From NCBI RefSeq assembly GCF_017868775.1, contig NZ_CP053381.1, positions 3,348,001-3,412,000 on the forward strand: a stretch of 64,000 nt of DNA, in the 5' to 3' direction. Under the pieces are notes generated by a model. It was not told where the DNA came from. It ran no database searches and saw only the letters and a list, made by a program, of their open reading frames with translations. The DNA comes from Billgrantia sulfidoxydans (GTDB lineage: Bacteria; Pseudomonadota; Gammaproteobacteria; Pseudomonadales; Halomonadaceae). Below are positions 1 to 64,000 of this stretch, piece after piece. Position 1 is the first letter of the stretch; every line of letters starts with the position of its first letter. A program made the translations under genes and the position numbers.

Positions 1-378
1 ATTCAGGGCGAGCTCGAGGTCCTCGGCGATGTGGCTGCACATGGCGGCGACGTGGGGCGCCAGCTTCGGCGCCTGGGCGATCACCGTGGCATCGACGTTA
101 CCGACCCGGTAGCCGGCCTCGCGCACCAGCGCCAGCACGTGGCGCAGCAGGGCGCGGCTGTCGGCACCGGCCCAGGCGGCGTCGGTATCGGGAAAGTGGC
201 GGCCGATGTCGCCCAGCGCACAGGCGCCGAGCAGTGCATCGCTGATGGCGTGCAGCAGGACGTCACCGTCGGAGTGCGCAACGAAGCCGTGGTCGAAGGG
301 AATGGCGACGCCACCGATCATGAGGTGGTCGCCGGCACCGAAGCGGTGGACATCGAAGCCGTGGCCGATGCGCAGCAT
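1..378 (-). CDS. ispF: 2-C-methyl-D-erythritol 2,4-cyclodiphosphate synthase, 3' end cut by window edge
   Basis: Cytosolic MEP-pathway enzyme that cyclises CDP-methylerythritol 2-phosphate, on the route to isoprenoid precursors. The 126 residues visible here (families are usually about 160) start with the family signature: Asp9 and His11 in a GFDVH motif and His43 after HSDGD (residues 35-39), which are the metal ligands known in IspF. The reading frame is open to base 1, so the C-terminus lies outside the window. The start codon sits directly after the ispD stop, so the two are translationally coupled. The ispD-ispF adjacency is classical. The identification is firm; only the 3' end is unseen. 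Confidence 0.95.
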
Positions 379-1116
379 TCAGGGGGTCTCCTCGTGCAGG
401 TGCCCGGGGCTCGACGGGGGCTCATCCCGCTGGGCGGCCAGGATGTGGCCCGCCAGTGCCAAATCTTCCGGGTGGGTGATCTTGATGTTGTCGCGCCGGC
501 CGGGCACCAGCAGCGGCGCAAGGCCCAGCGCCTCCACCGCCGACGCCTCGTCGGTGATGTCGCCTCCGCGCACTCGCGCCTCGCCCAGTGCGCGTCGCAG
601 CAGGCCGTAGCGAAAGCCCTGCGGTGTCTGGGCCTGCCACAGCCCGTCGCGCGGCTCCGTGCTCGCCACGTGCCGCCGGCCGTCATCGCGCTTCATGGTA
701 TCGGCCACGGGCGTCGCCAGCAGCCCACCCACCGGGTTCCGCTTCAAGGCCGCGTAAAACCGCACCAGGTCGTCGACCCGCACACAGGGGCGCGCCACGT
801 CGTGGACCAGCACCCAGTCGTCGGCATCCGCATCGTCGGCGATGGCCTCCAGCGCCCGCCGCACCGAATCGGCGCGTTCGCTGCCCCCCTCGCTGCGCCG
901 CCATTGGCCGAAGGGCACCCAGGCCGGATCGAAGTGGGCGTCGTCGGCATCGAGGCACAGGCACAGCCGGGCCGCGGGAAAGGCCTGGTGCAGCCGCGCC
1001 AGGGTATGCGCCAGCACCGGCTGCCCTTCCAGCGCCAGGTACTGCTTGGGCAGCGCGCCCCCCATGCGCCGCCCGCGCCCCGCTGCCGGCACCACCAGCC
1101 ACAGACGCTCACTCAT
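379..1116 (-). CDS. ispD: 2-C-methyl-D-erythritol 4-phosphate cytidylyltransferase
   Basis: Transfers CMP from CTP to methylerythritol 4-phosphate, the third step of the MEP pathway. The 245 residues form a single nucleotidyltransferase domain. The CTP-binding N-terminus AAGRGRRMG is at 11-19, with Lys24-Gln25 (PKQY) following. RADSV at 81-85, VHDVARP at 104-110 and TPQGF at 164-168 are the usual conserved blocks. Its first 8 bases overlap the end of ftsB, and ispF begins immediately after its stop, giving an ftsB-ispD-ispF unit as in Escherichia coli. Eno, often found upstream of ftsB, is not present here. Confidence 0.96.
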   Translation of the reverse strand: MSERLWLVVPAAGRGRRMGGALPKQYLALEGQPVLAHTLARLHQAFPAARLCLCLDADDAHFDPAWVPFGQWRRSEGGSERADSVRRALEAIADDADADDWVLVHDVARPCVRVDDLVRFYAALKRNPVGGLLATPVADTMKRDDGRRHVASTEPRDGLWQAQTPQGFRYGLLRRALGEARVRGGDITDEASAVEALGLAPLLVPGRRDNIKITHPEDLALAGHILAAQRDEPPSSPGHLHEETP

Positions 1117-1444
1117 TCATGCCCCCTCGTCCACCAGCCGTACCGGCCTGCTCCCGGCCAGCCTCGGACACCACGCCGGGCACCCAGTAGAACTGCTCGT
1201 CGGTGCGCACCATGCCGATGTCGCTGCGCGCGCGCTCCTCGATGGCATCGAGCCCCGTCTTGAGATCCACCACCTCGGCGGCCAGCCGCGCGTTGCGGTC
1301 GCGCAGCGGCTTGTTGGCCGCATCGAGCACGGCCACACGCTCGCGTATCTCATGCAGCTCGCGAATGCCGCCGTCGCCGAGCCACAGGCGATACTGCAGC
1401 AGCGCCAGCAGCAGGAGCAGGGCGATGGCAAGCCACTTGAGCAT
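1109..1444 (-). CDS. ftsB: Cell division protein FtsB
   Basis: Small bitopic divisome protein that works with FtsL and FtsQ at the septum. The 111-residue product has a short cytoplasmic start, one hydrophobic helix at about 3-17, then a heptad-rich region at about 25-70 expected to form the periplasmic coiled coil. A QFYWVPG-type motif follows near residue 85, where FtsB proteins often carry a similar stretch. The C-terminal 20 residues are Gly- and Ala-rich and poorly conserved. It overlaps ispD by 8 bp and is the first gene of the ispDF transcript. Identification rests on size, topology and position. Confidence 0.92.
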   Translation of the reverse strand: MLKWLAIALLLLLALLQYRLWLGDGGIRELHEIRERVAVLDAANKPLRDRNARLAAEVVDLKTGLDAIEERARSDIGMVRTDEQFYWVPGVVSEAGREQAGTAGGRGGMNE

Positions 1445-1518
1445 CGGCTGATGTCCTCATGATTCTGAATGGCCGGCATTATGCCATCATCGCCTGCCCG
1501 GCTCACGCCCTGAACGCC

Positions 1519-2652
1519 TCACCTGCGGAAGGGCAAAGCTCGCCCGGCGGCCCGGCAGTAGGCGTCGACGTGACGGCGCTCCTCGTCGCAGAAGCCGGCC
1601 AGGGCGTCGCGCAGTCTCGGGTCGGCGATGTGGTGCAGCGAGCGCAGCCGCCTCGGGGCGAAGCCGCGGGTGAGCTTGTGCTCGCCCTGGGTCCCGGGGT
1701 CGAAGCAGGTGAGGCCATGGGCCAGGCAGTGCTCGATGCCCTGGTAGTAGCACGCCTCGAAGTGCAGGCAGTCGGCCAGCACCTCGCTGCCCCAGTAGCG
1801 CCCGTAGAGCGTGCGACGTCCCTGCAGGCAGAGCGCGGCGGCCACCGGCTGGTCATCCAGGCGCGCCTGGATCAGCACCAGGCTTTCGGGCATGGTGCGA
1901 CGCAGGCGGCGGAAGAAGTCGAGATTGAGGTAGCCATGGCGGCCGCGCTCGAGGTAGGTGATCTCGTAGCAGCGAAAGAAGTGCTCCAGGTCGCGTACGC
2001 CGATCGCCTCTCCGGCCAGACGATGCAGGCGCAGACCCTGTTCGGCCACCCGGCGGCGCTCGCGACGAATCGTCTTGCGCCGCTTTGCCGTGAGGGCCTC
2101 GAGGAAACCCTCGAAATCACCGTAGCCGCGGTCCTGCCACTGAAACTGCACGCCGTGACGGACCAGCAGACCGGGACGCGCGGCGAGCCAGCCCTCGACC
2201 TCGGCGTCCGTGGCGAACAGCAGGTGCCAGCCCGACAGCGCATCTCCCTCCCAGGCCTCGGCCAGCACCCGTCGCGCCGCCAGCGGATCGACGCCCTCCG
2301 CCAGGGCCAGCCGCTGGCCCGGCACCGGAGAGAACGGGATCGCCGTGAGCCCCTTGGGGTAGTAGCGCCCGCCGGCGCTTTCCCAGGCATCGGCCCAGGC
2401 CCAGTCGAACACGTATTCGCCGTAGGAGTGGAACTTGTGGTAGTGGGGCATGACGCCGACCAGGGTCTCGCCGCGCCACAGGGTCAGGTGGCTCGGCAGC
2501 CAGCCGGTCGACCGGCCCACCGCCCCGCTCGCCTCCAGCGCGTGGAGGAACTCATGGCGCAGGAAAGGATGATCCTCGTCGATCAGCGCATTCCATGGCG
2601 CCGCCGCCACCGCCTCGATGGCGGGCAGCCGCTTGAGAATCAGCTCGGACAT
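1519..2652 (-). CDS. COG3146-type GNAT-fold N-acyltransferase
   Basis: A 377-residue protein of the predicted N-acyltransferase family (COG3146, formerly DUF482), which has a FemAB/GNAT-like fold. I know of no established substrate. Recognisable family blocks are the N-terminal HPFLRHEFL stretch, a HYHKFHSYGEYVFDW region, YYPKGLTAIPFSPV in the middle, and a C-terminal GEHKLTRGF motif followed by RSLHHIADPRL. The frame could extend upstream to 2793, but the extra 47 residues have no family character and run into the edd promoter region, so I chose the ATG at 2652. It is divergent from edd and separated by 74 bp from ftsB. Confidence 0.82.
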   Translation of the reverse strand: MSELILKRLPAIEAVAAAPWNALIDEDHPFLRHEFLHALEASGAVGRSTGWLPSHLTLWRGETLVGVMPHYHKFHSYGEYVFDWAWADAWESAGGRYYPKGLTAIPFSPVPGQRLALAEGVDPLAARRVLAEAWEGDALSGWHLLFATDAEVEGWLAARPGLLVRHGVQFQWQDRGYGDFEGFLEALTAKRRKTIRRERRRVAEQGLRLHRLAGEAIGVRDLEHFFRCYEITYLERGRHGYLNLDFFRRLRRTMPESLVLIQARLDDQPVAAALCLQGRRTLYGRYWGSEVLADCLHFEACYYQGIEHCLAHGLTCFDPGTQGEHKLTRGFAPRRLRSLHHIADPRLRDALAGFCDEERRHVDAYCRAAGRALPFRR

Positions 2653-2746
2653 GGCATTCCCGTGAGGCAGGTAACCGAAGCGCCGGCTGACAACTGGCCG
2701 ACGGCCGCCTACATTGTGCCCAGACCCACCAACGCTTTTCCATCGC

Positions 2747-2761
2747 CGTAATAAAACTACA
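2747..2761 (+). promoter_or_regulatory. Probable HexR operator upstream of edd
   Basis: The 15 bases match the published gammaproteobacterial HexR pattern TGTARTWWWAYTACA at 14 positions; only the first base differs. The site lies about 90 bp before the edd start, and hexR itself is encoded at 18655. HexR repressors are released by 2-keto-3-deoxy-6-phosphogluconate, the product of Edd. The match is seen directly; binding is inferred. Confidence 0.65.
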
Positions 2762-2807
2762 TACTTTCGACGAGGCGCCTTCAAATTTGCCATGCGATGG
2801 GAGACAA

Positions 2808-2822
2808 TTGTGTAAATTTACA
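2808..2822 (+). promoter_or_regulatory. Second palindromic element in the edd promoter
   Basis: TGTAAATTTACA at 2811-2822 is a perfect 12-bp palindrome 29 bp before the edd start. The 11-base string TTGTGTAAATT at its left (2808-2818) recurs just upstream of zwf on the coding strand (18477-18487). It may be a second HexR half-spaced site or the operator of another regulator of both operons. Confidence 0.5.
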
Positions 2823-2851
2823 TTCATCGCCCAACGACGCGAGGTGCTCTC

Positions 2852-4734
<1,883 letters not shown>

Positions 4735-4738
<4 letters not shown>

Positions 4739-5703
4739 CCCGACCGGCCCTGATCGGCGATATCGGCGGCACCAATGCCCGCTTCGCCCTGGTCACTCCC
4801 GGCGAGTTCACGCCCCACGACATCCTCGCGCTGCCCTGCGCCGACTACCCCGGCCTGGTCGAAGCCGTGCGCGACTACCTGGCCCGGGTCGGGCTGGTTG
4901 CCGAGGCGGCGCCGCGGGAAGCCTGCCTGGCCTTCGCCTGTCCCATCGGCGACGATCGGGTGCGCATGACCAACAATCACTGGTCGTTCTCGCGCCGCGA
5001 GGCGCAGACGGCGCTCGGCCTCGAGCGGCTCAAGGTGATCAACGACTTCACCGCCCAGGCCCTGGGTGTTCCCCACCTCGCCGCCGACGAGCTGGTCGAG
5101 ATCCACCCGGGCGTGGCGCGCGACCACGCCACCTGCCTGGTCATCGGCCCGGGCACCGGGCTCGGCGTGGGCGGCATCTTCCCGGGCCGTCGCGCCTGGA
5201 TCCCGCTGCCCACCGAGGGTGGCCACGTCACCTTCGCTCCTACCGACGAGCGTGAGCAGAACCTGCTGCGCCACTTCCGCAACCGCTACGGCCGGGTCTC
5301 GGTGGAGCGCATCCTGTGCGGCCAGGGGCTGCTCGATCTCTACCTGGCACACTGCTCGTTGAAGGGTGCCAACCCCAGCTGCCAGACCCCGGCCGAGGTC
5401 ACCGCCGCCGCCGCGGGCGGCGACGGCATCGCCCGTGATACGCTGCTGCGGTTTCTCAAGATCCTCGGCGATGTCTGCGGCGACGCCGCGCTGACCATGG
5501 GGGCACGCGGCGGGGTCTACCTGTGCGGCGGCATCCTGCCACGGCTGCTGGAGTGGCTGCCCCGGAGCCGCTTCGTCGAGGCCTTCACCGACAAGGGCCG
5601 CATGAGCGACTACACCCGCGCCATCCCGGTTCGTGTGGTCACCGCTCCCTGGCCGGGTCTGCTGGGCGCCGCCGAGGCCCTGCGCAACGAAGAAGTGGAA
5701 TGA
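4735..5703 (+). CDS. glk: Glucokinase
   Basis: ATP-dependent phosphorylation of glucose to glucose 6-phosphate in the cytosol. The 322-residue product belongs to the bacterial Glk family (ROK-like actin fold). The phosphate-binding segment [11 protein letters not shown] is at 8-18, [11 protein letters not shown] at about 103-113, the [10 protein letters not shown] phosphate loop at about 139-148, and LPTEGGH at about 159-165. The ATG at 4735 overlaps the edd stop, with AGGAGG just upstream. Together with edd and the downstream mutarotase it feeds glucose into the Entner-Doudoroff pathway. Confidence 0.95.
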
Positions 5704-5730
5704 CGAAGTGAAGCAAGGAGAGGAGTACGC

Positions 5731-6705
5731 ATGATTCCGCCAAGCCTGCGAGCCCTGCTCGACGACACCGACGGCCAGCGTGAGTGCGAGTGGGCCGATC
5801 GCCGCGTGTGGCTGGCCCGTGAAGCCTGGGGCGAACTGGCCGTCTGCTTGCAGGGCGCCCAGGTGCTTCATTTTCTACCGGCGTCCGACGCCACGCCAGC
5901 TGAAGGCTCGCTACCTTACGCGTCCACCCCCGTGCGAGCTGGCGCGCCCGTGGCCATGGGCGAGGGGGAAGAAGCATTGGTGCCCGGCGGCTGGCTGTGG
6001 GTCACGCCTACGCCCCAGGCGCTGCCCGGCGCCATTCGCGGCGGTATTCCGCTGTGCTGGCCCTGGTTCGCCGACGAACGCGGCGCCGACGAGAGCCCCG
6101 ATCGCTCCGGCCCCATGCACGGCCCGGCGCGCAAGGCACAGTGGCGCCTGGAAGCGGCCGACGAGCACGAGGGCGGCGTCGAGCTGCATCTCTCCCCCAC
6201 CGAGCGCCTGCACAGCCAACTGGTGCCGCGCGCGGTGATCCAGGCCAATGCCCGGCGCCTGCACGTGGAGCTGATCACCGAGCACGTCGGCGAGACCCCG
6301 GTCAAGCTCAGCGGCGCCCTGCACAGCTACCTGGCCGTGGCCGACAGCTTCGCCTGCCGCGTCGAAGGGCTGGCCGGCGCCCGCTATCTGGACAAGCTGG
6401 CCGGCTTCGCCGAACGCGAGCAGCAGGGCGAACTCGCCGTGCGCGGCGGCCTCGATCGTATCTACCACAGCAACGCCGAGGCGGTGCTCGACGACGGCGA
6501 CCGCCGCCTGCGCATCGCCCGCCAGGGCAGCGACTCGGTGGTGGTGTGGCACCCGGGCGAGACGCCGCCCGACGACACGCCGGTCGTGGCCGCACGCCAC
6601 TTCCTCTGCGTGGAATCGGCCAATACCCGCCTCGACCCGGTGTGGCTGGTACCCGGCGCCCAACACCTGCTGGGCACGACCCTGACGTGCGAGGCAGGCT
6701 CGTGA
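5731..6705 (+). CDS. D-hexose-6-phosphate mutarotase (YeaD type)
   Basis: Aldose-1-epimerase-fold enzyme expected to interconvert alpha and beta glucose 6-phosphate, giving the beta anomer used by glucose-6-phosphate dehydrogenase. The 324 residues carry family blocks: an N-terminal QGAQVLHFLP stretch, GGIPLCWPWF, a HGPARKAQW region, HSYLAVAD with the expected catalytic His, and FLCVESAN near the C-terminus. It follows glk by 27 bp with AAGGAGAGGAG as ribosome binding site, and its stop overlaps the next start. The operon position supports glucose 6-phosphate as substrate, though this is inferred. Confidence 0.88.
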   Translation: MIPPSLRALLDDTDGQRECEWADRRVWLAREAWGELAVCLQGAQVLHFLPASDATPAEGSLPYASTPVRAGAPVAMGEGEEALVPGGWLWVTPTPQALPGAIRGGIPLCWPWFADERGADESPDRSGPMHGPARKAQWRLEAADEHEGGVELHLSPTERLHSQLVPRAVIQANARRLHVELITEHVGETPVKLSGALHSYLAVADSFACRVEGLAGARYLDKLAGFAEREQQGELAVRGGLDRIYHSNAEAVLDDGDRRLRIARQGSDSVVVWHPGETPPDDTPVVAARHFLCVESANTRLDPVWLVPGAQHLLGTTLTCEAGS

Positions 6706-7580
6706 AGCACGCGGCCGGATCGCTGGAGACGCCTTTCCTGCTGGGAATGATGCGCCTGCACGAGGTGGCCGACCTGCATGCGCCGGCGCGCCTGGCAGCC
6801 TGGATCGAAGCCCGCCTCGACGAAGGGCTCGACTGGTTCGACCACGCCGACATCTACGGCGATACCCAGGGCGAGGCCCTGTTCGGCGCAGCCCTGCGCA
6901 CACGCCCCGGGCTCGCCGCACGAGTGCGGGTCGTGACCAAGGCCAGCATCGTCACACCCGGGCGCGACGCCTCATCGTTTCGCGTCAAGCACTACGACAG
7001 TTCGCCGGCCTACCTCGCCCGCAGCATCGAGGCTTCGCTGGCCCGCCTGGGCGTGGAGCGCCTCGACCACTTCCTGCTCCATCGACCCAGCCCGCTGATG
7101 GATGCCGAGGCCACGGGCCGCGCGCTGGACGACGCCATCGACGCGGGCAAGATCGCCGCCGCCGGGGTCTCCAACTTCCTGCCCACCCAGTGGCGACGCC
7201 TGCAGGCCGTCATGCATCATCGCCTCTCGGTCCATCAACTGCAGCTCTCGCTCGATCATGCCCTGCCGCTGTTCGACGGCAGCTATGATGCATTGATCGA
7301 CGATGGCCTGGTACCGCTCGCCTGGTCGCCGCTGGGCGGCGGCCGGGTCTGCGAAGGGCCGGCCGGCCCGCTGCTTGCACGGCTCGCCGAGGAGCGCGGC
7401 GTCTCTCCTGCCGGCCTTGCCCTGGCCTGGCTGCGCGCCCTGCCCGGCCAGCCGCGCCCGGTGATCGGTAGCCTGCGCGCCGAGCGCATCGCCAGGCTGC
7501 AGGCGGACGCCGGGCTCGAGCTCGATCGCCCGGCCTGGTACGCCCTGCTCGAGGCGGCACGCGGACACGAGGTGGCCTGA
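6702..7580 (+). CDS. Aldo/keto reductase, YdhF-like
   Basis: NADPH-dependent oxidoreductase of the aldo/keto reductase superfamily, 292 residues. The catalytic tetrad is visible: Asp47 and Tyr52 in FDHADIYGD, Lys80 in VVTKA and His127 in LLHRP. The C-terminal NADP-binding region has GSLRAERI near residue 263. The GTG start at 6702 overlaps the mutarotase stop (GTGA), so it is translationally coupled. Its place inside a glucose/Entner-Doudoroff operon suggests a sugar or sugar-derived aldehyde as substrate, but nothing in the sequence fixes that. Confidence 0.85.
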   Translation: MKHAAGSLETPFLLGMMRLHEVADLHAPARLAAWIEARLDEGLDWFDHADIYGDTQGEALFGAALRTRPGLAARVRVVTKASIVTPGRDASSFRVKHYDSSPAYLARSIEASLARLGVERLDHFLLHRPSPLMDAEATGRALDDAIDAGKIAAAGVSNFLPTQWRRLQAVMHHRLSVHQLQLSLDHALPLFDGSYDALIDDGLVPLAWSPLGGGRVCEGPAGPLLARLAEERGVSPAGLALAWLRALPGQPRPVIGSLRAERIARLQADAGLELDRPAWYALLEAARGHEVA

Positions 7581-7622
7581 GCGCACGCCGACCCACGACA
7601 ACGACAGTTCGAGAGGACACAG

Positions 7623-8597
7623 ATGACGCCCGTGATCGCCTTCGGCGAAGCTCTCGTCGACATGCTCTCCAGCCGCCTCGGCGAGGCGGACGGCGATGCC
7701 CCCGAAACCTTCACCCCCTACGCCGGCGGCGCGCCGGCCAACGTCGCCGTGGCCTGCGCCAGGCTGGGCGTGCCCAGCCGCTTCCTCGGCATGCTCGGCG
7801 CTGACCACTTCGGCGACTTCCTCGTCGCCGAACTTGCCTCTCACGGCGTCGACCTCTCCGGCGCCGTGCGCACCCGCAAGGCGCGCACGGCGCTGGCCTT
7901 CGTCTCCCGCGATGCCAGCGGCGAGCGCACCTTCGACTTCTACCGCCCGCCCGCCGCCGACCTGCTCTACCGCCTGGAACACCTGCCGGCCGGCGTGTTC
8001 GCCGACCCCGCCATCCTGCACTTGTGCAGCAACAGCCTGACCGAGCCGGAAATCGCCGACACGACCCTGGCCATGGCCGACATGGCCGGCCGCGCCGGCT
8101 GCCTGGTCAGCGTCGATGCCAACCTGCGCCACAACCTGTGGGCCGGCGGCAGCGCCGACATCGCCCTGGTCACCCAGCTCATCGACCGTGCCGCCCTGGT
8201 CAAGCTCTCGACCGACGAACTCGACTACCTGCGCGCCGATCACCCGGCCGACGCCTGGCTGGCCGAGCGGTTGGCCGCCGGCGTCAGGCTGGTGGTGATC
8301 ACCGACGGTCCCCGCGAGGTACGCGCCCTGGGCGTGGGCAGGGAACTGCGGCATAGGCCGCCGCGGGTCGAGGCGGTGGACACTACCGCCGGCGGCGACG
8401 CCTTCATCGGCGGGCTGCTCGCCGAGCTGGCCGGCCACTGCGAAGAGAAGGGCATCGACGGCGGCTGGCACCAAGACGACGTTTTCCTGCGTCGTGCACT
8501 GAGCACCGCCGCCAACTGCGGCGCCCATGCGGTGACCCGGCCCGGCGCCTATGCCGCCCTGCCCGACCGTGACGACCTGGCCAGGCTGCGCGGCTAG
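7623..8597 (+). CDS. PfkB-family fructokinase
   Basis: Phosphorylates a ketohexose, most likely fructose to fructose 6-phosphate. The 324-residue ribokinase-fold protein has the PfkB first signature with YAGGAPANVAVACARLG at about 33-49 and the second signature DTTAGGDAF with catalytic Asp259. The N-terminal FGEALVDML segment and the DANLRHNLW block resemble ScrK-type fructokinases more than ribokinase or KDG kinase. It is the last gene of the hexose operon, 42 bp after the aldo/keto reductase, and converges on cra with 4 bp between the stops. The exact sugar is inferred; KDG kinase is the main alternative. Confidence 0.82.
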   Translation: MTPVIAFGEALVDMLSSRLGEADGDAPETFTPYAGGAPANVAVACARLGVPSRFLGMLGADHFGDFLVAELASHGVDLSGAVRTRKARTALAFVSRDASGERTFDFYRPPAADLLYRLEHLPAGVFADPAILHLCSNSLTEPEIADTTLAMADMAGRAGCLVSVDANLRHNLWAGGSADIALVTQLIDRAALVKLSTDELDYLRADHPADAWLAERLAAGVRLVVITDGPREVRALGVGRELRHRPPRVEAVDTTAGGDAFIGGLLAELAGHCEEKGIDGGWHQDDVFLRRALSTAANCGAHAVTRPGAYAALPDRDDLARLRG

Positions 8598-8601
8598 CGA
8601 G

Positions 8602-9600
8602 TCATGAGGCGAACCTGACCGGCAGCCTGCGACGCAGCGTGCGCGGCACGACCTGCTGACCCACCCGGTAGTCGCCCTGCGAAGCCGCCAGGGCGCAGGT
8701 CAGCACCATCGCCGCCATGCGGTCGTGGTCCTGCACCGCCGAGTTGACCGGCAGCGGCAGGAAGTCGAGCAGGCGGCTGTCGCCGAAGGTGGCCAGGCGC
8801 AGCGCCTGCGGCAGGCCACCCTCCTCGAGCAGCACGTCGAAGACCCCGTCGAGCAGCGTGTAGGACGCCGTGACGACGGCATCCGGCAGGCCGTCATGCT
8901 CGAGCAGCTCGCGCATCAGCCGGGCGCCGTCGGCACGATCGTAGCGCTCGGCGCCGAGGATCAGCGGCGTCGCGCCGTGCCCCGCCAGCGCCCGCTGGAA
9001 GCCGGCCCGTCGCTCACGGCTGATGGAGAGCGCCGGCACCGCATCGAGCCAGGCGATGCGCGTCACCGACTCGTCGAGCAGCGAGCGCGTCAACTGCTCG
9101 GCGGCTTCACGATCGTTGCTCACCACGCTGGCAAAACGTCCTGGATCGAAGCCACGGTCCACCGCCACCACCGGCAGGCCTCCCTGCAGCAATTCGCCAT
9201 AGAAGGGGTCGTCCATGGGCAGGCAACTGGCGGTGATCAGCACCTCGCAGCGCTGGGCACGCAGCGACAGCGCCAGGTCGCGCTCGGCGTCCGGCTGGTC
9301 GTCGGAGCCGACGATCAGCAACTGGTAGCCCTGCTCGCGGGCGCCACGCTCGAGGCGCTTGGCCAGGCGCGCATAGCTGACGTTCTCCAGATCGGGCACG
9401 ATCAGGCCCAGCGTGCGGCTCGAGCCACGCCGCAGTGCCGCGGCCTGGGCATCGACCCGATAGCGGTGCTCATGCACCACCGCCATGACCCTGTCCACGG
9501 TGTCCTGGCTGATGCGTCGCTCGGCGGCCTTGCCGTTGATGACGTAGCTGGCGGTGGTACGCGATACCCCGGCCAGCCTGGCGATTTCGGCGAGAGTCAT
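8602..9600 (-). CDS. cra: Catabolite repressor/activator Cra (FruR), LacI family
   Basis: DNA-binding regulator whose effector in this family is fructose 1-phosphate. The 332-residue protein opens with the LacI-type helix-turn-helix LAEIARLAGVSRTTASYVING (about residues 3-22), followed by the hinge and a periplasmic-binding-protein-like domain. The lengthy match to the FruR pattern (GKAAERRIS after the HTH, LIVPDLENVSYARLAK at about 67-82) supports the assignment. It is divergent from fruBKA, and two TGAATCG-type operators lie in the shared region. The gene probably represses the adjoining PTS operon. Confidence 0.9.
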   Translation of the reverse strand: MTLAEIARLAGVSRTTASYVINGKAAERRISQDTVDRVMAVVHEHRYRVDAQAAALRRGSSRTLGLIVPDLENVSYARLAKRLERGAREQGYQLLIVGSDDQPDAERDLALSLRAQRCEVLITASCLPMDDPFYGELLQGGLPVVAVDRGFDPGRFASVVSNDREAAEQLTRSLLDESVTRIAWLDAVPALSISRERRAGFQRALAGHGATPLILGAERYDRADGARLMRELLEHDGLPDAVVTASYTLLDGVFDVLLEEGGLPQALRLATFGDSRLLDFLPLPVNSAVQDHDRMAAMVLTCALAASQGDYRVGQQVVPRTLRRRLPVRFAS

Positions 9601-9693
9601 GGGTTTCCTCTGTGTCAGGGAGCGATTCTACGTCACGCCCGGGCCTTTCCGCCTCCTCCCAAAGTCTAAGTAAACGCGGCTTGCGAAACCAGA

Positions 9694-9705
9694 TGAATCG
9701 TTCCA
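9694..9705 (+). promoter_or_regulatory. Probable Cra operator 1 (cra-fruB intergenic)
   Basis: TGAATCGTTCCA resembles the Cra/FruR consensus TGAAWCGWTTCA, with the left half perfect. It is about 104 bp before the fruB start and 94 bp before the cra start, so it could serve both divergent promoters. Binding is inferred. Confidence 0.65.
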
Positions 9706-9722
9706 GCATGATTGATATGCAA

Positions 9723-9738
9723 GCTGACACGATTCAGC
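9723..9738 (+). promoter_or_regulatory. Probable Cra operator 2 (cra-fruB intergenic)
   Basis: GCTGACACGATTCAGC is an imperfect palindrome whose reverse strand reads TGAATCGTGTCA, the same half-site as operator 1 in opposite orientation. The centres are about 31 bp apart, roughly three helical turns, which suits cooperative binding or looping. Confidence 0.6.
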
Positions 9739-9808
9739 AAGAACGATCCGGACGATCCCGTTCGAGATGCGCCGGCTTGCCGCCTGAACGCGCCCAGGAG
9801 AATACACG

Positions 9809-12691
9809 ATGCTCACGCTACGCCCCGAGGATATCCACCTCGACTGTCAGGCGCCCGACTGGCGCGCCGCGCTGGACCAGGCCGCCGAGTCGCTGCACCA
9901 GGCGGGACTGACCTCGCCCGCCTATCGCGACGGCTTGTTCCAGCGCGAGACCCAATCCTCGACCTATCTCGGCAACGCCATCGCCATTCCCCATGGCACG
10001 CCCCAGAGCCGCGAACACGTGCGTACCACCGGCGTGCGCGTGCTGCAGTTTCCGGCCGGGGTCGAATGGCATGACGGCCAGCGCGTGCACGTGCTGGTCA
10101 GCATCGCGGCCCAGAGCGACGAGCATCTCGGCATCCTGCGCCAGCTCACCCATGTGCTCGACGACGACAGCGTCGGCCAGCGCCTGGCCGAAGCCCGCTC
10201 CGCCGCGGAAGTCGCCGCGCTGCTGTCGAAGGCGCAGGTGGAAGCGCGGCTGGACGCCGAGACCCTGTGCCTCGGGTTTCCCGCCCGCGACACCCGCGAG
10301 CTGGCCCTGGCCGGAGCCGCCCGCCTGCGCCAGCTCGGCTGCGTCGAGAATCGGTTCGTCGCCGAGATGGCCGAGCGAGAGCCGCTTCCACTCGGCCAGG
10401 GGCTGTGGCTGACCGCCAGCGAGCAGGGGGTGGAGAGTCCGGCGCTGGCCCTGGCCACCCCCGATACACGGCTGGCCAATGTCGGCGAAGAGGTAAAAGG
10501 CGTGTTCTGCCTGGCCGCCCAGGGCGACGCTCATCGCGGCCTGCTGGAGCGCATCCTGGCGCTGCTCGACAGCGGCGCCGCGGCCGAACTGCCCGGCGCC
10601 GACGCCGCCACCGTGCTGGCCCGGCTGGCGGGCGAGTCGGCTACGGCCCATACCCGGCTCGCTCGGGTGCTCAACGCCCACGGCCTGCATGCCCGCCCGG
10701 CCAAGCAGCTGGTGCAGGTCGCCCGGCAGCAGGGCCTGCCCATCCATGTGCGCCTGGCCGAAGGGGGCGGCGCCGCGGTGCCGGCCACCAGCCTGACCAA
10801 GGTGATCAACCTCGGCGCCCGGCGCGGCCAGCAGCTGGCCTTCTCCGCCGAGGGCGACAACGCCCGGGCGGCGCTCGACGCCGTCTGCCGGGCCGTGGCG
10901 GACGGCCTCGGCGAACAGGTCCTGCCCTTCGACGAGAGCCGCGAGCGCATCACGCCACAAGCGGACGAAGCCCCCGCCGAGCCGCTGCCCGACGATACCC
11001 CCCACCAGGGCGTGGCAGCCTCGCCGGGGCTCGCCATCGCTCCGGTCTTCGTGCTGCAGACACCGCGCTTCGACTACCCCCAGCATGCCGCCGATCCCGC
11101 CGGGCAGCAGCGCCGCCTGCAGGACGCCATCGCCGAGGGTGCAGCACAGCTCGAGGCGCTGGAGCGCGAAGCCCGCGGCGGCGAGGTGGCCCAGATCCTC
11201 TCCATGCACGAGGAGATGCTGCGCGACCCCGAGCTGTTCGAGGCGGCCCGCGAGGGCATCCAGGACGGCCGCTCCGCCGAGGCTGCCTGGTGGGAAGCCA
11301 TCGAGACCGCCGCCCACGCCCAGGAGATGCTCGCCGACCGGCTGCTGGCCGAGCGCGCCGCCGACCTGCGCGACGTCGGCCGCCGCGTGCTCGGTGTCCT
11401 GTGCGAGGTAAAGCTGCCCGAGCCGCCGGAAACGCCCTACATCCTGGTCACCGACGACATCGGCCCCTCCGACGTGGCGCGCCTCGACACGCGCCGGGTG
11501 CGTGGCCTGCTCACCGCCCGCGGCGGTGCCACCGCGCACAGCGCGATCCTGGCCCGGGCGCTGGGCATCCCCGCGGTGGTGGGCGCCGGCGAGCGCGTGC
11601 TGACGCTGGCAGGCGGCGGGGAGCTGATCCTCGACGGCGAGCGCGGCCGGGTGATCCCGGCGCCCTCCGCCGAGCGCCGCGCGGCCGCCGAGCAGCGCCT
11701 GGCCGAGCGCCAGCAGCGCGAAGCCGAGGCGTGGGAGGCGCGCTTCGAGGAGGCGCGTACCCGCGACGGTCACCGCGTCGAAGTGGCCGCCAACCTGGGC
11801 AATACCGCCCATGCCGCCGATGCCGTGGAGCGCGGCGCCGAGGGCGTCGGCCTGCTGCGCACCGAATTCCTGTTCATGGCCCATGCCCAGGAGCCGGACC
11901 TCGACACCCAGGTCGGTGAGTACCGCGAGGCGCTCGAGGCCCTCGGCGGCCGCCCGCTGGTGGCCCGCACCCTGGACGTGGGCGGCGACAAGCCGCTGCC
12001 CTACTGGCCGGTGCCCCGCGAGGACAATCCCTTCCTCGGCCTGCGCGGCATCCGCCTGTCCCTGACCCGCCCCGAGGTGCTCGAGACCCAGCTGCGCGCG
12101 CTGCTGATGGCGGCCGCACCCGCACCGGAGCAGGCGCCGAGGCCGCTGCGCATCATGCTGCCGATGATCAAGGACATCGCCGAGTTCCGCGCGGCACGCG
12201 CCATCCTCGACCGCCTGCTCGACGAGATCCCCGCCGCCGATCGGGCCACCGACGTACAGCTCGGCGTGATGATCGAGGTACCCTCGGCCGCCCTGCTGGC
12301 ACCGACGCTGGCCGCCGAGGTCGACTTCTTCTCGGTGGGCACCAACGACCTGACCCAGTACACGCTGGCCATTGACCGCGATCACCCCGCCCTCTCGGCC
12401 CAGGCCGACGGCCTGCACCCGGCGGTGCTGCGCCTGATCGAGATGACCGTGGCGGCGGCCCATGCCCATGGCAAGTGGGTCGGCGTGTGCGGCGAGCTGG
12501 CCAGCGACACCCTGGCCGTGCCGGTGCTGGTCGGGCTCGGCGTCGACGAACTCTCGGTCAGCGCGCGCCAGGTACCGCTGGTCAAGGCGCGGCTGCGCGA
12601 GTTCGACCTCGCCGAAGCCCGCGCCCAGGCCGAGCTGGCGCTGGCCCAGGCCACCAGCGAGGCGGTCCGCGACGCCCTGGAGGTACGCTGA
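9809..12691 (+). CDS. fruB: Fructose PTS multiphosphoryl transfer protein (EIIA-HPr-EI fusion)
   Basis: Carries phosphate from phosphoenolpyruvate to the fructose permease in one 960-residue cytosolic chain. The EIIA-Fru domain (about 1-145) has His62 in an IPHGT motif. HPr (about 284-370) has the active His294 in GLHARPA. Enzyme I (about 395-950) has the swivelling His577 in GGATAHSAILARA and PEP-binding blocks such as RTEFLFM and GTNDLTQY. This arrangement is the one known from Pseudomonas FruB, with no separate EI or HPr needed. The stop overlaps the fruK start by one base (TGATG). Two Cra-like sites precede the gene. Confidence 0.96.
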   Translation: MLTLRPEDIHLDCQAPDWRAALDQAAESLHQAGLTSPAYRDGLFQRETQSSTYLGNAIAIPHGTPQSREHVRTTGVRVLQFPAGVEWHDGQRVHVLVSIAAQSDEHLGILRQLTHVLDDDSVGQRLAEARSAAEVAALLSKAQVEARLDAETLCLGFPARDTRELALAGAARLRQLGCVENRFVAEMAEREPLPLGQGLWLTASEQGVESPALALATPDTRLANVGEEVKGVFCLAAQGDAHRGLLERILALLDSGAAAELPGADAATVLARLAGESATAHTRLARVLNAHGLHARPAKQLVQVARQQGLPIHVRLAEGGGAAVPATSLTKVINLGARRGQQLAFSAEGDNARAALDAVCRAVADGLGEQVLPFDESRERITPQADEAPAEPLPDDTPHQGVAASPGLAIAPVFVLQTPRFDYPQHAADPAGQQRRLQDAIAEGAAQLEALEREARGGEVAQILSMHEEMLRDPELFEAAREGIQDGRSAEAAWWEAIETAAHAQEMLADRLLAERAADLRDVGRRVLGVLCEVKLPEPPETPYILVTDDIGPSDVARLDTRRVRGLLTARGGATAHSAILARALGIPAVVGAGERVLTLAGGGELILDGERGRVIPAPSAERRAAAEQRLAERQQREAEAWEARFEEARTRDGHRVEVAANLGNTAHAADAVERGAEGVGLLRTEFLFMAHAQEPDLDTQVGEYREALEALGGRPLVARTLDVGGDKPLPYWPVPREDNPFLGLRGIRLSLTRPEVLETQLRALLMAAAPAPEQAPRPLRIMLPMIKDIAEFRAARAILDRLLDEIPAADRATDVQLGVMIEVPSAALLAPTLAAEVDFFSVGTNDLTQYTLAIDRDHPALSAQADGLHPAVLRLIEMTVAAAHAHGKWVGVCGELASDTLAVPVLVGLGVDELSVSARQVPLVKARLREFDLAEARAQAELALAQATSEAVRDALEVR

Positions 12692-13665
12692 TGGCCCGCG
12701 TGCTCTGCCTGACGCTCAATCCCGCGCTGGATCTTTCCGTGAGCCTGGAACGGCTGACGCCGGGCGCGGTCAACCGCACCCGCGAGACCCACCTGACGGC
12801 AGCCGGCAAGGGCGTCAACGTGGCCCGGGTGCTGGCCGATCTCGGCCACGACGTCACCGTGTCGGGCTTTCTCGGCGCCGACAACGACGGTCCCTTCCTG
12901 CGCGCCTTCGAGGCCATGGGCGTGGAGGACGCCTTCCTGCGCGTACCCGGTGAGACCCGTATCAACGCCAAGCTCGCCGAGGCCGACGGCCGGGTCACCG
13001 ACATCAACGGACCCGGCGTGGCCATCGATGCCGCCGCCTGGCAGCGCCTGCTCGACGGGCTCGATACGCGCATCGACGATCCGCGACGCCGGCCCGACGC
13101 CGTGGTCATCGCCGGCAGCCTGCCACCCGGCGTGGCGCCGACCGATCTCGCCGGGCTGATCGCCCGCCTGCGCGGTGCCGGGCTGCCGGTATGGGTCGAT
13201 ACCAGCGGCGAGGCGCTGACCCGGGCCATCGAGGCGCGTACCACCGCGGTCAAGCCCAACGAGCAGGAGCTCGCCGCCTGGGCCGGCGAGAGCCTGGAGA
13301 GCGCCGAGGCACGGCTCAAGGCGGCACTGCGCCTCTATGCCGCCGGCATCGAGGAGGCCGTGATCTCCGCCGGCCCCGCCGGCGTGCTGTGGGTCAGCCG
13401 CCGCGGCGCCTGGCAGGCCATGCCGCCGCGCCTGGCGGTGGCCAGCACCGTGGGCGCCGGCGATACCCTGCTCGCCGCCCTGCTGCACGGTGTGCTCTCG
13501 GGCCACCCGCCCGACCAGGCCCTGCGCCTGGCCACCGCCCTTTCCGCCGAATCGGTTCGTCACCTGGGCGTGGGCAACCTCCACGCCGACGACTTTCCGC
13601 AACTCCAACAACAGACCCGCGTACGGCGCCTCAACGACGTCGACGCAGGGGGAGCCCTCGCATGA
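12691..13665 (+). CDS. fruK: 1-phosphofructokinase
   Basis: Phosphorylates fructose 1-phosphate, the product of PTS uptake, to fructose 1,6-bisphosphate. The 324-residue PfkB-family protein begins with LTLNPALD, typical of FruK/LacC enzymes, and has AAGKGVNVARVL at about 37-48 and the catalytic VGAGDT motif with Asp258. The ATG at 12691 shares its first base with the fruB stop and is preceded by GGAGG. The stop overlaps fruA in ATGA. Position between fruB and fruA makes the assignment secure. Confidence 0.96.
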   Translation: MARVLCLTLNPALDLSVSLERLTPGAVNRTRETHLTAAGKGVNVARVLADLGHDVTVSGFLGADNDGPFLRAFEAMGVEDAFLRVPGETRINAKLAEADGRVTDINGPGVAIDAAAWQRLLDGLDTRIDDPRRRPDAVVIAGSLPPGVAPTDLAGLIARLRGAGLPVWVDTSGEALTRAIEARTTAVKPNEQELAAWAGESLESAEARLKAALRLYAAGIEEAVISAGPAGVLWVSRRGAWQAMPPRLAVASTVGAGDTLLAALLHGVLSGHPPDQALRLATALSAESVRHLGVGNLHADDFPQLQQQTRVRRLNDVDAGGALA

Positions 13666-15407
13666 ACGTGATCATCGTTACCGCATGCCCCAGTGGCATG
13701 GCCACCACTTTCCTCGCCGCCCGTCGCCTGGAGCAGGCCGCCCGTCGGCTGGGTTGGCAGGCCAGCGTCGAGATGCACAGCCAGCTCGAAGCCGTCGAGC
13801 CCGTCCCGGCCGAGGCCATTGCTGCAGCCGACCTGATCGTGATCGCCGCCGACCAGGTCCCCGCCGCCGAACGCTTTGCCGGCAAGCGCCTGTTCCAGGC
13901 AAGCACCGACGAGGCACTGCCCGACCCCCAAGCCTTCCTCGAGCGCGCTCGGCGCGAGGCTTCCGATTACACACCGCCTGCCACGATGGCAACCGTAAGT
14001 GCCACGCCCAAGGCCGGCGGCAGCAGCATCGTCGCCGTGACCGCCTGCCCCACCGGCGTGGCCCATACGTTCATGGCCGCCGAGGCATTGAGCGAAGCGG
14101 GCAAGGCGCTAGGGCATGCGATCCGCGTGGAGACCCAGGGCTCCGTCGGCGCCCAGGACAAGCTCACCGATGAAGAGATCGCCGCGGCCGAAGTGGTGAT
14201 ACTCGCCTGCGACATCGAGGTCGATCCGACCCGCTTCGCCGGCAAGCGCATCTATCGCACCTCCACCGGCAATGCGCTCAAGAAGCCGCGTCCCACCATC
14301 GAGGCGGCGCTGGCCGAGGCCGAGGTGGAGGACGCCGCCGGCGCCACGCGTCGCAGCGAGGCGAAGAAGAGCCTCAAGGAGAAGGGCGTCTACAAGCACC
14401 TGCTCACCGGCGTCTCCTTCATGCTGCCCATGGTGGTGGCCGGCGGTCTGCTGATCGCGCTCTCCTTCGTCTTCGGCATCGAGGCCTTCGAGCAGGAGGG
14501 CACGCTCGCCGCGGCGCTGATGCAGATCGGTGGCGGCACGGCCTTCGCCCTGATGATCCCGGTGCTGGCCGGCTACATCGCCTATTCCATCGCCGACCGG
14601 CCGGGCATCGCCCCGGGCATGATCGGCGGCATGCTGGCGGCGGAGATCGGTGCCGGCTTCATCGGCGGCATCCTCGCCGGCTTCCTGGCCGGCTACGTGG
14701 CGCTGGCGGTGACCCGCCACGTGCGGCTGCCGTCGAGCGTCGAGTCGCTCAAGCCGATCCTGATCATTCCGCTGATCGCCAGCCTGGTCACCGGCCTGAC
14801 CATGATCTACGTGATCGGCGAGCCGGTGGCGGCGATATTGGCTGGCCTGACCAGCTTCCTCGCGGCCATGGACTCGACCAACGCGGTGCTGCTCGGCATC
14901 CTGCTCGGCGCCATGATGTGCTTCGACCTGGGCGGACCGGTCAACAAGGCCGCCTACACCTTCGGCGTCGGCCTGCTCTCGACCCAGACCTACGCACCGA
15001 TGGCGGCGATCATGGCCGCCGGCATGGTCCCGGCCATCGGCATGGGGATCGCCAGCTTCGTCGCCCGCCACAAGTTCTCCGAGCCGGAGCGCGAGGCGGG
15101 CAAGGCGTCGTTCGTGCTGGGGCTGTGCTTCATCAGCGAGGGCGCCATCCCCTTCGCCGCCAAGGATCCGCTGCGGGTGATCCCGGCCTGCATGCTGGGC
15201 GGGGCCATCACCGGCGCCCTCTCCATGCTGGTCGGCGCGCAGCTGATGGCGCCCCATGGCGGCATCTTCGTGCTGCTGATTCCCAATGCCATCACCCCGG
15301 TGTTGCTCTACCTCGGCGCCATTGTCGCCGGTTCGCTGATCACCGGCCTGGGCTACGCCGCGATCAAGCGCGGCGCCGCCCCGGTGGCCGTCGCCGCCAA
15401 CGCCTGA
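13662..15407 (+). CDS. fruA: Fructose-specific PTS enzyme IIBC
   Basis: Inner-membrane permease that takes up and phosphorylates fructose at C1. The 581 residues comprise an EIIB' domain (about 1-105) with CPSGMATT at Cys10, a second EIIB domain (about 122-220) with CPTGVAHT at Cys129, the canonical phospho-acceptor, and a membrane EIIC domain from about 245 to 575 with roughly nine to ten hydrophobic segments. The start overlaps the fruK stop (ATGA). A long hairpin follows the gene at 15431-15468. All three PTS fructose genes are present, so the operon looks complete. Confidence 0.96.
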   Translation: MNVIIVTACPSGMATTFLAARRLEQAARRLGWQASVEMHSQLEAVEPVPAEAIAAADLIVIAADQVPAAERFAGKRLFQASTDEALPDPQAFLERARREASDYTPPATMATVSATPKAGGSSIVAVTACPTGVAHTFMAAEALSEAGKALGHAIRVETQGSVGAQDKLTDEEIAAAEVVILACDIEVDPTRFAGKRIYRTSTGNALKKPRPTIEAALAEAEVEDAAGATRRSEAKKSLKEKGVYKHLLTGVSFMLPMVVAGGLLIALSFVFGIEAFEQEGTLAAALMQIGGGTAFALMIPVLAGYIAYSIADRPGIAPGMIGGMLAAEIGAGFIGGILAGFLAGYVALAVTRHVRLPSSVESLKPILIIPLIASLVTGLTMIYVIGEPVAAILAGLTSFLAAMDSTNAVLLGILLGAMMCFDLGGPVNKAAYTFGVGLLSTQTYAPMAAIMAAGMVPAIGMGIASFVARHKFSEPEREAGKASFVLGLCFISEGAIPFAAKDPLRVIPACMLGGAITGALSMLVGAQLMAPHGGIFVLLIPNAITPVLLYLGAIVAGSLITGLGYAAIKRGAAPVAVAANA

Positions 15408-15430
15408 TACCTACCTGACAGGCGTTCCAG

Positions 15431-15468
15431 CGCTGGTGCATGCCGCCCAAGGGCGACATGCACCAGCG
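15431..15468 (+). terminator. Hairpin after fruA, possible terminator
   Basis: A perfect 12-bp stem (CGCTGGTGCATG at 15431-15442 pairing with 15457-15468), with further GCCC/GGGC pairing inside the loop. It begins 23 bp after the fruA stop. There is no long U tract after it (CATTTCC), so termination may be weak or the hairpin may protect the 3' end. Confidence 0.6.
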
Positions 15469-15510
15469 CATTTCCTCAGGCACCACCGATCGCCCCCTCA
15501 GGCGACAGAC

Positions 15511-15537
15511 AAAAAAAGCCCGGCCGCGAGGCCGGGC
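15511..15537 (-). terminator. Rho-independent terminator of the zwf-pgl-eda operon
   Basis: Read on the minus strand, GCCCGGCC pairs with GGCCGGGC across a four-base loop, followed by seven T residues (plus-strand 15511-15517). It lies 55 bp after the eda stop, a textbook intrinsic terminator. Confidence 0.9.
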
Positions 15538-15592
15538 GCAATGACAGCCACTGGCTGCCGAGAGAGCACGAGAAAGCGATCAGCGAAGCCGT

Positions 15593-16255
15593 TCAGTGAT
15601 GAAAGCGCTGGGCGGCTTCCTTGGCGAGCTGGCGGATGCCGTTCCAGTCTTCGGCATCGACCAGCGACTTCGGCGTCAGCCAGGACCCCCCCACGCACAT
15701 CACGTTCTTCAGCGCCAGGTAGTCCTCGGCGTTGTCGAGGGTGATGCCGCCGGTGGGGCAGAAGCGTGCCTCGGGAATCGGGCCGGCAAAGGCCTTCAGC
15801 GCCTTGACGCCGCCGCTGGCCTCGGCAGGGAAGAACTTGAAGCGGCGGTAGCCGTACTGCCAGCCGGTCATCAGTTCGGAGACGGTGGCCACGCCGGGAA
15901 GCATCGGTACCGGGCTGCTGACGCCGTAGCGATAGAGCGCCTCGGTGGTGCCCGGCGTGACGACGAAATCGGCACCCACCTGCTCGCTCTGGCGATACTG
16001 GGCCGGGGTCAGCACGGTGCCCACGCCGATGCTGGCCTGGGGCAAGGCCTCCTTCAAGCGGCGCACCGCCTCCAGCGCGCAGTCGGTGCGCAGGGTCACT
16101 TCGAGTACCGTGAGCCCGCCCTCGACCAGGGCGCGGCCCAGCGGCACGGCGTCCTCCACCCGCTCGATGGCCAGCACCGGGATGACCTCGGCCTTGAGGC
16201 AGATGCTGTCGAGTTCGGTGATACGCGTGGACGGCAGCTGTTTGTCGATGGTCAT
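15593..16255 (-). CDS. eda: KDPG aldolase (2-dehydro-3-deoxy-phosphogluconate aldolase)
   Basis: Cleaves 2-keto-3-deoxy-6-phosphogluconate to pyruvate and glyceraldehyde 3-phosphate, completing the Entner-Doudoroff pathway. The 220-residue class I aldolase has Glu52 in LEVTLRT, the substrate loop VTPGTT at about 99-104, and the Schiff-base Lys140 in FKFFPAEASGG. The ATG at 16255 is preferred over an upstream in-frame TTG because GGAG lies 8 bases before it. It is the last gene after zwf and pgl, 15 bp beyond the pgl stop, and ends in a strong terminator. Confidence 0.96.
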   Translation of the reverse strand: MTIDKQLPSTRITELDSICLKAEVIPVLAIERVEDAVPLGRALVEGGLTVLEVTLRTDCALEAVRRLKEALPQASIGVGTVLTPAQYRQSEQVGADFVVTPGTTEALYRYGVSSPVPMLPGVATVSELMTGWQYGYRRFKFFPAEASGGVKALKAFAGPIPEARFCPTGGITLDNAEDYLALKNVMCVGGSWLTPKSLVDAEDWNGIRQLAKEAAQRFHH

Positions 16256-16270
16256 GAGCAAGACTCCAGT

Positions 16271-16948
16271 TCAGGGGGCCCAGTAGACGGCCAGCGGGCA
16301 GGAAAGAAAGGCGCGGATCGGCAGTTCGCGCAGGTCGTCGCCGGACAGGGCGCGGGCCAGCACGCTGCGCTTGTCGTCGCCGGTGATGTAGAGCACGTGA
16401 CGTCGCGCCTGGTGCAGCCGGTCGGCGCTCAGGGAAATGCGTGCCTGGGGCTGGCTCGGCGTGCGCGCGGCCAGCACCGGGGCGTCGGTGGTGAGCCCCA
16501 GCTCCAGCTCGCGACTGTCGGGAAACAGCGAGGCGGTATGTCCGTCGCCGCCCATGCCCAGCACCACCAGGCTGGCCGGCCAGGCCAGCGCCTCGATGCG
16601 CCGGGTGACCGCCTCGACGCCCTGCTCGGGGGTCTCGTCATCGGTGGTCAGCGAGACGAAGCTGGCCGCCGCCGCCCGGTCCTGCAGCAGGTGGCGCCGT
16701 ACCAGCAGGGCATTGCTCGCCGCGTCGGTCTCGCTCACCCAGCGCTCGTCGGCCAGGGTCACGTCGACCCGCTCCCAGGGCAGCTCCTGCCGAGACAGGG
16801 CCTGGAAGTAAGGCACCGGGGTCGAGCCGCCGGATACCACCAGCAGGGCCCGCTCCTGCTGCGCCAGGTCCTGGCGCAGCGCTTCACAGGTGGCTTCGGC
16901 GAGCTGCGCGGCGAGCTGTTGGCGCGGCTCGGCTGCAAGATCGGTCAT
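16271..16948 (-). CDS. pgl: 6-phosphogluconolactonase
   Basis: Hydrolyses 6-phosphogluconolactone made by Zwf. The 225-residue protein is of the NagB/DevB-like fold: LVVSGGSTP at 36-44, LADERWV at 65-71 and LGMGGDGHTASLFP around 128-141 are the conserved blocks. The ATG at 16948 is one base from the zwf stop, so it is coupled to zwf. An in-frame upstream ATG at 16978 would overlap zwf by 29 bases and is less likely. Confidence 0.95.
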   Translation of the reverse strand: MTDLAAEPRQQLAAQLAEATCEALRQDLAQQERALLVVSGGSTPVPYFQALSRQELPWERVDVTLADERWVSETDAASNALLVRRHLLQDRAAAASFVSLTTDDETPEQGVEAVTRRIEALAWPASLVVLGMGGDGHTASLFPDSRELELGLTTDAPVLAARTPSQPQARISLSADRLHQARRHVLYITGDDKRSVLARALSGDDLRELPIRAFLSCPLAVYWAP

Positions 16949-16949
16949 G

Positions 16950-18458
<1,509 letters not shown>

Positions 18459-18476
18459 GTCCGCCCCCATTTGGTT

Positions 18477-18487
18477 AATTTACACAA
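18477..18487 (-). promoter_or_regulatory. TTGTGTAAATT element upstream of zwf
   Basis: On the zwf coding strand this 11-base string is identical to the one at 2808-2818 in front of edd. It lies 18 bp before the chosen zwf start, so a bound protein would block the 5' end of the transcript. Regulator unproven; HexR is the obvious candidate. Confidence 0.45.
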
Positions 18488-18525
18488 AAAATACGTAAAA
18501 ACAGCCTGTCTATCAACCAATATTT

Positions 18526-18537
18526 TGTAATATTACG
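18526..18537. promoter_or_regulatory. Palindrome between zwf and hexR
   Basis: TGTAATATTACG has a perfect 10-bp palindromic core GTAATATTAC and resembles the 12-bp palindrome TGTAAATTTACA before edd. It sits in the 196-bp divergent region and could act on either promoter. Confidence 0.45.
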
Positions 18538-18611
18538 CTCATGATCGGTATTCCCGATAGCTCGGTTCGCGCCTGACCGCGACTCCGCGATAGGATAGCC
18601 GTCGTTCATGT

Positions 18612-18626
18612 TGTTAAATCACTACA
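18612..18626 (+). promoter_or_regulatory. HexR-like box upstream of hexR
   Basis: TGTTAAATCACTACA fits the HexR pattern TGTARTWWWAYTACA at 12 of 15 positions, with an intact right half ACTACA. It ends 28 bp before the hexR start, which would allow autoregulation. Confidence 0.5.
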
Positions 18627-18654
18627 TTATCAGCTTGAGAGAGTCCCTTCAGCC

Positions 18655-19512
18655 ATGGCCCATCACGACCTGCTGCAACGAATCCGTCAACGCCTCGAGG
18701 AGCTCAACCGCTCCGAGCGCAAGGTAGCAGACGTCATCCTGGCCGATCCGGCCCGGGCCACCGGCCTGAGCATCGCCAGCCTGGCCCAGGCGGCGTCGGT
18801 CAGTGAACCCACGGTCAACCGCTTCTGCCGCAGCTTCAATGCCAAGGGCTATCCCGATTTCAAGATCAAGCTAGCCCAGAGCCTGGCTGGCGGCACGCCC
18901 TACGTCAGCCAGTCGGTGGAGCCCGGCGATGCGGCGGTGGACTACACGCGCAAGATCTTCGGCGCCACCATCGCCGCCCTTGACGAAGCCAGCCGCACCC
19001 TCGACCCGGACCGCATCGAGCGGATGGTGGACTACCTGATCCAGGCCAAGCAGATCCACTTCTTCGGCCTGGGCGCCTCCGGCGCCGTGGCCCAGGATGC
19101 CCAGCACAAATTCTTTCGTTTCAACCTGCCGGTCACCTCCTACGTCGACGTGCTGATGCAGCGCATGATCGCCTCGGCCTGCCACACCGGTGACGTCGTG
19201 GTGGTCATTTCGTGGACCGGCCGTACCCGCGAGCTGGTCGACATCGCGCGCCTGGCGCGCGAGAGCGGCGCCGTGGTGCTGGGCATCACCGCGCCCGGAT
19301 CGCCGTTGGCCGCGGAGTGCACCGAGACGCTCGAGGTGCCCACGCCGGAGGACACCGACGTCTACATGCCGATGACCTCGCGCATGATCCAACTCACCCT
19401 GATCGACGTGCTGGCCACCGGCGTCACCCTGCGCCGCGGCGAGGACTTCCTGCCCCACCTGAAGAAGATCAAGGATAGCCTGCGCGACACCCGCTACCCG
19501 CCCCGCGGCTGA
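18655..19512 (+). CDS. hexR: HexR, RpiR-family regulator of hexose metabolism
   Basis: Transcriptional regulator of central carbon genes; in Pseudomonas and relatives HexR binds zwf and edd promoters and is released by KDPG. The 285 residues contain an N-terminal RpiR helix-turn-helix (about 1-78, with [24 protein letters not shown] spread over about 38-62) and a C-terminal SIS sugar-phosphate domain (about 115-255, with [17 protein letters not shown] and [16 protein letters not shown]). The gene is divergent from zwf-pgl-eda, the usual HexR arrangement. Its stop is 21 bp from that of the convergent dgoA. Confidence 0.93.
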
Positions 19513-19533
19513 ACGCCGCGTGACGCCACTGCA

Positions 19534-20154
19534 TCATCTGGCCCCAGCCTCGCTACCGGCGGCCTGCCAGGCCGCCACCAGCGCCCGCGCCTGCCGGCAC
19601 ACCTGTTCGGGCGACTGCCCGGGGCGATAGAGGGCACTGCCCAGGCCGGCACCGTCCACACCGGCGGCACGCCAGGCGGCGAACTCCTCCGCACCGATGC
19701 CCCCCACGGCATAGAGCCGGGTGCCGCCGGGCAGCACCGCGCGCAGCGCCTTCATGCCCTCTACTCCCACCTGCACGGCAGGAAACAGCTTCAGCCCCGT
19801 GGCACCGGCCTCCAGGGCATCGAACGCCTCCGACGGCGTCAGCACGCCGGGCCAGCTCTGCAGGCCCAGCCGTCGGGTCTCCTCGATCACCGCGGGGCGG
19901 CAGTTGGGTGACACCACCAGGCGGCCGCCGGCGGCATGCACTTCACGCACCTGGTCCGGGCTGAGCACCGTGCCGGCCCCCACCGCGGCGCGGTCACCCA
20001 GTGCCGCGGCCAGGCGGCGGATGCTGTCGAGCGGATCGGGGGAGTTGAGCGGGACTTCCAGCGTCGTGATGCCGGCGGCGAGGACGGCCTCGCCCACCGC
20101 CACCGCCTCGTCGGGGGTGATGCCGCGAAGGATACCGATCAGGGGCAGGGTCAT
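19534..20154 (-). CDS. dgoA: 2-dehydro-3-deoxy-6-phosphogalactonate aldolase
   Basis: Last step of the De Ley-Doudoroff route: cleavage of KDPGal to pyruvate and glyceraldehyde 3-phosphate. The 206-residue class I aldolase has Glu33 in TLEVPLNSPD, VGAGTVL at 58-64 and Schiff-base Lys122 in GLKLFPA. It differs from eda in this window by the NSPD and SPNCRP segments typical of DgoA. The ATG at 20154 overlaps the dgoK stop (ATGA) and has GGAG 9 bases upstream; an ATG at 20166 is less likely. Gene order dgoR-dgoD-dgoK-dgoA supports the substrate. Confidence 0.94.
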   Translation of the reverse strand: MTLPLIGILRGITPDEAVAVGEAVLAAGITTLEVPLNSPDPLDSIRRLAAALGDRAAVGAGTVLSPDQVREVHAAGGRLVVSPNCRPAVIEETRRLGLQSWPGVLTPSEAFDALEAGATGLKLFPAVQVGVEGMKALRAVLPGGTRLYAVGGIGAEEFAAWRAAGVDGAGLGSALYRPGQSPEQVCRQARALVAAWQAAGSEAGAR

Positions 20155-21134
20155 ATCCGTCTCCATGATGAGTTGTCACCACCGGCCCGTGCCAATCCCA
20201 GGCCGGCGAGCACCGCCGTGTCGCCGTCGAGGCGCCTGCTGGCATGGCCGAGCGTCTCGAGGGCCAGCGCATAGCGCTCGCACAGCGCCGCACTGCCGAC
20301 CAGGGTCACGGGCGTAGCCGGCAGCTCGCATTGCATGCCGGCAAGCTCCAGACCGATGACGAGCCCCGAGAGGCGCGCCCCCAACCGGGCTCGCCGCGCC
20401 TCCCCGGCGGGCAGCGAATCGTCGAGCAGATCGGCGGCGCGCAGGCCGAACAGCCGCTGGGCGAAGCGTCCGGGTTCGGCGGCCGCCTCGCGCACCGCAC
20501 CGACGAACGCCTCGCGGCAGCCCGGCGCGTCCAGCCCGGCCTCGGCCACCGAGTGCCGCAGCACCGAGCGGCTGGCCAGCAACCGGTAGAGCTCCCCGCT
20601 GAGCGCGGTAGCGAAGCGCATCACCGTGCCCGCCTCGAGCCAGGCCCACTTGGCGTGGGTGCCGGGCAGGCAGACCAGCCCCGAGAAGCCGGGCTCGTGC
20701 GCCACCAGGCCGGCCAACTGAGTCTCCTCGCCGCGCATCACGTCGAAGTCGCGGCCCGCGGCGTCGTCGTGCTGGCACAGCCCCGGCAGCAGGTGCACCT
20801 CGAGTCGCGCATCGCGCAGCACGGGAGCCACGGCGCCGCGAGCCAGGTCGTCCAGGCGCGTCGGTACCGGCAGGTAGGCCGCCTCGCGCCAGCCCTGACG
20901 GGCGCCGGCCATGCCGCAGACCCACACCGCCACGCGCCCGGAAGCGGACAGCCAGTCGCCGATCGCCTCCAGCAGTGCGGGTTCGTACTCCTGCGGCGCC
21001 AGGGCCAGCATGCCCTTGTCGCTGCCCGCGCGGGCCAGCACCTCGCCGCGCTCGTCCAGCCCCCAGGCGCGCAGGTGGCTCGAGCCCCAGTCCACCGCGA
21101 CCCACGCCAGCCGCTCGCGTACCGCATCGCTCAT
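20151..21134 (-). CDS. dgoK: 2-dehydro-3-deoxygalactonokinase
   Basis: Phosphorylates 2-keto-3-deoxygalactonate with ATP, the second step of galactonate breakdown. The 327-residue protein has the N-terminal phosphate motif VDWGSSHLRAW at about 14-24, GMLAL a little later, and the CLPGTHAKWAW block near residue 163, typical of DgoK. The open frame runs further upstream, but the ATG at 21134 aligns with the family start and has GAGGAG upstream. It is 10 bp after dgoD and overlaps dgoA by 4 bp. Confidence 0.93.
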   Translation of the reverse strand: MSDAVRERLAWVAVDWGSSHLRAWGLDERGEVLARAGSDKGMLALAPQEYEPALLEAIGDWLSASGRVAVWVCGMAGARQGWREAAYLPVPTRLDDLARGAVAPVLRDARLEVHLLPGLCQHDDAAGRDFDVMRGEETQLAGLVAHEPGFSGLVCLPGTHAKWAWLEAGTVMRFATALSGELYRLLASRSVLRHSVAEAGLDAPGCREAFVGAVREAAAEPGRFAQRLFGLRAADLLDDSLPAGEARRARLGARLSGLVIGLELAGMQCELPATPVTLVGSAALCERYALALETLGHASRRLDGDTAVLAGLGLARAGGDNSSWRRI

Positions 21135-21144
21135 GACGGTCTCC

Positions 21145-22293
21145 TCACCATTCGGCGATGGAGCCGTCCTCATGGCTCCACACCGGGTTGCGCCAGCGGT
21201 GACCCACCTTGGCCCGCTCCTCGACGAAGGCCTCGTCGATCTCGACGCCAAGGCCGGGCCCCTGGGGAATGGCACAGAAGCCCTCCTCGATGGCCAGCGC
21301 CGACTTGTCGACCAGGTAGTCGAGCACGTCGTTGTCGCGGTTGTAGTGGATGCCCATGCTCTGCTCCTGGATGAAGGCGTTGTGGCTGACCGCATCCAAG
21401 TGGAGCGAGGCGGCCAGGGTCAACGGGCCGAGCGGGCAGTGCGGAGCCAGGGCCACGTCATGGGCCGAGGCCAGCGCGGCGATCTTCAGCCCCTCGCTGA
21501 TGCCGCCGCAGTGGGAGAGGTCGGGCTGGATGATGTCGATCATGCCGTCGGCGAGCAGGTCGCGGAATTCGAACCGCGTGTGCAGCCGCTCGCCGGTGGC
21601 CAGCGGGTAGCCCAGGCCGCCGGCGATGTGCTTCAGGCTAGGCAGGTGTTCGGGGGCCACCGGCTCCTCGACGAACATGGGGTGAAACGGCTCCAGTTCG
21701 CGCAGCAATGCCTTGGCCATGGGCCGATGGACGCGGCCGTGGAAGTCGATGCCGATGCCGACCTCGGGGCCCACCGCCTCGCGGGCCTCGGCCACCCGCG
21801 CCACCGCCTCGTCGACCTTGCGGTGCGAGTCGACGATCTGCAGCTCGGCGGTGCCGTTCATCTTGAAGGCGGTGAAGCCGCGCCCCACCAGCTCCCTGGC
21901 GCCCGCCCCCACGTCGCTCGGCCGGTCGCCGCCGGTCCAGGCGTACATGCGCATGCGCTCGCGCACCGCGCCGCCCAGCAGCTGGTGCACCGGCACGCCC
22001 AGATCGCGCCCCTTGAGGTCCCACAGCGCCTGGTCGATACCGGCGATGGCGCTCATCAGGATGGGGCCACCGCGGTAGAAGCCGGCGCGATAGAGCGTGT
22101 TCCACAGGTGCTCGATGCGGTGCGGATCCTGGCCGACCAGGTAGTCGGCGAGTTCATGCACCGCGGCCTCCACCGTGGCGGCGCGGCCCTCGATGACCGG
22201 CTCGCCCCAGCCGTAGCAGCCACTGTCGGTCTCGATCTTGAGGAATAGCCAGCGCGGCGGCACCTGCCAGGTCCTGAGTCGGGTGATCTTCAT
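21145..22293 (-). CDS. dgoD: D-galactonate dehydratase
   Basis: Enolase-superfamily enzyme that dehydrates D-galactonate to 2-keto-3-deoxygalactonate. The 382-residue protein keeps the metal and catalytic residues at the same numbers as those known for E. coli GalD: Asp183 and His185 in GIDFHGR, Glu209 in FVEEP, Glu235 in TGERLH and His285 in LAPHCPLGP. The ATG overlaps the end of the GntR regulator gene by 4 bp, so the operon starts at the regulator. This degree of active-site match makes galactonate the likely substrate rather than a related sugar acid. Confidence 0.95.
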
Positions 22294-23084
22294 GTGGAGC
22301 GCTCCCTGGTGTCGGGTTCGGCCACCGGCGTGGTGGCGGGTCGTGAGGCCGCGTCGGCGACGATCCCCAGGTCGACGGCGGTGCGCCGCAGCACGTCGGC
22401 GGCGGCCGCCTCGGCGGCGTCGGCGTCGCGGCGGCGAATCGCCTCGAGCAGCCGGCCGTGGCGCGCCAGGCTGTCCTCCAGGTCGGCAGCAAGGGGCCGG
22501 AGGTGAGCCTGGGAGCGCACGATCAGGGCGATGATCGAAGGCCGCAACAGGTGTCCCATCTGGCGCCAGACCAGGTTGTGGCTGGCGCGGTAGACGGCAT
22601 CATGGAAGGCCACGTCGTACTCCGCATGCCGCGCGCTGGCTTCCGGTCTGCCGGCGGTACGCCGCATGCCCTGGTAGGCCGCCTCCAGGCGTTCGAGATC
22701 CCCCGCGTCGGCGGCCTGGGCCGCCAGCCGCGCGACGGCCGGCTCCGCCGAGTGGCGAAAGGCGAAGATCTCGCGCAACAGCTCGGCGTCGGGGGCCTCG
22801 ATCTCGGCCATCCAGGTACTCACCAGGGGATCGAGCAGGTGCCATTCGTCGATCTCGCAGACCACGCTGCCCCGCCCCGCGGTGCGCTCGACCATCCCCA
22901 GCGCGACCAGGGTGGCCAGGGCGTTGCGCACCTGGTTGCGGCTGACTTCGAAGTGTTGGCAGAGATCACGCTCACGGGGAAAGGTCTCGCCGGGTCGCCA
23001 GCGCCCGGCCAGCAACGCCTGACCCAGCAGCCGGGCCAGGCCATCGGCGCCGCCCTGGTGACGCGGCAGTGAAGCCAGTGTCAT
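22290..23084 (-). CDS. dgoR: FCD-type GntR regulator, DgoR-like
   Basis: Probable repressor of the galactonate operon. The 264-residue protein has an N-terminal winged helix-turn-helix (about 10-75, with [19 protein letters not shown] spanning the recognition region) and a C-terminal FCD ligand domain (about 90-235, with metal-type His and Asp positions in [12 protein letters not shown] and [10 protein letters not shown]). The ATG at 23084 has AGGAGG upstream; a longer frame to 23153 would run through the operator at 23103, so the shorter start is chosen. It is the first gene of its own operon, so autoregulation is expected. Confidence 0.9.
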
Positions 23085-23102
23085 GAGGCCTCCTAGGAAA
23101 GC

Positions 23103-23117
23103 AAATGTCAGACATTT
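23103..23117. promoter_or_regulatory. Operator in front of the dgo operon
   Basis: AAATGTCAGACATTT is a perfect 15-bp palindrome 18 bp upstream of the dgoR start. The same AATGTC-N-GACATT core occurs once more, before the symporter gene. It is the likely binding site of the FCD regulator encoded next to it. Confidence 0.8.
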
Positions 23118-23156
23118 TACCGCGCAGCACGCCACCCCGCCAGCCTGCGGCACGTC

Positions 23157-23183
23157 GGGGCGGGCCGCTTCGCCGCCCGCCCC
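23157..23183 (-). terminator. Hairpin after the symporter gene, possible terminator
   Basis: GGGGCGGGC (23157-23165) pairs perfectly with GCCCGCCCC (23175-23183), a very stable 9-bp stem starting 8 bp after the symporter stop on the minus strand. No U tract follows, so it may be a weak or factor-dependent terminator insulating the dgo promoter. Confidence 0.5.
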
Positions 23184-23191
23184 ACGGGGGG

Positions 23192-24790
23192 CTAGACCCC
23201 GGCGAAGGCTGCGTAGATGACGATCACCAGCACCACCAGCAGCAGGCCGACGGGCACGGCGCCGCGCCAGGGGGTGAGGTCGACGTCCCCACTGTACTCG
23301 TGGACCCAGGCGGTCTCGCGCGGGCGCAGCTTGCCGATCAGCAGCATCATGGCCACCAGCAGCACGAAAACCCCGGCGACGAAGTGGAACTCGTGCATCA
23401 CCAGCGGCAGCTTGTTGAACGGCGGCACGAAGTAGCCTGCGGCGATCAGCAGGCAGCCGCCGACCAGGGCGATCTTGGCCGCCATGGGCGGCACGCGTGT
23501 GGTGAGCAGGCCGACGATCACCACCGCGAGGATGGGGATGAAGTAGATGGCGTTCATCTTCTGCAGGTAGTCGAACAGGCTCTCCTGGCCGGCCAGCAGC
23601 GGCGCGATGGTCATGGTGGCGAAGGCCATGATCCAGCCGAACACCTTGCCCGACCTGACCACCTGCTCCTCGCTGGCCTGCTTGTTGAGCACGCCCTTGT
23701 AGAGCCCCAGGCTGAAGATGGTGGTGGTGCTGTTGAGCGCCGAGTTGAACGACGACAGGATGGCGCCGACCATCACCGCGGCGAAGAAGCCGGTGAGATA
23801 GGGCGGCAGCACGTTGAACACCAGGTGACCGTAGGCCTCGTCGGCCTGCACGCCCTGGTCGGCGTAGAGGTGGTAGGCGATGATGCCCGGCAGCACCAGG
23901 TAGAGCGGGCCGAGCAGCTTGAAGAAGCCGGTCAGCAGCACGCCCTTCTGCCCCTCGGCGAGGTTCTTGGCGGCGAAGGTACGCTGGATGATCTGCTGGT
24001 TGGTGGTCCAGTAGAAGAGGTTGATCAGGAACACGCCGGTGAAGAGGGTGGAGAACGGCACCTGCTGGTCGGAGCCACCAATGGAGTTGAGCTTCTGCGG
24101 ATCGCTCTCCTTGAGCACCTCCCAGCCGGCGAGCAGGCCGCCGTCATCGCTGACCGCCTGCAGCCCGAAGTAGACGATGACGAAGCCGCCGACCAACAGC
24201 CCGACGCCATTCAGCGTATCCGACACGGCCACCGTGCGCAGCCCACCGAACAGGGCATAGACGGAGCCGATCAGCCCCACCCCCCAGACCGTCAGCCACA
24301 GCAGCAGCGTCGACGACTCGATGCCGGTCAGGCCGGGGAGGTCGAGCATGCCGAGCAGCCCCATGGCGCCGGAGTAGAGAATGATCGGCAGCAGAATCAC
24401 CGCATAGGCGATCAGGAAGATGACGTTGCAGATCAGTTGGGTGCCGGCATCGAAGCGAATCAGCAGCATCTGCGGCAGGGTGGCGATACCGCTCCTGAGG
24501 AAGCGCGGCAGGAAGAACAGTGCCAGGGCCACCAGGGCGATCACCGCCACCACCTCCCAGGCCATGACGCTCAGGCCGTCGCTGAACGCCGAGCCGTTGA
24601 GCCCCACCATCTGCTCGGTGGAGAGGTTGGTCATCAGCAGCGAGCCGGCGATCAACGGGAAGGTCAGCGAGCGGCCGGCGAGGAAATAGCCGCTGGTGCT
24701 CGCATGATCGTCGCGGCGGGTCAGGCGCCAGGTGATGAAGGCCACCAGGCCGGTGAAGAACAGGAACGACAGCAGGGTCAAGGCATGCAT
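23192..24790 (-). CDS. Sodium:solute symporter (SSS family), probably for galactonate or a galactoside
   Basis: Inner-membrane secondary transporter of 532 residues with about 13-14 hydrophobic segments. [30 protein letters not shown] (about 37-66, split over TM1-2) is the typical SSS/SGLT sodium-site region, and a [14 protein letters not shown] block near 350-363 matches TM8. It ends with one more helix. The ATG at 24790 follows AGGGAG. An operator identical in core to that of the dgo operon lies 50 bp upstream, so co-regulation by DgoR is likely and galactonate or a precursor is the likely substrate. The sequence alone does not prove the substrate. Confidence 0.87.
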
Positions 24791-24839
24791 GCGGGGACAC
24801 TCCCTTGCGGATATCCAGCAGTCCATTGCGTCAGCACAA

Positions 24840-24852
24840 AATGTCTGACATT
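24840..24852. promoter_or_regulatory. Operator in front of the symporter gene
   Basis: AATGTCTGACATT is a perfect 13-bp palindrome with the same half-sites as the dgo operator at 23104-23116; only the central base differs. It lies 50 bp before the symporter start. Confidence 0.8.
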
Positions 24853-25053
24853 GGCGAATTCACTACATTCTAAGCAAACGCAGCGCTCCCGACATGCGCC
24901 CTTGGTCGAAAATCCTCCTGATGTTTATGGAATATTACTAACAAAACTTAAGGTGAGATCGTCCCCTGCCCGCCACTTCGGTGCCGGGGTTGCCAGCCGG
25001 GCGGCGCGGCACAACAATAGCGCCTCCACCTCCGCTGTACTCAAGGATTCCCC

Positions 25054-25923
25054 ATGCGCCGGATCGCCCTGACCCTCACGCTGCCTGCCATCGCCCTGAC
25101 CCTGGCCGCCCCCGGGGCCCTCGCCGAGACCTTCCGCTTTACCGCCATCCCCGACGAGGACGAGGCGCGCCTGGTGGAGCGCTTTGCCAAGGTGGCCGAC
25201 TATCTGGAGGAGCAGCTTGGCGTCGAGGTGGAGTACGTACCGGTGAAGTCCTACAGCGCCGCGGTCACCGCCTTCCGCAACGACCAGGTCCAGTTGGCGT
25301 GGTTCGGCGGGCTCTCGGGGGTGCAGGCGCGACGCCTGGTGCCCGGCTCCCAGGCGCTGGCCCAGGGCAGCGAGGACGACGCCTTCGTCAGCTATTTCAT
25401 CGCCCATGAGTCCACCGGCCTCGAGCGCGCCGACGAGCTGCCCGACGAGATCGAGGGCATGAGCCTGACCTTCGGCTCGCGCACCTCCACCTCCGGCCGG
25501 CTGATGCCGGAGCACTTCCTGCGCCAGCGCTTCGACAATGCCGATCCGGAGCGCTTTTTCTCCCGCGTCGGCTACTCCGGCGACCACTCGCGTACCATTG
25601 CGCTGGTGGAAGCCGGCACCTACGACATCGGGGCGGTCAACTACACCGTCTGGGAAGCCGCCGAGGAGGAGGGCCGGATCAATACCGACCAGGTCCGAGT
25701 GATCTGGGCCACGCCGCCCTATCCCGACTACAACTGGACGCTGCGCGGCGACGCCGACGAGCGCTTCGGCGAGGGCTTTGCCGAGAAAGTCCGGGCCGCC
25801 TTTCTGGAAATGGACGACCCGGAGCTGCTCGCCACCTTCCCCCGCGAGGCGTTCATCCCCGCCGACAACGAGCTCTACGCCCCCATCGAGGAGGTGGCCG
25901 AGGCACTCGGCCTGCTGCGCTGA
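25054..25923 (+). CDS. Phosphonate/selenate-type ABC transporter substrate-binding protein
   Basis: Periplasmic binding protein of 289 residues with a cleavable signal (hydrophobic 5-20, ALAE cleavage near 24-25). It belongs to the PhnD-like group; the pattern FTAIPDEDEARLVERF, YVPVKSYSAAVTAFRNDQVQLAWFGG and SGVQARRLVPGS, each read in short blocks, resembles the subgroup annotated as putative selenate ABC transporter. The gene overlaps the ATPase gene by one base (TGATG). I infer uptake of an oxyanion. Selenate is a family-based suggestion and no selenium gene is nearby. Confidence 0.82.
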   Translation: MRRIALTLTLPAIALTLAAPGALAETFRFTAIPDEDEARLVERFAKVADYLEEQLGVEVEYVPVKSYSAAVTAFRNDQVQLAWFGGLSGVQARRLVPGSQALAQGSEDDAFVSYFIAHESTGLERADELPDEIEGMSLTFGSRTSTSGRLMPEHFLRQRFDNADPERFFSRVGYSGDHSRTIALVEAGTYDIGAVNYTVWEAAEEEGRINTDQVRVIWATPPYPDYNWTLRGDADERFGEGFAEKVRAAFLEMDDPELLATFPREAFIPADNELYAPIEEVAEALGLLR

Positions 25924-26687
25924 TGGAGGGAGAGCAACGTCGCCTGCTGGTTCGCTTCGATGGTGAGGACATCGGGCATGGCGCGCATGTCGTCCTGCCA
26001 CGCCTGACCCTCGCCCTGCATGAGGGCGAAAGGGTCGCGTTGCTCGGCCAGAGCGGCGCCGGCAAGTCGACGCTGCTCGGCGAGCTGCGCCGTCGGCTCG
26101 ACTGCCAGGCGGCCTGGTGCCCGCAGCATCACGGCCTGGTGCCGCAGCTTGCGGTCTATCACAACGTCTTCATGGGGCGCCTGCCGGAGCATTCGGCGCT
26201 GGCCAACCTGTGGAACCTCGTGCGCCCGCTGCGCCGCCCATGGCGCGAGGTGGCCGCCCTGTGCGACGAGCTGGGCCTGGCCGGCCTGTTGCGCCGGCCG
26301 GTGGGCCAGCTCTCCGGCGGCCAGCGCCAACGGGTAGCCATCGCCCGGGCGCTCTACCAGGCCCGGCCGCTGTTCCTCGGCGACGAGCCGGTGGCCAGCA
26401 TCGACCCTCACCAGGCCCTGCGTCTGCTGGACCTGATCGATGCCCGCCACACCACTTCGGTCGTCGCCCTGCACCAGCGCGAGCTGGCGCTGACCCACTT
26501 CGACCACGTCTGGGGCTTGCGTGACGGCCGTCTGGCGATCGATGCGCCCGCCGGCTCGCTCACCCTGGCCGAGCTGGACGCGCTCTACCCCGACGCCGAT
26601 GCCGCGAGGCATGGCCCGGATGCGCTCGACGCCGATATCGGCGTGCCGGGCGTCGATGCTCTCCCCTGCCCTCGGGGGCGGTCGTGA
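25923..26687 (+). CDS. ABC transporter ATP-binding protein, PhnC-like
   Basis: ATPase subunit, 254 residues, for the oxyanion importer encoded on both sides of it. Walker A GQSGAGKST is at 42-50, the signature LSGGQRQRVAIARAL around 136-150, Walker B LFLGDEP around 156-162, and the switch His is in ALHQRELA near 183. The last 35 residues are an Asp-rich, poorly conserved tail. The ATG overlaps the binding-protein stop and the TGA overlaps the GTG start of the permease gene, so all three genes are coupled. Confidence 0.9.
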   Translation: MEGEQRRLLVRFDGEDIGHGAHVVLPRLTLALHEGERVALLGQSGAGKSTLLGELRRRLDCQAAWCPQHHGLVPQLAVYHNVFMGRLPEHSALANLWNLVRPLRRPWREVAALCDELGLAGLLRRPVGQLSGGQRQRVAIARALYQARPLFLGDEPVASIDPHQALRLLDLIDARHTTSVVALHQRELALTHFDHVWGLRDGRLAIDAPAGSLTLAELDALYPDADAARHGPDALDADIGVPGVDALPCPRGRS

Positions 26688-28207
26688 ACGACAGCCTGCC
26701 GGCCCTGCCCCCAGCGGGGTGGAGAGCGTGGTGGCGGGGCCAGTCGCCCGGCCTGCGCCTGGCCCGGCATACCCTGGGCCTGGTGGCGCTGGCGGTGCTG
26801 CTGGCGCCCTTCGCCGACCTGTCCATCCACACCCGCGATCCCTGGGGCGAGCTCGGCCGCATGGCGGCCGGCCTGGCGTGGCCCGCCTGGGGCGCGCTGG
26901 AGTCGCCCTTCTCGGCGCTCGGCCTCACCGTGGCGGTGGCGCTGTGGGGTACGCTTGCCGGGGTGATCCTGGGCTTTCCCCTGGCGCTGCTGTTCGCCCG
27001 CTCGCGGCTGGTCAGGGCCGGCTGCGCCTTCGTGCGCGCCATCCACGAGCTGTTCTGGGCACTTCTGTTCCTGCAGGTGTTCGGCCTCTCGGCGCTCACC
27101 GCGCTGGCGGCCCTGGCGATTCCCTACGCGGGGATCTTCGCCAAGGTCTATGCCGAGATCCTCGAGCAGACCCCGCGCGCGCCGCGCGACGCCCTGCCGC
27201 CCGGCAGCGGCCGGCTGGCCCGCTTCGTCTATGCCGAACTGCCGCTGGCCTGGACCCAGCTCGCCGCCTACACCCGCTACCGCTTCGAATGCGGCCTGCG
27301 CGCCAGCGTGCTGCTCGGCTTCGTCGGCTTGCCGACCCTGGGTTTCCATCTCGAGACGGCGTTTCGCGAGGGGCGCTACCACGAGGCGGGGGCGCTGCTG
27401 TGGCTGTTCTACGGGCTGATCGCCAGCCTGCCGTGGTGGGGGCACAAGCGCGTGATTCCGCTGCTGCTGGTGGGCGGCGCCTGGCTGCTGGGACCCTGGC
27501 CAAGTGTGGAGGGCGCGCTGCTGTGGCGCTTCGTCTCCGAGGACATCTGGCCGGCGGCGCTGCTCGCCGGCGATTGGGCGGGGCTGGTGGAGTGGCTGTC
27601 GCGGCTGCCGTCGCTGGGACCCGCCATCGGCAACACCCTGCTGCTGGGGCTGCTCGGCACCGTGGGGGCACTGGCGGTAGCGCTGGTGCTATGGCCGCTG
27701 GCAAGCCGCCACTTCGGCAACCGTGCCACCCGCCTGGCCGGGCATGGCGTGCTGATCTTCCTGCGTTCGACGCCGGAACTGATGCTGGCGTTCATCTTCC
27801 TGCTGCTGCTCGGCCCCTCGCTGCTGCCCGCCTGGTTGGCCCTGGCGCTGCACAACGGCGCCCTGATCGCCTTCCTGGCGGCACGTCACGCCGATGCCAT
27901 CACGCCCGGCATGCCGGGACTGCCCGCCAGCGGGCGGCTGGCCTACGAGCTGCTGCCGCGGGTCTACCCGGGCCTGCTGGCCCTGCTCTACTACCGCGCC
28001 GAGGTGATCCTGCGCGAGACGGCAATCCTCGGCATGCTCGGTGTCGCCACCCTGGGCTTCTACATCGAGGAGGGCTTCGACTACCTGATGTTCGACGTGG
28101 CCTTGTTCCTGCTGCTCATCACCGCCGCGCTCAACATCGCCGTGGACGCCCTCTCGCGGCGGCTGCGGCCGCGAGAGGCGCCACTCGATGACCCCTGCGC
28201 CCGCTAG
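26684..28207 (+). CDS. Fused double-domain ABC permease, PhnE-like
   Basis: Inner-membrane permease of 507 residues, about twice the usual PhnE size. Two PhnE-like modules lie head to tail: the first spans about 30-240, with the coupling-helix region IPYAGIFAKVYAEILEQ (about 146-162), and the second about 290-495, with FLRSTPELMLAF (about 360-371) and REVILRETAILG-like ETAILGMLGVATLGFYIEEG near 445-464. Each carries five to six hydrophobic segments. The GTG start overlaps the ATPase stop. The fusion removes the need for a homodimeric permease or a second gene. Confidence 0.87.
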   Translation: MNDSLPALPPAGWRAWWRGQSPGLRLARHTLGLVALAVLLAPFADLSIHTRDPWGELGRMAAGLAWPAWGALESPFSALGLTVAVALWGTLAGVILGFPLALLFARSRLVRAGCAFVRAIHELFWALLFLQVFGLSALTALAALAIPYAGIFAKVYAEILEQTPRAPRDALPPGSGRLARFVYAELPLAWTQLAAYTRYRFECGLRASVLLGFVGLPTLGFHLETAFREGRYHEAGALLWLFYGLIASLPWWGHKRVIPLLLVGGAWLLGPWPSVEGALLWRFVSEDIWPAALLAGDWAGLVEWLSRLPSLGPAIGNTLLLGLLGTVGALAVALVLWPLASRHFGNRATRLAGHGVLIFLRSTPELMLAFIFLLLLGPSLLPAWLALALHNGALIAFLAARHADAITPGMPGLPASGRLAYELLPRVYPGLLALLYYRAEVILRETAILGMLGVATLGFYIEEGFDYLMFDVALFLLLITAALNIAVDALSRRLRPREAPLDDPCAR

Positions 28208-28225
28208 GGGAGCAAAGGTCTAGCG

Positions 28226-28603
28226 TCAGTAGGGATAATCGCCGCCGGCGACGACAGCCGCCGTGACGGTGATCTCCACCCTGAGCTCATCGGCGGGCAT
28301 GGGCGCGCAGACGCAGGTGCGCGCCGGCGCATGGCCGGTGGGCACCCAGGCATCCCACACCGCGTTCATGGCGGCGAAATCGCTGCCCTCCTTGAGGTAG
28401 ATCGTCGCCGTGAGCAGGTGCTCGCGATCGGAGCCGATCTCGGCGAGCAGCGCATCGACCCGGGCCAGCATGCTCTCGGTCTGCTCGGTGATGTCGCCGT
28501 GGCGCGCCTCGGGGCCGGCCACCTGACCGCACAGGTAGGCGATGCCGTGGTGGATGACGGCGCGGCTCATGCGCGCCTTGGTATCGTGACGAACGATGGT
28601 CAT
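28226..28603 (-). CDS. RidA family protein
   Basis: Small cytosolic protein of 125 residues in the RidA/YjgF/UK114 family, members of which hydrolyse reactive enamine/imine intermediates. The [18 protein letters not shown] region has the Arg of the family active site (RVEI), and [10 protein letters not shown] and [14 protein letters not shown] are typical. The ATG at 28603 is preferred to the much longer open frame because AAGGAGAGG lies just upstream. It is convergent with the permease gene (18 bp apart) and divergent from modA. The substrate cannot be read from context. Confidence 0.9.
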
Positions 28604-28811
28604 GCTTCCTCTCCTTGAAAGTAGGCCGGCCGATTCTACCGCATCGTCGGGCGCCGCCGACGTCGGGACGAGCGGCGAAGCGGTGGCCATGCCGGCCTTC
28701 GATGGGTCGTTCATCATGCCATCGCTCAGGGAGGGCGTCATGGGCCAGCCCCGGGACATACCTCTCGCGCGGTATGGCGCGCTCGGCGTCGCATATGGCA
28801 ACATACGGCGG

Positions 28812-28839
28812 ATCGTTATATCCCGAACGATATGACGAT
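28812..28839. promoter_or_regulatory. ModE-type operator before modA
   Basis: ATCGTTATAT at 28812-28821 and ATATGACGAT at 28830-28839 form an inverted repeat, 9 of 10 matched, with an 8-bp spacer. This agrees with the known ModE box (CGTTATAT-N6 to 8-ATATAACG). It lies 49 bp before the chosen modA GTG and overlaps an upstream ATG, which argues against that ATG as the start. Confidence 0.8.
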
Positions 28840-28888
28840 GCCTTGCCTGCGCCGACCGAATCTCAAGGGACAGCCGTGGAGACCTCGC

Positions 28889-29662
28889 GTGCCCCACCTT
28901 CTCAAACGCCTGCTGGCGGGCATGACCTCCTTCGCCCTGACGCTGACCGTGGCCCAGGCCGACCAGACAACGGCCCGCATCGCCGCCGCCGCCAGCCTGC
29001 GCCCCGCCATGGATGAGCTCGTTGCCGACTATCGGTCCAGCCATCCCGGCGCAAGGCTCGAGGCAGTCTACGGCTCATCGGGCAGCTTTCGCACCCAGAT
29101 CGAGAACGGCGCCCCCTTCGATCTGTTCTTCTCTGCCGACATGGACTTTCCCCAGGCGCTCGAGGCAGCCGGCCATGCCGCCGGCGAGGCAGTGCCTTAT
29201 GCCGAGGGTCGTCTGGTGCTGTGGAGCGGCGGAGACGACGCTTCGACCCTGACGCTGCAATCCCTGACCGCGGAACGGTTCCGGCGCATCGCCATCGCCA
29301 ACCCCCGCCACGCGCCCTACGGCGCCCGAGCCGAGGAGGCGCTGCGCTCCAGCGGCCTGTGGGACGCGCTGGAGCCGAAGCTCGTGTTCGCAGAGAACAT
29401 CGGCCAGGCCCTGCAGATGGTGCACAGCGGTGCCGCCGACGTCGGCATCCTGGCGCTGGCCCAGATGCATGGCCTGAGCTTGGAAGGGGCGGCGTTCCAG
29501 GTGATCGATGCCGATCTTCACCAGCCCCTGGAGAATGGCTACATCATCACCCGGCGTGGCGCCGAGAATCCTGCCGCCCGGGGCTTCGCCGCCTTCGTGC
29601 AGAGCCCCGAGGCGCAGCGGATCCTCGAGAACTACGGCTTTTCCATCCCGCGCAGCCACTGA
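28889..29662 (+). CDS. modA: Molybdate ABC transporter substrate-binding protein
   Basis: Periplasmic molybdate/tungstate-binding protein. From the GTG at 28889 it has 257 residues with a signal peptide (hydrophobic 6-21, cleaved after about AQA at 20-23). Family blocks: [36 protein letters not shown], and [15 protein letters not shown] [11 protein letters not shown]. The GTG is chosen over the ATG at 28832 because GTGGAG precedes it and the ATG lies inside the ModE-type operator. First gene of modABC. Confidence 0.92.
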
Positions 29663-29670
29663 GGGTGACG

Positions 29671-30363
29671 ATGTTCGGCCTGACGCCCTCCGATTGGGAA
29701 GCCCTGCGACTGACCCTGCGACTGGCCCTGATCAGCACGGCGCTGCTGCTGGTGCTGTGCCTGCCGCTGGCCTGGTGGCTGGCTCACACCCAGCGCCGGG
29801 TGAAAGTGGTCGTCGAGGCGCTGGTATCGCTGCCGCTGGTGCTGCCTCCCACCGTGATCGGCTTCTACCTGCTGATCCTGCTCGGTCCGCGTGGCGCCGT
29901 GGGCGGCACGCTGGAGCGCCTGGGCGCGAACCACCTGGCCTTCACCTTCACCGGCCTGGTGATCGGCTCGATGATCTATTCGCTGCCTTTCGTGGTGCAG
30001 CCGATGCAGAACGCCTTCCAGGCCATGGGGCGTCGCCCGCTGGAGGTGGCCGCCACCCTGCGGGCCGGCCCGCTGGACCGCCTGGTGTCGGTCGTGCTGC
30101 CGCTGTCGCGCCAGGGTCTGCTGACTGCGGCGGTGCTCTCATTCGCCCACACCCTGGGCGAGTTCGGCGTGCTGCTGATGATCGGCGGCGGGATACCGGG
30201 CCAGACCCAGGTCGCCTCCATCGCCATCTACAGTCATGTGGAAGCCATGGACTACGCTTCCGCCCATCGCTTGTCGCTGTTCCTGATGCTGGCGGCGTTC
30301 CTGCTGCTGGTCTGCGTCTATGCGCTCAACAAGCGCTTCAAGATCGTGGGGATGACGCCGTGA
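29671..30363 (+). CDS. modB: Molybdate ABC transporter permease
   Basis: Inner-membrane component of the molybdate importer, 230 residues with about five to six hydrophobic segments. The LPLVLPPTVIGFYLL and TLGEFGVLLMIGGGIPGQTQ regions are hallmarks of ModB; the latter holds the EAA coupling loop. It follows modA by 8 bp with GAGGG upstream, and its TGA overlaps the GTG of modC. Confidence 0.95.
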   Translation: MFGLTPSDWEALRLTLRLALISTALLLVLCLPLAWWLAHTQRRVKVVVEALVSLPLVLPPTVIGFYLLILLGPRGAVGGTLERLGANHLAFTFTGLVIGSMIYSLPFVVQPMQNAFQAMGRRPLEVAATLRAGPLDRLVSVVLPLSRQGLLTAAVLSFAHTLGEFGVLLMIGGGIPGQTQVASIAIYSHVEAMDYASAHRLSLFLMLAAFLLLVCVYALNKRFKIVGMTP

Positions 30364-31424
30364 GCGTCGCGGGCAGCTTTCGGCTGACGCGCGGTAGTTT
30401 CGTGCTGGAGGCCGAACTGAAACTCCCCGAGCGGGGTGTCACGGCGCTGTTCGGCCGCTCCGGTTCGGGCAAGACCACCCTGCTGCGCTGCCTGGCCGGG
30501 CTCGAGCGCAGCGAGGGCTGGCTGACGGTCAACGGCCAGCGCTGGCAGGCCCCCGACCACGTCCTGCCGGTGCACCGTCGCCCGCTGGGCTACGTCTTCC
30601 AGGAGGCGAGCCTCTTTCCCCATCTGCGGGTGCGCGACAACCTGCGCTACGGCTATCGACGAGTCGAGCCCAGCCGTCGCCGCGTCGACTTCGACGAGAC
30701 CGTGAAACTGCTCGGCCTCGAAGCGCTGCTGGAGCGTCATCCCCAGGCGCTCTCAGGCGGGCAGCGGCAGCGAGTCGCCATCGCCCGCGCCCTGCTCGCC
30801 AGCCCCCGCCTGCTGTTGATGGATGAACCCATGGCCTCGCTGGACGCGACCAGCAAGGCGGAAATCCTGCCCTATCTGGAGCGGCTGCACGCCTACCTCG
30901 AGATTCCGGTGGTCTACGTCAGCCACGCGCTCGACGAGGTGACCCGCCTGGCGGATCACATGGTGCTGCTGGAAGCGGGCCAGGTACTGGCCGCCGGCCC
31001 CTTGCACGAGCTGCTGGTGCGCAGCGACCTGCCGTTGTCCCACGCCGACAACGCCGCCGCGGTGCTGGAGACACGCGTCGAGGGATACGATGCCGACCGG
31101 CAGCTCGTCGCGCTGACGTGCGGCGCCGGGCGGCTGTGGGTCTCGCGGGAAGCGGCATCGCCGGGCAAGCGGCTGCGGCTGAGCATTCGCGCCAGCGACG
31201 TGGTAATCAGCCTGACGCCGCCCCAGGATGCCAGCGTTCTCAACTGCCTGCCGGCGCAGGTGGCCGAGATCAGCGACGACCCCCACCCCGGCCATTTGCT
31301 GGTACGCCTGGCAGTCGCCGAACAGATGCTGCTCTCGCGCATCCCCCGCGAGGCTTCCCAGCGCCTGGCCTTGCACCCAGGGCAGCAGGTGTATGCCCAA
31401 CTGCGAGGCAAGGCGCTGTCATGA
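30360..31424 (+). CDS. modC: Molybdate ABC transporter ATP-binding protein
   Basis: ATPase of the molybdate importer, 354 residues. Walker A GRSGSGKTT is at 32-40, the signature LSGGQRQRVAIARAL at about 132-146, Walker B LLLMDEPMASLD at about 152-163, and the switch His in VSHALDEV. The C-terminal 65 residues form a Mop/TOBE-type domain (SIRASDVVISL motif), known in ModC as the oxyanion-sensing trans-inhibition domain. The GTG start overlaps the modB stop (GTGA). The gene converges on modE with 28 bp between stops. Confidence 0.95.
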   Translation: MSVAGSFRLTRGSFVLEAELKLPERGVTALFGRSGSGKTTLLRCLAGLERSEGWLTVNGQRWQAPDHVLPVHRRPLGYVFQEASLFPHLRVRDNLRYGYRRVEPSRRRVDFDETVKLLGLEALLERHPQALSGGQRQRVAIARALLASPRLLLMDEPMASLDATSKAEILPYLERLHAYLEIPVVYVSHALDEVTRLADHMVLLEAGQVLAAGPLHELLVRSDLPLSHADNAAAVLETRVEGYDADRQLVALTCGAGRLWVSREAASPGKRLRLSIRASDVVISLTPPQDASVLNCLPAQVAEISDDPHPGHLLVRLAVAEQMLLSRIPREASQRLALHPGQQVYAQLRGKALS

Positions 31425-31452
31425 CGTAGTCGCGCCACGCCAGGCGGGATGA

Positions 31453-31821
31453 TCAGGAAGGCGTTGGCGAAGCGATCAGAAGAGCGGCGAAGGCCTCCAT
31501 CTCCTCGGCCACCGCCTCGCTGGCGATGCGCTGCATGCGCAGGTAGCGTGCCAGGACGTCCTCACCGAACGGGGTGAGGCTGGCGCCTCCGCCGCCCTTG
31601 CCCCCGGTGGCCGTGTTGACCAGGGGCTCCTTGAAGCACTGGTTCATGGTATCGACCAGCAGCCAGGCGCGCCGATAGCTCATGCCCATCTGGCGGGCTG
31701 CCGCGGAGATCGAACCGGTCGCGGCGATGGCCTCGAGCAGTTGGACCTTGCCCGGGCCGATGGCGATGGCGCGGCCCAGTTGGACACGCAGGCGAGGAGT
31801 CGACGGATTCGGGGCTGACAC
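31453..31821 (-). CDS. modE: ModE-type regulator lacking Mop domains
   Basis: Winged helix-turn-helix protein of 122 residues corresponding to the N-terminal DNA-binding half of ModE. The HTH contains SISAAARQMGMSYRRAWLLVD (about 38-58), and the GGKGGGGASLTPFG block (about 73-86) is the wing. Full ModE carries two Mop molybdate-binding domains after this; here the protein ends soon after the dimer helix. Its location beside modABC and a ModE box before modA fit local control, but molybdate sensing must occur differently or not at all. Confidence 0.87.
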   Translation of the reverse strand: MSAPNPSTPRLRVQLGRAIAIGPGKVQLLEAIAATGSISAAARQMGMSYRRAWLLVDTMNQCFKEPLVNTATGGKGGGGASLTPFGEDVLARYLRMQRIASEAVAEEMEAFAALLIASPTPS

Positions 31822-31907
31822 GCTGGCCTCCTTGGAGCGTCATCGACAGGATGCTACCACTGCGCACGCTGCGCTGGCATCGGGGTCCCGGCCGTCGGGA
31901 GCCATGC

Positions 31908-32762
31908 TCAGCGCAGCAGCAGCACCGGCCCCCTGGCCCGGCGCAGCATGGCGGTGGTGGTGCTGCCCACCAGCAGGTGGCGGATGCGCGAGTGGCCGTA
32001 GGCGCCCATCACCACTAGGTCGATGGCGTTCTCTTCCTGATAGGCGCGCAGGGTCTCCTCGACCTCGCCGGCACGGATCGCCCCTTCGGCCTCGTGGCCG
32101 GCCTCGCGCAGCGTGGCCAGCGCCCAGTCGAGCTGCGAGCGGTTGTCGCCGGTCTCGGCGCCGACGATCACCACGTGCACCGGGATGCCGTTGAACAGCG
32201 GGCTCTTGGCCAGCATCTCGACGCCCTTGCGGGTGGTCTTGCTGCCGTCGAAGGCGAGCATCACCCGCTGAGGCTGCGTGAAGGTCTCCGGCACCATCAG
32301 GATCGGCCGATGCAGGGCGCGCACTACCCGCTCCAGGTTGGAGCCCAGGTGCTCGCTGGCCTGGTGGGCGGTCTCGCCGCGCTTGCCCAGCACCAGCAGG
32401 CGGATCTCGTCCTGCAGTTCGGCCAGCGTCTCGACCAGGGTACCGTTGCGCTGGCGCGTGCCGGGGTCATCCACGCCATCCTCGACGGCACGCTCGCAGG
32501 CCGCCCGGAGCATCAGCCGGCCCTGCTCCTGGGCCACCTTGGCGCGCTGCTCGTCGAGCTGCGAAAGCTCCTCGAGCAGGTGCTCGCGGGAGCCCAGCCC
32601 GATGTTGCCGGAGAGATCCGCCTCGGCGGTCTGCGGGTGGTTGTCCACCACGTGGAGGAAGGTCAGCGGCGCGCCGAGCGCCAGGCTGGCCCAGGCGGCG
32701 TAGTCGCACACCCCAGTAGAGAACTGCGAGCCGTCGATGGCGGCCATTACCTGTTCTGTCAT
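31908..32762 (-). CDS. Tandem universal stress protein
   Basis: Two UspA domains in one 284-residue cytosolic protein. The first (about 1-150) starts MAAIDGS and ends with a nucleotide loop of the form GKRGETAHQASEHLGSN. The second (about 155-284) starts VMLAFDGS and has GAYGHSRIRHLLVGSTT. Both match G-x2-G-x9-G-S, the ATP-binding form. The start at 32762 (MTEQV) is favoured by similarity to UspA openings; 32777 is possible. It follows a SulP transporter by about 110 bp on the same strand, an association also seen for stress proteins that regulate transporters. Confidence 0.9.
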   Translation of the reverse strand: MTEQVMAAIDGSQFSTGVCDYAAWASLALGAPLTFLHVVDNHPQTAEADLSGNIGLGSREHLLEELSQLDEQRAKVAQEQGRLMLRAACERAVEDGVDDPGTRQRNGTLVETLAELQDEIRLLVLGKRGETAHQASEHLGSNLERVVRALHRPILMVPETFTQPQRVMLAFDGSKTTRKGVEMLAKSPLFNGIPVHVVIVGAETGDNRSQLDWALATLREAGHEAEGAIRAGEVEETLRAYQEENAIDLVVMGAYGHSRIRHLLVGSTTTAMLRRARGPVLLLR

Positions 32763-32875
32763 GGTGTCGTTTCCCATGCTGGCATTGTCGTCGCAGCGCT
32801 CAAGGACACTGCGACGCCCGATTCGACCCAGCGGGCCGCGGCTCCTTCAAGAGGAGCACCGGCCCGCGATTGGCG

Positions 32876-34366
32876 TCAATGGCCGCCCATCAACTTTTCC
32901 ACGGCAGCCGGATCGTCATGGATGGCGTAGCGGTCGACGATGGTGGCGCTGGCCTCGTTGAGGCCGATCAGCTCCACCTCGGTGCCTTCACGGCGGAACT
33001 TGATCACTACCCGGTCCAGCGTCTGCACGGCGGTGATGTCCCAGAAGTGCGCGCGCGACAGGTCGATGGTGACCTTCTGCACGGTTTCCTTGAAGTCGAA
33101 GGCATTGCCGAAGCGCTCCGAGGAAGCGAAGAACACCTGGCCGACTACCCGGTAGATGCGACGGCTGCCGTCATCGGCCTCTTCGGAGCCGATGTAGAGG
33201 ATGTTGCCGACCTTGTTGGCGAAGAACATCGCCGCCAGCAGCACACCGACGAACACGCCGATGGCCAGGTTATGGGTGCCCACGGTCACCGCCACGGTGG
33301 CCAGCATGACAAGGTTGGTGCTCATCGGGTGCTTCCTGAGGTCGCGGATCGAGGCCCAGCTGAAGGTGCCGATGGAGACCATGATCATCACCGCCACCAG
33401 CGCGGCCATGGGGATCTGCGACACCCAGTCGGCGAGGAACACCACCATGATCAGTAGCACCACGCCGGCCACGAACGTGGAGAGACGCCCGCGGCCGCCC
33501 GACTTCACGTTGATCACCGACTGGCCGATCATCGCACAGCCGGCCATGCCGCCGAGCAGGCCGGCGCCGATATTGGCGATGCCCTGCCCCTTGCACTCGC
33601 GGTTCTTGTCGCTCGGGGTATCGGTCAGGTCGTCGACGATGGTGGCGGTCATCATCGACTCCAGCAGGCCCACCACGGCGAGCATCACCGAGTAGGGCAG
33701 GATGATCCACAGCGTCTCGAGGGTCAGCGGCACGTCGGGCCACAGGAACACCGGCAGGGTGTCGGGCAGCTCGCCCATGTCGCCCACGGTGCGGATCTCC
33801 ATGCCGCTCGCCATGTAGACGGCGGTGAGCACCACGATGCACACCAGCGGCGAGGGAATCGTCTTGCCGATCCTGGGCAGGTAGGGGAACAGGTAGATGA
33901 TGCCGAGCCCGGCCGCCGTCATGGCATAGACGTGCCAGGTCACGCCGGTCAGTTCGGGAAGCTGCGCCATGAAGATCAGGATCGCCAGGGCGTTGACGAA
34001 GCCAGTGACTACCGAGCGCGAGACGAAGCGCATCAGGTCGGCCAGCTTGAGGTAGCCGGCGACGATCTGCAGCCCCCCGGTGAGCAGGGTCGCGGCCAGC
34101 AGGTACTCGAGGCCATGGTCGCGCACCAGGGTCACCATCAGCAGCGCCATGGCGCCGGTGGCCGCCGAGATCATCCCCGGGCGACCGCCGGTGAAGGCAA
34201 TGATCACGGCGATACAGAAGGAGGCGTAGAGCCCCACCTTGGGGTCGACGCCGGCGATGATGGAGAAGGCGATGGCCTCGGGAATCAGGGCCAGCGCGAC
34301 CACGATACCGGCGAGGGAGTCGCCCTTGAGGTTGGAGAACCACTCTTGCTTGATGGATCGGATCAT
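32876..34366 (-). CDS. SulP-family inorganic anion transporter
   Basis: Inner-membrane anion transporter of 496 residues with about 11-12 hydrophobic segments and a C-terminal STAS domain (about 385-496). [33 protein letters not shown] at about 17-49 (read in parts) is the SulP signature region, and [25 protein letters not shown] lies in TM8. The transported ion (sulfate, bicarbonate or a dicarboxylate) is not evident. The frame extends to 34570, but the extra 68 residues are not membrane-like or family-like, so MIRSIKQEW at 34366 is taken as the start. Confidence 0.9.
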
Positions 34367-34705
34367 TCTTCGGTCCAGTCGATGGGTTGCATACCAGCCG
34401 GCGCCAGCGCCGGAAAGTACCAGGGGTCGAGTCGCAAGCGTCCCTTGGCTTGGCGTCGAAGACACCGCCCTGGGGCTGATCAAACAGGACTCAATGAAAA
34501 AAGCGGGTACGGGCGGGATGCCCGTGACATCGGCTGATGTCGAGCGGTGGTGAGCCGATGACGGCATCACCCGGGGAGAGAGAACGCTAGGGCGGCGTGG
34601 CCAGCCCGGTTAGAGGAGTCAGCACGTAGCGTCGCATCCTTGGTCAGGGGAACTCGCGGGGCTCGGTTTTCAACCTGACACGCCCCTCACGAGCGGCGCA
34701 TGTTA
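34367..34705. other. 339-bp intergenic region between SulP and EamA genes
   Basis: No convincing coding frame. On the minus strand a short hairpin (ACGGGC/GCCCGT at 34509-34525) is followed six bases later by six T residues (34497-34502), which may terminate the EamA transcript. A promoter for the SulP gene should lie nearer 34370-34490 but no clear boxes were found. Confidence 0.4.
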
Positions 34706-35620
34706 TCAGAGACCACGCTGCGCTGCACCCCGCCCCCGCAGGCGCCGTTCCAGCCGGCGCTCATAGAGCCCCTTGGCCAGCAGCGTGCCGAGCACCAGGG
34801 CACCGCCGATCAGCGCCACCGGCGCCGGCCGCTCGCCGAGGATCCACCACACCCACAGGGTGCCCACCACCACCTCGAGCAGCATCAACAGCCCCACCTC
34901 GGCGGCCGGCAGGTAGAGCGGCCCGCGCTGGATCAGGGTGAAACCCAGCGGCAGCAGCACCAGGCACAGCAGTACCAGCAGCAGCAGGCTATCGGCCGGC
35001 GGCAGCGCAATGCCGCCGCCGGCCAGGCCGAACAGTGCCGCCACGGCCGCGACGATCAGGCCGGAAAGGGTCAGCATGGGGCTCATGTCGACGCCCGGGC
35101 GGGTGCGGCAGAGGGTGAAGTTGGCGGCCAGCGCCGTCGCCGCCAGCAGCGCGAAGCCGTTGCCGATCCACGAGCCCGCCCCGGTATCGTCGAGCACGAT
35201 CAGCGAGGTACCGAGCAGGCACAGCCAGATGGCGAGCCAGGTACGCCGCGGCAGCCGCTCACCGAGAAACAGCCGCGAGAGCAAGGCGGCGATCAGCGGC
35301 GCCCCGGCCAGGATCATCAGTACGTTGCCGCCCTTGGTGTACTGGTTGCCGAGCACGAAGCCGAAGGTGGAGAAACTGAACAGCAGCGCCACGCCGATGC
35401 CGGTCCCGCCGCAGCGGCGGTAGGCCGCCAGCGTGCCGGCCCCGTGCCGCGCCAGCATGAGGAGGATGAAGCCCAGCGCGGTCAGCAGCCCGCGCCACAG
35501 CAGAATCTCGCTGTCGGGTAGACCGATCAGCTTGATCAGCAGGGCGTCGGGGGAAATGATCAGCGCACCGCCACCGGTCAGCAACAGCCCCTGTTGGCGG
35601 TGTGAAAGGGAGTGGAACAA
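34706..35620 (-). CDS. EamA/DMT-family transporter
   Basis: Predicted inner-membrane exporter of 304 residues with about ten hydrophobic segments in two EamA repeats: the first includes LLWRGLLTALGF and LGNQYTKGGNVLMILAGAPLIAALLSRLFLGERL (about 90-124, in parts), the second LLMLLEVVVGTLWVWWILGERP near 265-286. The GERL/GERP motif ends each repeat. Members export amino acids, purines or other metabolites; the substrate here is unknown. It is separated from the slipin gene by 65 bp containing two stable hairpins. Confidence 0.87.
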   Translation of the reverse strand: MFHSLSHRQQGLLLTGGGALIISPDALLIKLIGLPDSEILLWRGLLTALGFILLMLARHGAGTLAAYRRCGGTGIGVALLFSFSTFGFVLGNQYTKGGNVLMILAGAPLIAALLSRLFLGERLPRRTWLAIWLCLLGTSLIVLDDTGAGSWIGNGFALLAATALAANFTLCRTRPGVDMSPMLTLSGLIVAAVAALFGLAGGGIALPPADSLLLLVLLCLVLLPLGFTLIQRGPLYLPAAEVGLLMLLEVVVGTLWVWWILGERPAPVALIGGALVLGTLLAKGLYERRLERRLRGRGAAQRGL

Positions 35621-35653
35621 GGCGACCTCATCTTCCGTCAGGTCGCCTCAGGA

Positions 35654-35677
35654 TGCCACGCCCAGGCGGGCGTGGCA
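35654..35677 (-). terminator. Hairpin between slipin and EamA genes
   Basis: TGCCACGCCC and GGGCGTGGCA form a perfect 10-bp stem with a four-base loop, 8 bp after the slipin stop. A second stem (GGCGACCT/AGGTCGCC, 35621-35647) lies just beyond. Neither has a U tract, so termination is likely but not certain. Confidence 0.55.
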
Positions 35678-35685
35678 CGTTTCGT

Positions 35686-36489
35686 TCAGCCTTCGCCCAA
35701 GTCGTCTGGTCTCGTTCCCGCGTTGCGCGCCTGAGCGGCCGGCGAGGCCTGCATGTGCTTGAACGCCTCCATGATGTCCATCGGCAGCGGGAAGACGATG
35801 GTCGAGGCGTTCTTGTTGCTCATGTCGCTCATGGTCTGCAGGTAGCGCAGCTGCAGCGCGGCGGAGTTCTCGGCCATCACGTTGGCCGCCTCGACCAGCT
35901 TCCTGGAGGCTTGCAGCTCGCCCTCGGCGTGAATCACCTTGGCCCGCCGCTCTCGCTCGGCCTCGGCCTGGCGGGCGATGGCGCGAATCATGCTCTCGTC
36001 CAGGTCGACATGCTTGATCTCGACGTTGGCCACCTTGATGCCCCACTCCTCGGTCTGGGTGTCGATGATCTCCTGGATGTCGTCGTTGAGCTTGTCGCGC
36101 TCGGAGAGCATCTCGTCGAGATCGTGCTTGCCCAGCACCGAGCGCAGCGTGGTCTGGGCCAGCTGACTGGTGGCGAGGGTGAAGTTCTCGACCTGGATGA
36201 TCGCCTTCTCCGGATCGACCACGCGGAAGTAGAGCACCGCGTTGACCTTGACGGTGACGTTGTCCTGGGAAATGACGTCCTGCTCCGGCACGTCCATGGT
36301 GATCACGCGCAGGTCGACCACGCTCATCTGCTGGATCCCGGGAATCACGATGATCAGCCCCGGCCCCTTGACCGACTGGAAGCGACCGAGGAAGAAGATC
36401 ACGCCACGCTTGTATTCCGGCAGAATGCGGATCGACGCGGCGATCAGCATGAACAGCAGCACTACCGGCACGAGATAGGAAATCATCAT
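35686..36489 (-). CDS. Slipin, SPFH/band 7 membrane protein (QmcA-like)
   Basis: Membrane-scaffold protein of 267 residues with one N-terminal transmembrane segment (about 3-21) and an SPFH domain (about 25-180), then an Ala/Glu-rich helical region ([23 protein letters not shown]) that should form a coiled coil. The ATG at 36489 has AGGAG seven bases upstream and is preferred over an upstream GTG. It follows the NfeD protease gene by 64 bp on the same strand, the classic slipin-NfeD pairing in which NfeD is thought to process the slipin C-terminus. Confidence 0.93.
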
Positions 36490-36553
36490 GAGCACACTCC
36501 TCGATATGTCTGGCCTCGATGTGTCAGGTTGCCCCTGTCGCGAAAGCGTTCCC

Positions 36554-38014
36554 TTACTGCGCCGCCCGATCGGCGGGCACGACCACGAGCGTCAGCCCCT
36601 CGACCGCCACCACCCTCACCTCCTGGCCGCGCGTCAGGGCGGCACTGCTGCGGGCATTCCAGCGCTCGCCCCTCAGGCGGACATGGCCCTGCCCCTGAAA
36701 ATCCTCCTGGGCCACGCCAAGGCTGCCGACGAGCTGCTCCTGGCCGGTACGGGCAGGCCGCCGGCGAAGACCGGCGAAACGGATCAATACCCACAGCATG
36801 ATCCCCGCGGCCAGCAGGGCGATGCCGCCGATCAGGGGAAGGGAAACCGCCAACTGTTCTGAGTCCATCAGCATCACCGAACCGATCACGAAAGCCACGA
36901 TCCCCCCCATGCCGAGAATGCCGAAGCTGGGCATCAGCGCCTCGCCCACGATCAGGCCGAGCCCGACCAGGATCAGCGCCAGACCGGCATAGTTGATCGG
37001 CAACAGCTGGAAGGCGAACAGCGCCAGCAGCAGCGAAATCACCCCGATGGTGCCCGGCACCAGGCTGCCCGGGTTGGAAAGCTCGAAGATCAGCCCGTAG
37101 AAGCCGATGATCATCAGGAAGTAGGCCACGTTGGGGTTGGTGATCACCTGCAGCAGCTCGGTGCGCCAGTCGGGATCGAAGCGCTCGATGACGAGGTCTG
37201 CGGTGTTCAGGGTGCGCTCGCCACCCGCCATCACCACGTCGCGCCCGTCGATCTGGGCCAGCAGGTCGTCGATGTCGCTGGCGACCACGTCGATCACGCC
37301 ACGTTCGAGCGCCTCGCGGGAGGTCAGGTTGACCGCCTCGCGCACCGCCTCCTCGGCCCAGTCGGCGTTGCGGCCGTGACGCTCGGCCAGGCCGCGAATG
37401 TAGTAGACGGCGTCCTCGAGCACCTTGCGCTCCATGGCGGTCTCACCGCGCCGGGGAGACGGCTCGGTGTCCGCCTGCTCATCGCCGGCCTCGGCGCCAT
37501 CCCCGGCGGCCTCGTCGCCATCCCCGGCGGCGTCCTCGTCAGGAGCTTCCTCCGCGGGATCGTCCATGCCGGGCAACCCCCCGCCCCCCATCTGCACCGG
37601 GGTGGCCGATCCCAGGTGGGTCGAGGGGGCCATGGCGGCCACGTGGCTGCCGTAGAGCAGGTAGGTGCCGGCGCTGGCGGCGCGCCCACCGCTGGGAGAG
37701 ACGTAGATGGCGACGGGCACCTGCGATGCCAGCATGGCGCGGATCATGCTGCGCATGGTGGCATCGAGCCCGCCCGGGGTGTCCATCTGCACGATGACGA
37801 GTTCGGCATCGCGAGCGGCGGCACGTCGCAACCCGCGCTCGAAATAGTCGCCGGTAGCCGGCCCGATGGCGCCCTCCACCGTCATGACCAGGGCGATGCG
37901 CCCATTCTCCTGAGCCTGGCTCTGCCATGCCAACAGGCCACCGCCAAGGAGCAGACACAGAAAGCTCGCCCACAGCACAAGACGGTGAAACCAGACGACA
38001 CGGCGCACGCTCAT
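36554..38014 (-). CDS. Full-length NfeD serine protease
   Basis: Membrane-bound ClpP-class protease of 486 residues. After a signal/anchor (about 8-34) comes the protease domain, with Ser114 in RAASAGTY and Lys197 in MERKVLED, which match the known Ser-Lys dyad of the family. Four or more membrane helices (about 285-415) and a C-terminal NfeD OB-fold domain (about 420-486) follow. A 39-residue insert (about 149-187) is almost entirely Asp, Glu, Gly and Ala and sits between the dyad residues. It precedes the slipin gene, its likely substrate. Confidence 0.93.
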
Positions 38015-38292
38015 GACAACCTTTCCTCGCGTCGTGATACGGGTATGCTTGTTAAGACCCCACTCTTGGTGTTTCAGTTTCTACTGAAATCAGGTTAGCA
38101 GGCCTCGCCATACCACGCCGTGTCGACTTACTCGGGCTCCGCTCGGCGAAGGTGTCAGCATGGCAGCTACCCTCGCGACCGCGGTGTAGGATCCGCAACG
38201 ATCCGCAACGAGGGGCATCGCACCTGTGGACGGCAGGCTACGGCTCTTCACATGGGGCCACTCTCCAATCCACCCTATCGAGGAGTGAGTCG

Positions 38293-39504
38293 ATGTCGCT
38301 GCGTCTACTTCGTGTCCTGCCATTGGCTGCCATGCTCGCCCACCCACTCCACGCAGCCTCCGCCCTGCAGGAATGGGAGAGCGTGCTCGACGAAGCCCGC
38401 GGCCAGACCGTCTACTGGCACGCCTGGGCCGGCGACACGCGGATCAACGACTATCTCGACTGGGTCAAGCGCCGGGTCAGGGACGAGCATGAGGTCGAAC
38501 TGGTGCACGTCAAGATCGACGACACCGGCTCCGCCGTCTCCCGGGTCTTGGCCGAGCGCAGCGCGGGCAATCACGACGACGGCAGCGTCGACCTGGTCTG
38601 GCTCAACGGCGAGAACTTCGCCGCCATGAAAGAGAACGACCTGCTGTACGGCCCCTTCGCCGAGCAGTTACCGAATTTTTCCCTGACCCATCCTGAGCAC
38701 AACCCCGAGGTGGTGACCGACTTCACGCTGCCCACGGAAGGCTATGAGTCGCCCTGGGGCAAGGCGCAGATCACCTTCTACTACGACGCGGAGGCACTCG
38801 ATGAGGAGCCGCCGCGCAACATGGCGCAGCTGCTCGCCTGGGCCGAGATCAACCCGGGGCGCTTCACCTATCCGCGCATACCCGACTTCCTCGGCAGCAC
38901 CTTCCTCAAGCAGGCGCTCATTGCCCTGGCCGACGACACCGATGTGCTCTACGAACCGGTCGTGCAGAGCGATTTCGAGGCCGTTACCGCGCCGCTGTGG
39001 GAATACCTGGATGCCCTGCATCCCCACCTGTGGCGCCGCGGCCGGCAGTTTCCCGCCAATGGCCCCGAGCTGCGTCGCCTGATGGGCGACGGCGAACTGT
39101 CCCTGGCCTTCACCTTCAACCCGGCGGAGCCGGCCGCCGCCGTGGCCGACTTCGAGCTGCCCGAGTCGACCCGCAGCTACGTCCTTGAGGGCGGCACCCT
39201 GGGCAACGTGCACTTCGTCGCCATTCCGTTCAATTCGCCCCGCCGGGCCGGCGCCATGGTCGTGGCCAACTTCCTGCTCTCGCCCGAGGCCCAGGCACGC
39301 AAGCAGGACCTCGCGGTATGGGGTGACCCCACCGTACTCGACGTGACACGCCTCGACGCCGAGACCCGTTCCTTGTTCGAGCAGGAGAGCGACAACCCTG
39401 CCCTGCTGCCGCCGGAGGCGCTGGCCGAGACCCTGCCGGAACCGCACCCGAGCTGGATGACGGCGCTGCAGGACGCCTGGCAGGCGCGCTACGTCGGTCG
39501 CTAG
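38293..39504 (+). CDS. YnjB-like ABC transporter substrate-binding protein
   Basis: Periplasmic binding protein of 403 residues with a signal peptide (hydrophobic 5-16, cleavage near HAAS at 18-22). The WHAWAGDTRINDYLDWVK and IDLVWLNGENFAAMKE-like VDLVWLNGENFAAMKEN blocks place it with YnjB, the binding protein of an uncharacterised E. coli importer (ABC, spermidine/thiamine-like fold). It starts the ynjBCD-type operon, with GAGGAG before the ATG at 38293. The ligand is unknown. Confidence 0.88.
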   Translation: MSLRLLRVLPLAAMLAHPLHAASALQEWESVLDEARGQTVYWHAWAGDTRINDYLDWVKRRVRDEHEVELVHVKIDDTGSAVSRVLAERSAGNHDDGSVDLVWLNGENFAAMKENDLLYGPFAEQLPNFSLTHPEHNPEVVTDFTLPTEGYESPWGKAQITFYYDAEALDEEPPRNMAQLLAWAEINPGRFTYPRIPDFLGSTFLKQALIALADDTDVLYEPVVQSDFEAVTAPLWEYLDALHPHLWRRGRQFPANGPELRRLMGDGELSLAFTFNPAEPAAAVADFELPESTRSYVLEGGTLGNVHFVAIPFNSPRRAGAMVVANFLLSPEAQARKQDLAVWGDPTVLDVTRLDAETRSLFEQESDNPALLPPEALAETLPEPHPSWMTALQDAWQARYVGR

Positions 39505-39507
39505 TCT

Positions 39508-39640
39508 CTGTCTGAAAAGTCGGCGAGCGAAGGTCAGACAAGGCAAAAATCGTCGAAAAGACGGAGTTTACGGGGTGTAAATGAGTACTTTGAGCCGATT
39601 TTTAACGCGGTATGACCGAGCGCAGCCAGTTTTCGGACAG
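39508..39640. repeat. 133-bp MITE-like palindromic repeat inside the ynj operon
   Basis: The ends, CTGTCTGAAAAGT at 39508 and ACTTTTCGGACAG-like AGTTTTCGGACAG at 39628-39640, form imperfect terminal inverted repeats. The inner arms are also inverted (GGTCAGAC...GGCAAAAATCG against CGATTTTTAACGC...GTATGACC), with a GTTTAC/GTAAAT hairpin near the centre. It carries no coding frame and lies between the binding-protein and permease genes. I recall similar elements in Halomonas genomes, but copy number cannot be seen from one window. Confidence 0.7.
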
Positions 39641-39709
39641 GGCCTAGGACACGCTGAAGATGGCCAGATGCACTCGCCGACACCACCTGGCGGCAGGTAA
39701 CGCGCTTTG

Positions 39710-41404
39710 ATGCTGCGCCTCGCCCCACTGCTGATCGTCACGCTGCTGGTCGGCCCGATACTGGCCGGCCTGACCATGGCGCTGCTGCCTGCCTTCGGCT
39801 ATCTGCCGGCGCTGGGCGGCGAACGCCTGAGCCTGGCCCCCTGGCGCGAACTGTTCGCCCAGCCGGGGCTGGCGCGTTCGGTGGCGGTCAGTTTCGCCAG
39901 CGGACTGGTCACCACCGCCGTATCGCTCGCCGTGGTGCTGCTGTTCCTGGCCAGCGTGTCGGGCAGCCGGCTGGATCGCTGGATACGGCGTATGGTGGCG
40001 CCGCTGCTGTCGCTCCCCCATGCCGCCGCGGCCTTCGGCCTGGCATTCCTCATTGCCCCTTCGGGGCTGTTGGCGCGGCTGGTCTCGCCGGAGCTGTCCG
40101 GCTGGCAACGCCCGCCGGACCTGCTGATCGTCAACGACCCCTGGGGGCTGACGCTGATGGCCGGCCTGGTGGTCAAGGAGATCCCGTTCCTGCTGCTGAT
40201 GAGCCTCGCCGCCCTGCCCCAGTTCGATCCCGAGCGACGCGTGGCCATGGCCCGCTCGCTCGGCTATCGCCCCATGACCGCCTGGCTCAAAGTGGTGGTC
40301 CCGGCGCTCTATCCGTTGATACGGCTGCCGGTCTACGCGGTGATCGCCTACGCCACGGCAGTGGTGGATGTCGCCCTGATCCTCGGCCCGACGCTGCCCC
40401 CGACCCTCGCCGTGTCGATCCTGGCCTGGTACCAGGACCCCGACCTCTCCCGGCGCTTGGTGGCCTCGGCAGGCGCCGTGCTGCAGCTCGGCGTCACGGC
40501 GTCGGCGCTCGCCGTCTGGTGGTGCCTGGAGGGCCTCGTCGCCCGGCTGGGTCGGGCCTGGCTCGCCCGCGGTGGACGCGGCCAGGGCGAGCAGCCGTTG
40601 CGCCTGGCGGGCAAGGGGCTGATCCTGCTCGCCTCGCTTACCGCCTTCGTGGGCCTGGCCGGTCTCGCGCTCAGCTCCATCGCGGGCCTATGGCGCTTTC
40701 CCGATGCCCTGCCCCAGGCCGTGACCGCCGCTCACTGGTTGCGCGCCCTGCCAACCCTGGCAGGGCCGGTCGCCACCACGGCGCTCATCGCCATCGGCGC
40801 GACGCTGATCGCCCTGGCCTTGACGCTGGCGGCGCTCGAGAACGAGCAGCGCAGCGGGCGCCATCCGGCCGAGGGCAAGCTGCTCTCGGCGCTGACGCTG
40901 CTCTATCTGCCGCTGATCGTGCCGCAGATCGCCTTTTTGTTCGGCCTGGTGGTGGTGATGGAGTCGCTGGGTACGCGGCCACGGCTATGGCTGGTGATCT
41001 TTGGTCATCTGCTGTTCGTGTTGCCCTACGTGTTCCTGTCCCTTTCGGAAGCCTACCGTCGCTTCGACCCGCGCTGGTCGCAGCTCGCCCTTAGCCTTGG
41101 CACCTCCCGCCACGCCGTGTTCTGGCGCGTGCGCCTGCCCATGCTGCTCGCCCCGCTGCTCACCGCCGGTGCCGTGGGTCTCGCCGTCAGCATCGGCCAA
41201 TACCTGCCCACGCTGCTGCTCGGGGCCGGGCGCATCGCCACGGTGACCACCGAGGCGGTGTCGCTGGCCGCCGGAGGCAACCGCCGGGTGATCGGCGTAT
41301 GGGCACTGGTCCAGGCCAGCCTGCCGCTGGTGGGATTTCTCATTGCCGTGGGCCTGCCGCGGTTGCTCTGGTCCAACCGCCGCGGCATGCGAGGGTCGTT
41401 ATGA
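39710..41404 (+). CDS. YnjC-like ABC transporter permease
   Basis: Inner-membrane permease of 564 residues built of two homologous binding-protein-dependent transport domains with about 12 hydrophobic segments overall. The coupling loops are visible as RRVAMARSLGYRPMTAWLKVVVP (about 182-204, in parts) and RWSQLALSLGTSRHAVFWRVRLP (about 455-477). The ATG at 39710 is preceded by an in-frame TTG at 39707. The gene follows the MITE-like repeat by 69 bp, and its stop overlaps the ATPase start (ATGA). Confidence 0.9.
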   Translation: MLRLAPLLIVTLLVGPILAGLTMALLPAFGYLPALGGERLSLAPWRELFAQPGLARSVAVSFASGLVTTAVSLAVVLLFLASVSGSRLDRWIRRMVAPLLSLPHAAAAFGLAFLIAPSGLLARLVSPELSGWQRPPDLLIVNDPWGLTLMAGLVVKEIPFLLLMSLAALPQFDPERRVAMARSLGYRPMTAWLKVVVPALYPLIRLPVYAVIAYATAVVDVALILGPTLPPTLAVSILAWYQDPDLSRRLVASAGAVLQLGVTASALAVWWCLEGLVARLGRAWLARGGRGQGEQPLRLAGKGLILLASLTAFVGLAGLALSSIAGLWRFPDALPQAVTAAHWLRALPTLAGPVATTALIAIGATLIALALTLAALENEQRSGRHPAEGKLLSALTLLYLPLIVPQIAFLFGLVVVMESLGTRPRLWLVIFGHLLFVLPYVFLSLSEAYRRFDPRWSQLALSLGTSRHAVFWRVRLPMLLAPLLTAGAVGLAVSIGQYLPTLLLGAGRIATVTTEAVSLAAGGNRRVIGVWALVQASLPLVGFLIAVGLPRLLWSNRRGMRGSL

Positions 41405-42036
41405 ACACATCCCACCACTTGGTGCTGGAGGATATCCATATCGCTCTGGTCGGGTCGCCCCTGCTGTCACTCGATGCCGAAATCGGCCCAGGCGAGGTGC
41501 TCACCGTCATGGGGCCTTCCGGCTCCGGCAAGTCGACCCTGCTGGCCTACCTGGCGGGCTTTCTCGCACCGTCCTTTCAGGCCAGCGGACGGATCCTGCT
41601 CGACGGGCGCGACATCAGCCGGCTGCCGGCGGAACGGCGCGGCATCGGCCTGCTGTTCCAGGACCCGCTGCTGTTTCCGCACCTCTCGGTCGCGGGCAAC
41701 CTGCGCTTCGGCATGCCCCGCGCCGTCCCCGACAAGGCAGGGCGAATCGAGGCAGCGCTGGAGCAGGTTGGCCTGGGAGGTTTCGGGTCGCGCGATCCCG
41801 CGACGCTGTCGGGCGGTCAGAAGGCGCGTGTGGCCCTGATGCGCCTGCTGCTCGCCGAGCCCTGCGCCGTGCTGCTCGACGAACCCTTCTCCAAGCTCGA
41901 CCGACCGCTACGCCACGACATGCGCCGGCTGGTCTTCGACCGGCTGCGCGAGGCGGGCCTGCCCAGCCTGCTCGTCACCCATGACAGGGAGGACGCCGAG
42001 GATACCGGCGGCCGGGTGATCGAACTCAGTCACTGA
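41401..42036 (+). CDS. YnjD-like ABC transporter ATP-binding protein
   Basis: ATPase subunit of 211 residues for the YnjBCD-type importer. Walker A GPSGSGKST is at 38-46, the signature LSGGQKARVALMRLL around 139-153, Walker B AVLLDEPFSKLD around 159-170, and the switch His in VTHDREDAEDTGG. It has no C-terminal regulatory domain. The 3' end overlaps the convergent DinB-like gene by 11 bp. Confidence 0.92.
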   Translation: MNTSHHLVLEDIHIALVGSPLLSLDAEIGPGEVLTVMGPSGSGKSTLLAYLAGFLAPSFQASGRILLDGRDISRLPAERRGIGLLFQDPLLFPHLSVAGNLRFGMPRAVPDKAGRIEAALEQVGLGGFGSRDPATLSGGQKARVALMRLLLAEPCAVLLDEPFSKLDRPLRHDMRRLVFDRLREAGLPSLLVTHDREDAEDTGGRVIELSH

Positions 42037-42619
42037 GAGCGAGCCTGGGTTTGCTCGACCTGGCGAAGGAGCCTGTCTGAGGTGGGGTTGCACTTCGCTG
42101 CCAGAATCGAAGCGTCGATGGGTGGACGCCGAAATGCGCCGGCAGGGTCACGCCGAGGCTCTCCGCCATCATTCCCAGCAGGGCCATGTGATGCACCGTA
42201 TGGCTGGTCAAGAACGCCAGCTCGCGCGCCAGGCTGGTGGTCAACGACAGGCATCCGCTGGCCCCCTCGACGGGGTATCGCACCCTCAACGTGGCCGACT
42301 GATGCGCCTCCAGGCATGACAGCGCGGTGCCGATCGCGACAAGCCTCGCAACGGCCAAGGACGGCTCGGCTTCGAGCCGTTGGTCCCGCCGGCGGTTCTC
42401 ATAGTCGATACTGCCAACTCCCGCGCCGGCCAGCAGGGCATCGTAGTGGTCGAGGATATGGCGCACGTGCTTGCCCAGGCTCTGGCGCCTCGTCGGGCCG
42501 AAGGCGTGCCGATAGACGGCGGGCGCCAGCCGCTCCAGGAACGTCTGCAATTGATGCAGGGCCAGCCGGTTCTCCTCGATGAGGCTGTCGAGACAGGCAG
42601 TGTCTTGTGGTTCGCTCAT
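42026..42619 (-). CDS. DinB-like four-helix protein
   Basis: A 197-residue protein of the DinB/YfiT-like superfamily, known for metal-binding four-helix bundles with varied or unknown functions. Candidate metal His residues are in KHVRHILDHYDALLAG (about 49-64) and SHTVHHMALLGMM (about 139-151), the pattern expected of this fold. It is on the same strand as the ligase and acidic-tail genes upstream (94 bp gap with a hairpin), so it may share their transcript. No function can be read from the sequence. Confidence 0.82.
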   Translation of the reverse strand: MSEPQDTACLDSLIEENRLALHQLQTFLERLAPAVYRHAFGPTRRQSLGKHVRHILDHYDALLAGAGVGSIDYENRRRDQRLEAEPSLAVARLVAIGTALSCLEAHQSATLRVRYPVEGASGCLSLTTSLARELAFLTSHTVHHMALLGMMAESLGVTLPAHFGVHPSTLRFWQRSATPPQTGSFARSSKPRLALSD

Positions 42620-42660
42620 GCGCCTTTCCTCTTGGGTGGACGGGCCTCGGATTGCCGGCT

Positions 42661-42691
42661 CCGTACCGGGTCACGTCAGTGCCCGGCACGG
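42661..42691 (-). terminator. Hairpin between the acidic-tail gene and the DinB-like gene
   Basis: CCGTACCGGG at 42661-42670 pairs with CCCGGCACGG at 42682-42691; one A-C mismatch on the plus strand becomes a G-U pair in the minus-strand transcript, so the hairpin favours minus-strand RNA. It lies 22 bp after the precursor stop, without a U tract. Confidence 0.45.
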
Positions 42692-42713
42692 AACACGGCG
42701 GGACGAGACATCC

Positions 42714-42992
42714 CTAGGTGCCTTCGGCCTCGGCTTCCGCTTCTCCTTCCGCTTCGCCCTCGGCCTCGCCCTCTGGCTCACCTTCCGCTTCAGGCTTCTT
42801 CTCCTCGTGCGCTTCGGCCAGCATCAGCGGCGCCTCCTGCCCACTGGTGTAGGCCGGCTGCGTGCCGGCCTCGTCGGCCGAGGCCTGCAGCGCGGCGCCA
42901 CTGGCCACCAGCGCCAAGGCGGGGGCCGCGTAGCCGAGACGGCGGCTTAGCCGGCTCAGCAGCGTGCGGCGCTTCTCCTCGTGCTCTGTCAT
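42714..42992 (-). CDS. Small protein with alternating-Glu C-terminal tail, candidate ligase substrate
   Basis: A 92-residue protein I do not recognise. The N-terminus is basic (KRRTLLSRLSRR, 7-18), followed by a hydrophobic stretch (about 20-36) and a possible signal-peptidase site ASA-D at 37-40, so it may be exported or use this part as a leader. A short linker has a single Tyr48. From Glu68 to Glu90 every second residue is Glu, with Ala, Gly or Pro between, ending in Gly-Thr; the encoding DNA repeats with a 6-bp period. AGGAG lies 8 bases before the ATG. The gene follows that of the tubulin-tyrosine-ligase-like protein by 128 bp on the same strand. I infer that it is the ligase substrate; this is untested. 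Confidence 0.75.
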   Translation of the reverse strand: MTEHEEKRRTLLSRLSRRLGYAAPALALVASGAALQASADEAGTQPAYTSGQEAPLMLAEAHEEKKPEAEGEPEGEAEGEAEGEAEAEAEGT

Positions 42993-43120
42993 ATCGTCTT
43001 CTCCTTCAGGGTCTTGATGTGAAGGCGGCATGCAGCATAGGGCTGTCACGCCGCCTGGCAACGAAACGGGCTCATCGAGCTCGCTTCGACAGGTGGCCCA
43101 CATGGTGGGTCACCGGCTGC

Positions 43121-45460
43121 TCAGTTCCCGGCCGCCATCGAGTCGGCCGGGGTGGGTTGGGAGACGTCCAGTTGAGTCAGCGTGGATTCGACGCCGACCG
43201 TCCAGCACGCTCTACCCTCCAGCCAGCGGTCCAGCTGCTGTATCGTCTCCGCCGAAGGGGGCACGCCGCCTGCCGTGCGACAGCCCGGCAGCAGCACCCC
43301 CAGGGCGTCGAGCCGGGACAGCGGCGTGGGGGTAGCGGGGGCGGACTCCGTGCCGGCCATGACCCAGACCGGCAGCTCGCGTGGCAGCATCGGGAGAGCT
43401 TCCGCCTCGCTCCAACCGGCTCCCGGCCCTGGCAGGCCGAGCGGTTCCAGACGCACCTCCTCGCCCTCCGCCGTCAGCCTGACGCCACGGGAGAACCGGC
43501 TGCGGAGCGCCGAAGGCAGGGCGGCAAGCGCCTCCCGCGCTTGGGGTTCGCCGGCGACGCATAGCGCGACGCTGCCCGCCGGCGTCACCACCAGATGGGC
43601 GTCGATCACCGGCTGCCCCGGCCCCGCGGCCTGACGCAGCAGGAACTCCGTCAGTGCCGGCACGATGGCTGGGAGCGTCAGGCGGGAGGCGATCAGCGTG
43701 TCATCGGAGGCCAAGGCATAGCCCGCCGCCGCCTTCAGCAACGCCAGCCGCGGCAGTTCCCGGGCCGCCTCGGCGGAGAGCGGCAGGAGCCCGTCCCCGA
43801 ACCCCGCCTGCAGGTGCTCCATGGCAGCGACGTCGGCCACCTCCAACGCCCAGCGCCGCTGCTCATGGGCCAGCAGCACCGTCTGGCCGGCCTCGTCATT
43901 CGCCGACGGTGCGCCAGCAGCAGCATCGTGTTCCGGCAGCGCGATCCCCTCGTCGCCACGCTGGCACAGCAGGCCCAGGCGGCACCACTCCGCAAGCGTC
44001 GACCCCACCTCTCCGCGCAACGACTCGGCGCCAGGGGCATCCTCCGCCTCGGCGGTCGCCGCCCCCAGCGCCTCGACGATCACCTCGGGTTCGAGCCCCT
44101 CGGTGGCCAGCAGCCAGATCAACGCCGCGGTGTCGTTGGGGCGATAGAGGCGACCACTCTCGGCGTCGTAGAGGGCCAACTGCTGGTCGTCGTAGACCTC
44201 GCTGACGCGACGGCGCATCAGCTTGGGACGCGGCACACGGCGGCCGGCCAAACCATCGGCCAGCGCCAGGTCCTCAGGCGTCGGCAGGGGAAAGTACGCC
44301 AGGTAGCGCTCGGGGTCGGCGGCGGGCAGCAGGCGCTGGAAGCCGCCGGCCCTGGCCAGCTCCGCCTCGGCTTCGGCCAGCGGGTCGGGGGCTTCGGCAG
44401 CATCGCCGTCAGCGAGGCCGGTCAGCGCGATCAGGTCGCGCACCAGGTCGCCCTTGATCCCCTCCTCGATGAGCCCGCCGCTTTCCGGTGCGGCACAGGT
44501 CCCAAGCGACGGGCTCAGGTTGCATTCGAGGATCCACGGCTTGAGGGTGTCGTCGATCAGGCAGTCGAGCCCCAGCAGCTCGTAGCAGCCCCTGGGATCG
44601 GCGCCCAAGGCGGCGGTACGGCTTCGCATCGCATCGACCCCGGCGATGGCGGTAAGACTCACGAGCTCCTCGATGCGCGCGAACAGCGCCGCGTCGTCGT
44701 GCCCTTGCTCGCGCAGCCAGGCGCGGTAGCGGTCGAGATCGATGAACTCCACCGGCACCTCGGCGCGGGTGTTGAGCGCATTGATGTCGGGATTGGTCAG
44801 CTGGCTGTAGGGGTTGTCGGCGTCGTCCGGGTCCCAGGGCTCGGAGGCGAGCTTGGCGAAGCCTTGGCGATAGAGATAGACCCGCAGCGGCGCGAGTGAG
44901 GCGATCAGCACGTAGAGCCGCAGCACGTACTTGTGCCCCCGAATGGTATGCGGTTGGTCGAGATACTCCTGGACCAGCCAGTCGGGCGCCAGCGGCGCCT
45001 CGCCGACGTCGCGCAGCACCCGTACGCCCTTGCCCTTGGAGGCATTGGTCGGCTTGAGGATCCAGCGCTGGGCGGGATTGCCCCGAGCGGCCTGCTGCAG
45101 CGCATGATAGTCGTGCGGCATGACATAGGCGCGAGGGAAGAAATCCAGCCTCGAGGTCAAGGGATGCTGCGCCCCGAAACCTTCGGCCATGCGCGTGCGC
45201 AGGTTCGCCAGGCTCTCGTGCAGCCGGCTCTTGACGGTCAGCGCCGCATTGCCGGGAACGTGGTTGATGCGGCGCCGGGGCGAGGCGTTGCGGAACTGGG
45301 CTGGCTCGGGCATGCCGGTCACCCACGCACTGTCCCACTGCTGCGCGTCGCCCTCTTCCCAGCCCCGGGCTTCGAGGGCCTCGCGAAAGAACCGATCCTG
45401 CTCGGCGGCCCGCCTGCCCGCCAGCCAGAAACGCCGCGGGGGCGGCTGCTGTTCCGTCAT
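43121..45460 (-). CDS. Tubulin-tyrosine-ligase-like ATP-grasp / PqqD-like fusion protein
   Basis: A 779-residue multidomain protein. Residues about 60-350 are a TTL-type ATP-grasp ligase: Lys136 in WILKPTN, glycine-rich KGKGV at 142-146, VQEYL at 163-167, IRGHKY then Arg181, LTNPDIN at 221-227 (TTL proteins have LTNYSIN), and ELLGLDCLID with Asp299 and LECNLSPSL with Glu312 and Asn314, the metal ligands. The usual Asp of KFDxR is Val179. About 415-505 resemble PqqD (YRPNDTAALIWLL at 439-451), a peptide-binding fold. The rest (about 520-779) may be a degenerate HprK-like domain; no P-loop is visible. TTL enzymes ligate amino acids to acidic protein tails, and the next gene encodes such a tail. 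The ATG at 45460 has AGGAG upstream. Confidence 0.85.
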   Translation of the reverse strand: MTEQQPPPRRFWLAGRRAAEQDRFFREALEARGWEEGDAQQWDSAWVTGMPEPAQFRNASPRRRINHVPGNAALTVKSRLHESLANLRTRMAEGFGAQHPLTSRLDFFPRAYVMPHDYHALQQAARGNPAQRWILKPTNASKGKGVRVLRDVGEAPLAPDWLVQEYLDQPHTIRGHKYVLRLYVLIASLAPLRVYLYRQGFAKLASEPWDPDDADNPYSQLTNPDINALNTRAEVPVEFIDLDRYRAWLREQGHDDAALFARIEELVSLTAIAGVDAMRSRTAALGADPRGCYELLGLDCLIDDTLKPWILECNLSPSLGTCAAPESGGLIEEGIKGDLVRDLIALTGLADGDAAEAPDPLAEAEAELARAGGFQRLLPAADPERYLAYFPLPTPEDLALADGLAGRRVPRPKLMRRRVSEVYDDQQLALYDAESGRLYRPNDTAALIWLLATEGLEPEVIVEALGAATAEAEDAPGAESLRGEVGSTLAEWCRLGLLCQRGDEGIALPEHDAAAGAPSANDEAGQTVLLAHEQRRWALEVADVAAMEHLQAGFGDGLLPLSAEAARELPRLALLKAAAGYALASDDTLIASRLTLPAIVPALTEFLLRQAAGPGQPVIDAHLVVTPAGSVALCVAGEPQAREALAALPSALRSRFSRGVRLTAEGEEVRLEPLGLPGPGAGWSEAEALPMLPRELPVWVMAGTESAPATPTPLSRLDALGVLLPGCRTAGGVPPSAETIQQLDRWLEGRACWTVGVESTLTQLDVSQPTPADSMAAGN

Positions 45461-45753
45461 GCTCGCGTTCTCCTGTGTCTTGTTTGTCGGGGCGTCGCCA
45501 CGGATTCGCGGCGTGACCGGCAACCGCCGGGGCCTGGCAGATCCCGAGGCCCCTCCTTTGTCGTTCAGGCTGTGTCGCCACGACTGCGCGTTCCTTACAA
45601 CCGATAGCAGCCAATCGCCACGCTGTCGCCGGTGAGGTCCGGATCGTTATTCCCCTGGGGAATGTGTCCGACGGAAAGCGTTCTCGACGAAACGTTGCGA
45701 GACCAGCACCACCGACCTAGGCTCCTTCCATCCCCAGCGAGGAGGATGGACTC
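45461..45753. other. Divergent promoter region between the ligase and sulfurtransferase genes
   Basis: The 293 bp hold no believable coding frame. GAGGAGGAT precedes the sulfurtransferase start. Sequence around 45590-45700 is less GC-rich and should hold both promoters, but I see no clear -35/-10 pair or operator. Confidence 0.4.
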
Positions 45754-46710
45754 ATGCGAATCTCTCTGTTCCTGGCGGCCGGCGCACTGGCGTTTGCCGG
45801 TACCGCCCAGGCGATGCACCCCTCTCCCCTGGTCGATGCCGAGTGGCTCGATGGCCAACGAGACAATGACGATCTCGTGGTACTGGACGTGCGCTCCGCC
45901 ATTGACGACGGCGGCGACCGTGCCGCCTTCGAAGCCGCCCGAATTCCTGGCAGCCGCTACAGCAACTATGCCGAGGATGGCTGGCGCGAAGAGCGCGATG
46001 GCGTGGCCGGGCTGATGCCCGACGAGGAAAGCCTGGCCGAGCTGATCGGCGGCCTGGGCATCGGCAACGACACCACCGTGGTCGTCGTGCCCGCCGGCAC
46101 CGGTCCGACCGATTTCGGCAGCGCGGCCCGGGTCTACTGGACCTTCAAGGCACTCGGCCATGACGAGGTGACCATCCTCAACGGCGGCTTCGCCGGCTGG
46201 GAGCAGCAGGGCTTCGAGACCGCCAGCGGCCCGGTCGACCCGCCCGAGGCGGTCTCCTTCAGCACGACGCTGCGCGAGGAGCTGCTGGCCACCGACGAGG
46301 AGGTCGAAGCCTCCCGCCAGGCCGGCGAGCAGCTGGTGGACGCCCGCCCCGAGGGCTTCTACCGGGGTGAGGAGCAATCGCCCGCCGCTCGCGTGCCGGG
46401 CACCATCCCCGGCGCCGTGAACCTGCCCCACCACGACGCCCTGGTCGAACGCGACGGCGCCTGGTACCTGGAGCCCGAGCGGCTGACGGCGGCCATCGAT
46501 GCCCTGGCGCTGGATCGCGAGGCCCCCACCGTCGCCTTCTGCAATACCGGGCATTGGGCTTCCAGCGGCTGGTTTCAGCTCAGCGAGGTGGGAGGGCTCG
46601 ACAACGTCACCATGTACGACGGCTCCATGGCCGCCTGGACCCGCGACGATTCCCGTCCGGTGCAGCTGGCCGATCGCGACACCCTGAGGGTGGGCGAACT
46701 GCTCGATTGA
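45754..46710 (+). CDS. Periplasmic tandem-rhodanese sulfurtransferase
   Basis: Exported protein of 318 residues with a signal peptide (1-20, ending AQA) and two rhodanese domains. The first (about 25-150) has VVLDVR and the RIPGSRY loop, but PAGTGPTDFG stands where a Cys loop would be, so it is inactive. The second (about 180-315) has the loop CNTGHWASS with Cys263, the likely persulfide-forming residue. This is the usual SseA/thiosulfate sulfurtransferase plan of one structural and one active domain. A long hairpin follows (46772-46813). It has no evident metabolic partner nearby. Confidence 0.9.
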   Translation: MRISLFLAAGALAFAGTAQAMHPSPLVDAEWLDGQRDNDDLVVLDVRSAIDDGGDRAAFEAARIPGSRYSNYAEDGWREERDGVAGLMPDEESLAELIGGLGIGNDTTVVVVPAGTGPTDFGSAARVYWTFKALGHDEVTILNGGFAGWEQQGFETASGPVDPPEAVSFSTTLREELLATDEEVEASRQAGEQLVDARPEGFYRGEEQSPAARVPGTIPGAVNLPHHDALVERDGAWYLEPERLTAAIDALALDREAPTVAFCNTGHWASSGWFQLSEVGGLDNVTMYDGSMAAWTRDDSRPVQLADRDTLRVGELLD

Positions 46711-47295
46711 ATCGCAATGACCACGCTGCGCAGCGGTTCCACTCCTGCGACAGCCCCCTAAGCCGTTCGAGCCGCTGTCCCGGAGCGGCCACCACTTCGA
46801 CCCGGGACAGCGGAACGAGCCGACTCCTTGGCGGCGGGACACTGGCATCTATTCTGCGTTACAGACAGCAAGGCAATCACACGATTTGCTAAAAAACATC
46901 AGAAGAAAGGCCTACCAACCCCACCTAGACGACCTACCTCTTTTTTCGTCTGAGTGCGGGTGAAGCCAGCGCGTTTCCGTGTCGCCGCGCAGCGCCAGGC
47001 CCCGCTCACTGTGACGGCGAGTCAAGGAGCCTTATCACGTTGTAAACCCCGCTTTCCTTCCTTTTCGCTGTTGGCCCGGCTGAGTCCGACCCGCCTCCCC
47101 TCTGAGATTTCATTACCTAAGTTATGTGAGCATTTCTCTTCGCCGCAGTAGGATTCATCGTCTATACCTATGCAACGTCACCTTTTGACCAGCTTACTAT
47201 CGAGGCCAGGAAAAGCCCGAAAGCAAGCGTTTCATACTGGCAAAAGGGGGTTATCGCGGCGTATTGGCCATGCCACTACAGGGAGGTCCGTCACA
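46711..47295. other. 585-bp region between the sulfurtransferase and glgA genes
   Basis: No convincing gene. A 12-bp hairpin at 46772-46813 probably ends the upstream transcript. From about 46850 to 47290 the sequence is noticeably richer in A and T than its surroundings, as expected of the promoter and leader of the long glgA-treZ-malQ-treY operon. An in-frame extension of glgA reaches 47170 but is basic and not family-like. Confidence 0.5.
46772..46813 (+). terminator. Long hairpin after the sulfurtransferase gene
   Basis: CCGCTGTCCCGG at 46772-46783 pairs perfectly with CCGGGACAGCGG at 46802-46813 (12 bp, 18-base loop), 61 bp after the stop. No U tract follows; it may be a factor-dependent terminator or a REP-like element. 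Confidence 0.5.
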
Positions 47296-48915
47296 ATGGG
47301 CAATGTGGCACTGAAGGGTATCGATTCCGAAACAAAAAATGACAGGCCAGGTCGCTCGATCGTGGCCACCGACGACCTGCCCCTTGGGGTGTATCACGGC
47401 ACGAAGGGGGGGCGCGATCGCGGCAAGCCGTTCGGATTCGGCACGCCGAACCTTCCTTCGCAGCGCATCCTGTTCGTCACCGCCGAGATCGCCGATTTCG
47501 TCAAGGTCGGAGGGCTCGGCGACGTCTCATCCGCCCTGCCCCGGGCATTGGCGGCTCACCACGACATTCGCATTCTGCTACCGGCCTACCGTGAAGTCAT
47601 CGCCTCGTCACAAGAGATCCGCCGCGTCGGCCGGCTCCCGGCCTACGCCGAGCTGCCGGCCTGCGAGGTCGGCGAGATGACCTGCGCCGACGGCCTGGTG
47701 ATCTACGTGCTGCTCTGCCCCGAACTCTACGAGCGCGAAGGAGGGCCCTACGGCACCGGACCGGGCGGGTACGGCAGCAGCGGCTGGGACGACAACGACA
47801 TTCGCTTCGCCCGGCTGTCGCTGGCCGCCGCCGAGATCGCCGCCGGCCACGCCGGGCTCGACTGGCAGCCGCAGCTGTTGCACCTCAACGACTGGACGTG
47901 CGGCCTGGCACCGGCCTACCTGCAGTGGCAGGGGAGCCACGTCCCCAGCGTGTTCACCATCCACAACCTGGCCTATCAGGGCCTGTACGACGCGTCGCGC
48001 TGCGCCGCCCTGGGCATTCCCGACGATGCCTTTCAGATCGAGGGGCTCGAGTATTACGGCAAGCTCTCCTTCATGAAGGCGGGGATCGTCTATGCCTCTC
48101 ACGTGACCACGGTGAGCGCGACCTATGCCCAGGAGATCACCACCCCGGAGTTCGGCTGCGGTCTGCATGGCCTGCTGCGCTGCAAGGCGGAGCAGGGCCG
48201 GCTCAGCGGCATTCCCAACGGCATCGACGACTCCTGGGATCCGCGCACCGATGCTCACCTGGTGCAGGCCTTCTCGGCCAACGACTGGCGCGGCAAGCGC
48301 GCCAACGCCGAGTACGTGCGCCACCGCTTCGGCCTGGCCCCCAGCGCCGGCCCGCTGTTCGCCATGGTCTCGCGCATGGTGCACCAGAAGGGGGTCGACC
48401 TGGTCATCGAGGCGGCCCCCAGCATCGTCCAGGCCGGCGGCCAGCTGGTCTTCATCGGCAGCGGCGAGCGCCGCGTCGAGGCCCAGCTCGACCGCCTGGC
48501 CGAACGCTATCCGGGGGCCGTGGGCGCCTATATCGGCTTCGACGAGGACGAGGCCCGCTGCATCTACGCCGGCAGCGACTTCCTGCTGATGCCGTCGCGC
48601 TTCGAGCCCTGCGGCCTGAGCCAGATGTATGCCCAGCGCTTCGGCTCCCTGCCCATCGCTCACCGCACCGGCGGCCTGGCCGACACCATCGAGGACGGCG
48701 TGACCGGCTTCCTGTTCGACAAGGTCACCCTGGCCAGCTTCATGCAGGCGATCCAGCAGGCCTTCTCGGTCTATCACTCCACGGAGCTGTTCTACGCCAT
48801 GCGGCGGGCGGCCATGACCGGCCGCTATCACTGGCGCCAGTCGATCGCCCCTTATACGCAGCTCTACCAGCGCATCAGCGAAGAAGCGGGTGTGGAGGCA
48901 CGCACCACGGGATGA
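47296..48915 (+). CDS. glgA: Glycogen synthase
   Basis: Glucosyltransferase (GT5) that extends alpha-1,4-glucan from ADP-glucose. The 539-residue product has the donor-binding KVGGLGDV motif near residue 66 after an unusual 55-residue N-terminal extension, then HLNDWT, FTIHNLAYQG, and the C-terminal SRFEPCGLSQMYAQRFGSLPIAHRTGGL block (in parts, about 435-462) typical of GlgA. AGGGAGG precedes the ATG at 47296. Its TGA overlaps the treZ start. No glgC is in the window. It heads the operon that continues to treY. Confidence 0.94.
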   Translation: MGNVALKGIDSETKNDRPGRSIVATDDLPLGVYHGTKGGRDRGKPFGFGTPNLPSQRILFVTAEIADFVKVGGLGDVSSALPRALAAHHDIRILLPAYREVIASSQEIRRVGRLPAYAELPACEVGEMTCADGLVIYVLLCPELYEREGGPYGTGPGGYGSSGWDDNDIRFARLSLAAAEIAAGHAGLDWQPQLLHLNDWTCGLAPAYLQWQGSHVPSVFTIHNLAYQGLYDASRCAALGIPDDAFQIEGLEYYGKLSFMKAGIVYASHVTTVSATYAQEITTPEFGCGLHGLLRCKAEQGRLSGIPNGIDDSWDPRTDAHLVQAFSANDWRGKRANAEYVRHRFGLAPSAGPLFAMVSRMVHQKGVDLVIEAAPSIVQAGGQLVFIGSGERRVEAQLDRLAERYPGAVGAYIGFDEDEARCIYAGSDFLLMPSRFEPCGLSQMYAQRFGSLPIAHRTGGLADTIEDGVTGFLFDKVTLASFMQAIQQAFSVYHSTELFYAMRRAAMTGRYHWRQSIAPYTQLYQRISEEAGVEARTTG

Positions 48916-50726
48916 ACGAAGCAGAGCGATTTCACTACAGCTTCGGCGCCCAGGTCATCGGCCCGGAGTGGACGCAGTTCTCGCTTTGGGCACCCAGCGC
49001 CAGCCGGGTCGACCTCGAAGTGGAGGGCCTCGCGCCCATCGCCATGACCCACGCCGGCGAAGGGCGCTTCGTCGGCGAGGCCCCCTGCGATCACGGCGCC
49101 CGCTACCGCTATCGTGTCCACGTCGACGGCGCGGCGCAGGGCATCGCGATCGCGGACCCCGCCTCCCGTGCCCAGGCGGGAGGCGTCGAGGGGCCGAGCA
49201 TGGTGGTCGACCCCTATCATCACGCCTGGCGCCATGCCGACTGGCGGGGCCGCCCGTGGCACGAGACGGTGCTCTACGAGCTGCACCTGGGGGCGCTGGG
49301 CGGCCTGGCCGGGGCGCGCCAGCAGCTGCCCTACCTGGCCGAGCTCGGCGTCACGGCGGTGGAACTGATGCCGGTGGCTGCCTTCCCCGGGGCGCGCAAC
49401 TGGGGCTACGACGGCGTGCTGCCCTACGCCGTGGACGAGACCTATGGCGATCCCGGTGCGCTCAAGGCCTTCATCGATGACGCTCATGGCCTGGGGCTGA
49501 TGGTCTTCCTCGATGTCGTCTACAACCACTTCGGTCCCGACGGCAACCACCTGCCGCGCTATGCCGGCGCCTTCTTTCGCGACGACCGTCAGACGCCCTG
49601 GGGGCCGGCCATCGATTTCCGCCAGCCCATGGTGCGTCGCTTCTTCATCGAGAACGCGCTGATGTGGCTCGACGAGTACCGCTTCGACGGCCTGCGCTTC
49701 GACGCGGTGCATGCCATCGGCGAACGCGACTTCCTGCGCGAGCTGGCCGAGACGCTGCGCAGCCGCATCGACCCGCGACGCCACGTGCACCTCGTACTGG
49801 AGAACGAGCACAACGACGCCGGCCTGCTGGGCCCGGGGCTGTTCACCGCGCAGTGGAACGACGACTGGCACAACGTCATGCATGTGCTGCTCACCGGCGA
49901 GAGCGAAGGCTACTACGGCGACTTCGCCGAGGCCCCGACGCAGAAGCTGGCGCGCTGCCTGGGCGAGGGCTTCGTCTACCAGGGCGACGCCACCCGGCAG
50001 GGCACTCCCCGCGGCACGCCGAGCGCGCACCTGCCGCCGACCGCCTTCGTCGCCTTCCTGCAGAACCACGACCAGATCGGCAATCGCGCGCTGGGCGAGC
50101 GCCTGACCCGGCTTGCCGAGCCGCAGGCGCTGGCAGCCGCCACGCTGACGCTGCTGCTCTCGCCCATGGTGCCGCTGCTGTTCATGGGCGAGGAGTGGGC
50201 CAGCGAGCGCCCCTTCCTGTTCTTCACCGACCACCGTGACGAACTGGCCGAGGCCGTGCGCGAGGGCCGCCGGGCGGAGTTTGCCGCGTTCAGCGCCTTT
50301 CAGGATCCTGCCTCGCGCGCGGCGATTCCCGATCCCAATGACATGGCCACCTACGAGGCATCAAAACCCGACATCGAGGTTCGCGATGCCTCCCCCCATG
50401 CCGAATGGCGGGCCTTCGTCCGTTGCCTGCTGGCGATTCGCCAGGCCGAGATCGTGCCGCGCCTGGATGGCGCCCGTGCGCTGGGTGCCGAAGCACTCGC
50501 CGAGGGCGCCGTCGTCGCCCGCTGGCAGATGAACGACGACACCCGGCTGGTCATCGCCATGAACCTCGGCGAACGAACCGCGGCCACCCGCGCCTTCGGT
50601 GTCGGCCGGTGTCTCTTTGAGACCCGTGAGGGCGTGGCGGTCGCCACCGAGAGCGGCAGCCTGCCGCCACGCTGTGCCGCGGCCTGGCTGAAACACGTAC
50701 CGGGCGACGAGGAGCTTTGCGCATGA
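48912..50726 (+). CDS. treZ: Malto-oligosyltrehalose trehalohydrolase
   Basis: Releases trehalose from maltooligosyltrehalose, the second step of the TreYZ route. The 604-residue GH13 protein has an N-terminal CBM48-like domain (about 1-105) and a catalytic barrel with VVYNHFGPDGN (about 204-214), FDGLRFDAVHAI holding the nucleophile Asp, LVLENEHND with the acid Glu and FLQNHDQIGNR. These fit TreZ rather than the related GlgB, as does the neighbour treY. ATGA overlaps join it to glgA and malQ. Confidence 0.93.
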   Translation: MNEAERFHYSFGAQVIGPEWTQFSLWAPSASRVDLEVEGLAPIAMTHAGEGRFVGEAPCDHGARYRYRVHVDGAAQGIAIADPASRAQAGGVEGPSMVVDPYHHAWRHADWRGRPWHETVLYELHLGALGGLAGARQQLPYLAELGVTAVELMPVAAFPGARNWGYDGVLPYAVDETYGDPGALKAFIDDAHGLGLMVFLDVVYNHFGPDGNHLPRYAGAFFRDDRQTPWGPAIDFRQPMVRRFFIENALMWLDEYRFDGLRFDAVHAIGERDFLRELAETLRSRIDPRRHVHLVLENEHNDAGLLGPGLFTAQWNDDWHNVMHVLLTGESEGYYGDFAEAPTQKLARCLGEGFVYQGDATRQGTPRGTPSAHLPPTAFVAFLQNHDQIGNRALGERLTRLAEPQALAAATLTLLLSPMVPLLFMGEEWASERPFLFFTDHRDELAEAVREGRRAEFAAFSAFQDPASRAAIPDPNDMATYEASKPDIEVRDASPHAEWRAFVRCLLAIRQAEIVPRLDGARALGAEALAEGAVVARWQMNDDTRLVIAMNLGERTAATRAFGVGRCLFETREGVAVATESGSLPPRCAAAWLKHVPGDEELCA

Positions 50727-52835
50727 GCGAGGAGGGTCTGGAACGACTGGCCACCGCGGCCGGCCTGATCGTCGAATGGGAAGACAGCGAGGGCCGCCCT
50801 CGCCGGCTCAGTGACGCCGTCCAGCGCGAGCTGCTGGCTCGGCTCGGTCACCCCGCCGGCAGCGCAACCGAGATCGCGGCCAGCCTGGAGCGGCTGCGGC
50901 CTCCCGCCTTGCCGCGGGAGTGGCCGCCCTTGCTTACCGCCGAACAGGGGGCGACAACGCCCCTGCCGTCGCCGCTTCCTCGCGGAACCCGCTACCGGCT
51001 CGTACTGGAAAGCGGCGAGCGCCGGGAGGGTACGCTCGACGATGACCACGGGGCATTGCCCGCCGTCGACGCGCCCGGCTACCACCGCCTGCAGCTCGCC
51101 GACGTCGAGCTGACCCTGGCCGTGGCCCCGCCGCGCTGCTTCACCCTGGCGGATGCCTGCGCCGGCGAGTCGCCACGCCGGTGGGGGTTGGCGGCGCAGC
51201 TCTATGCCCTGCGCCGGCCTGGCGACGGCGGTCTCGGCGATACCCTGGCCCTGGAGCAGCTGGCACGCCACGCCGCCGAATCCGGCGCCGCGGCGCTGGC
51301 CGTGAGCCCGACGCACGCCATGTTCAGCGCCGACGTGAACCACTATAGCCCCTACTCGCCCTCGAGCCGCCTGCACTATCACGCCCTGCACGCCGCTCCC
51401 GAGTCGCTGCTTGGCGAAGCAGCGGTGGCGGCGGCCATCGAGCGCAGCGGTCTGGCCGAGACCCGGGCCCAGCTCGAAGCGCAGGAGCTGATCGACTGGC
51501 CCCGGGCGGCGCACACCAAGCTCACCTGGTTGCGCGCGCTGTACGACGAGGTGATGCAGCGCGAGGACGCCGAGGCACGGCGCGCCCGCCAGGCCCTGGC
51601 GACCTTTCGCGAACGGGGCGGCGCCATGCTCGAGGCACACTGCCGCTTCGAGGCCCTGCAGCAGGCCCGGGGCGAACGCGACTGGCGCCAGTGGCCGGCG
51701 GCGCTGCGTGACCCGGCAAGCCCCGGGGTGGCACGCTTCGCCGAGGAGCATGCCCACGCAGTCGGCTTCCCTGCCTTTCTGCAGTGGCTGGCAAGCGAGG
51801 GGCTGGCCCGCGCCCAGGCCACGGCCCGTGAGGCCGGCATGCCGATCGGTCTGATCGCCGACCTCGCCGTGGGGGCCGACGCGGCCGGCAGCCAGGCCTG
51901 GAGCCGCCCGACCGAGATGCTGGAGGGCCTGTCGATCGGTGCGCCACCGGATACCTTCAACGTCCACGGCCAGGATTGGGGGCTCGCCCCCTTCTCGCCC
52001 CAAGGGCTGGTACGGTCGGGGTTCCGAAGCTTCATCGACATGCTGCGGGCCGGCTTCGCCCATGCCGGCGGGTTGCGCATCGATCATGTGCTGGGCCTGA
52101 TGCGCCTGTGGCTGGTGCCTCACGGCGCACCGCCCGACGCGGGCGGCTACGTGCGCTATCCGCTCGACGACCTGCTGCGCCTGGTCGCGCTGGAGTCCTG
52201 GCGCCACCGCGCCATCGTCATCGGCGAGGACCTGGGTACCGTCGCCCCCGGCTTTCGCGAGCGCCTGGCACGCCACGGCATCCTCGGCATGCGCGTGCTG
52301 TGGTTCGAACGCGACGACGACGGCGGCTTCCTGGCGCCGGGGCAGTGGTCGCGGCACGCGGTCGCCACCAGCTCGACCCACGACCTGCCGACGCTGGCCG
52401 GCTGGTGGGCGGGGCGCGACATCGAGTGGCGCAGCCGCCTTGGCCTGCTCGGCGAGAACCAGGATGCCGACAGCGAACGCGCCGAGCGCCGCATCGAGCG
52501 GTCGCGCCTGGCTCGGGCGCTGCGCCTGGTCGACGATCACGTGCCGCAAGCGCCTCTCGACGCCGCCGCCCTGCCCGCCTCGCAGGTGCTCGATGCCTGC
52601 GTCCGTCGCCTTGGCGTAACACCGGCGCCGCTCACGCTGCTGCCGCTGGAGGATGCCCTGGGTCTCGAGGAGCAGGCCAACCTGCCGGGCACCCTCGACG
52701 AGCATCCCAACTGGCGGCGGCGCCTGCCGGACGACGCCGATCGCCTGCTCGCCTCGCCGGAGACGAGGGAGCGCCTGAAGGTACTGGACGAGGCGCGCCG
52801 ACAAGCCGCCCACGACATCCAGGAAGGGGGGCACG

Positions 52836-52843
<8 letters not shown>
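50723..52843 (+). CDS. malQ: 4-alpha-glucanotransferase (amylomaltase)
   Basis: GH77 enzyme that transfers maltooligosaccharide segments and releases glucose, reshaping chains used by TreY and GlgE. The 706-residue protein has an N-terminal extension of about 130 residues, then the GH77 barrel: SPYSPSSRL near 213-221, GGLRIDHVLGLMRLW with the catalytic Asp, VIGEDLGTV with the acid Glu, and SSTHDLPTLAGWW with the third Asp. The ATG at 50723 overlaps the treZ stop and GAGGAG lies upstream. It overlaps treY by 8 bp. Confidence 0.95.
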
Positions 52844-55619
<2,776 letters not shown>

Positions 55620-55629
55620 GAGAGCTAGG

Positions 55630-56400
55630 ATGGCTGACGAAGAGCGCGTACGGAACCTGGCCTACCAGATCTGGGAGTCGGAGGGACGCCCCGAGGGCCA
55701 GCAGCAGCGTCACTGGGACATGGCGCTGAAGATCGTCATCGCCGAAGAGGAAGCAGGCGTCGACGCCGAGCTGGAGGAGGTCGGCGAACCGGTGGACGAG
55801 CCGCCCCTGCTCGAGGACGACCTGCCGCTGGAGGACGACGAGACCGGCATCCAGGAGAATCGCTTGCCGCTGGACTCCCCCGACGGCGAGCCCGATTTCG
55901 ATGAGCTGCCCTACCGCGACGACCGCGACGTGGGGCGCGACCCGCCGGTGCAGGATCGCGCCAGCCCCGGGCCGGCCACGAACGAGCCCGAACCCACGGC
56001 GGCCTCGACCCGACCGCTGCCGGCGGAGCAGGCCACCGCCACCGGCGCCCAGGATCAGGACGTCGCCAACCGGGGCGGAGCGGATGCACCGGCCACTTCC
56101 CCCGAGCCCTCGGCGGGGCCGCTGGAGCCGCTGCCGGAGGAATCCGCCACCATGCGTCGCCGGCGCCAGCCACGTCGCGACGACGATGGACTGACCGCCG
56201 CCGATGCCAGCGACACGTCACAAGTGCCGGGCAAGACGGCGGCACCGGAGGGCAAGACGTCACGCCGCGGCGCCGCCCGGTCCGCCACCACGGCCAAGGC
56301 CGGTTCACCCTCCACGGCGACGAGCGGCAAGCCCTCTGCCGCAGCCAAGGGCGACAAGGCACGCAAGCGCGGCGGTCGCAGCGGCTCCGGGAGCGAGTGA
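55630..56400 (+). CDS. DUF2934 protein with long disordered tail
   Basis: A 256-residue protein of unknown function. Residues about 3-42 are a DUF2934 domain (RVRNLAYQIWESEGRPEG then HWDMA), a small helical module. The remainder has almost no hydrophobic order: an acidic stretch (about 43-100, Asp and Glu rich), a Pro/Ala/Thr linker, then a basic, Lys/Arg/Ala/Ser-rich C-terminus (about 195-256). The same kind of gene sits between treY and glgX in Pseudomonas aeruginosa as I recall, so it is part of the trehalose/glycogen cluster. The ATG at 55630 is preceded by GGAGAG. Confidence 0.85.
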   Translation: MADEERVRNLAYQIWESEGRPEGQQQRHWDMALKIVIAEEEAGVDAELEEVGEPVDEPPLLEDDLPLEDDETGIQENRLPLDSPDGEPDFDELPYRDDRDVGRDPPVQDRASPGPATNEPEPTAASTRPLPAEQATATGAQDQDVANRGGADAPATSPEPSAGPLEPLPEESATMRRRRQPRRDDDGLTAADASDTSQVPGKTAAPEGKTSRRGAARSATTAKAGSPSTATSGKPSAAAKGDKARKRGGRSGSGSE

Positions 56401-56439
56401 CGGATGGCGCATCCTCCTCGAACCACAAGGAAGGCAAGC

Positions 56440-58644
<2,205 letters not shown>

Positions 58645-58698
58645 GAGAACATCGGCCGAGGGACCTGGCCGAGCGTTGCGACAAAGGAGGAACATGCG

Positions 58699-60726
58699 AT
58701 GAGTTCAACTCCGTTAACGGCGCCCGTCGGCAGCTCGGCACGCGGGCAGGACCCAAGCCACGTCCTGGCGGCCGTCCAGGCGCCTCGCATCGCCATCGAG
58801 TCGGTCCAGCCGACCCTGGACCAGGGGCGGTTCGCCGCCAAGGCCATCGTCGACGAGCCGGTCAAGGTCACGGCGAGGATCTTCGCCGACGGCCACGATC
58901 TCCTGGCGGCGGCGGTCTGCTGGTACGACGCCACCGACCGCCGACATCGCGAGCCCATGCAGCCGGCCCATCCGGCGGGACTGGACATCTTCGAGGGACG
59001 CTTCACCCCGCGCGGCATCGGGCGGCACCGCTTTTTCATCGAAGCCTGGTGGGACACTTACGCCTCCTACTGCCACGAGCTGTCGAAGAAGCATCAGGCC
59101 GGCGTGCCGGTCGGCCTCGAGCTCGAGGAGGGCCGGCGTGAGCTCGTCCGGGCGATCGAGCGCAGCGAAGGCGAGCTCAGGGAGGCGCTCGAGGCCAGCC
59201 ATGAGCGCTTCCGACTGCTCGGCTCCGATGCCGAGCGTGTCGCCCTGCTGCTCGACGCCGACATGGTGCAGTTGATGCACGAGGCAGACGCTCGCCCCCA
59301 CCTGACCCGCAGCGACGCCATCTACCCGCTTGACGTGGAGCGGCCCAAGGCCCGTTTTTCGAGCTGGTACGAGCTGTTCCCACGCTCGGAGACCGACACC
59401 CCCCAGCGCCACGGCACGTTCAAGGATGTGCACAAGCGCCTGCCGCTGATCCGGGACATGGGCTTCGACGTGCTCTACTTTCCCCCCATCCACCCCATCG
59501 GACTCACGCACCGCAAGGGTCCCAACAATACGCTCGAAGCCGGACCGGACGACCCCGGCAGCCCCTATGCCATCGGCAGCGAGGAGGGAGGACATGAAGC
59601 GATTCATCCTGAACTGGGCACGCGAGATGATTTTCGTGATCTGGTCCGTGCAGCAGCCGATCATGGCCTGGAGGTCGCGCTTGACTTCGCCATCCAGTGC
59701 TCGCCCGATCATCCCTGGCTCAAGGAGCACCCCGGCTGGTTCTCATGGCGACCCGATGGGTCCATCCGCTATGCGGAGAATCCGCCCAAGAAGTACCAGG
59801 ACATCGTCAACGTCGACTTCTATGCCGAGGAGGCGATACCGTCCCTGTGGGTCGAGCTGCGCGACGTGGTACAGGGATGGGTCGACGAGGGGGTGAAGAT
59901 ATTCCGCGTCGACAACCCGCACACCAAGCCGCTGCCCTTCTGGGAGTGGCTGATCGCCGACATTCGCGACCGCGACCCCTCGGTCATCTTCCTCTCCGAA
60001 GCCTTCACGCGGCCCAACATGATGCTGCGCCTGGGCAAGCTGGGCTTTACCCAGAGCTACACCTACTTCACCTGGCGCAATACCAAGCCGGAGCTGACGG
60101 AGTACCTCGAGCAGCTGAACGCCTCACCGCTGCGCGAGGGATTTCGCCCCAACTTCTTCGTCAACACACCGGACATCAATCCCTACTTCCTGCAATCGTC
60201 GGGGCGCCCCGGCTTCCTGGTGCGGGCGGCGCTGGCCACGCTGGGGGCCGGCGCCTGGGGCATGTATTCGGGCTTCGAGCTGTGCGAGGGCGAGCCGGTG
60301 CCCGGCAAGGAAGAGTACCTCGATTCGGAGAAGTACGAGATCCGCCCACGCGACTACACCGCCGCCGGCAACATCAGCTACGAGATCGCCCAGCTCAATC
60401 GCATCCGCCGCGAGAATCCGGCGCTGCAGACCCACCTGGGCCTGGCCTTTTATCCGGTACACAACGACCGGCTGCTGTTTTTCGGCAAGCGTACCGAGAC
60501 GCGGGACAACTTCATCCTCATCGCCGTCAGCCTCGACCCGTTCGAACCCCAGGAAGGGGCATTCGAGCTGCCGCTCTGGGAATTCGGTCTACCCGACGAG
60601 GCGGCACTGCACGGAGAGGATCTGATGAGCGGTTACCGCTGGACCTGGCAGGGCAAGTGGCAGTCGATGCGCCTCGATCCGGCCCATCTTCCGTTCGCCA
60701 TCTGGCGCATTCGCCCGGTCCGCTAG
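58699..60726 (+). CDS. glgE: Maltose-1-phosphate maltosyltransferase
   Basis: GlgE extends alpha-glucan chains with maltosyl units from maltose 1-phosphate. The 675-residue GH13_3 protein has an N-terminal domain (about 25-130), YPLDVERPKARFSSWYELFPRS at about 210-231 (in parts), FPPIHPIGLTHRKG, GVKIFRVDNPHTKP with the nucleophile Asp, IFLSEAFTRP with the acid Glu, and a C-terminal beta domain. The neighbouring treS-maltokinase gene supplies maltose 1-phosphate. AAAGGAGG precedes the start. Secure identification. Confidence 0.96.
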   Translation: MSSTPLTAPVGSSARGQDPSHVLAAVQAPRIAIESVQPTLDQGRFAAKAIVDEPVKVTARIFADGHDLLAAAVCWYDATDRRHREPMQPAHPAGLDIFEGRFTPRGIGRHRFFIEAWWDTYASYCHELSKKHQAGVPVGLELEEGRRELVRAIERSEGELREALEASHERFRLLGSDAERVALLLDADMVQLMHEADARPHLTRSDAIYPLDVERPKARFSSWYELFPRSETDTPQRHGTFKDVHKRLPLIRDMGFDVLYFPPIHPIGLTHRKGPNNTLEAGPDDPGSPYAIGSEEGGHEAIHPELGTRDDFRDLVRAAADHGLEVALDFAIQCSPDHPWLKEHPGWFSWRPDGSIRYAENPPKKYQDIVNVDFYAEEAIPSLWVELRDVVQGWVDEGVKIFRVDNPHTKPLPFWEWLIADIRDRDPSVIFLSEAFTRPNMMLRLGKLGFTQSYTYFTWRNTKPELTEYLEQLNASPLREGFRPNFFVNTPDINPYFLQSSGRPGFLVRAALATLGAGAWGMYSGFELCEGEPVPGKEEYLDSEKYEIRPRDYTAAGNISYEIAQLNRIRRENPALQTHLGLAFYPVHNDRLLFFGKRTETRDNFILIAVSLDPFEPQEGAFELPLWEFGLPDEAALHGEDLMSGYRWTWQGKWQSMRLDPAHLPFAIWRIRPVR

Positions 60727-60754
60727 CCTCGGTGAACGCAGGGAGGACACGACA

Positions 60755-64000
<3,246 letters not shown>

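Follow-up and report, generated by a model that had tools for sequence, protein, structure and literature searches.

In the window, i.e. the whole stretch of 64,000 nucleotides of Billgrantia sulfidoxydans DNA that was analysed, a ligase, a leader peptide and a Glu-Gly-Glu-Ala repeat suggest a bacterial system that decorates protein tails. We consider it likely that the ligase and the leader proteins form a leader-guided modification system, in which the TTL domain would join amino acids to Glu residues of the repeat. This reading is based on the domains, the catalytic residues, the leader, the repeat, their linkage and their co-occurrence. Ligation of amino acids by the bacterial TTL domain and binding of the leader by the PqqD domain are predictions from these sequences. 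The carriers of the ligase system are some salt-loving and marine bacteria of the Gamma- and Alphaproteobacteria. Among the matches listed, the open-access literature contained no description of a TTL-PqqD ligase/acidic-repeat system. The features are compiled in Table 1.

Table 1. Positions of the ligase, the acidic protein and the third gene in the window
Feature	Position	Strand	Remarks
TTLL-type ligase with PqqD/RRE and C-terminal PEPCK/HprK-like domain	43121..45460	-	779 aa from ATG
TTL/TTLL ATP-grasp domain	44486..45277	-	Pfam residues 62-325; catalytic K136, K177, R181, D299, E312, N314
PqqD-like RiPP recognition element	43961..44227	-	residues about 412-500
C-terminal PEPCK/HprK-like fold	43145..43924	-	residues about 513-772; no P-loop
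Acidic-tail substrate protein (candidate)	42714..42992	-	92 aa
Leader, residues 1-40: LLSRLSRRLGYAAPAL, then signal-like hydrophobic stretch	42873..42992	-	alignment A3
Glu-rich tail, residues 58-92, Glu mostly every second position, Gly/Ala between	42717..42821	-	
DinB-like protein, third gene of the row ligase - acidic protein - DinB	42026..42619	-	197 aa

Domains and active site of the ligase

An earlier note on this DNA had described one protein with a TTL domain, a PqqD-like module and a long extra C-terminal region, and this layout was confirmed. The Pfam matches to TTL (E 1.1e-50) and to PqqD (residues 429-498, E 4.9e-6) both exceed the curated cut-offs. The C-terminal extension is real and matched no Pfam family; in the predicted structure model it has a PEPCK/HprK-like fold. 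The P-loop is absent from the C-terminal part in all 76 sequences inspected, despite this fold. The kinase-like fold had not been mentioned in the earlier note. Two observations favour the proposal that PqqD recognises peptides: its fold, which in a structure comparison is nearest to the lasso RREs TfuB1 and TbiB1, and the leader of YxxP type that the partner protein carries.

All 76 aligned sequences from Gamma- and Alphaproteobacteria retain the catalytic Lys/Arg/Asp/Glu/Asn set without variation, a count that omits five of the 80 loci, in which no ORF >700 aa is present. We take these positions to be the ones known for TTL, transferred to the bacterial ligase by alignment. Position 180 of TTLL6 is occupied by Lys in 51 and by Arg in 25 of the 76 bacterial ligases, so that none has the Gln that marks the elongase subtype. 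Gln180 of TTLL6 is an elongase determinant (PMC12366701).

Leader and repeat of the acidic protein

The acidic protein has no Pfam match. Its conserved N-terminal leader had been overlooked before. Positions M1, L11, L15 and P24 are invariant among the 25 leaders of alignment A3, and a signal-like cleavage site is recognisable by eye. The first position of the YxxP element is Tyr in 78 of 99 leaders (otherwise Val in nine, His in seven, and single other residues); the 21 leaders without this Tyr speak against the leader-guided reading. A scan for sigma-70 promoters and terminators was uninformative, with one promoter-like site (43061-43034) and no terminator.

The tail had been called tubulin-like and Glu-rich. 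It is indeed Glu-rich, but the Glu clusters of tubulin are missing and Glu instead occupies every second residue: within the acidic repeats, the Glu-Glu spacing is 2 in 1290 of 1612 gaps. We considered that the repeat might be a chance or low-complexity artefact and rejected this explanation. The repeats use all four Gly codons and all four Ala codons, and changes between close relatives are mostly silent, with 13 synonymous and one non-synonymous codon change between the tails of the window and of locus L001. More distant pairs are less clear (e.g. 12 synonymous and 12 non-synonymous changes between the window and L014). In a six-frame scan of 1.14 Mb, comprising the 80 loci and the window, 91 runs of six or more E[GA] units lay in frame within leader proteins and only one elsewhere, at a contig edge. 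The co-occurrence of ligase and leader described below also argues against an artefact.

Linkage and co-occurrence across genomes

The loci of 80 of the 91 confirmed relatives were analysed. In 77 of these loci, proteins with the leader and the acidic tail are encoded no more than about 6 kb from the ligase, so that the coupling of a TTL-type ligase with an acidic-tail partner, as put forward in the earlier note, withstood an attempt at refutation. In the three exceptions, the contig is truncated (L056) or the substrate is on another contig (L064 and L067, the two Pararhodobacter genomes). A strict regular-expression motif had left the ligase without a partner in 14 loci, which was dismissed when reading revealed the partner in 11 of the 14.

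Among 151 genomes of the family, the ligase was found in 25, the leader in 25, and both in 24. Accordingly, 24 of the 25 genomes with the ligase also have the leader, as against one of the 126 others. The latter genome (G391; 38 of 38 candidates scored) contains a leader cytochrome without the ligase, which speaks against the leader-guided reading and indicates that the repeat may serve a purpose even without modification.

The gene order ligase - acidic protein - DinB is kept in 59 of 79 loci. The ORF in the window matches DinB families below their cut-offs, and its counterpart in Marinobacter exceeds the cut-off. The DinB-like accessory suggested in the earlier note is conserved as a neighbour, but nothing shows its participation. 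As a part of the chemistry, DinB was not retained: it is conserved in third position, was not found in the alphaproteobacterial loci or in L034, L063 and L075, and was assigned no role. Other neighbours are a rhodanese in 39 of 79 loci, which may reflect ordinary synteny, and a DUF302 protein in 27 of 79 loci.

Cytochromes and a proline-rich protein with the same leader

The leader and repeat of the acidic protein also stand in front of a c-type cytochrome, in 31 of 79 loci, and the repeat is then internal and not C-terminal. These cytochrome substrates are absent from the earlier note. Some cytochrome relatives have only a short repeat, which is a further point against the leader-guided reading. 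A PDB sequence search with a cytochrome substrate gave matches mainly to the low-complexity stretch.

In one related genome (G241), the same leader (E 1.9e-5) precedes a proline-rich tail, and a PqqD-type match lies on the same contig. The leader protein adjoins a hydroxylase-type oxygenase that is fused to the same PqqD module. The fusion together with the Pro-rich leader protein speaks against a false-positive leader match. This is a single genome and a contig end, and among three genomes of its order no second oxygenase-PqqD/Pro-tail case was found. From this pair, the head enzyme and the tail type seem to match one another, and it raised our confidence in the leader-guided reading slightly.

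Alternative explanations

Several other functions of the ligase were weighed. It is unlikely that a leader-guided ligase modifies the Glu side chains with glycine, or with a different amino acid or an amine, in place of Glu. The relatives of known structure that are closest to the TTL domain in sequence are the glutamylases TTLL6 and TTLL7, followed by TTLL11; 5vlq (entry title LOC100158544 protein), which we take to be a TTLL3-type glycylase, is a weaker match (E 4.7e-11). The glycine alternative draws on the fact that TTLL relatives include glycylases acting on internal Glu (PMC12340829), and the active-site substitutions bear on branch start versus chain extension, not on the amino acid used. 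Graspetide-like cross-linking, in which Glu side chains would be joined to Lys, Ser or Thr of the same protein, is quite improbable. Such links are made by ATP-grasp ligases in graspetides (PMC8939145), and Lys does occur within the repeats of Marinobacter and Robiginitomaculum, e.g. GEAKGEAE. However, 22 of 68 small proteins have no Lys, Ser, Thr, Cys, Tyr or His in the acidic segment, the only part covered by this count, and the best 50 fold matches of the whole ligase model are TTLL, TTL or tubulin-TTL complex entries.

It is very improbable that the C-terminus is extended by Tyr or a different residue, in the way that TTL acts on alpha-tubulin, although 8 of the 68 small proteins recall alpha-tubulin in that they encode a C-terminal Tyr behind a tail of the EGEG type, e.g. 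EGEGAY. None of the remaining 60 ends in Tyr, and 38 have a C-terminal Gly; a C-terminal reaction would miss the internal repeat of the cytochromes. Tyrosination, one of the options of the earlier note, is disfavoured because the TTL domain is closer to the TTLL6/7 glutamylases than to TTL. Least of all do we expect the ligase to leave the acidic proteins unmodified and merely to bind them, as a scaffold or as a chaperone for their export. The general loss of the P-loop from the kinase-like fold shows that this protein does contain domains without catalytic function, but an invariant TTL catalytic set would be surprising in a dead enzyme, and the pairing of a different enzyme domain with a different tail in G241 would be superfluous for a scaffold. 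Judged by sequence alone, the repeat may also be a simple acidic linker and its partner a protein without enzymatic function.

Proposed mechanism and its implications

Under the leader-guided reading, the leader of the substrate would dock in the PqqD domain (RRE) of the ligase via its LLxxLSR and YxxPxL elements, and docking would hold the unfolded Glu-X-Glu-X tail close to the TTL active site. Using ATP, the TTL domain would activate the side chain of a repeat Glu and attach a free amino acid, for which Glu is the most likely candidate, and branches would be begun at many sites of the repeat. The modified protein would then be exported, as the signal-like stretch after the leader and the maturation of cytochrome c in the periplasm suggest; this order of events is a prediction. 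The purpose would probably be to give small proteins and cytochromes of the periplasm a highly concentrated negative charge for docking or ion binding.

We lean slightly towards the wider view that this tubulin-code-like system is one case of a platform, in which the YxxP leader is docked by a lasso-type RRE with an attached kinase remnant and interchangeable heads decorate matching low-complexity tails before export. The heads would be a branch-starting TTLL glutamylase for Glu repeats and, in G241, the hydroxylase-type oxygenase for a Pro-rich tail; the carriers would include c-type and P460-like cytochromes. The G241 case hints at one docking module for several tail chemistries.

If the proposal is true, bacteria run their own tail glutamylation, and its modular tag, an encoded leader with a repeat, can be attached to one protein or another. 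Site choice by TTLL enzymes could then be studied in a simple soluble system, selected proteins could be given branched amino acids by a new leader-guided method, and we would have a first hint at what the repeats on the periplasmic cytochromes of halophilic and marine bacteria are for. As leader, enzyme and substrate are single genes, the idea is directly testable.

Comparison with known systems

The PqqD-type fold nearest to TfuB1/TbiB1 and a leader with YxxPx[L..] are shared with the lasso peptide RRE (B1). An HprK-like kinase works with an RRE in linear polyphosphorylated peptides (PMC13381572). In contrast to both systems, the RRE is here fused to a TTLL ligase, the leader runs into a signal-like stretch, and the substrates include cytochromes; in contrast to the kinase, the HprK-like part has no P-loop. 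A profile of the PqqD and C-terminal parts also finds stand-alone PqqD-HprK proteins in two genomes (G205, G194). These HPr-rel-A-like sets, named after a weak match to NCBIfam TIGR04353, have a nucleotidyltransferase-like neighbour and, like the ligase system, a nearby short peptide with a YTPPA-type leader (RRxFLKKAGKFAVYTPPA). They differ in keeping the P-loop (GSGKST or GNGKST, by eye), in having no TTL part, and in a peptide without the Glu repeat.

Graspetide ligases resemble the present ligase in that an ATP-grasp enzyme presumably acts on Glu/Asp of a leader-bearing peptide, but the present enzyme is TTLL-type and a Ser, Thr or Lys partner is missing from 22 of 68 repeats. SidJ and RimK belong to other folds or families and have other targets than a TTLL-type ligase, and neither is known to have an RRE or a dedicated repeat substrate. 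Both add glutamate to proteins in bacteria (for RimK, PMC4431377). The eukaryotic TTLL6 and TTLL7 with their tubulin tails share the ATP-grasp fold, the catalytic set and an acidic, unfolded, Glu-rich target with the system described here. They differ from the bacterial ligase, in which the C-terminal half is formed by the PqqD domain and the PEPCK/HprK-like fold, the elongase marker Q180 of TTLL6 is replaced by K or R, and the target, with Glu alternating with Gly/Ala, is apparently chosen by a leader peptide.

Genomic context of the ligase

The window's genome is 4.49 Mb in size and forms a single contig. It encodes the ligase, the small acidic protein, and a DinB-like protein in three consecutive genes (see table). 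A purine-rich stretch resembling a ribosome-binding site was seen by eye before the start of each gene, and a terminator scan found no terminator-like site in the three-gene region. The ligase is the sole match in this genome in a Pfam TTL search, which gave none in 14 control genomes. Judged by the ligase, the closest named relatives are Billgrantia and Halomonas. The same-strand order ligase, small protein, DinB occurs in 59 of 79 loci. A DUF302 protein is encoded in 27 of the 79, usually after the DinB gene, a position at which none was seen in the window. A relative of the upstream two-domain rhodanese lies near the ligase in 39 of the 79 loci, possibly reflecting synteny only.

Ligase relatives bear the apparently automatic database names “PqqD family peptide modification chaperone”, “tubulin polyglutamylase TTLL5”, and, in several cases, “amylase”. 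The latter is probably a misannotation carried over; the window has an open reading frame that reads by eye as glycogen synthase. In one 920-aa relative (P0003) a piece of the TTL domain is duplicated, possibly by an assembly error.

Coordinates of the features discussed (positions in the window or in the named locus)
Feature	Location	Position	Strand	Remark
Ligase	window	43121-45460	minus	first of three genes in a row
Acidic protein	window	42714-42992	minus	second of three
DinB-like gene	window	42026-42619	minus	third of three
Two-domain rhodanese	window	45754-46710	plus	upstream of the ligase
Open reading frame	window	47170-48915		reads by eye as glycogen synthase
DUF302 protein	L044	9594-10127		
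DUF302 protein	L035	9485-9976		
E[GA] run	L070	9596-9691		contig edge
Leader cytochrome	L103 (G391)	1501-2208		
P460-like leader protein	L106 (Pararhodobacter)	1501-2418		other contig than ligase
P460-like leader protein	L107 (Pararhodobacter)	1465-2394		other contig than ligase
Second small c-type cytochrome	L057	4262-4750		11 similar loci
Stand-alone PqqD-HprK protein	L118 (G205)	5135-6784		found with ligase PqqD-plus-C-terminal profile
Stand-alone PqqD-HprK protein	L119 (G194)	1559-3065		found with ligase PqqD-plus-C-terminal profile
TTL protein without PqqD	L085 (G194)	1429-2532		367 aa
WxxP-leader protein	L085 (G194)	2728-3474		248 aa
2OG-Fe(II) oxygenase-PqqD fusion	L110 (G241)	784-2616		610 aa
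Leader/Pro-rich protein	L110 (G241)	2613-2855		

Linkage of the ligase and leader proteins

For 80 of the 91 confirmed ligase relatives the loci were fetched with flanks, and proteins combining the leader with an acidic segment were picked by script. The coupling of the ligase to an acidic-tail neighbor, proposed in the earlier note, holds widely: 77 of the 80 loci contain such a protein, 98 in total, of which 31 carry a CxxCH motif and the other 67 are small. With the window's own, the count is 99 (68 small). The three exceptions are the end of a 3-kb contig (L056) and two loci (L064 and L067) for which a leader search of the genomes located the protein on another contig. An alignment of 25 diverse leaders revealed only M1, L11, L15, and P24 as invariant; the common form is R-x-x-LL-x-x-L-S-R-x-L-x-Y-x-x-P-x-L, and the Tyr of YxxP is kept in 78 of the 99 proteins. 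A hydrophobic stretch resembling a Sec signal, recognized by eye, follows the motif. The window's genome has one leader protein only at a convincing E-value.

In the family sample (151 genomes including the window's own; up to six ligase and 45 leader candidates scored per genome), 25 genomes have the ligase, 25 the leader, and 24 both (Fisher's p = 1e-25, which is nominal because the sampled genomes are related). There are two exceptions, unchanged in a second search that scored every candidate: in G391 a leader cytochrome but no ligase was found, which points to either an orphan substrate or a recent ligase loss, and in G293 the ligase is represented by a 205-position piece only. Even so, presence is patchy, the ligase occurring in 9 of 24 genomes of the window's genus. 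In the class sample (274 genomes; up to three ligase and 25 leader candidates scored), four genomes have the ligase and four the leader, three of them shared, the window's own among these; the odd ones are G194, which has a TTL protein without PqqD, and G241. Aligned alphaproteobacterial ligases are 35-40% identical to that of the window, and leader and repeat are still kept.

The Glu repeat and its cytochrome carriers

Glu accounts for 42% of the acidic segments in the small proteins and 38% in the cytochromes, the remainder being mostly Ala and Gly. Successive Glu residues are spaced by exactly two positions in 1290 of 1612 gaps and by four in 229. Runs of at least six E[GA] units were found 91 times inside leader proteins (83 of the 99) and once elsewhere in 1.14 Mb translated in six frames; this single run (L070) is probably part of another repeat protein with its start cut off. 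Eight of the 68 small proteins end in Tyr.

The repeats use every Gly and every Ala codon. Codon changes are mostly silent between close relatives (13 silent and one non-silent in the tails of the window and L001; 341 versus 83 for all pairs of eight Halomonas loci), but more distant pairs show no silent excess (12/12 for the window versus L014, 13/12 versus L033).

At 31 of the 79 loci, a monohaem cytochrome domain follows the same leader and repeat; the four examples scanned were all assigned to Pfam SoxA/TsdA. In two Pararhodobacter genomes they precede a cytochrome P460-like domain (below the Pfam cut-off). Strict tests for the leader and for the repeat were both passed by 65 of 97 related cytochromes in the protein database. 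On reading, most of the remaining 32 proved to have a variant form of the leader, to lack their start, or to carry a short repeat; in a few, just a remnant is left. A second small c-type cytochrome adjoins the leader cytochrome in 12 alphaproteobacterial loci.

Related modules with other partners

In G241 the PqqD module (E 1.3e-6) is fused to a 2OG-Fe(II) oxygenase domain (residues 92-190, Pfam E 2e-10), for which PKHD-type and prolyl hydroxylases are the closest solved structures (E 5e-7 to 0.04). The PqqD-plus-C-terminal profile of the ligase also matches the C-terminal part of the fusion (E 2.8e-8). The immediately adjacent protein, at the contig end, combines a leader of the same type (RRELLGRLGRFAAYTPPAML) with a Pro-rich tail. 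Head enzyme and tail chemistry therefore seem to match and to change together, in this one genome. No second case was found in the other genomes of its order (three examined, including G241). TTL was not matched in G241, by a weak search that matched in no genome. A nucleotidyltransferase-like gene adjoins the pair.

The stand-alone PqqD-HprK proteins of G205 and G194 have an apparent P-loop, a nucleotidyltransferase-like neighbor, and, nearby, a short peptide with a GKFAVYTPPA leader. They may represent the source of the fused module. In G194, the TTL protein is followed by a protein with a leader of the WxxP type (RR...WTRPLVESVV...AHA), perhaps another TTL-substrate pair.

Proposed mechanism and comparison with known systems

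Fold and motif suggest that the RRE of the ligase would dock the substrate leader. The TTL domain may then attach amino acids at many of the repeat's Glu side chains; this step is based on the conserved catalysis, on the repeat being, apart from the leader, the principal feature in common, and on the parallel in G241. Glu is favored over Gly as the added amino acid, because the nearest relatives of the ligase are glutamylases. The signal-like stretch and the cytochrome fusions argue for subsequent export of the decorated protein. Since haem attachment to c-type cytochromes takes place in the periplasm and the ligase depends on ATP, the simplest sequence of events puts modification ahead of export. 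As to purpose, our guess is that a high density of negative charge would serve docking or ion binding.

Among the matches listed in the open-access literature, we found no description of the ligase/leader system; supplements or subscription journals may hold one. A term search of the main text of two RRE surveys retrieved neither tubulin nor TTL. What appears to be new is the pairing of TTLL ligases with RRE-guided modification, both of which are known in themselves. According to PMC13381572, lasso RREs bind a YxxPx[L/V/I/F/A] leader element; the leader motif of the ligase partners resembles this element, in keeping with the lasso type of the ligase's RRE.
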